DNA of 33,104 bases from Candidatus Woesearchaeota archaeon (lineage in GTDB: Archaea; Nanobdellota; Nanobdellia; Woesearchaeales; 21-14-0-10-32-9): assembly GCA_021736975.1 (NCBI GenBank), contig JAIPET010000010.1, forward strand, positions 1-33,104, read 5' to 3'. A program made the translations under genes and the position numbers. Below the pieces are notes generated by a model. The model searched no databases. It saw only the letters and a list, made by a program, of their open reading frames with translations, and was not told where the DNA came from. Shown one piece after another: positions 1 through 33,104 of the stretch (position 1 is its first letter; each line of letters starts with the position of its first letter).

Positions 1-2
1 AA

Positions 3-986
3 TTTGAATTTAATTTATCTAATATTAATAATTCTGTAAACAAATATATAAATGCTGTTAATGCTTTTTTTAATAAATGTAATTTTAGAAAACAAGGTTA
101 TTTAATTCCTGAACTTAAAGCAGAATTTATTAAGTTGAATGTTTCTTATATTCGTTCAAATATTAATTTGCCTGAAATAAATAATTATTGTTGTGAAAAT
201 AATGCTTGTTATGTATGTAAGGATTCAAAAATTCCTGTAATATTTGTTCATGGACATAGTTTTAATGATAGGAATAGTCCTTTATTTAATAGCAATATTT
301 TTGTTAAAATTATTAAATTACTTGAAAAAAAAGGTTTTTATGATGGTGGTTTTGGTTTTATAGAAAAAAATAACGACGCTATTTTTTTAGGATATGATAA
401 ACAAACTATGTTTAGATATTCTTATTATTTAGATGATTCAGAAGAGTCTTTGTTAATATCTAATAAAGAACATATTGATGTTTATTCAGATAGATTAAAT
501 AATTATTTAAATTATGTATCTTCTATTACTGGTTCAAAAAAAATAATTATTGTAGCGCATTCTATGGGTGGTTTGGTTGTGAGAGATTATATTAATAAAT
601 ACGGGTCAGATAATATTCATAAACTCATCATGATTGGCACTCCAAATAAAGGAATTACTAACGGTGTTTATTCTAAGTGTCCTATACTTGGAGCTAAAAA
701 AGAATGTGATGATATGTGGCTTAATAGCAAATTTATTGAACAACTTAATAAGAATATACCTAAATCCTTACCTGAAAATGTTGTTATTATTGCAGGTAAA
801 GGTTGTGATGTTGATGGTTTTGACGGGGATGGTGTTGTGGCATTAAAAAATACTTTATTAGATGATGTTAAAAGTTATGTAATTAAAGGTTCTTGTGGAC
901 ATCTTCCTAATATGCATTCTGATTTACTTAATCCTTCAATTTATCCTGAAGCTATTGATATTTTAGTGAGGGAGATTTCTGAATGA
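3..986 (+). CDS. Lipase-like alpha/beta hydrolase (5'-partial, runs off the window edge)
   Basis: VAHSMGGLVVRDY nucleophile elbow (GxSxG-like) and PVIFVHGHSF oxyanion region. The track starts at a TTG (135), but the frame is open to base 3 (FEFNLSNINNSVNKYINAVNAFFNKCNFRKQGYLIPELKAEFIK...). Confidence 0.8.
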   Translation, partial: FEFNLSNINNSVNKYINAVNAFFNKCNFRKQGYLIPELKAEFIKLNVSYIRSNINLPEINNYCCENNACYVCKDSKIPVIFVHGHSFNDRNSPLFNSNIFVKIIKLLEKKGFYDGGFGFIEKNNDAIFLGYDKQTMFRYSYYLDDSEESLLISNKEHIDVYSDRLNNYLNYVSSITGSKKIIIVAHSMGGLVVRDYINKYGSDNIHKLIMIGTPNKGITNGVYSKCPILGAKKECDDMWLNSKFIEQLNKNIPKSLPENVVIIAGKGCDVDGFDGDGVVALKNTLLDDVKSYVIKGSCGHLPNMHSDLLNPSIYPEAIDILVREISE

Positions 987-1438
987 GTGGATATAAATTT
1001 CATTTTTTATTTTCCTTTCTTGTGTCATTACTACTTTTTTCAGTTGTATTTTCTTTAGAACTAGTAAAATTTAATTTGTTTTTTTTGATTGAATTGTTTT
1101 TTATTGTTCTTTTTTTCTCTTTATTACCTGATATTGATAGTAAAAAATCTTATGGATCTTTAATGCTTCATTTATTTTTTATTTTAAGTATAGTTTTATT
1201 TGCTTTAGAAATTTTAGCTTTTTGGAAGAATTTAGGGCTTTTAATCATATTTGGAGCTTTAGAAGCATATCATATTTTATTTTCTAAAAAAGGAAAAAAT
1301 CATAGAAAATTCCCTCACAAACTCATTTTTGGATTGATAATTTCTGTTTTAATTGGTATTATTTTAGGAAACTTATGGATTTTTATTTTTGGGTTCATTA
1401 GTTTTATTTCTCACCTAATAATAGATAAATTATGGTAA
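983..1438 (+). CDS. YdjM/DUF457-like membrane-bound metal-dependent hydrolase
   Basis: Multiple TM segments, LLPDID motif, HRKFPHK and C-terminal SHLIIDKLW; overlaps the preceding stop. Confidence 0.65.
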   Translation: MSGYKFHFLFSFLVSLLLFSVVFSLELVKFNLFFLIELFFIVLFFSLLPDIDSKKSYGSLMLHLFFILSIVLFALEILAFWKNLGLLIIFGALEAYHILFSKKGKNHRKFPHKLIFGLIISVLIGIILGNLWIFIFGFISFISHLIIDKLW

Positions 1439-1470
1439 AGCTTTTATACTTCAATCAACAAAGTATTGAT

Positions 1471-2082
1471 ATGAAAAGAAAAAATAAATCTAATAAAAGC
1501 ATATTTGTTGTTGGTTTGATTCTAATAATAATAATTATTCTCTTAATTTGGTGGCCTTTTAGTAAAAGTTCAGTTGAAAATTTGAATTCTACAAATAATT
1601 CATTAATTAACTTAAATTCTACTGTTGATAGTTTAACTATTAAATCATCTGCACCTGAAATTTTAGAAGAAATTATTGAACCTTCTATAGCATCTAAAAT
1701 TATTGAGTCTTCGGATATGTGTGAAGATTATGTATTGACTGAAGGAGATACAGTTAAAGTAAGCACTTATTCTGTTAAAGTTAATAATATTGGTTCTGCA
1801 GCAATTAGACTTTCTGTTGATGGAAAAGAAGGGGTTTTAGGAGAAGGAGATTTTGAAAGAATTAATGATTTAGGTGTTGAAATTAGAAATGGTAAAATTG
1901 CTTATTTTGCTTCTGATGATCCTTATAACTCTGTTGAGCTTAGGATTGGTTGTGATAAAAATGAAGATCCTAAGGACAAATATGTGCGAGATAAAGGTTT
2001 AGCTGTTTGTAAAGCGCTTATTAAAACAGTTGAAGAAAAATGTGTGAGTTCTTTTGATTTAGATAAAGATACTTTTGATTAA
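1471..2082 (+). CDS. Single-TM, probably exported hypothetical protein
   Basis: ORF 1432..2082; the internal ATG at 1471 (MKRKNKSNKSIFVVGLILIIIIILL) gives a signal/TM N-terminus. Start uncertain. Confidence 0.55.
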   Translation: MKRKNKSNKSIFVVGLILIIIIILLIWWPFSKSSVENLNSTNNSLINLNSTVDSLTIKSSAPEILEEIIEPSIASKIIESSDMCEDYVLTEGDTVKVSTYSVKVNNIGSAAIRLSVDGKEGVLGEGDFERINDLGVEIRNGKIAYFASDDPYNSVELRIGCDKNEDPKDKYVRDKGLAVCKALIKTVEEKCVSSFDLDKDTFD

Positions 2083-2122
2083 CTTTTTTATTATTCTTTT
2101 TTATTCTAATACTATTTTTTTC

Positions 2123-2139
2123 CTGAAAGTGGCTTTCAG
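2123..2139 (+). repeat. Short perfect hairpin CTGAAAG-TGG-CTTTCAG
   Basis: 7-bp perfect arms, 3-nt loop, preceded by a T-rich tract downstream of CDS 1471..2082. Confidence 0.6.
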
Positions 2140-2170
2140 TCGTCATTCTAAAGCTTTCTTAATAGAAACG

Positions 2171-2215
2171 TTTATATACTAGTAGTGTTGCAATTTAATA
2201 CAACACTAGAGGTGG
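2171..2215 (+). promoter_or_regulatory. HU promoter: TATA-like box, inverted repeat TAGTGTTG-N10-CAACACTA, SD
   Basis: TTTATATA at 2171-2178; arms 2183-2190 and 2201-2208; GAGGTGG at 2209-2215 before ATG 2222. Confidence 0.65.
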
Positions 2216-2221
2216 TTAAAT

Positions 2222-2482
2222 ATGAATAAAGCAGAACTAGTAGAAGCAGTCGCTAAAAAGACTGGATTTACAAAAGCAGACTCTGAAAGAGCACTTGATG
2301 CAACATTAGAATCTGTGTATAAAGGAGCAAAAAAATCACCTGTTCAACTTGTCGGATTTGGAACTTTCAAATACGCAAAAAGAAAAGCTAGAACAGGCGT
2401 AAACCCAGCAACTGGAGCTAAATTAAAAATTCCAGCAAAAACTGTGTTTGTTTTTAAAGCTTCAAAAAACCCAAAGTTCTAA
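2222..2482 (+). CDS. hup: HU/IHF family DNA-binding protein
   Basis: MNKAELVEAVAKKTGFTKADSERALDA...GFGTF...RKARTGVNPATGAKLKIPAKTVFVFKASK: full HU family pattern. Confidence 0.95.
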   Translation: MNKAELVEAVAKKTGFTKADSERALDATLESVYKGAKKSPVQLVGFGTFKYAKRKARTGVNPATGAKLKIPAKTVFVFKASKNPKF

Positions 2483-2515
2483 TTTTAGAACTTTGATTTT
2501 TTTTCTTTTTTTTAT
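2473..2515 (+). terminator. Bacterial-style intrinsic terminator of HU
   Basis: AAAGTTCTAA-TT-TTAGAACTTT (10-bp perfect stem, stop codon inside the stem) followed by GATTTTTTTTCTTTTTTTT. Confidence 0.75.
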
Positions 2516-2736
2516 TAAAATTAATTAAACCATATAATAAAAAAATTGTATTTATAATATAAAATAATATTTTATAAATGTAAAAGTCCATAAACAAACA
2601 ATATATTAATTTATAAAAATACAAAAAATTATTTTTAAATATGATCAAAAAAAAATTATTTTATAAAAAAACTACGTCAAGAAAATAACCACTATAATTT
2701 ATTAAAAGATTTAAACACAAAATTTATTAAAAATAA

Positions 2737-3075
2737 TTAGCCCATATAAAAATTACTTATATCTGAACTATTCCTATATTTTGAAGATACTTCTTCTTTG
2801 TTAAGTGAATTCATCATATAATTCATAAAAACATCTAAATATTGTTTTGTTTCTTTATCAGAATTTGATACATATCCTTTATTAATCAAAGGACTTTGAT
2901 CAATATTTGATCTTTTAAATTTTCCATTAGAATCTTTTGATAAAACTATTTTCCATTCTAAATCTGAAAAGTTTTTTTGTGCATTTTTAATTATATTTTG
3001 AGAAATATGATAATTACTAATTAATTCAGGAGCTATATACGCTACATTTATTGTATTTTGATCTACGCCAGACAT
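2737..3075 (-). CDS. Hypothetical protein
   Basis: 112-aa ORF with a TATA-like TTTATAAA (minus strand, ~3098-3112) about 25-30 nt upstream of the ATG. Confidence 0.5.
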   Translation of the reverse strand: MSGVDQNTINVAYIAPELISNYHISQNIIKNAQKNFSDLEWKIVLSKDSNGKFKRSNIDQSPLINKGYVSNSDKETKQYLDVFMNYMMNSLNKEEVSSKYRNSSDISNFYMG

Positions 3076-3185
3076 ATAAAATAAATATTTCTTTCTATTT
3101 ATAAAGTTTACGGTTGATTGTTACTGAAAAGTAGTTATTTAATCGGAAATATTCCGAATCCGCATCACATAATTATATGAACTAT

Positions 3186-4244
3186 TCACATCCACTGTTT
3201 AAAAGGAGACATTATTGATTCTAATACTTTTAAAAATATGGATCTTTTTTTCCATTCTTCATAATTAAATTTTTTTGAATCAATTAAAGATTGTTTTAAA
3301 TGTTTTTTTATATCCATAACAATTTTTTTATTATTTCCATAAAGAGATATTTCATAATTATGTATAAACGTTCTCCCATCAATATTTGAAGAACCTACAA
3401 TGAATTTGTCATCCACTAAAACTATTTTTGAATGCAATATTTTTTTTGTATAATAAAAAATTTTTAATCCTTTTTTATGCATTTTTCCAGTATATTTTTC
3501 TCTTAAAATATCTACTGCTCTAACATCAGATATGAATGGTAATATGATTGTTACTAAAACACCTTTTTTTACTGCTCTTTTCAATAAATATCTTAAATAT
3601 GCATCTGGTAAAAAATATGCCATCTCTATTGTTATTTCTTTTTTTGCATTTTTTATTAAATAAATTAATTTTTTTCTTATTCTTTGATATCTCCAAGAAG
3701 GCACATCCCTTAATATTTCAAATCCTTTATATCTTAATATTTTTGAAAACTTCTTAGGTCTAACTAAATGATTATTGTATTGTGCATACATATCTACAAA
3801 TGCTTTTTTGAAATTTTTTGTTATTCCACCTTCACACCTAATAGCGCATTCTCTCCATTTTAATGCATCATCTGAAAAATTTATTGAGCCTACATAAGCT
3901 ATTTTTCCATCAATTATTAACAATTTTCTATGATCTCTTTCGTGTACGTGTAAAAAGAATTTGGGATGAAATCGTATTCTTCTTGTAAATCTTATTTCGC
4001 CTCCTGCTTCTTCAAAATTTTTAAAAAAGGGTTTATTTGCATTTGATCCAAACCAATCTAAAAGAATTTTTACTTCTACTCCTTGTTTTACTTTTTTTAA
4101 TAATAAGTCTCTAAATTTAGAACCTGTATTATCTGGATCATAAATAAAACTTTCTAAATACACATATTTTTTGGCAGACTCTATATCTTTAACCATTGAT
4201 TCGTATATTTTTTCTGAGTTTCCTATAAAAGTATAATCATCCAT
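3186..4244 (-). CDS. Phospholipase D / cardiolipin synthase-like protein
   Basis: Two HKD motifs: DHRKLLIIDGKIAYVGSINFSDD and LHSKIVLVDDKFIVGSSNIDGRT. Confidence 0.92.
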   Translation of the reverse strand: MDDYTFIGNSEKIYESMVKDIESAKKYVYLESFIYDPDNTGSKFRDLLLKKVKQGVEVKILLDWFGSNANKPFFKNFEEAGGEIRFTRRIRFHPKFFLHVHERDHRKLLIIDGKIAYVGSINFSDDALKWRECAIRCEGGITKNFKKAFVDMYAQYNNHLVRPKKFSKILRYKGFEILRDVPSWRYQRIRKKLIYLIKNAKKEITIEMAYFLPDAYLRYLLKRAVKKGVLVTIILPFISDVRAVDILREKYTGKMHKKGLKIFYYTKKILHSKIVLVDDKFIVGSSNIDGRTFIHNYEISLYGNNKKIVMDIKKHLKQSLIDSKKFNYEEWKKRSIFLKVLESIMSPFKQWM

Positions 4245-4289
4245 TATCTTAATAATATTTCTCTTTATTTATATTGTTTTTCAGTAATA

Positions 4290-4664
4290 TTAATTATTTG
4301 CGTCTTTTTTCAAATCAATCCCACCTGCTAATTTATTTGCATGATTACCCTTCGTTTTTTCAATTGGAAATCTTTGTTCATATTCTTTCATTACATCTTT
4401 TATTGCTTTGTCAGATTCAATTTTACAAAGATAAGCTACTTTAAATATTAAATAAAGCATATCCCCTATGTAATTTTCTATTTCTGCTTTGTTTTCATTT
4501 ATTAATTTCATCTGAGTCTCTGTATCCACCCATTTGATAACATTCCAAAATTCTCCGATTTCTTCGTTCATATTAAGCATTAAATCTTTTATGCTTCCAG
4601 GATTACTCCAGTTCCTTTCATCATTAAATTTTTTTATATAATCTTGCATTTCATTTATTTCCAT
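4290..4664 (-). CDS. MazG-like nucleotide pyrophosphohydrolase
   Basis: NEEIGEFWNVIKW (ExxE) and GDMLYLIFKVAYLCKI (xxxD) all-alpha NTP-PPase motifs. Confidence 0.8.
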   Translation of the reverse strand: MEINEMQDYIKKFNDERNWSNPGSIKDLMLNMNEEIGEFWNVIKWVDTETQMKLINENKAEIENYIGDMLYLIFKVAYLCKIESDKAIKDVMKEYEQRFPIEKTKGNHANKLAGGIDLKKDANN

Positions 4665-4805
4665 TTTTCATACCTCATCATCAAAGATTAAATTATGATT
4701 TTAAAAGTGTAATCAGTCTATTTAATATCTTTAAGTCACATTCTATTTATAATTTATTTATATTTTATCTTTCGGTACTGCAAAAAATAATAAATACTGT
4801 TCCAT

Positions 4806-4861
4806 CCTCAATAAACCTTATAAATAAAGAAGATTTAACAATAATATCAAAGTTATTGAGG
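4806..4861 (+). promoter_or_regulatory. trxB promoter bracketed by CCTCAATAA...TTATTGAGG
   Basis: 9-bp perfect inverted arms at 4806-4814 and 4853-4861; TATA-like CTTATAAAT at 4817-4825 between them. Confidence 0.5.
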
Positions 4862-4868
4862 AGATATT

Positions 4869-5789
4869 ATGGAAAATGTATTAATTTTAGGAACGGGAAT
4901 TGCTGGAGAAACTGCTGCTATTTATACTGCGAGAGCTAATTTAAATCCTTTAGTCATAACAGGTGCAGAAGATGGCGGTCAATTAACGTTAACTACTGAA
5001 GTTGATAATTTTCCTGGTTTTCCAGAAGGTATTAGTGGCCCTATTCTTACTCAAAATGCTAAAAAACAAGCTGAAAGATTTGGAGCTAGACATAAATTTG
5101 GTTTAGCAACAGAATTTAATAAAATCGAAAATGGTTTTGAAGTAACTATTGATAGTGGAGAAAAAATTCAAACTAAAACTTTAATTATTGCTACAGGCGC
5201 TAGTGCTCGTTGGCTTGGTTTAGATTCTGAACAAAAATTTAAAGGTAAAGGCGTTAGTACTTGTGCTACTTGCGATGGTGCTTTTTACAAAGGTAAAGAA
5301 GTAGTAGTAGTTGGTGGTGGAGATAGCGCGATGGAAGAAGCAAATTTTTTAACAAAGTTCGCTGATAAAGTCACTGTTATTCATAGAAGAGATGAACTTC
5401 GTGCAAGTAAGATTATGCAAGATAAATTTTTTAAAAATGATAAAACAAATATTATTTGGGATTCTGAAATTGTTGAAGTTTTAGGAGATAATTCAGGTGT
5501 TACCGGAGTTAAAATTTTGAATAAGAAAACTAATGAAGAATCTGAATTTTCTACTCATGGAGTTTTTTTAGCAGTAGGACATATTCCTAACACAGATATT
5601 TTCAAAAATAAACTTGATATGGATGATCACGGGTATTTGAAAGTTAATGAAAAGAATGAAACTAATATTAAAGGGGTTTTTGCAGCAGGTGATGTTCATG
5701 ATACTAGGTATAGACAAGCAATTACTGCTGCTGGTTCAGGTTGTAGATCAGCTATTGAAGTTGAAAAATATTTAGAATCGTTAGAATAA
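4869..5789 (+). CDS. trxB: Thioredoxin reductase
   Basis: GTGIAGETAAIYTARA, CATCDGAFYKGKEVVVVGGGDSAMEEA, GVFAAGDVHD. Confidence 0.95.
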   Translation: MENVLILGTGIAGETAAIYTARANLNPLVITGAEDGGQLTLTTEVDNFPGFPEGISGPILTQNAKKQAERFGARHKFGLATEFNKIENGFEVTIDSGEKIQTKTLIIATGASARWLGLDSEQKFKGKGVSTCATCDGAFYKGKEVVVVGGGDSAMEEANFLTKFADKVTVIHRRDELRASKIMQDKFFKNDKTNIIWDSEIVEVLGDNSGVTGVKILNKKTNEESEFSTHGVFLAVGHIPNTDIFKNKLDMDDHGYLKVNEKNETNIKGVFAAGDVHDTRYRQAITAAGSGCRSAIEVEKYLESLE

Positions 5790-5853
5790 TTATTAATTTC
5801 TTTTTTATTAATTTATTAAAAAAATATATAAACCACTTAATAGTTATAACTAA

Positions 5854-6657
5854 ATGAGTTTGATTTTTGATAAAAATTTGTGGGTTTTTCAAGATATTGA
5901 CATGGTTAGTTTTCCTTTCAAAAAACAATTGATAAAATATATGCGAGAAGAACATAAAAAATTAAATAGTTTAATTAATTTATATGAAAAATCAGATAGA
6001 TCATATTTTGAATGGTTTTTAAAGAAATATATTGATGATAATTTTGATAAAGAAAAAAACAAATGGACAATCCTGGGAGAATTCATAAGTGAATTTAATA
6101 AAATAAAAAAAGTTAAGTCTGTAGATATAGAAACTTATGTTAATGATATGCATAGGTCTTTATTAAGAAATTTTGGGGACAGCAAATATTTCTTATCTTC
6201 AAGAAATGAAGAAATTTATGAATTGAATAAAGAATTAAAAAATTTGGGTGTCAACATCATAGGAATTACTAGCAGAGGCAGAGTTGATGATGAAAATTGG
6301 TTATATAAAAATTGCAAAGAAAAAACGCTTTTGTGGAATAAAAATGAAGAAATGAATTATGATAAAATATTTCTTCAAGATTTTAGTGACAAGCACAGAG
6401 TAATTAAGAATTTAGAAAAAGAAAATAAAGATTTTAGTGTAGATCGCGTTATTTGTATGATGGAAGATAATGCGAAAGGATTAATTAATCTAAGTAATTT
6501 AGGAGTTCCTGGCGTTTTATATGATGTAGATAATTGGAGGAATCAAGAATACATAGATAAAATAAATAAAAAACATTCCGGACTATTAACAGTTGTTAAA
6601 AATTATGAAGATATGAAAAACACAGTTTTGTTAATGACAAATGAGAAAATAAATTAA
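5854..6657 (+). CDS. HAD-superfamily-like hypothetical protein
   Basis: WVFQDIDM (possible DxD), IIGITSRG (motif II-like), CMMEDNAKGLINLSNLGVPGVLYD (motif IV-like). Confidence 0.5.
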   Translation: MSLIFDKNLWVFQDIDMVSFPFKKQLIKYMREEHKKLNSLINLYEKSDRSYFEWFLKKYIDDNFDKEKNKWTILGEFISEFNKIKKVKSVDIETYVNDMHRSLLRNFGDSKYFLSSRNEEIYELNKELKNLGVNIIGITSRGRVDDENWLYKNCKEKTLLWNKNEEMNYDKIFLQDFSDKHRVIKNLEKENKDFSVDRVICMMEDNAKGLINLSNLGVPGVLYDVDNWRNQEYIDKINKKHSGLLTVVKNYEDMKNTVLLMTNEKIN

Positions 6658-6771
6658 TAAAAATAATAAATCCAGATTAATCAAAAATTTTATATTTTTA
6701 GTTTTTATACTAAGCAAAATTTTGTTCACTATTTGGAAAATAATTTAAACTTCTAATGATTTACATCTGTT

Positions 6772-7020
6772 ATGAAAGGACACATTTGTAATGGTTGCGG
6801 AGCTGAAATAAAAAAAGAAAAAGAACCAGAACATTGCCCTATTTGTCATAAAAAAAGTTTTTCAGAGCGCGAATTTCCAAATCCCGATAAACATGATGAA
6901 TACGCTAAGAAAAAATATGATGAAGCATTAGAAATTCTTGATAAATACGAAGAAGGAACAATTCCTAGAAAATTACACGATCATGGTTGCGGTTGTGGTT
7001 CTTGTAAATATGATAAATAA
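6772..7020 (+). CDS. Small zinc-ribbon / rubredoxin-like protein
   Basis: CNGCG...CPICHKK and C-terminal HDHGCGCGSC. Confidence 0.6.
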   Translation: MKGHICNGCGAEIKKEKEPEHCPICHKKSFSEREFPNPDKHDEYAKKKYDEALEILDKYEEGTIPRKLHDHGCGCGSCKYDK

Positions 7021-7022
7021 TT

Positions 7023-7555
7023 TTAATCCAGATAGTCTCCATATTCAGAATTTTTTAAAAATCCTACAGAGTCAAAAAAATATTTGCCCATATTATCCGG
7101 TCCTTCAAGATTTTCTCTAAATGAATTTAAAACTTCTTTTTTTCTCTCTGATAAAAAGTATACGTATGATGTGGACGTCATTCTTTTCACAAAATCTTTA
7201 TCAACTATTTTTATTTTTTTAAGATTAGATAAATTTTTTATTTCTCTTGATGCTTCTCTTAAATTAATACAACCTTCAGAATTCGCATATTTTCCTATTA
7301 AAGATGATTTAGCTAAATATTTTTTTGTAAATGTTGCTCCAAAAGCTTTTTTATAAGTTTCTTCAAGAATAATATGTGGTAAAAATAAATAATTTTTTTC
7401 TGAGAATCTACATCTATATCTTTATGCAAGTATTCATTAATCGCTCTTTTTAAAAGCCCCCTCATAGTTGTATCTTTAATTATTTGAAATGAATCTACAG
7501 TATAAAAAACTTCATTAAATATTTCATCTAGTACTGTTGTAGGTTCTGAAATCAT
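7023..7555 (-). pseudogene. Hypothetical protein split by a -1 frameshift at a 7-A run (or programmed frameshift)
   Basis: The track shows only 7313..7555. Manual translation from the A7 run (T7 on +, 7393-7399) in the -1 frame gives NYLFLPHIILEETYKKAFGATFTKKYLAKSSLIGKYANSEGCINLREASREIKNLSNLKKIKIVDKDFVKRMTSTSYVYFLSERKKEVLNSFRENLEGPDNMGKYFFDSVGFLKNSEYGDYLD*. Confidence 0.75.
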
Positions 7556-7587
7556 AACTTTTGGTAATTTAAGTTAGTTTTTAAAAC

Positions 7588-8295
7588 TTAGTCTTTTTTT
7601 GCCAATTTCCAAAAATGTTTGAAATATTCTAAATTTGTTTGAGCTATTTCTTTTGATGTTGTTTTTATTATTGTTAATGGTTCTGTGTAAATATACTGTG
7701 TTGTTACATTTCCAAATATAAGTGTTGGAGCAGGAGGAATTAACTTTTTATCTAAGAAGCGATATTCTCCTTTTTTTATTTTTGAAATTGGATCTCCTTT
7801 TGCATATATTATTTTTTCAACCATTCCTTTTCTTTCTAATTCTTTAAGAAAGTTTTTTACTATTCTTGCATAATCTTCTTGATAAATTAACGGACTTATA
7901 TCCCCCCAAGAATAGTGTATTAATCCAGATTCTATTACTTCGTTAAATATGGCAATTAATCCTTTTTTTCCTTTTAATATTTCTACTTTAGTTTCTTTAT
8001 TTGGTTCTAAAGATTCTAATCTAGGTATTATGTTTGCAAAGGATTCTTGTTTTTGTTTTAGTTCTTCTAAAAGTATCTTTGGAGCAATAGGTGCAAAAAT
8101 TCTTGTTCCATTTTCTTCAGAATAACTCGCTTTTCCTTTTTGAACTAGTCTTTCAAGTACATCATAAATACTTCTTCGTTCTATTTGAGTATTTTTAAGT
8201 AATTCTGTAACTGATGCTTTTCCTAGTTTGGTGAGCGCAACATATATTTGTGCTTCTTTTGAATCAAAACCTATTGCTTCTAATTGTTCTTTCAT
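7588..8295 (-). CDS. TrmB-family transcriptional regulator
   Basis: N-terminal wHTH (LEAIGFDSKEAQIYVALTKLGKASVTELLKNTQIERRSIYDVLERLVQKGKA) plus TrmB-type C-terminal half. Confidence 0.88.
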   Translation of the reverse strand: MKEQLEAIGFDSKEAQIYVALTKLGKASVTELLKNTQIERRSIYDVLERLVQKGKASYSEENGTRIFAPIAPKILLEELKQKQESFANIIPRLESLEPNKETKVEILKGKKGLIAIFNEVIESGLIHYSWGDISPLIYQEDYARIVKNFLKELERKGMVEKIIYAKGDPISKIKKGEYRFLDKKLIPPAPTLIFGNVTTQYIYTEPLTIIKTTSKEIAQTNLEYFKHFWKLAKKD

Positions 8296-8315
8296 AAAAG
8301 CGATATAAACACCTC

Positions 8316-8365
8316 AACTTATATATTTTGTGGGTGATTAATTCCCACATAAGTTTAAATATAAA
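8316..8365. promoter_or_regulatory. Divergent promoter with central palindrome TGTGGG-N9-CCCACA
   Basis: Arms 8329-8334 and 8344-8349; minus-strand TATA-like box at ~8317-8327 and plus-strand TTTAAATATAAA at 8354-8365, each ~25 nt from its ATG. Confidence 0.65.
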
Positions 8366-8383
8366 ACACTTATTAGTAGTAAC

Positions 8384-9472
8384 ATGAATATATTAACTAA
8401 ATTGAAAGAAAAAGAATTCAGAAAATTTGAAAAGGAATTAGATGAACTAAAAAAAACAAAAGATCCTATAAAATTATATGACGCAATCTATGATAGAAGA
8501 CATAGATTGACACATCAAAAAAATATAGAGAAAGCTAATAAAAAGATAGATGAATTTCTAAAAAATATAGCGCCTATAATTGAAGAAAAAATATATGAGG
8601 AAAACACCTATAAAATACTAAAAAAACATAAGAGCCCTCATAAATGGGTTTCCCAATTAAATCATCACAAAGAAATATCTGATTTATCTGAGATGTATTC
8701 CAAAACTTTCTTTAGAGAATTCATTTATAGAAAAAATAGAAATTCAAAAGAGAATATCCCTGAAATTAACATATGGAATAATAAACAAATAAAAAAAACC
8801 CACGCCAGAGAATATTGCCAAGAAAACTACAATAAAATTTCAGAAGAAAAACAAATTATTGCAGAAATAATAAAAAACAACATAGACATGAATAATGTAA
8901 AAAACATACTTGACATAGGTTCAAATACAGGAGAAATATCTCAACAAATAAGATCCATAGGAAGTAAAATAACTTTTTGCGACCCAATTACATTGCCAAA
9001 AACTAATTATGCTGAAGACATTTTTGTAAAAGAAAAATTTGAAGATGCCAAGATTAACGAAAAATATGATTTGATATTAGCAAATCATGTTTGGGGACAT
9101 TTTTGGGAAAACACCACAACAAATCAAGTATTAGAAAAAATATTCAAGCACAAAAAAGAAGACGGAAGAGTAATAATAACATACAACACAAACAAAGGAT
9201 ACATAGATACGCTCACAAAATATATTCATACTTTAGTACCTGAAAGCACATTTGACAATTTTAAAGGACGTATCTTCCCAGAAAAGAAAATAAATTTCTG
9301 GACAGAGATAATAACCCCCACTTTCTTTGAATTAGCAGACCTATGTAGATTGTTTTATACCGCATCAGACGAAGAATACAATAATAAATTCTTTTTCATA
9401 GAAAATTTCATGGAACAAACACTTTACAAACCAAAACTAATAATTGAACAAGAAATGTTGATTGTGAAATAA
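8384..9472 (+). CDS. SAM-dependent methyltransferase
   Basis: ILDIGSNTGEISQQIRSIGSKITFCDP motif I and YDLILANHVWGHFWE. Confidence 0.8.
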   Translation: MNILTKLKEKEFRKFEKELDELKKTKDPIKLYDAIYDRRHRLTHQKNIEKANKKIDEFLKNIAPIIEEKIYEENTYKILKKHKSPHKWVSQLNHHKEISDLSEMYSKTFFREFIYRKNRNSKENIPEINIWNNKQIKKTHAREYCQENYNKISEEKQIIAEIIKNNIDMNNVKNILDIGSNTGEISQQIRSIGSKITFCDPITLPKTNYAEDIFVKEKFEDAKINEKYDLILANHVWGHFWENTTTNQVLEKIFKHKKEDGRVIITYNTNKGYIDTLTKYIHTLVPESTFDNFKGRIFPEKKINFWTEIITPTFFELADLCRLFYTASDEEYNNKFFFIENFMEQTLYKPKLIIEQEMLIVK

Positions 9473-9487
9473 AAAAGAGCAAAGAAA

Positions 9488-10024
9488 ATGAACCTATCTC
9501 AATGGATAAAAGAAAAAGTGTCAAAAAATAAGAACGCTATAAAAATAATAGAATCATCAGAAGATAGAATATCAAAAGCTTACAAAGAAATGCTTAGAGG
9601 ATATGAACAAAAACTAGAAGAAATTCTTAGTTCAGTAACAAAAGTAAAAGAACACAATGGACTAGTTGCGGTGAAAAGAATAAAATATGTTTCAATATGT
9701 GGACATCATTTTCTTCCATTCTATGGAGAGATAGATATAATATATGAACCAAACAAACTTATTATAGGTATAGGAAAACTACCCCGACTTGCACAAATGT
9801 TTGCAAAAAGATTCCAATATCAAGAATTCATAACAAGAGACATAGCAAAATCTCTAAAAAAGATAATTAACGCAAAAGGAGTATTTGTAAGAGTGACAGG
9901 AACTCATATGTGTATGTGTGCCAGAGGTCCTAATGATAAAAATGCAGAAACAATAACAACATATGCTGTTGGATCATTAACTAAATATAAAAGAAAACAA
10001 GAAATTCTTAATCTTCTTAATTAA
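9488..10024 (+). CDS. folE: GTP cyclohydrolase I
   Basis: SICGHHFLPFYGEIDIIYEP, GIGKLPRLAQMFAKRFQYQE, GTHMCMCARG. Confidence 0.92.
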   Translation: MNLSQWIKEKVSKNKNAIKIIESSEDRISKAYKEMLRGYEQKLEEILSSVTKVKEHNGLVAVKRIKYVSICGHHFLPFYGEIDIIYEPNKLIIGIGKLPRLAQMFAKRFQYQEFITRDIAKSLKKIINAKGVFVRVTGTHMCMCARGPNDKNAETITTYAVGSLTKYKRKQEILNLLN

Positions 10025-10114
10025 TTACTGCAAAAAATCGACAGCAACATTCAAGCACACCACTAAACTTTTAAATCCAAAAAGCATTCTATTAAATCCA
10101 AGGAGTTGATAACT

Positions 10115-11392
10115 ATGTCAGTATTTGAAAATGCACAAAAACAACTTAATAAAGCTTTCAAACAAATTAATTTAAGCAATGATGTTCACGAGATTCTTTC
10201 TAGACCAAAAGAAGCAATTCAAGTTAATATTCCTGTTCGTATGCATGATGGAAAATTAAAAACTTTTGAAGGTTTTAGAGTTAGATATAATGATTCTTTA
10301 GGTCCGACTAAAGGTGGAATTAGATTTCACCCTAATGTTTCTTTAGACGAAGTTAAAGCTTTAAGTTTCTGGATGACTTTTAAGTGTGCTGTTGCAGGTC
10401 TTCCTTTTGGAGGAGGCAAAGGCGGAGTAATTGTTAATCCTAAAGAATTAACTAAACATGAATTGGAGCAATTATCTCGAGGATATATGTCTGCTATTTC
10501 CGACATTGTAGGCCCTGATAGAGATATTCCTGCTCCTGACGTTTATACTAATTCAATGATTATGGGCTGGATGAGTGATGAATATAATAAAATCACTAGA
10601 AAAATTCAACCCGGAGTTATTACTGGAAAACCTATTTCACTCGGTGGTTCTCTAGGACGAGATGAAGCAACTGCTAGAGGAGGTTATTATATTATTAAAG
10701 AACTTGTTAAGAAAAAAGGTTTAAATCCAAAGGATTTAAAAGTTGCAGTTCAAGGTTTTGGTAATGCTGGTTATCATATTGCTAAGATGCTTGCTGATGA
10801 TGGTTTTTGGATTGTTGCTTTAAGTGATAGTAAAGGCGGCATTTATTGTAATAATTGTTATTTAAATCCTGATTTAATTATGGAATCAAAAAAAGCTAAA
10901 GGCATGATTGATAATGAATATTATAAGGGTTCTGTTGCTGATACAGAGAATCATTCTAGAATTACTAATGAAGAACTTTTAGAATGCGAATGCGATATTT
11001 TAATTCCTGCCGCTTTAGAAAATCAAATCATTAAAGATAATGCTAATAACATCAGAGCTAAATACGTAGTCGAACTTGCTAATGGCCCTACAACTCCAGA
11101 AGCTGATGAAATTCTTGAAAAAAATGGAGTTCTTGTAATCCCAGATATTCTTGCAAATAGTGGCGGCGTTACTGTTTCTTATTTTGAATGGGTTCAAAAT
11201 AATCAGGGCTATTATTGGTCTTTGGAAGAAGTTAGAAATAAATTGAAAGAAAAGATAATTCCTGCTTTTAACGATATTTACAATATTATGGAAGATAAAA
11301 AGATCGATATGAGAACTGCTGCTTATGTTAGAGCATTGAAATTAATTAGTGAAGCAATTGAAAGTAAAGGAACAGAAGATATTTTCAAATAA
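10115..11392 (+). CDS. gdhA: Glutamate dehydrogenase (Glu/Leu/Phe/Val family)
   Basis: GPTKGGIRFHP, PFGGGKGGV, PAPDVYTN, VQGFGNAG. ATG 10115 follows AGGAG at 10101-10105; the track TTG at 10106 is less likely. Confidence 0.95.
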   Translation: MSVFENAQKQLNKAFKQINLSNDVHEILSRPKEAIQVNIPVRMHDGKLKTFEGFRVRYNDSLGPTKGGIRFHPNVSLDEVKALSFWMTFKCAVAGLPFGGGKGGVIVNPKELTKHELEQLSRGYMSAISDIVGPDRDIPAPDVYTNSMIMGWMSDEYNKITRKIQPGVITGKPISLGGSLGRDEATARGGYYIIKELVKKKGLNPKDLKVAVQGFGNAGYHIAKMLADDGFWIVALSDSKGGIYCNNCYLNPDLIMESKKAKGMIDNEYYKGSVADTENHSRITNEELLECECDILIPAALENQIIKDNANNIRAKYVVELANGPTTPEADEILEKNGVLVIPDILANSGGVTVSYFEWVQNNQGYYWSLEEVRNKLKEKIIPAFNDIYNIMEDKKIDMRTAAYVRALKLISEAIESKGTEDIFK

Positions 11393-11466
11393 GTACTTCT
11401 AATTATTTTATTTTTATATTATTATTTCACAAACCTTTTAAATGATTTTCTATCATTACGAACATT

Positions 11467-11988
11467 ATGAAGTTTACTAATTATGGATTATTGATTTTAA
11501 TATTTTCATTGTTTTTTATTGCGGGATGTTCAATAAATACTCAAAACACAAATATTAACAAAACTCATTGGAAAGATATTGAATTAAAAGATGTAAAAAC
11601 ATCTGAAAATTTTAAAGTATCTGATTTTGAAGGTAAAAAAGTTTTTTTAGAAACTTTTGCGGTTTATTGTAGTAACTGTAAAAATCAGCAAGACGAACTA
11701 AAAACAATTTATGATGAAGATGAATTAATAATTATTTCATTAAATACTGATCCTTCTGAAGATGAAAATAAAATAAAAGAACATATTGAAAAAAATAATT
11801 ATAGTTGGAAATATTCTATTGCACCAGTTATAATGACAGAACGTTTAATGGAAGAATTTGGTTTCATTATAACGCAATCAGCACAAGCACCAATAGTACT
11901 TGTATGTGAAGATGGATCTTATTCATTATTACCGACAGGTATTAAAAATGCTGAAAAATTAGAAGAAGCAATTGAACTTGGGTGTTAG
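11467..11988 (+). CDS. TlpA/thioredoxin-like lipoprotein
   Basis: Lipobox FFIAGC; ETFAVYCSNCKNQQDELK CxxC motif. Confidence 0.85.
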   Translation: MKFTNYGLLILIFSLFFIAGCSINTQNTNINKTHWKDIELKDVKTSENFKVSDFEGKKVFLETFAVYCSNCKNQQDELKTIYDEDELIIISLNTDPSEDENKIKEHIEKNNYSWKYSIAPVIMTERLMEEFGFIITQSAQAPIVLVCEDGSYSLLPTGIKNAEKLEEAIELGC

Positions 11989-11997
11989 AGGTTAAAA

Positions 11998-12609
11998 ATG
12001 AATAAAAAAATAAAAATACTATTAGGAGTTATGATTATATGTTTACTTGTTGTAAGTGCTTGTCAATCAACAAAAAAAGAAGATGATCAAAAAAATGAAG
12101 AACTTGTTAATTCTGAAAATAAAGAAAACAACATACCTAAAAATGATGAGAAAATTAAAGAAAGTTTAAAACCAAGTTGGATAACAAACACTATAAAGAC
12201 TGTTAATACAAATGAACAAATTTCTATTGATGAATTAGCAGATAAACCTTTGTTAATTGAACCTTTTGCTGTTTGGTGTCCTAAGTGTACTGCTCAACAA
12301 AAAGAAATTAAGAAATTGCATGAAGAAGTTGGAGATTCAATTATTAGTTTAGGGTTAAATGTGGATCCTAATGAAGATGAAAATAAAGTTATGTCTCATT
12401 TGGAAGAAAATGGTTTTAATTGGAGATATTCTGTTGCTTCAAAGGAATTTACGCAAAATTTAATTGATGAATTTGGCGTGGGGATTGTTAATGCTCCTAG
12501 TGGACCTATGATTTTAGTTTGTCCTGATAAATCAATTTTTGAATTAGATAAAGGGTATAAAACTGCAGACTTTTTAATTAAAGAAGTTGCAATTAAATGT
12601 GGTGCTTAA
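11998..12609 (+). CDS. TlpA/thioredoxin-like lipoprotein, tandem paralogue
   Basis: Lipobox VVSAC; EPFAVWCPKCTAQQKEIK; colinear similarity to the preceding protein. Confidence 0.85.
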   Translation: MNKKIKILLGVMIICLLVVSACQSTKKEDDQKNEELVNSENKENNIPKNDEKIKESLKPSWITNTIKTVNTNEQISIDELADKPLLIEPFAVWCPKCTAQQKEIKKLHEEVGDSIISLGLNVDPNEDENKVMSHLEENGFNWRYSVASKEFTQNLIDEFGVGIVNAPSGPMILVCPDKSIFELDKGYKTADFLIKEVAIKCGA

Positions 12610-13290
12610 ATGATTTCTGTTCTTGCAAATCTTTGGATAAGTTTTTTAGCGGGTCTTTTTGCGCCTTTAGGCGCTGTATGTGTCTTGCCTTTATATCCAG
12701 GATTTTTAGCATTTCTTGCAAAGCAAGTTGAAGGAAAAGAAAATCAAAAGAAAACTATAATTTTACTAGGTTTATTTGTTATCTTAGGAGTTTTAATATC
12801 TTCTTTTATTTTAGGACTTGTATTTGTAACAATATTTAAAACATCTCTCACAAGCGTAATAGGTATAGTTTCTCCTATTGCTTTTGGAATACTAGGGATT
12901 ATAAGTATTTTAATGATTTTTAATATTGATTTTTCAAGAATATTTCCTCATATAAAAACCCCTGAAGCAAAAAACCCTTTTCTAAATTCATTATTATTTG
13001 GAGCATTTTTTTCTTTAATCATAATACCTTGTAATCCTGCGTCAATAACTGTTTTGTTTGCTATAAGTTCTTCGACAACATCTTTTCTTACGAATTTACT
13101 TAATTTTATATTATTTGGTATTGGTATGGGAATTCCATTGTTTTTAATTTCTATAATCAGTGGAACTGCAGGAAAGAAATTTATTCATTTTTTAACAAAC
13201 AATAAGAGGTGGATAAATTTAATTGCCGGAATCATAATGCTCATCATAAGTGTATATTATATTTTCTTTGTGTTCCATATATTAGGATAA
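12610..13290 (+). CDS. CcdA/DsbD-like transmembrane electron-transfer protein
   Basis: AGLFAPLGAVCVLPLYPGFLAFLAKQ and IIPCNPASITVLFAI, ~6 TM segments; adjacent to the two thioredoxin-like lipoproteins. Confidence 0.85.
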   Translation: MISVLANLWISFLAGLFAPLGAVCVLPLYPGFLAFLAKQVEGKENQKKTIILLGLFVILGVLISSFILGLVFVTIFKTSLTSVIGIVSPIAFGILGIISILMIFNIDFSRIFPHIKTPEAKNPFLNSLLFGAFFSLIIIPCNPASITVLFAISSSTTSFLTNLLNFILFGIGMGIPLFLISIISGTAGKKFIHFLTNNKRWINLIAGIIMLIISVYYIFFVFHILG

Positions 13291-13317
13291 AAACAAAATA
13301 CTTATTTAATATTTATT

Positions 13318-14205
13318 TTATTTTTCTTTAGATAATTTTGATATTATTATTACAAGTATCGCTCCTGTTAAAAATAATATGCTTGAAATTATTGCAATAT
13401 TTGGCGATGAAATTCCTTCTATTGCAAATCTTGCTGGACCATATATTGCGCCAAACATTATTCCTGTTAGAAATGCTAATGTATTCGCCCTATATTTTTT
13501 TAATAGCCATGAAAGAATTTTACTAAAGCCTAATAATCCTGTAACACTACCTAATATGAAAACAATCGCATAAGGATATTTTGTTGAAAGATTATGAATG
13601 ACATCAAGCATAAATTCATATTTCCCAAGTATTATAAGAAGATATGATCCTGAAATTCCTGGAAGCATCATAGCCATAATAGATATTACACCTGTAACAT
13701 ATATAGATAGAAAATTATTTCCTAATAAACTACTTAAATTAAGAGTGCTTAACATAAATCCTAACCAAACACCTATAATCATGATTAAGTTGTTAATAAG
13801 ACCTTTTTTTCCAATAGATTTGTATATTACAAAAGTGCTTGATATTATTAAACCTATAAAAAAACTATATAATTGAGAAGGGTATAAATCCATTAAATGT
13901 AATATTATGCCTGATCCAAAAAATAATATGATCCAAATACCTAAAACTAAAGGTATAAAAAATTTAAAATCTATTAATTGAAATATTTTTTTATAGTTTG
14001 TTTGATTTTTTTTTATAAGTTTAAGAAAAAATTGTTTAATAAATTCACTTATATTTTTTAATCCTGTTACGAATCTTTCATATATATTAATAATAAAAAG
14101 AATTGAACCTCCTGATACACCAGGAATTAAATCGCAAATACCTACAAGCATTCCTTTAATTAATGTAAAAAATATTTGAATCCAAGTTTCTTCCTTTTTA
14201 TCCAT
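13318..14205 (-). CDS. DUF368 membrane protein
   Basis: KGMLVGICDLIPGVSGGSILFIINIYERFV and MLPGISGSYLLIILGKYEFMLD. Confidence 0.9.
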   Translation of the reverse strand: MDKKEETWIQIFFTLIKGMLVGICDLIPGVSGGSILFIINIYERFVTGLKNISEFIKQFFLKLIKKNQTNYKKIFQLIDFKFFIPLVLGIWIILFFGSGIILHLMDLYPSQLYSFFIGLIISSTFVIYKSIGKKGLINNLIMIIGVWLGFMLSTLNLSSLLGNNFLSIYVTGVISIMAMMLPGISGSYLLIILGKYEFMLDVIHNLSTKYPYAIVFILGSVTGLLGFSKILSWLLKKYRANTLAFLTGIMFGAIYGPARFAIEGISSPNIAIISSILFLTGAILVIIISKLSKEK

Positions 14206-14291
14206 AAACTAAATATCTGAGAAATTTGTTTAAAAGTTTTGCTATTTTAAAAAAGAAATAGTTATAAATCCACTAAAATTCCAATTTCAAC

Positions 14292-14510
14292 GTGATAAAA
14301 TCAGATAATACTTTAAAAAATGAATATTTGGATTTAGTTAAAAGAATTAGTGAAAAGGAAAAAAATATTTACCCAGAAAATTCGACTATGGCTCAAAGAA
14401 TACTTTTGGACGCAGGCGTTAAAATATATGAAAACGCGAATTTAAATGGAGAGAGAAATAAAATTCTAGAAAATTATGCAAAAACATATGCACAACATTA
14501 TGTTCCTTAA
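14292..14510 (+). CDS. Small hypothetical protein (GTG start)
   Basis: 72-aa ORF; TATA-like GTTATAAAT ~25 nt upstream of the GTG. Confidence 0.5.
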   Translation: MIKSDNTLKNEYLDLVKRISEKEKNIYPENSTMAQRILLDAGVKIYENANLNGERNKILENYAKTYAQHYVP

Positions 14511-14512
14511 GC

Positions 14513-14571
14513 GTTTCACTAAAAATAATCTTGTTTCAGTAAATAATATACCTCGTTTCACATTATGAAAC
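14513..14571 (+). promoter_or_regulatory. GTTTCA repeats (x3) plus inverted TGAAAC upstream of 14597
   Basis: GTTTCA at 14513, 14533, 14555; TGAAAC at 14566-14571. Confidence 0.6.
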
Positions 14572-14596
14572 TATATGATTCATGAGGTGAAAAAGA

Positions 14597-15031
14597 ATGA
14601 ATAAAAAATATTTAGTATTAGGACTTGCACTAATAGCTCTTTTAACTGTTGGGCTTGTAAGTGCATATGGAGGTTTTGGTCAAATGATCGGAACACAGAA
14701 CGGAATGATGACTGGAGATCATCATGAAGAAGTTGAAACTATTCTTGAAACAGGAACTTATCAAGATCTTGTTGACTATAGAGAAGAAACTGGCTTTCCA
14801 GTTATGAATAGAGTTCAATCACAAGAAGACTTTGAAGTAATGCAAGCACATCACAAATTGATGGAAGAAAATGGATATGAACCAGGTCAATTTAGAGGCA
14901 CCGGAGAAGGACCGTTTGCAGGACAAGGAAAAGGTCCTAGAAACAATCAAGGAATGGGCTTTGATAATCATAAAGGTCAAGGTATGAGAGGCCAAGGCGC
15001 AGGATTCGGCGGATGCCCGATGCTTAACTAA
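14597..15031 (+). CDS. Exported Met/His/Gly-rich protein
   Basis: Signal peptide MNKKYLVLGLALIALLTVGLVSA; MIGTQNGMMTGDHHEEV; C-terminal G-Q-G rich tail ending GGCPMLN. Confidence 0.75.
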   Translation: MNKKYLVLGLALIALLTVGLVSAYGGFGQMIGTQNGMMTGDHHEEVETILETGTYQDLVDYREETGFPVMNRVQSQEDFEVMQAHHKLMEENGYEPGQFRGTGEGPFAGQGKGPRNNQGMGFDNHKGQGMRGQGAGFGGCPMLN

Positions 15032-15106
15032 AAACTTCTTTTTTTCTTTTGTTTTTTAATAAATGTTAAAAATGAATAAAGATTCTAAAAATAAAAGGTG
15101 ATAATA

Positions 15107-15373
15107 ATGGCTTTACCAACAGATTTTGGGGGAATGCATTCCGGCGGAATGGGATTTATGGGATACGGCTGGATAATTCAAGTAGTAATATTCATATTAT
15201 TCTTCTTAGTGGTATTTTGGTTACTTAAAAATCAACAAAACGGAACTAAAACTGTTTCAAACGAAACTCCCCAGCAAATTTTGAAAAGAAGACTTGCATC
15301 AGGAGAAATAAGTAAAAAAGAATATCATGACTTGATGAAAGAAATATCTGAACCAAAACCAAAAAAGAAATGA
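15107..15373 (+). CDS. SHOCT-domain membrane protein
   Basis: One TM plus ETPQQILKRRLASGEISKKEYHDLMKEI. ATG 15107 follows an AAAGGTG SD; the track starts at GTG 15098. Confidence 0.85.
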   Translation: MALPTDFGGMHSGGMGFMGYGWIIQVVIFILFFLVVFWLLKNQQNGTKTVSNETPQQILKRRLASGEISKKEYHDLMKEISEPKPKKK

Positions 15374-15377
15374 TAAC

Positions 15378-15791
15378 ATGGAGATAAGTCCAAAGAAATT
15401 AATCATCGCATTAGCACTCGTGTTTTTACTTGGAGTTGCATTTTCAATAGTTAACGGAATATACTATTCTGAAGAAAGCAACACATTGCCGCTAATTGTT
15501 TACGGAATAAGCTTTGTCTCAATACTTCTTGGCGGAGCATTAGTCGTATTATTTCAATGGAAATTAAATGATGTACAGCTAAGAAAAGTTCTAAAAGTTC
15601 TTCCAGGAGAAGAAAGAAGAGTAGTCAGAATCCTTTTAGACAACAAAGGCAGCATAGAACAAAACAAACTCGTAGCCTTAAGCGGATACAACAAAGTCAA
15701 AATAAGCAGAATTCTCAAAGTTCTAGAGCAAAGAGAAGTCGTAAAGAAAACAAACCTAGGAAACACTAATTTGATAGTTCTTACAATATGA
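15378..15791 (+). CDS. Membrane-anchored winged-HTH regulator
   Basis: Two N-terminal TMs then EERRVVRILLDNKGSIEQNKLVALSGYNKVKISRILKVLEQREVVKKTNLGNTNLIVL. Confidence 0.8.
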   Translation: MEISPKKLIIALALVFLLGVAFSIVNGIYYSEESNTLPLIVYGISFVSILLGGALVVLFQWKLNDVQLRKVLKVLPGEERRVVRILLDNKGSIEQNKLVALSGYNKVKISRILKVLEQREVVKKTNLGNTNLIVLTI

Positions 15792-15827
15792 AGAAAAATA
15801 TATGAATATAATAAATTAAAAAAAATT

Positions 15828-16614
15828 ATGGAATATAAATCACCAAATAAAAGAACAATAAGTTCTGTGATGATACTAAGCTTTTTTGCAACAATAATTG
15901 CTTATATGTTTATACCAATAAGTAGGGTAATAAAATTTAAAGATTATATTATGTTCACATTATTAGCAACTGTATTTGTAACTAGTATTTTGTATTATAT
16001 AATAATAAAAATAAAAGAACTAATAACAAAAATAAAAAATCCTAATCCCTATAATAATTGTATCTGGATTGATTGCTTTAGGTTTATGGAGAATACCTGA
16101 AAAAATGATAAAAGCATTTCATTATTTTGGAAAAGGCGTAGTTATCCTAATAACAGCAGCAACAGCAGCAATTGTTTTTGAAACATTAACAGGCTTAGTA
16201 ATAATTCCTGGCATGACTCCTTTGTCAGAAGGATTGATGACCATAGGTTCAATAGCAATAATTTTGATGGGTGCATTTCCTTTAGTTTTTGTAATAACAA
16301 AATATCTAAATAAACCTCTTAAAAAAGTAGGAGAAAAAATAGGTATTGGCGCAACAGCAACTGCAGGAATAATTGCATCCCTTGCAAATAATATCCCTAT
16401 GTTTGCTATGTTTAAAGACATGGATGATAGAGGAAAAATAATAAACGTTGCTTTTGCAGTAAGCGCGGCATTTATTCTTGGAGATCATCTTGGTTTTACT
16501 GCAGGAGTAGCACCAAATATGATTTTCCCAGTTATTGTAGGCAAATTTACCGGTGGGGTTACAGCAGTTCTTTTAGCATTGTGGATAATAAAAGACAAGA
16601 AAAAATCAAATTAA
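15828..16614 (+). pseudogene. EutH-like membrane protein, C-terminal half only, frameshifted
   Basis: IPEKMIKAF...ASLANNIPMFAMFKDMDDRGKIINVAFAVSAAFILGDHLGFTAG is EutH-like. Skipping one base in the A6 run (16034-16039) joins ...ELITKIK to ILIPIIIVSGLIALGLWRIPEKM. The track start at 16069 is a TTG. Confidence 0.7.
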
Positions 16615-16633
16615 TACCATAAACTTCTTAAGA
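16608..16633 (+). repeat. 26-bp perfect direct repeat, copy 1
   Basis: AAATTAATACCATAAACTTCTTAAGA, identical to 17383-17408. Confidence 0.92.
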
Positions 16634-16638
16634 GAAAT

Positions 16639-17345
16639 CTATTCAGATAGTTTACTATTAATTATTGCTTGATTTACAATAACGTCAAATCCATTAAAAA
16701 AGAAAAATATCAAGAACCACACAATAAATTTAACATTAAATCTTTTTTCTAAAGCTTTTGAAAAGCTCACAATAACCAATATATATCCTACAACAGGAAG
16801 CAAAATCCACCAAAGACTTTTAGTTTCAATATTACTCTTAAGCAAACCTTTTTTAATAATCCACAACTAATATATCCCATATAATCCAAGAGTCAAAAAA
16901 ACATATATTATTATCACAAAAAGATTCCTATACATTCCCTCTTCATCAGGTTTTTGAAGTCCTTCTAAAAATGAAATCAATAAAGGAACTAAAATAAATA
17001 TCAGAGGAATAATAAAGCTAATCAGAAAATTTAAGGAATTATTTTCTCCAGGAAGTATTCTGAAAGAGTTAGAATAATCCGCATGTGTTTCATCAAATTT
17101 TTGAATTTCACCATTTATATAAACAAGGACAAATGAACACACTAAAAGAATTACAAACAGAATAATTCCGAATATCAAAATTTTTTTGTGGCTGATTTTC
17201 TTTCATCCCAATTTCTTCTAAAACACCAATAAGTGAACAACCCACCATACAAAGGTATAAAATATACAAACCAAGCATAACTACTAAAGAAAACAACAAT
17301 TAAAATCAAAGTTAAAATTGCAAATACCCAACCAAGCCATTTCAT
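16639..17345 (-). pseudogene. Multi-TM membrane protein broken by a -1 frameshift and an in-frame TAG
   Basis: ATG 17345: MKWLGWVFAILTLILIVVFFSSYAWFVYFIPLYGGLFTYWCFRRNWDERKSATKK, then -1 at A7 (T7 on +, 17181-17187), then ILIFGIILF...GLYGIY, TAG (16867-16869), then LWIIKKGLLK... in the same frame to 16639. Confidence 0.7.
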
Positions 17346-17382
17346 ATAAATACACTTAAAAATGACTTATTTAAATATTTCT

Positions 17383-17408
17383 AAATTAATACCATAAACT
17401 TCTTAAGA
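17383..17408 (+). repeat. 26-bp perfect direct repeat, copy 2 (upstream of the U32 gene)
   Basis: Identical to 16608-16633. Confidence 0.92.
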
Positions 17409-17429
17409 TAAAAGTCTTTCCAAAGCAAT

Positions 17430-18671
17430 ATGATTAGTAAAAATATTGAAATTATGGCTCCGGCAGGTTCTTATGAGAGTTTAACGGCTGCTATCAACGC
17501 AGGAGCAGATTCGATTTACTTTGGCGTAGAACAAATGAATATGAGAAGCAGAAGTGCTAATTTCATGCTTGATGATTTACCTAAAATTGTTAAAATTTGT
17601 AAGGAAAATAATGTTAAATCATATTTAACAGTTAACACTATTGTTTATGATCATGATATGAACATGGTTAAAAGAATATGTGATGCTGCAAAAAAAGCTG
17701 AACTAACTGCAGTTATCTGTATGGATATTGCAGCTATTCAATATGCAAGAAGCATCGGTTTAGAGGTTCATATTTCTACTCAAATTAATGTCTCAAATAT
17801 TGAAGCAGTAAAATTCTATTCTCAATTCGCAGACGTAGTTGTTTTAGCTAGAGAATTAACATTAAAACAAATAACAACAATTTGTGAAGAAATAAAAAAA
17901 CAAGATATAAGAGGACCTAAAGGAGAACTTATAAAAATAGAAATCTTTGTGCATGGCGCTTTATGTATTGCTGTTTCTGGCAAATGCAGTATGAGTCTTC
18001 ATACTTTTAATGCTTCTGCTAATAGAGGAGCTTGTCTTCAAAATTGTAGAAGATCATACAGAGTTATTGATGAAGAAACAGGAGACGAATTAAAAATAGA
18101 TAATAAATTTGTAATGAGCCCATCAGATTTATGCACATTACCTTTCTTGGACAAAATATTAGATTCAGGAGTATCTGTTTTAAAAATTGAAGGAAGAGGA
18201 AGAAGTCCTGATTATGCTGATGAAACCGTTAAGTGTTACAAAGAAGCAACAGAAGCTATAAAAAATAATGAATTCACAAAAGAAAAAGTAAAAGCTTGGA
18301 TGAAAAGACTCAAAAGTGTTTACAACAGAGGTTTTTGGGAAGGTGGTTATTATCTTGGTAAAAAGATTAATGAGTGGGCAAATACGAAAGGTTCTAAAAC
18401 GACTGTTGAAAAGCAATTAGTTGGTAAAGTAACTAATTATTATGATAAATTAAGTGTTGCTTCTGTTTTACTTGAAGCTAGAACTATTGAAACTGGAGAA
18501 AATTTTATGATTACAGGTCCAACTACTGGCGTAATTAAAGGTAAAATAGAAGAAATTCATACTGATAAAGGCATTATAAAAAAAGCTGAAAAGAAAACAG
18601 AAGTTTCTTTTAAAGTCCAAAGCAAGGTCAGAAAAGGAGATAAAGTTTTCATTGTAGTTGATAAAAAATGA
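17430..18671 (+). CDS. U32 family peptidase (TrhP/YegQ-like)
   Basis: MAPAGSYESLTAAINAGADSIYFGV, SGKCSMSLHTFNASANRGACLQNCRRSY, LKIEGRGRSPDY. Confidence 0.93.
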   Translation: MISKNIEIMAPAGSYESLTAAINAGADSIYFGVEQMNMRSRSANFMLDDLPKIVKICKENNVKSYLTVNTIVYDHDMNMVKRICDAAKKAELTAVICMDIAAIQYARSIGLEVHISTQINVSNIEAVKFYSQFADVVVLARELTLKQITTICEEIKKQDIRGPKGELIKIEIFVHGALCIAVSGKCSMSLHTFNASANRGACLQNCRRSYRVIDEETGDELKIDNKFVMSPSDLCTLPFLDKILDSGVSVLKIEGRGRSPDYADETVKCYKEATEAIKNNEFTKEKVKAWMKRLKSVYNRGFWEGGYYLGKKINEWANTKGSKTTVEKQLVGKVTNYYDKLSVASVLLEARTIETGENFMITGPTTGVIKGKIEEIHTDKGIIKKAEKKTEVSFKVQSKVRKGDKVFIVVDKK

Positions 18672-19147
18672 ATAGAGAATATTTTGATTATAATAAAAAA
18701 GGTCATTTACCAACAAAAGAAGATAAAGTTATTTTTAGACCTGGCGTTTATGTTCTTGTTAAGAATTCTGAGAATAAATATTTATTTATTATAGAAAAAA
18801 CAGTTGGAAAATGGGAAATTCCAGGAGGAGGAATAGAACCTGGCGAAACATTTCATGAAACAGGTATTAGAGAATTAAAAGAGGAAACTGGATTTGATAT
18901 TGAAATAATTGATAAAACTCCTGTTTATATAGAAAATGATCTGGCTTATTATCCTAAACTTAATTTATTTAGACATGAACATAAATTCTTTTTTAGAGGA
19001 ATTCTAAAATCAAATAAAAAAGATAATCAAAATTTTGCTAAAGATGAAGAAATAACTCAAATGGATTTCTTTTCTAGAGAAGAAATTAAGAATTTAGATA
19101 TTGCATTTTGGCATAAAAAAGCATTAGCAAAATTACTAGAAGAGTGA
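18668..19147 (+). CDS. NUDIX hydrolase
   Basis: Nudix box GGIEPGETFHETGIRELKEETGF. Confidence 0.93.
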   Translation: MNREYFDYNKKGHLPTKEDKVIFRPGVYVLVKNSENKYLFIIEKTVGKWEIPGGGIEPGETFHETGIRELKEETGFDIEIIDKTPVYIENDLAYYPKLNLFRHEHKFFFRGILKSNKKDNQNFAKDEEITQMDFFSREEIKNLDIAFWHKKALAKLLEE

Positions 19148-19154
19148 AACCTTA

Positions 19155-19379
19155 ATGGCGAAAATAATTCATTTAAGAAAAGATTGTATTGGTTGCAATA
19201 GTTGTGTAGAAAACTGCCCTAGCATGTGGAAGATTAATGAAAAAGATGGCAAAGCAGATCTTATAAATTCTGAGAAAAAAGGAGAAACATTCGTAAAAGA
19301 ACTACCTATAGAATTAACAGAAGAAAATGAAAAAGCAGTAAAGGATTGTCCTGTTAACATCATTAAAATATTCAAATGA
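19155..19379 (+). CDS. [4Fe-4S]-type ferredoxin
   Basis: CIGCNSCVENCP and C-terminal DCPVNIIKIFK. Confidence 0.88.
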   Translation: MAKIIHLRKDCIGCNSCVENCPSMWKINEKDGKADLINSEKKGETFVKELPIELTEENEKAVKDCPVNIIKIFK

Positions 19380-19558
19380 ACTGTTACTCTCGCTTCAGAC
19401 GCAAACGCAAGTACGGCATAAAACTGTACGAAAGTAATAATCCAAATATTCAAATGAACTTTTAGCTAAGGAACCTCGCGTTCCTCCAACGCATAAATTG
19501 AGACTTAAGAGCGAAACCTTAGAAAAACTGCCCTGTTAACATTATAAAAATATTCAAA
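19348..19558 (+). repeat. Fragmentary duplications of the ferredoxin 3' end around a structured spacer
   Basis: A (19349-19377) and C (19530-19558) match 26/29 bases; B (19444-19460) is a 17-bp exact match to 19366-19382. Confidence 0.75.
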
Positions 19559-19563
19559 AAATT

Positions 19564-20082
19564 TCAGAAAAGTATATTCATTAAAATAAGCACATCATAA
19601 AATGTCATCATAAATATGCTCAGCACATATGATATTATAAACTTAGTTTCAACAGATAAAGCTATTTCATGAGCTCGTCTTTTATAACCAATATTTTTTT
19701 TATAATATATTCTTAATATATAAAAAAATAAAGATACTACGGCAAAAAATATTCCTGCATAAAGATAAATAGTTGCTTTTTGAGAATATTCTTTAAAACC
19801 AAAGAAAAGTCCTACAAGTATATTACTTCCAAGGAAGATCATTAAATTTTTGAAAATTATTTTTCTATTATTAGGATAAAATAAATAATATTTTATTTTT
19901 GAAGAAATCATAAAATAACCTAATCCTAAAATAATAAATGATATAATTGCTATAAGCCCTGCGCGAAATAATAAATCTAAAAATGATACTTCTAAAAAAA
20001 ATGATAATAGAGTAGATACAAAAAATATAATTAATAAAATGAGATTTGCTAAAAATAAGTTTTTTTTATTTTTTGAAGTCAC
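19564..20082 (-). CDS. Hypothetical multi-TM membrane protein
   Basis: 172-aa hydrophobic ORF with ~5 TM segments. Confidence 0.6.
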   Translation of the reverse strand: MTSKNKKNLFLANLILLIIFFVSTLLSFFLEVSFLDLLFRAGLIAIISFIILGLGYFMISSKIKYYLFYPNNRKIIFKNLMIFLGSNILVGLFFGFKEYSQKATIYLYAGIFFAVVSLFFYILRIYYKKNIGYKRRAHEIALSVETKFIISYVLSIFMMTFYDVLILMNILF

Positions 20083-20141
20083 AATAAATTTAAGTTAAAA
20101 CAATATATAAAATTAACTAAAATATAATTAGAATTTTATGT

Positions 20142-21146
20142 TTAATCTAGTAAATAAGTAGTAAGTTCTTTTGAGTATATTTGTATTAAATTGTTTGTTT
20201 GTTCGTTTTTTTCTTTTAGAATTTGTTGTTGTGTTTTATTTTTTATTTCTTCATTTTGGTATTTGTTTATGTTTATTTCTATGACTTCTTCTTTTTTTCC
20301 AAATACTTTTTCTAATTTTTGTAAGATGTAAAATGGGTCTCTTGCTCTTGCATTTAATCTGTTCGAACTTAATGTTTCTTCTGAGTTCAAATAATTTTCT
20401 AAATCAAATTTTTTTCTTATTGCATTTACTAGTTCTAAATGCATTTTTATGTTATTTGGTATTTGATTAAACGTGTATCCTTTATTTATTACGTCTCCTT
20501 CTATAAAATGAGTGTTATTTTCTGCTGCTGCAAATGTTTTATAATGTTCTTCTGGGATCATCATAAAGGTTATTTTTGGTTTTTCTTTTCTTAGTTCAAA
20601 TGCATAGTTTAAATTTTCTAAGTATTTTTGTTGATTTAGATTTGGTACAATTACTTTAAAATCTACATCGTTTGCTCTTTGTCCTTTTTGTTTAAATGAT
20701 CCGTTTAATATTATTGAACTGTTTGGAAATTTATTTAATATTTTTTCAACTGAATATTTAAAATAATCATAATCTTTCATTTCTTCTTGAAATTCTTTAT
20801 CTGTTCCTGGATCTCTTGTTATAACTTTGTCTGAAATAAACGAAGATATATTATCGTCTAATGCTAAGTGGCCTAATCGTTTAAGAAAGTATATGCTTTT
20901 TGTATTGTTTTCAAGTGCTGGTATTAAATATTTTTTTTCTTTTAAGTGTTCTGTTAAATTTTTGACTGCTCTTGGAATAAAATTATTATCTATTGTTAAA
21001 GCTGAATAATCGCATTTAACTAAGAAATCAAATAATGTTTGTATTGAATCTAATGCAATATGTTGTTTATTATCACTAAGTTTATTTGCACTTTTTGGAA
21101 TGAATTTAGCATATAATTCATTATTTAATTCATCAATTTTCATCAT
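20142..21146 (-). CDS. Nucleotidyltransferase-like protein
   Basis: SSIILNGSFKQKGQRANDVDFKVIV (GS...DxD pattern of the Pol-beta fold). Confidence 0.65.
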   Translation of the reverse strand: MMKIDELNNELYAKFIPKSANKLSDNKQHIALDSIQTLFDFLVKCDYSALTIDNNFIPRAVKNLTEHLKEKKYLIPALENNTKSIYFLKRLGHLALDDNISSFISDKVITRDPGTDKEFQEEMKDYDYFKYSVEKILNKFPNSSIILNGSFKQKGQRANDVDFKVIVPNLNQQKYLENLNYAFELRKEKPKITFMMIPEEHYKTFAAAENNTHFIEGDVINKGYTFNQIPNNIKMHLELVNAIRKKFDLENYLNSEETLSSNRLNARARDPFYILQKLEKVFGKKEEVIEININKYQNEEIKNKTQQQILKEKNEQTNNLIQIYSKELTTYLLD

Positions 21147-21169
21147 AACTACTAGATAATGAATATTAT

Positions 21170-21949
21170 TTATAAATATTTCTTAAACCATTCAATTACG
21201 AGTTCATTTAATTTGTCTCTTTTTGGTTCCATTCCGTGTTCTGCACCTTGAATTATTATTTTTTCTTTGGGTTCATTTGCGTTTTCATAGAATTTTTCCA
21301 TACTTTCAATAGGAACGCTTTTATCTTCTGAACCATGTATAAATAATATTGGGAAATTAATTTTTTTTATATTTTTTAGTAAATCATGTTTTTCTAGATC
21401 AGTCCAAAATTGTGGTCCTATTTTTATTATTTCTCCACTTGTTTTTTTTGTTTTTATCGAAATTCCTTTTTTGTCAAGAACATCCCATTTTTTTATATTG
21501 TTAGTATGACTTATTGGGTCAAATATGCTTCCTGTAAATATTATTGTGTTTACTTCTGGAATTAAACTTGCTACTACGCTAGTTCCAAAGGATTGTGCCA
21601 ATATTCCTATTTTGTTTATGTTTACAAAATATTGACTTTTTATAAATTCAATTATTAATTCTAAATCTTCCATCATTTTTGTTATAGATGTTTTTGAATA
21701 GTCCCCTTCGCTTTCTCCTCTTCCAGCAAAATCAAATCTGTACACAATAAATCCTGAATCAGATAATGCGGTAGCTAAACCATCAAATAATCCGTATTCT
21801 TCTTTTGTAACTCCAAACCCATGTACTAAAATAATAGCAGAATATTTTTCTTTTTTCTCTTTAGGTATTGCTTCTAGACCTGCAAGTTTTTCATTGTGTT
21901 TGTTAAAAATAAATATTTTATTTTCTCTCATAAAACTATTAAATATCAA
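21170..21949 (-). CDS. Alpha/beta hydrolase
   Basis: ILVHGFGVTKEEYG, YRFDFAGRGESEGDY, GILAQSFGTSVVAS, HGSEDKSVP, GAEHGM. Confidence 0.88.
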   Translation of the reverse strand: MIFNSFMRENKIFIFNKHNEKLAGLEAIPKEKKEKYSAIILVHGFGVTKEEYGLFDGLATALSDSGFIVYRFDFAGRGESEGDYSKTSITKMMEDLELIIEFIKSQYFVNINKIGILAQSFGTSVVASLIPEVNTIIFTGSIFDPISHTNNIKKWDVLDKKGISIKTKKTSGEIIKIGPQFWTDLEKHDLLKNIKKINFPILFIHGSEDKSVPIESMEKFYENANEPKEKIIIQGAEHGMEPKRDKLNELVIEWFKKYL

Positions 21950-22029
21950 AATATTATAAATTTTTTTAAAAATATAAGTAATATTAAATCAACATGTAAA
22001 ATATTAAAATAAAAAGGATTTGATATTTT

Positions 22030-23181
22030 CTAATCGTCACAAAAATAATTATAATAATCTAATGTAAATTCATCATCTTTGAAAGAACTAACTTTTAAGC
22101 CTCCAGCATTTCTCAATCCTGAATCATATGAAACTGCTTGTACATTATATTTGTTTTTAAGATTTTCTAAAAGTATCATTTTAGGCGTTTTATAAATTTT
22201 CTTGAGTTCATATTCTCCTCCAATTCTAGGAACATCTATACTATCACCTATACCTATATTTTCAAAAATTTGACAAGTATTCAAATTTTCAGATTTTCCT
22301 AAAGTTATAGTTAAAGGATATTTTTGAACATATTTTTTATTATTTTTATCTAATGCAGTTATTTTAATTTCATGATTACCAAGAGATAAGCTTCCTGCAG
22401 CTATTCTAAATGCGCCGTAATGAGTACGAGAATTTATATTTTCATATTTAGAAAACATCATATCTCCATCATCAATTTGTATTTGAAGAGTTTTTGCTTT
22501 ATCTGGTTGGGGATATATTACATTAATAACAATATCAAAGTCTTGAGTGTTTATATGTTTGCAATATCCATGAGTTGCATCTGAAATTTCTTTACAAGAT
22601 ATTGTAAAATCTATATCAAAAGATTCTTTGTGTTTCAAACATTCTTTATTTGAAAAATTATAAATATTAAATGTGATATTTTCAGCAATTTCTATAGGAA
22701 CTGAATTAGGAATATAATCTTCTATATTTATACTATATTTATCAAGTAAATTGTGTTGTTTTTTTGAAAGCACAGATATTTCTCCATTTTCTGTTGGATT
22801 AGTTAAATAATAATATAATTTATTTTGATTTTGATTTGAAAATCGAACTGTTCTATCATCTAATATAAGTTTCAATTGATTATTTGTAATAGAATATTGT
22901 TTTATACATTCAACTGGAGGCATTAAATCTTCTTTTTTAATTTCTTCAGAAGTTTCTAATGATAAATTTTCTGAAATATTTAATAAAATATCTTTTTCAG
23001 GATTTTGATTATCTTTCTTTAAAGAAAGATTTGATTCATTGATTAAATTGTCAGTCACAAAAGTTTCATTCTTAATAGAAGCATTTGGTTCTGTATTTTG
23101 ATTATTTGTTTGCGTACAACCACTAAATGCAAAAATAAGAATTATTAAACACATAAAATAATATAATTTATTTTGATCCAT
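22030..23181 (-). CDS. Hypothetical lipoprotein
   Basis: Lipobox IFAFSGC followed by a long low-complexity linker. Confidence 0.65.
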   Translation of the reverse strand: MDQNKLYYFMCLIILIFAFSGCTQTNNQNTEPNASIKNETFVTDNLINESNLSLKKDNQNPEKDILLNISENLSLETSEEIKKEDLMPPVECIKQYSITNNQLKLILDDRTVRFSNQNQNKLYYYLTNPTENGEISVLSKKQHNLLDKYSINIEDYIPNSVPIEIAENITFNIYNFSNKECLKHKESFDIDFTISCKEISDATHGYCKHINTQDFDIVINVIYPQPDKAKTLQIQIDDGDMMFSKYENINSRTHYGAFRIAAGSLSLGNHEIKITALDKNNKKYVQKYPLTITLGKSENLNTCQIFENIGIGDSIDVPRIGGEYELKKIYKTPKMILLENLKNKYNVQAVSYDSGLRNAGGLKVSSFKDDEFTLDYYNYFCDD

Positions 23182-23315
23182 AAATATCTATTGAATTGAG
23201 TCATATATATAATTTTCTAAAAAATTCATTTTACTCTTTAAATGTAAATATGCAAAAAAATTCTAAATTAATATCATTCAAATTAAAAAAAGATTATATT
23301 AATTATTGTTAAAAA

Positions 23316-23549
23316 TTAATTATTATCGCAGTATCCATCTTTGTTTTCATCTTGGAATTTTCCGCATTCTCCTGTGCATGTTCCTTCTGTTTTTCCATAT
23401 GGACATTCATGACCTGTATTTTCATCCATATTGTTTTGTTCCGCTATTGCATCTGATAATGTTGCTCCTCCAGTTAAATTATTTCCGCTGCAAGCTGTTA
23501 AAATAAACATGCTTAAAATAAAAATTGTTATCATTATTTTAGTTCTCAT
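23316..23549 (-). CDS. Small Cys-rich lipoprotein
   Basis: Lipobox FILTAC; HECPYGKTEGTCTGECGKFQDENKDGYCD. Confidence 0.7.
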   Translation of the reverse strand: MRTKIMITIFILSMFILTACSGNNLTGGATLSDAIAEQNNMDENTGHECPYGKTEGTCTGECGKFQDENKDGYCDNN

Positions 23550-23814
23550 TATTTTTACCTCTTATTATTTTTTTTGTCATTGTAATTATCCATTTCCAGT
23601 GAAGCATTATATGAATTAATACAAATAATCCCATTGCAAGTCCTGACCAATCATGAAATTTATTTATTAAATAAAAATTAAATGATCTTGGATTCATATT
23701 TAAAAAATCTAGTAATCCTGGCCATTTGAATATTCCTGTGAAAAATGTAATTATAAAACTTATTAATAAGCATATATCTATAATATAATTTTGCACATTT
23801 TTATTCATGATCAT
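23539..23814 (-). CDS. DUF4405-like membrane protein
   Basis: NKFHDWSGLAMGLFVLIHIMLHWKWI; overlaps the downstream lipoprotein gene. Confidence 0.65.
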   Translation of the reverse strand: MIMNKNVQNYIIDICLLISFIITFFTGIFKWPGLLDFLNMNPRSFNFYLINKFHDWSGLAMGLFVLIHIMLHWKWIITMTKKIIRGKNNEN

Positions 23815-23861
23815 TTAAAAAAAAATAATTATTTAAAAAATTTTTCATAAATCATATTTTT

Positions 23862-25112
23862 TTATCTTAATATGTTTGGGAAGAAAACCATTATTATTCC
23901 TAATATTAGCATTATTATGCCTCCTATTAGTTTGCACCATTTAGCGTATTTATCTCCTAAAAATTTGTTTACTGCAAATACTGCAAAACTAAATATGATT
24001 AAGTCATCTAACATAAAAAAGAACACATATAGTAGTATGTAAAGATAATATGATACTCCTGATATGTCACTTATTGCTAATACTTGTGTGAATATTGCTG
24101 GTAATGCTGCTGAGCAAACAAATTCTATGCTATTTATTATAAAAGCTAATCCTACCATTCCAACAAGTGTTGCCCATGTTAGTGGCGATGCAACTAATTG
24201 TTTCATTTTGCTCATAGTTTTTTTCTTGCTTTCTGCATTTCCTACTTCGCATTGAATAGCACCTTTTGTTTCTATGAATGATTTTATGCTTGTAACTCCA
24301 AAGTATAATGCTACTAAACCTATTATTATTGTTACTGCTCTTATATATCCTACTAGTAAAAATGCGTTTAGCCATGCAGTCATAAGAAGAAAATATAAAA
24401 CTCCGGAGGATAATAGAAATGTTCCTACTAAAAGCCATATTTTTTTTCTATCTCTAACTTCTAGTATTAAGGATATTAAATATACAAGTACCCACATAGC
24501 GCAGGGATTCATTCCATCTACAAATCCTAATAATATGGATAGAACTGGCAAACTTACTTCTAATACATTTATTTCTCCAAAAATTGGTAATTTTATTATT
24601 TTTTGAAATTCTTCTGTTTGATTTGTTTCATTATTTTCAGTTGTTTCATTAATTTGATTTTTTTCTTGTGCATTTTGTGCGATATATTCTTCTAGTGCTT
24701 GTCTTATTTCTACTCCTGTTGTTTCTTTACTTCCAAATCCTATTATTTCTTTATCTCCAATAAATGTTCCTGGAACGCCTAATGTTTTTATATCTAGGCC
24801 TCTTTCTACTGCCATTTGAAAATATATTTCATTTTCTTTAGAATTACTTGTATCGTGATATATCCAGTTTACTTGTGGATATTCTTTCATTAATTGTTGA
24901 TTAAATGGTTTTTGTTCTTGACAATGAGGACAGCTTGGTAAAAAAAAGAAGTGTACATCTAATTGTCCTGTTTCTGTGCCTGTGCTTGTATTTGTTGGTG
25001 CTGCAAAGATTAAAAATATTCCAAGGAGTATTATTATAGGAATAAATATTCTGTTAAATTTGTCTTCGAAAACTTTTTCAAAGATGTTTTTTGTTTTTTT
25101 AATCACAGACAT
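23862..25112 (-). CDS. Thioredoxin/glutaredoxin-like domain fused to DsbD/CcdA-like TM domain
   Basis: FFLPSCPHCQEQKPFNQQL (CxxC) and LGFVDGMNPCAMWVLVYLISLI with several TMs. Confidence 0.85.
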   Translation of the reverse strand: MSVIKKTKNIFEKVFEDKFNRIFIPIIILLGIFLIFAAPTNTSTGTETGQLDVHFFFLPSCPHCQEQKPFNQQLMKEYPQVNWIYHDTSNSKENEIYFQMAVERGLDIKTLGVPGTFIGDKEIIGFGSKETTGVEIRQALEEYIAQNAQEKNQINETTENNETNQTEEFQKIIKLPIFGEINVLEVSLPVLSILLGFVDGMNPCAMWVLVYLISLILEVRDRKKIWLLVGTFLLSSGVLYFLLMTAWLNAFLLVGYIRAVTIIIGLVALYFGVTSIKSFIETKGAIQCEVGNAESKKKTMSKMKQLVASPLTWATLVGMVGLAFIINSIEFVCSAALPAIFTQVLAISDISGVSYYLYILLYVFFFMLDDLIIFSFAVFAVNKFLGDKYAKWCKLIGGIIMLILGIIMVFFPNILR

Positions 25113-25216
25113 TACAACTATGAAATTTTTTTATTTTATATACCTTTCTATTAGTTTAAATAGATCAAAAACTGCTGTAAACGTCAAATTTGATTGAATT
25201 AACGTTCATAATTGAT

Positions 25217-25319
25217 TTTTGTATTTGTTTAATACAAAACATGAATTCATGAAAAATATGAACTCCTCAGTATTGCCTTGTAATTAATTTAAAATATTTA
25301 TATTTTGTACAGCAAAATA
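25217..25319. promoter_or_regulatory. Three inverted repeats in the 25113-25498 divergent intergenic region
   Basis: TTTTGTAT-N7-ATACAAAA (25217-25239), CATGAATTCATG (25240-25251), TATTTTG-TACAG-CAAAATA (25301-25319). Confidence 0.6.
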
Positions 25320-25498
25320 GGTGCAAATATTGGTTTTTTATTTTTAACGGAGTAAAAAATAGTGCTTCGCAATACAAAAAAATAAGGGTTTCATATTAAC
25401 TGAATTCAGAGAATATTTTTAAAGGATTAAATTAATAAGACTTCAAAAGAAGTTAAAGTTATAATAATCATTTAATATTTAGAGTTTTTTCGGAGGTT

Positions 25499-27028
25499 AT
25501 GAAAATAAAACAATTTGTTGTTATCGCAACTGCAATTGCAGGAACATTGATTTTTGCATTAGTATTTTTTGGAATGTTTTTTCTTTCCAAAGGCACATCT
25601 GAACTATATATGGCACACGATATGCAAGGAGGAAATTTTAACAATTTAAAAGACATTTCTAATTCTCATAAAACAACTACTAACAACCCTAATAATATAA
25701 GAAATATGTATTTTGTCGATTATGGAACACATGTTTTTATAAGTCCTAAAGAAGGACCTTATTCTACATTCGCATTAGATGTTGATACTGCTTCATTTAC
25801 TATTGCTAAAAATTATGTTATGAGAGGTTCTCTTCCTCCTGTTAAATCTATAAGACCTGAAGAATTTGTTAATTATTTTAATTATGAGTATCCTAATCCT
25901 GATGAACCATTTGATATTTATTCTAAAATTGTTAAAAGTCCTTTTGATAAAGATATTAATTATTTAATGTTAGGTGTTAAAGCCAGAGAACCGTTTAACA
26001 CTAAACCTAAAAAACTTACTTTAGTTATAGATGTTTCTGGAAGTATGCTTTCTGAAAATAGATTAGGATTATTAAAAACAAGTTTAAAATATTTAGTTAA
26101 TAATCTTAAGGATAATGATTATGTTGCTATAATTACATATAGTAATGATGCAAAACAAGTTCTTGATTTTACAAGTGGATCTGAAAAAGATAAAATTATG
26201 AATGTTATAAATAATTTATCTCCTCAAGGTTCTACTAATGCGGAAGCTGGTTTATCTCTTGGTTATTCTGTTGCTGAGAAAGGTTTTAATGGTTTAAATG
26301 TTAATAGAGTTATTTTATTATCTGATGGTGTTGCTAATGTTGGAAAAACATCTTCTGATGGAATTTTAAGTAAACTTGGAAATTATAAAGATAAAGGTAT
26401 AAGTCTTACAAGTATAGGTGTTGGTATGGGTAATTATAATGATGTTCTTTTAGAACAAATTGCTGATAAGGCTGATGGTAATTATTTTTATATTAATGAT
26501 GTTGATGAAGGAAAAAGAGTTTTTGATAAACAATTAGATGCTACTACTGAAATTGTTGGTGAAGATGCAAAAATTCAAGTTCATTTTAATGAAAATATTG
26601 TTGAATCTTATAGATTGATAGGTTATGAAAATAGAGATTTAAGTTTTGCTGATTTTCAAAATGATTCTGTTGATGCAGGAGAAATTGGTGCAGGTCATCA
26701 AGCGACTGCAATTTATGAGTTAAAATTAAAAAAACTAACTGGAAAAGTTTGTGATGTTTCTTTAAAATATAAGGATGAAAATAGAAAACAAAAAGAATTA
26801 AGCGATGTTGTTTATGCAAATATAATTAATTTTGAGAATACTAATGATTATGATAAACTTGCTATAGCAACTTCAAGATATGCTCAAATTTTGAAACTTA
26901 CTGCGCCTCCTCCTAGTATTAATAAAGTGAAAGAAATTGTTGATTCTTTAAATATTAATGATGATTCATTTACTAGTTTTAAAGAAGTAGTTCATAATGC
27001 TAAAGTTTTAATAGATAATAAAAGGTGA
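25499..27028 (+). CDS. von Willebrand factor type A domain protein (YfbK-like)
   Basis: YSTFALDVDTASFTIAKNYV...RPEEFVNYFNYEYP N-domain; LVIDVSGSM MIDAS; N-terminal TM. Confidence 0.92.
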   Translation: MKIKQFVVIATAIAGTLIFALVFFGMFFLSKGTSELYMAHDMQGGNFNNLKDISNSHKTTTNNPNNIRNMYFVDYGTHVFISPKEGPYSTFALDVDTASFTIAKNYVMRGSLPPVKSIRPEEFVNYFNYEYPNPDEPFDIYSKIVKSPFDKDINYLMLGVKAREPFNTKPKKLTLVIDVSGSMLSENRLGLLKTSLKYLVNNLKDNDYVAIITYSNDAKQVLDFTSGSEKDKIMNVINNLSPQGSTNAEAGLSLGYSVAEKGFNGLNVNRVILLSDGVANVGKTSSDGILSKLGNYKDKGISLTSIGVGMGNYNDVLLEQIADKADGNYFYINDVDEGKRVFDKQLDATTEIVGEDAKIQVHFNENIVESYRLIGYENRDLSFADFQNDSVDAGEIGAGHQATAIYELKLKKLTGKVCDVSLKYKDENRKQKELSDVVYANIINFENTNDYDKLAIATSRYAQILKLTAPPPSINKVKEIVDSLNINDDSFTSFKEVVHNAKVLIDNKR

Positions 27029-27032
27029 AAAA

Positions 27033-28349
27033 ATGAAAAAAATATTGATGAGTTTATTATTATTGGTTGTTTTATTGACTAGCATTTATTCTGTTTTAGG
27101 TCTTTCTTATATGCCTGACATGTTTTTATCAGATCAACATAAATATTCTTTGCAAATGGATGGAGAAGGAGAAGCAATAGTATTTTTTAAAGACATTATG
27201 TATGATGTTAATAAAGACATAAATAGTTATATTTTAGAAATTCCGTATAAAGAAATAAGATTAATAGGTGTTTATGAAAAAGTTGTTGATTCAGATAATT
27301 CTAATTGTTTGTCTTGGGGAAATACTTGTAAACAATATGGAGAAGGATCTACTTGTGTCCAATACGATTATTATGGTAAATGTCAAACATATGAAAAACC
27401 ATGTCTTAAATATGAACAAAATTGCGAAAGATTTAATCAAGATATTTCTTATACTTATGAAAAAATAGAAACTCAACCTGAACTTTTATCTGATAAAACT
27501 ATTTTAAAAATAAATTTTAAAGAACCGGTAATGAAAGGAAATCAGAAAGAATTTATTGTTATTACTAAAATATATGATGTTGGTAAGAGTTCTTTGGGAA
27601 AAATGAATGCTGAATTTGAAACTTTTAAAACTAATAAAGACATTTCTAGTATCCGAGTTTCAATCAATGTTCCTGATGAATTTATTTTAAAAGGAAAATC
27701 TTCAAATACTAATTATAGATCTGATATGGTTACCTTTGCAGGAAATTTAGAGTCTTCAAATTCTTTAAATAGTGAATTAAGTTCTAAAATGAGTGATATT
27801 TCGACACACCTAGAGTATTCTGGAGGTTTTGTTCAAACAGCATCTTATTTAGATCCTTATGAAAGTTTAAGTGTGAATGTTCAATATTCAAAAAGTTGGT
27901 TTGCATTATATTGGTCTAATTTATTTTGGAGTTTACTTGGTGTTGCAATAGTTATTTTTTTAATTAGTTATGGTATAAAAAAATTAAAAGAATATACTAA
28001 AGAAAATTTACCTATAAAACAACAACAAAAAGATTCGGAAACTAAACACAAATTTATAATTCCTTTTTTGGGAGGATTATTTAGTGCATTAGGAATAGCT
28101 TTGTTATGGGGATTAATTTATGTTATTTTACTCGTATTAGATAATATTTTAGGATATAGATATAATGATTTGTTAATTTTGTTAATGATTCTTTTAGGGA
28201 TTTTATTAACTTTATTTGGGATGATTGGAATACCTATATTCACAGGACATAAATTTGGTGCTACAACTGGATTTTTCACAACTCTTTCTTTATTTGTATG
28301 GTTGATAGTGTTTGCTATAATTTTTGTAGTTATTTCAGCTATTTTATAG
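27033..28349 (+). CDS. Hypothetical exported/membrane protein with Cys-x-x-aromatic cluster
   Basis: Signal peptide, CKQYGEGSTCVQYDYYGKCQTYEKPCLKYEQNCERF, C-terminal TMs; starts 4 nt after the vWA stop. Confidence 0.75.
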   Translation: MKKILMSLLLLVVLLTSIYSVLGLSYMPDMFLSDQHKYSLQMDGEGEAIVFFKDIMYDVNKDINSYILEIPYKEIRLIGVYEKVVDSDNSNCLSWGNTCKQYGEGSTCVQYDYYGKCQTYEKPCLKYEQNCERFNQDISYTYEKIETQPELLSDKTILKINFKEPVMKGNQKEFIVITKIYDVGKSSLGKMNAEFETFKTNKDISSIRVSINVPDEFILKGKSSNTNYRSDMVTFAGNLESSNSLNSELSSKMSDISTHLEYSGGFVQTASYLDPYESLSVNVQYSKSWFALYWSNLFWSLLGVAIVIFLISYGIKKLKEYTKENLPIKQQQKDSETKHKFIIPFLGGLFSALGIALLWGLIYVILLVLDNILGYRYNDLLILLMILLGILLTLFGMIGIPIFTGHKFGATTGFFTTLSLFVWLIVFAIIFVVISAIL

Positions 28350-28388
28350 AATTTTTTATTTTTCTTTTTATTTATTCTTAAACGATCT

Positions 28389-28425
28389 AGAACGATAATT
28401 TGACACTTTCAAACGTTCTGAGTGT
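28389..28425. promoter_or_regulatory. Dyads upstream of the copper locus
   Basis: AGAACG (28389-28394)/CGTTCT (28414-28419) and interleaved ACACT (28403-28407)/AGTGT (28421-28425), just upstream of a TATA-like TATTAATAAA at ~28444. Confidence 0.45.
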
Positions 28426-28485
28426 TATTTTAGTGGTCGAAGGGTATTAATAAACTCTTATTTAACATTTTTGTAAGGTGAGATA

Positions 28486-28689
28486 ATGGAAAAAACATTC
28501 AAGATTAAAGGAATGCATTGTAAATCGTGTGAAATGTTAATTAAAGATGAGTTAGATGAACTTGATTCTGTAATTGTTAAAGACATTTCGCATAAGTCTG
28601 GGGAAGTAAAATTGGTTTTTGATTCTAATATTATTAATGAATCTAAAATAAAATCTGTTATTAAAAATGAAGGTTATGAGGTGCAATGA
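28486..28689 (+). CDS. HMA-domain metallochaperone (CopZ-like)
   Basis: KGMHCKSCEMLIKDEL. Confidence 0.88.
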   Translation: MEKTFKIKGMHCKSCEMLIKDELDELDSVIVKDISHKSGEVKLVFDSNIINESKIKSVIKNEGYEVQ

Positions 28690-29612
28690 TGAAAGAAAAT
28701 ATTTACATTCCTGATATTGAGTGTGATTCTTGTTCTAGAGTTTTAAAAAAGGCGTTTGATAAAGAAGATGGAATAATAAAATATGTTGTTTATGATGATT
28801 CAACTGAAATCGAATTTGATGAGTCAAAAATAAATACTAAAGATATTATTAGTATTATTAAATCAAAAGGTTTCAGAGCTTCAACTGAACCATTTGAGAG
28901 AAAAACATTAAAGGAAAGAATGAGACACTTTAAGGAAAATCCTTCTAAGTATGTTTTGGAATCAAAAATTATTCCTTATACTATTGGTCTTTTTCTTATT
29001 ATTAGTGCATTAGAAGTTTTAGCGTATTTTTTATTTTTGAAAAATATTCCTGATTTTTTATCAAATTATAGTTGGTGGATTTTATACTTAAATATAAGTA
29101 TTGCAACTATAAGTGTTGGTATGTGGCATGTAATCGCATATTTGAAGAATAAAATTACTTGTATGACTGGTATGATGATTGGCATGACTATTGGTATGCA
29201 AACAGGTATGATGATTGGTGCAATTGTTGGTGCGACAAATGGATTTTTTATAGGAAGTATGGTTGGAATGCTTTTAGGTTGTTTAGTTGGATGGATTACT
29301 GGAAAATGTTGTGGCATCATGGGAACTATGGAAGGATTAATGGCAGGCCTCATGGGAGGAACTATGGGTCCTATGATTTCAATTATGATGTTTTCAGATA
29401 ATTTATTGATATTTATGCCTTTTTATATAGCTATTAATGTTTTAATACTTGGCGGCTTAAGTATTATGATGTATGAAGAAGTTGTAGAAGGAAAAAAGCA
29501 TAATAAACAACCAGTAGATTTTATGACTTTAAGTTCAATCGCAGTCATTGCAACATTTATTTTACTAGCAATAATAATTTATGGACCAAAAAGTCCATTA
29601 GTAAGTTTTTAA
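28686..29612 (+). CDS. HMA-like domain plus polytopic Met-rich glycine-zipper membrane protein
   Basis: IECDSCSRVLKKAF; then GMMI GMTI GMQT GMMI GAIV GATN GFFI GSMV GMLL GCLV GWIT GKCC. Overlaps the preceding gene by 4 nt. Confidence 0.85.
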   Translation: MMKENIYIPDIECDSCSRVLKKAFDKEDGIIKYVVYDDSTEIEFDESKINTKDIISIIKSKGFRASTEPFERKTLKERMRHFKENPSKYVLESKIIPYTIGLFLIISALEVLAYFLFLKNIPDFLSNYSWWILYLNISIATISVGMWHVIAYLKNKITCMTGMMIGMTIGMQTGMMIGAIVGATNGFFIGSMVGMLLGCLVGWITGKCCGIMGTMEGLMAGLMGGTMGPMISIMMFSDNLLIFMPFYIAINVLILGGLSIMMYEEVVEGKKHNKQPVDFMTLSSIAVIATFILLAIIIYGPKSPLVSF

Positions 29613-29624
29613 GGAGGTATTAAT

Positions 29625-30131
29625 ATGAAAGTAAAAAAAAGTGTATTTTATTTTGTGCTTGCAATTGTAGTAATTGGATTATTTGGAATTTTAAGTTCCG
29701 CAATGAGTGCTAATGCAAAACAAAGTATAACGGGAAATGTAGTTGGTTCTAATAATGATCAAAAAGCAGTAAGTGGAGAATATCAAAATGTTAAACTTAG
29801 TTATGAAAATTATGTTTATGTATTAGATCCTCCTGAATTAAAAATGGGGGTTCCTGTTAGAATGGAAGTTGATATGAATAGCGTTGTAGGTTGTATGCAA
29901 GCAGTAAGAATACCAGGTTTTGGAGTGAGTTCTTATGTGCGCGAAGGCGATAATATTATTGAATTTACTCCTGATAAATCAGGAACATTTAATATTGCTT
30001 GTAGCATGGGTATGGGCGCTACAACTTTTGATGTAGTTGATAATTCAGGAGAAAAAACTGCATATGTTGAATCAGCACCAGTTGCTGGAAGTTGTGGTGC
30101 AAGTGAAGGTGGATGCGGTTGTGGAGGATAA
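29625..30131 (+). CDS. Cupredoxin-like exported protein with Cys-rich tail
   Basis: N-terminal TM; VVGCMQAVRIPGFG...NIIEFTPDKSGTFNIACSMGMG; tail SCGASEGGCGCGG. Confidence 0.8.
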   Translation: MKVKKSVFYFVLAIVVIGLFGILSSAMSANAKQSITGNVVGSNNDQKAVSGEYQNVKLSYENYVYVLDPPELKMGVPVRMEVDMNSVVGCMQAVRIPGFGVSSYVREGDNIIEFTPDKSGTFNIACSMGMGATTFDVVDNSGEKTAYVESAPVAGSCGASEGGCGCGG

Positions 30132-30191
30132 ATATTATTTCACAAAAATTATTTTATTATTGATTTATAAAAATTGGGAGAAAAGATAAAA

Positions 30192-32369
30192 ATGAAAAAA
30201 GTAGATTTAGATATCAAAGGAATGCATTGTGCTAGTTGTTCAACGTTAATTCAGAAAGTTTTTAGTAAAAATGCAAATATTAAATCTTCAAACGTTAATT
30301 ATAGTACTGGAAGAGCAACTGTTAATTTTAATGAAAAGTTAGTATCAGAAAAAGAATTAATTGAAATTGTTAAAAAAAAAGGTTATGATGCTTCTATTTC
30401 TAAATCGATGATTGATCCTAAAAAACAACATAAAAAAGAAATGATTAGATTAAAGAAAAAATTAGTTTATAGTTTGTTTTTTGCTGTTCCTGCTTTTATT
30501 ATTGGCATGGTTTTTATGTGGGTTGGAATAAAACTTCCTTTTGAAGAATATATTTTATGGATTTTAGCCACGCCAATTCAATTTTATATTGGTGCCGAAT
30601 TTTATAAAGGAACTTGGAGTGCTTTAAAAAATAAGACTGCTAATATGGATTCTTTAATTGCTCTTGGTACTAGTGCAGCGTATTTTTATTCTGTTTATTT
30701 GGTTTTGTTTGTTCAAGGTCATCAACAATATTTTGAAACTTCAGCAATATTGATTACTTTAGTTATTCTTGGGAAATATTTAGAAGCTAGTGCTAAGGGG
30801 AAAACTAGTGATGCTATTTCTAAACTGATGAGTATTAGTCCTAAAACTGCGCGTGTATTAAGAAAAGGAATTGAATATAATATTAGTGTTGATGATGTTA
30901 AGCTAGGAGATATTATTCTTGTTAAACCTGGAGAAAAAGTTCCTGTTGATGGATCTATTCTTTCTGGAAATACAAGTATTGATGAATCTATGATTACTGG
31001 TGAAAGTATTCCTGTTGATAAAAATAAGAATGATTTGGTTTTTGGTGGAACTATAAATAAGCATGGTTCTTTTAGATTTAAAGCTACAAAAGTTGGAAAT
31101 GATACAACTCTTTCTCATATAGTAAAATTAGTTGAGGATGCTCAAGGTAGGAAAGCACCTATTCAAAGATTTGCGGATACAATAAGTGCTTATTTTGTAC
31201 CTATAGTTATTTTAATTGCTATAATTACTTTTATTGGTTGGACTTTAGGAGGAAAAGATTCTTCTTTTGCTATTCTTACAGCTGTTTCTGTTTTAGTTAT
31301 TGCGTGTCCTTGTGCTCTTGGTCTTGCTACTCCAACTAGCATTATGGTTGGAACTGGTCTTGGTGCTAAAAAAGGTATTTTAATTAAAGGAGGAGATGCT
31401 CTTGAAACTGCTCATAAAATTAATTTTGTTGTTTTTGATAAAACAGGAACTATCACTAAAGGAGTTCCTGAAGTTACTGATTTTAAAACGAGTTTAAATG
31501 AAAAAGAGTTCATTACTATTTTGGGAAGTATTGAAAATGAATCTGAACATCCTTTAGCAGAATCTATTGTTAGATATTCTAAAGAACAAAAAGTTAAGTT
31601 TAAAAAAATTTCAAAATTTAAAGCGATTCCTGGTCATGGAATAGAAGCAAATATTAGTAAAAATAAATATTTTGCTGGAAATATTAAACTTATGCAAAAA
31701 CAAAAAATAAATGTGTCTAAATATAAAAATAAAATTGAGTCTCTTGAAAAGGAAGGTAAAACTGTAATGATTTTGGCTGATAAAAAAGTTCTTGGAATAA
31801 TAGCTGTAGCAGATACAATAAGAGAAACAAGCAAGCAAGCAGTTTATAGATTGCATAAAATGGGAATAAAGACTTTTATGATAACTGGTGATAATAAAAG
31901 AACTGCTAAAGCTATTGCTGGCCAGGCTGGCATCAAGAATGTTTTTGCTGAAGTTTTACCTAAAGATAAGGCTGGTTATGTTAAAAAACTTCAAAGAAAG
32001 GGTAAGTTTAAAGTTGCTATGATTGGTGATGGCATTAATGATGCTCCTGCGATTGCTCAAGCTGATATTGGTATTGCTATGGGTTCTGGTACAGATGTTG
32101 CTATGGAAACAGGAGATATTGTTTTAATGAGAGATGATCCTTTAGGAGTGCCTAGTGCTTTAAGACTTAGTAAATTAACTATGTCAAAAATAAGACAAAA
32201 CATGTTTTGGGCTTTATTTTATAATGTTCTTGGAATTCCTATAGCGGCAGGCACATTATATTTGTGGACTGGTTGGCTTTTATCTCCAATAGTTGCAGGC
32301 GCCGCTATGGCTATGAGTAGCGTTTCAGTTTTAACTAATAGTTTGCTTTTAAAATATAAAAAATTATAG
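30192..32369 (+). CDS. copA: Copper-translocating P1B-type ATPase
   Basis: GMHCASC HMA; CPCALGLATP; DKTGTITKG; MIGDGINDAPA; SEHPLAE. ATG 30192 preferred over the track TTG at 30174. Confidence 0.95.
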   Translation: MKKVDLDIKGMHCASCSTLIQKVFSKNANIKSSNVNYSTGRATVNFNEKLVSEKELIEIVKKKGYDASISKSMIDPKKQHKKEMIRLKKKLVYSLFFAVPAFIIGMVFMWVGIKLPFEEYILWILATPIQFYIGAEFYKGTWSALKNKTANMDSLIALGTSAAYFYSVYLVLFVQGHQQYFETSAILITLVILGKYLEASAKGKTSDAISKLMSISPKTARVLRKGIEYNISVDDVKLGDIILVKPGEKVPVDGSILSGNTSIDESMITGESIPVDKNKNDLVFGGTINKHGSFRFKATKVGNDTTLSHIVKLVEDAQGRKAPIQRFADTISAYFVPIVILIAIITFIGWTLGGKDSSFAILTAVSVLVIACPCALGLATPTSIMVGTGLGAKKGILIKGGDALETAHKINFVVFDKTGTITKGVPEVTDFKTSLNEKEFITILGSIENESEHPLAESIVRYSKEQKVKFKKISKFKAIPGHGIEANISKNKYFAGNIKLMQKQKINVSKYKNKIESLEKEGKTVMILADKKVLGIIAVADTIRETSKQAVYRLHKMGIKTFMITGDNKRTAKAIAGQAGIKNVFAEVLPKDKAGYVKKLQRKGKFKVAMIGDGINDAPAIAQADIGIAMGSGTDVAMETGDIVLMRDDPLGVPSALRLSKLTMSKIRQNMFWALFYNVLGIPIAAGTLYLWTGWLLSPIVAGAAMAMSSVSVLTNSLLLKYKKL

Positions 32370-33104
32370 CGTATATATTTTGTTTAGTTCTGCTTCGTAT
32401 CCTAGAACGTATGGTACGTATTTTGCTGTTTCTTTTGGCAAGCATTCAAGTCCGTATTTCATGAATCTTGATACGTTTCTAGGACCCCAGTTATATCCTA
32501 TTAAAGTAAATATTTTTTGTGTGGTTGGTGTGTATTCAGAATATTTGTATTTTAATTTTGACAGCATTCTTGTTCCGCCCACTATGTTTTGGATCGGGTT
32601 GTTTTTATTTACATTATATTGTTTTGCTGTTTCCGGCATGAGTTGCATAAATCCTTCTGCGCCAGCATGGCTTTTTGCGTTATTATCAAATTTTGATTCT
32701 TGCATAATTACTGCTTTTATGAATAATGGGTCTTCATTTTCTTGATTTATTAGTTTGTAGAATTCTGTTAGTTCTATCATAAAACTTATTTTTTGTTTTA
32801 TTCTTTCTGATATTTCTTTTGACTCAAACCCGTTATTTTTTATATTTTTTATTTGTATATTGTTGTATCCTAAATTTCTTAAAGTTCTTGTTTCTATCCA
32901 ATCGTATATTTCTTTATTTTTTGTTGTGTCTGAATAATATTCTTCTAAAATAGTTCCTCTTGCTTCTAAATCTCTTGTTACTTCAAGTTTTGTTATATCA
33001 TCTAAATATCTTTTTCTTTTTTCTAGTTGTTCTTTTCCTTTTGATAAATATTTTATTCCTTCTTCTGTTACCCTAAATTTTTTGTTTAAGTTTTTAAGTA
33101 TTTG
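32364..33104 (-). CDS. SLT-domain lytic transglycosylase-like protein (5'-partial)
   Basis: AVIMQESKFDNNAKSHAGAEGFMQLMPETAKQY...YNWGP. The frame is open from 32780 to the window end (QILKNLNKKFRVTEEGIKYLSKGKEQLEKRKRYLDDI...), so 32780 is probably not the start. Confidence 0.88.
   Translation of the reverse strand, partial: QILKNLNKKFRVTEEGIKYLSKGKEQLEKRKRYLDDITKLEVTRDLEARGTILEEYYSDTTKNKEIYDWIETRTLRNLGYNNIQIKNIKNNGFESKEISERIKQKISFMIELTEFYKLINQENEDPLFIKAVIMQESKFDNNAKSHAGAEGFMQLMPETAKQYNVNKNNPIQNIVGGTRMLSKLKYKYSEYTPTTQKIFTLIGYNWGPRNVSRFMKYGLECLPKETAKYVPYVLGYEAELNKIYTL

Follow-up and report, generated by a model that had tools for sequence, protein, structure and literature searches.

A Methionine-Lined Glycine-Zipper Membrane Protein of DPANN Copper Operons as a Candidate Cu(I) Conduit

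The window analyzed in this study is the whole stretch of 33,104 nucleotides from a Candidatus Woesearchaeota archaeon, and it contains a copper operon in which a membrane protein with a long glycine ladder and two conserved methionine faces (hereafter the zipper protein) is encoded. We tentatively propose, with somewhat less than even confidence, that the zipper protein is a Cu(I) conduit or handover protein, which would pass Cu(I) from a cytosolic HMA domain to an extracytoplasmic cupredoxin, in the outward direction, when copper is in excess in DPANN archaea. To our knowledge, little is understood of how Cu(I) crosses the prokaryotic cytoplasmic membrane without ATP, and only a few families have been established for this task.

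Results and Discussion

Glycine Ladder and N-Terminal Domain

The coordinates of the zipper protein, its motifs and the neighboring genes are summarized in Table 1.

Table 1. Features of the copper operon and of the zipper protein in the window.
Feature	Position	Strand	Remarks
Putative operator-like sequence upstream of the operon, AAACGATCTAGAACG...AAACGTTCTGAG	28371..28420	.	
CopZ-like HMA protein, 67 aa	28486..28689	+	Pfam HMA 7.5e-11; CopZ_Bs 1.6e-13
HMA + glycine-zipper membrane protein	28686..29612	+	308 aa
CDSC motif of N-terminal HMA-like domain, aa 13-16	28722..28733	+	HMA fold match
C159 and conserved M160, M163, M164, M167, M171, helix 3	29160..29198	+	One helix face
i+4 ladder of 13 glycines, aa 162-210	29169..29315	+	
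C208-C209 pair, between the two zipper halves	29307..29312	+	Cys in 67/81 and 71/81 homologues
Second Met face, M212, M219, M223, M227, M230, M234	29319..29387	+	99-100% conserved
Cupredoxin, secreted or membrane-anchored, Cys-rich tail	29625..30131	+	Pfam Cupredoxin_1 1e-4
CopA-type P1B ATPase, N-terminal CASC HMA domain	30192..32369	+	TIGR01511 E 1.8e-198

The initial annotation described twelve consecutive G-x-x-x tetrads at 29169-29312 on the forward strand. These were confirmed in the frame of the 308-residue ORF, where they read GMMI GMTI GMQT GMMI GAIV GATN GFFI GSMV GMLL GCLV GWIT GKCC, and the Gly/Met-rich continuation, GIMGTMEGLMAGLMGGTMGPM, matches the earlier description as well. 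The glycine run itself comprises 13 residues rather than 12, as G210 keeps the i+4 register. In 100,000 composition-preserving shuffles, the longest i+4 glycine run was 9 for the zipper region and 7 for the membrane core, and the run is exactly 13 in 56 of the 80 homologous ORFs tallied. A chance or low-complexity origin of the ladder is ruled out by the shuffles together with the conservation. In helices 3 and 4a, the glycines lie symmetrically about G186 (182/190, 178/194 ... 162/210), an arrangement that would suit an antiparallel zipper hairpin.

The N-terminal CDSC domain had been described as HMA-like, which is borne out by a Pfam HMA match (E = 1e-4) and by the match of the AlphaFold model to HMA domains, with TM-scores of approximately 0.7-0.9 on the target; the score for Pfam HMA (PF00403) is 23.1 bits, slightly below the cut-off of 24.8. 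HMA domains were also matched when the whole protein was compared with the PDB using Foldseek. The DKTGT motif and the ATPase domains of P1B ATPases are absent from the 308-residue protein, and CopA is encoded by a separate gene. Residues 3-164 align to CopA N-termini at 25-33% identity, mostly via the shared HMA domain. The zipper has no counterpart in the CopA N-termini, and an origin from the first CopA helices was set aside.

Predicted Structure and Topology

The AlphaFold2 model of the whole protein has a pLDDT of 95.7 and a pTM of 0.89, and that of the core alone has values of 95.2 and 0.91. The predicted helices span residues 95-116, 124-151, 159-185, 187-234, 240-267 and 279-299. Lysine and arginine cluster ahead of helix 1, in the loop linking helices 2 and 3, and in the loop of residues 263-279, and the turn of residues 185-187 has none; this pattern fits an N-in topology. 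Judging from the sequence, the protein is probably N-in/C-out with seven spans, given a break near G206-G210, and the fusion of cores to cupredoxin in L132-L134 places the C terminus on the cupredoxin side. In the model, helix 187-234 is unbroken over 48 residues and exceeds the membrane thickness; a single helix too long for one crossing counts against the proposed topology and against a shared Met path. Distant relatives carry PTGN and PSGTLGGH in the two corresponding linkers, which argues that the loops are real.

Conservation of Methionine, Glycine and Cysteine

Of the alignment columns, 14 show no variation among the 81 homologues, and every one of them is Gly, Met or Asn (G170, N185, G186, G190, G202, M212, G217, G221, M223, G225, M227, G228, M230 and M234); M160, M163, M164, M167, M171 and M219 are conserved at 91-100%. 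The suggestion that the methionines act as soft-metal ligands presupposed their conservation, and they are indeed kept among the homologues, where they belong to the most conserved positions. Within residues 157-236, conservation of at least 90% was found for 11 of 17 Met and 17 of 19 Gly, compared with 1 of 21 Leu/Ile/Val/Phe. The difference between Met and Leu/Ile/Val/Phe (Fisher p = 1e-4) is indicative, as the sequences are related and the test was chosen after the pattern had been seen. The Met residues are located on one face of each of the two helices, with resultants of 0.83 and 0.89, and the corresponding values against random subsets (p = 0.001 and 0.0001) are indicative for the same two reasons.

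C159 is Cys in 66 of the 81 homologues. The three cysteines C159, C208 and C209 are common yet dispensable; many homologues have lost at least one of them, so that no function common to the family can depend on a Cys relay. The loss of C208 and C209 from several homologues also counts against the conduit proposed below. This bears on a reading as a DsbD-like thiol or electron shuttle, with DsbD_2 as its counterpart, that would keep the extracytoplasmic cupredoxin and its Cys-rich tail reduced. The frequency of the three cysteines would agree with such a shuttle, as would the unrelated module found in the same slot (see below), which is DsbD_2 of the thiol-disulfide carrier superfamily. However, it is Met and Gly, rather than Cys, that are kept without change, and we regard the shuttle as very improbable.

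Family Searches and Nearest Known Systems

The initial annotation did not recognize the family. In keeping with this, no characterized family, metal or non-metal, matches the core in Pfam, NCBIfam, the PDB or by fold. Pfam and NCBIfam searches of the protein and its homologues gave HMA matches and sub-threshold glycine-zipper matches only. The glycine-zipper families PF13441 (YMGG) and PF13488 (Omp) have GxxxG repeats in common with the zipper protein, but both scores are below the curated cut-offs (16.9 bits against 28.9, and 15.1 against 25, respectively). The Foldseek comparison of the core with the PDB gave nothing at E <= 0.001, the TM-scores listed did not exceed 0.25 on the query, and the PDB sequence matches of the core were rejected as G/M repeat matches or chance. 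A description of the zipper family was not found in the open-access literature.

Cu(I) is filtered in Ctr1 by two rings of Met (MX3M); helix packing depends on a GX3G zipper, and transport is lost on Met-to-Leu substitution (PMC6437178). The zipper protein is like Ctr1/COPT in having i+4 Met residues in a membrane helix together with a glycine zipper (PMC6437178), where MX3M occurs as M163-M167-M171, M160-M164, M219-M223-M227 and M230-M234, all conserved at 91% or more. However, Ctr1/COPT has three membrane helices per subunit, whereas at least six are predicted in the zipper protein, whose Met and Gly ladders share the same helices and extend much further; furthermore, the zipper protein carries a cytosolic HMA domain and is encoded in a prokaryotic operon. 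No Ctr match was found in Pfam, in NCBIfam, in the comparison of the core profile with PDB sequences, or in Foldseek (best TM-score on the query, 0.25). The zipper core combines both Ctr1 motifs (MxxxM and GxxxG), in a longer and stricter form, on an unrelated scaffold.

The zipper protein also resembles MerT/MerTP, in which a polytopic membrane protein is likewise associated with an HMA domain and has a Cys pair. The MerTP profile matches the HMA part of the window protein only (residues 4-64); there was no MerT match for the window protein, and the MerT Pfam family matched weakly in 1 of the 81 homologues. Unlike MerT/MerTP, the zipper protein has a path of Met rather than Cys, and no mer genes were seen.

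Copper Operon and Surrounding Genes of the Window

The zipper protein had been assigned to a copper locus, and the genes of the CopZ-like HMA protein, the cupredoxin and the CopA-type ATPase do adjoin it. The stop codon of the CopZ-like gene overlaps the start of the zipper gene (ATGA), and the cupredoxin gene begins 12 bp after the zipper gene, followed by the CopA-type ATPase gene. The predicted ligands of the window cupredoxin are C90 and C126-x-M128-x-M130, which are conserved in its relatives. The operator-like region upstream consists of a repeated AAACGWTCT-type sequence, which is partly palindromic, and the sister genome L002 keeps an operator-like sequence in the same position (AAACGTTCTAGAAC...AAACTTTCTGAG).

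Elsewhere in the window, a Met/His-rich predicted secreted protein (14597-15031, + strand) is followed by a two-helix membrane winged-helix protein (DUF7343; 15378-15791, + strand). Pairs of this kind recur in the copper loci of relatives, and hence the window may hold a second copper-linked spot. Upstream of the copper operon, a predicted thioredoxin-like and multi-span membrane protein is encoded on the opposite strand (23862-25112, - strand); its counterpart in L002 adjoins the copper operon.

Copper Context across Loci

The zipper protein was the sole query used to collect the loci, and the 78 loci with an intact core were counted. A sulfur-ligand cupredoxin is present in 67 of the 78 loci, usually as the next gene, and CopA in 64; both are found in 57, and one or both in 74. 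The cupredoxin relatives (n = 75) share a Cys in a GC pair (97%), a second Cys (100%) and the two Met of CxMxM (97% each), and no His is conserved among them, which indicates a soft Cu(I)-type site and not a typical blue-copper site.

Another soft metal, such as silver or mercury, or some other substrate may be considered, with the copper genes as incidental neighbors, as Ag(I) and Hg(II) are further ligands of HMA domains and Met sites. However, the CopA family match, CopZ and the sulfur-ligand cupredoxin occur in most loci across phyla, and Csp is a neighbor in a methanotroph; this alternative is given a very low probability.

Further frequent neighbors are ArsR regulators and Met/His-rich predicted secreted proteins. 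Several loci hold ArsR, BlaI or TRASH-type regulators, which are typical of resistance, and the Parcubacteria locus contains a BlaI-type repressor, a BlaR1-type peptidase, a DsbD-type protein and cupredoxins. In 46 of the 78 loci (e.g., L022:2380-2904, + strand), the neighbors include a winged-helix protein anchored in the membrane by two predicted helices. A conserved C...C(LH) segment lies between these helices, and the protein is a candidate extracytoplasmic copper sensor in one polypeptide.

Two other neighbors were observed. An uncatalogued membrane protein of about 160 residues with an invariant CxxC (L073:6594-7076, + strand) is present in 28 loci, often two genes past the core, and has no Pfam match. 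At L026:6638-7159 (+ strand), also two genes past the core, a cupredoxin carries a CuA-like CxxxCxxxH motif and resembles a DPANN nosZ-like CuA protein (PMC10936187).

A haem-copper oxidase (COX1) above the cut-off was found in none of the 145 relatives. A role in haem-copper oxidase assembly was rejected on this basis, and a copper supply role becomes less likely.

Fusions and the Exchangeable Membrane Slot

The core and a cupredoxin domain form one polypeptide in three distant relatives (L132, L133 and L134), which supports a handover role. The earlier suggestion of a Cu(I) channel, store or handover platform is therefore supported in part: the copper setting holds over many loci, and for handover there are the core-cupredoxin fusions.

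Among the 76 Cu-ATPase matches listed, the zipper protein lies within 3.5 kb of 19, and an HMA-DsbD_2-cupredoxin fusion takes its place at 16. The two never occur together (hypergeometric 0.005), an exclusivity that is partly forced because the slot rarely holds two. In related archaea, this fusion (COG2836-like, PF13386) is located directly before CopA, in the slot that is otherwise taken by the zipper protein, and it shares the order of HMA domain, polytopic membrane domain and sulfur-ligand cupredoxin as well as the type of Cys-rich tail; the cupredoxin is inside the fusion, whereas it is usually encoded by a separate gene beside the zipper protein. Kinship of the zipper core to DsbD_2 (PF13386) was rejected (hhalign probability of 0.3%, no Pfam match), and the zipper appears to stand in for a membrane module to which it is unrelated. 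HMA+DsbD_2 proteins (COG2836) belong to a predicted copper-responsive CsoR regulon in gut Firmicutes (PMC4938975).

A MerT-like membrane protein with a Cys-rich tail was observed near CopA at L136:902-1825 (+ strand; HMA-fused) and at L137:5065-5856 (- strand). The L137 gene adjoins a cupredoxin gene and occupies the slot by profile match; its kinship to the zipper protein was rejected for lack of BLAST similarity. With the DsbD_2 fusions, the MerT-like protein of L137 and the zipper protein all found there, different membrane proteins fill the slot between HMA and cupredoxin.

That multi-spanning proteins of the DsbD_2 and MerT-like kinds take the place of the zipper protein suggests that its task is trans-membrane. 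This weighs against the view that the zipper protein is a membrane copper buffer or docking platform, on which Cu(I) would be held by Met and Cys and swapped among CopZ, CopA and cupredoxin with no crossing, and the strict helix-long glycine ladder with Met along whole helices likewise suits a transmembrane path better. Such a buffer would account for a number of Met that exceeds the need of a minimal filter and for the other copper binders usually found alongside, and the repeated gain or loss of the HMA domain described below is as expected for a docking accessory. Taken together, a buffer appears unlikely.

Extent and Distribution of the Family

The profile scan of 84,980 species genomes gave 141 loci of the zipper family, of which the best 80 (L021-L100) were kept for study. 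Nearly every host belongs to the Woesearchaeota, Pacearchaeota, Nanoarchaeota, Micrarchaeota, Aenigmatarchaeota or Diapherotrites. Outside the archaea, the gene occurs in Parcubacteria (L054, with which L051 groups in the tree) and in methanotrophs, namely Methylococcus sp. UBA6136 and Methylotetracoccus oryzae. The distribution is patchy, the zipper gene being present in 25 of 145 related genomes (21 of 120 genera). In the methanotroph's order, an essentially full-length match was found in 8 of 201 genomes, in addition to one gapped copy and one weak match. In the sampled part of the Parcubacteria phylum, the genome of L054 alone gave a strong match, and two other matches were weak; bacteria beyond the groups reached (e.g., Firmicutes) were covered by two peptide patterns only. 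None of three plasmid queries (window protein, distant core and methanotroph form) was matched, and plasmid spread of the family was rejected on this basis.

Full-length relatives are found in the same taxonomic order as the window's archaeon. A CxxC N-terminal domain is present in about 49 of the 81 homologues and the core stands alone in about 29, while Pfam HMA (PF00403) matches 47. On the tree, the presence of the HMA domain switches at least 12 times, by gain or loss.

Methanotroph Copies and the Direction of Flow

The six sequences from methanotrophs group as a single branch with full support, inside a likewise fully supported set of 42 rows, the rest of which are Woesearchaeota/Nanoarchaeota and a few MAGs labelled 'archaeon' or 'bacterium'. 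In this tree, which was obtained by a quick method with the root placed on a long branch, transfer of the zipper gene from archaea to methanotrophs appears to be the simplest reading. In one methanotroph genome, the zipper gene lies between a Csp-like gene, whose best PDB match is CSP3 (E = 6e-16), and the gene of a Met-rich predicted outer-membrane protein, and there is no CopA nearby. Such surroundings point to storage or uptake, and less to efflux. The core protein and its Met-rich predicted outer-membrane neighbor share an MxCGAxM peptide in three genomes (L109, L110 and L111). In one methanotroph copy, L113 (G068:C1:1419956-1420453), the core was matched in two abutting pieces, with profile positions of about 107-140 (a part of the zipper) missing.

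The methanotroph context favors the same conduit working inward, where the cupredoxin or the methanotroph outer-membrane protein would capture Cu(I), HMA/CopZ or Csp3 would receive it, and CopA would load extracytoplasmic proteins. Methanotrophs need much copper, and MerT, which by profile match also occurs in the slot (L137), is an importer. Ctr1, the nearest mechanistic parallel, imports as well (PMC6437178). On the other hand, most archaeal loci pair the zipper protein with an exporter, several with ArsR, BlaI or TRASH-type regulators, and the relatives are without haem-copper oxidases. Inward conduction, as a complete account, is somewhat unlikely; as a direction of flow, inward is nearly as likely as outward. 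For DPANN archaea, outward flow is favored because of the exporter in the operon and the resistance-type regulators in part of the loci, and because the HMA+DsbD_2 counterparts belong to a predicted CsoR regulon and the relatives have no haem-copper oxidase. It is by analogy with such systems that we infer the outward direction.

Proposed Mechanism

From the sequence features, we infer that Cu(I) is bound by the zipper protein and passes through it. In the outward conduit proposed here, the N-terminal HMA domain, or a separate CopZ-like protein, would deliver Cu(I) in the cytosol. The packed glycine-zipper helices would carry the two invariant Met faces as a Cu(I)-selective thioether path, with the Cys/His-Cys-Cys cluster (C159, C208 and C209) at one end and D238/M234 at the other. 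Outside, Cu(I) would be exchanged with the all-sulfur cupredoxin encoded by the next gene. In DPANN archaea, Cu(I) in excess may thus move from the HMA/CopZ pool to a cupredoxin sink, in parallel with ATP-driven CopA.

A wider picture, rather unlikely when taken as a whole, is that of an undescribed Cu(I)-conduit fold made of an antiparallel glycine ladder and two Met-lined helices, which would serve HMA-to-cupredoxin transfer in DPANN archaea and would have been passed to Methylococcales for uptake to Csp storage.

Conclusions

The zipper family is compact, and its invariant Met, its natural fusion to an extracytoplasmic copper protein and its HMA-less copies make the function testable, aided by the copy in the cultured methanotroph Methylotetracoccus oryzae. 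The results point to a likely copper function for a recurrent 'hypothetical' gene of DPANN archaea, and they suggest that archaea may have given methane oxidizers a copper-handling gene.
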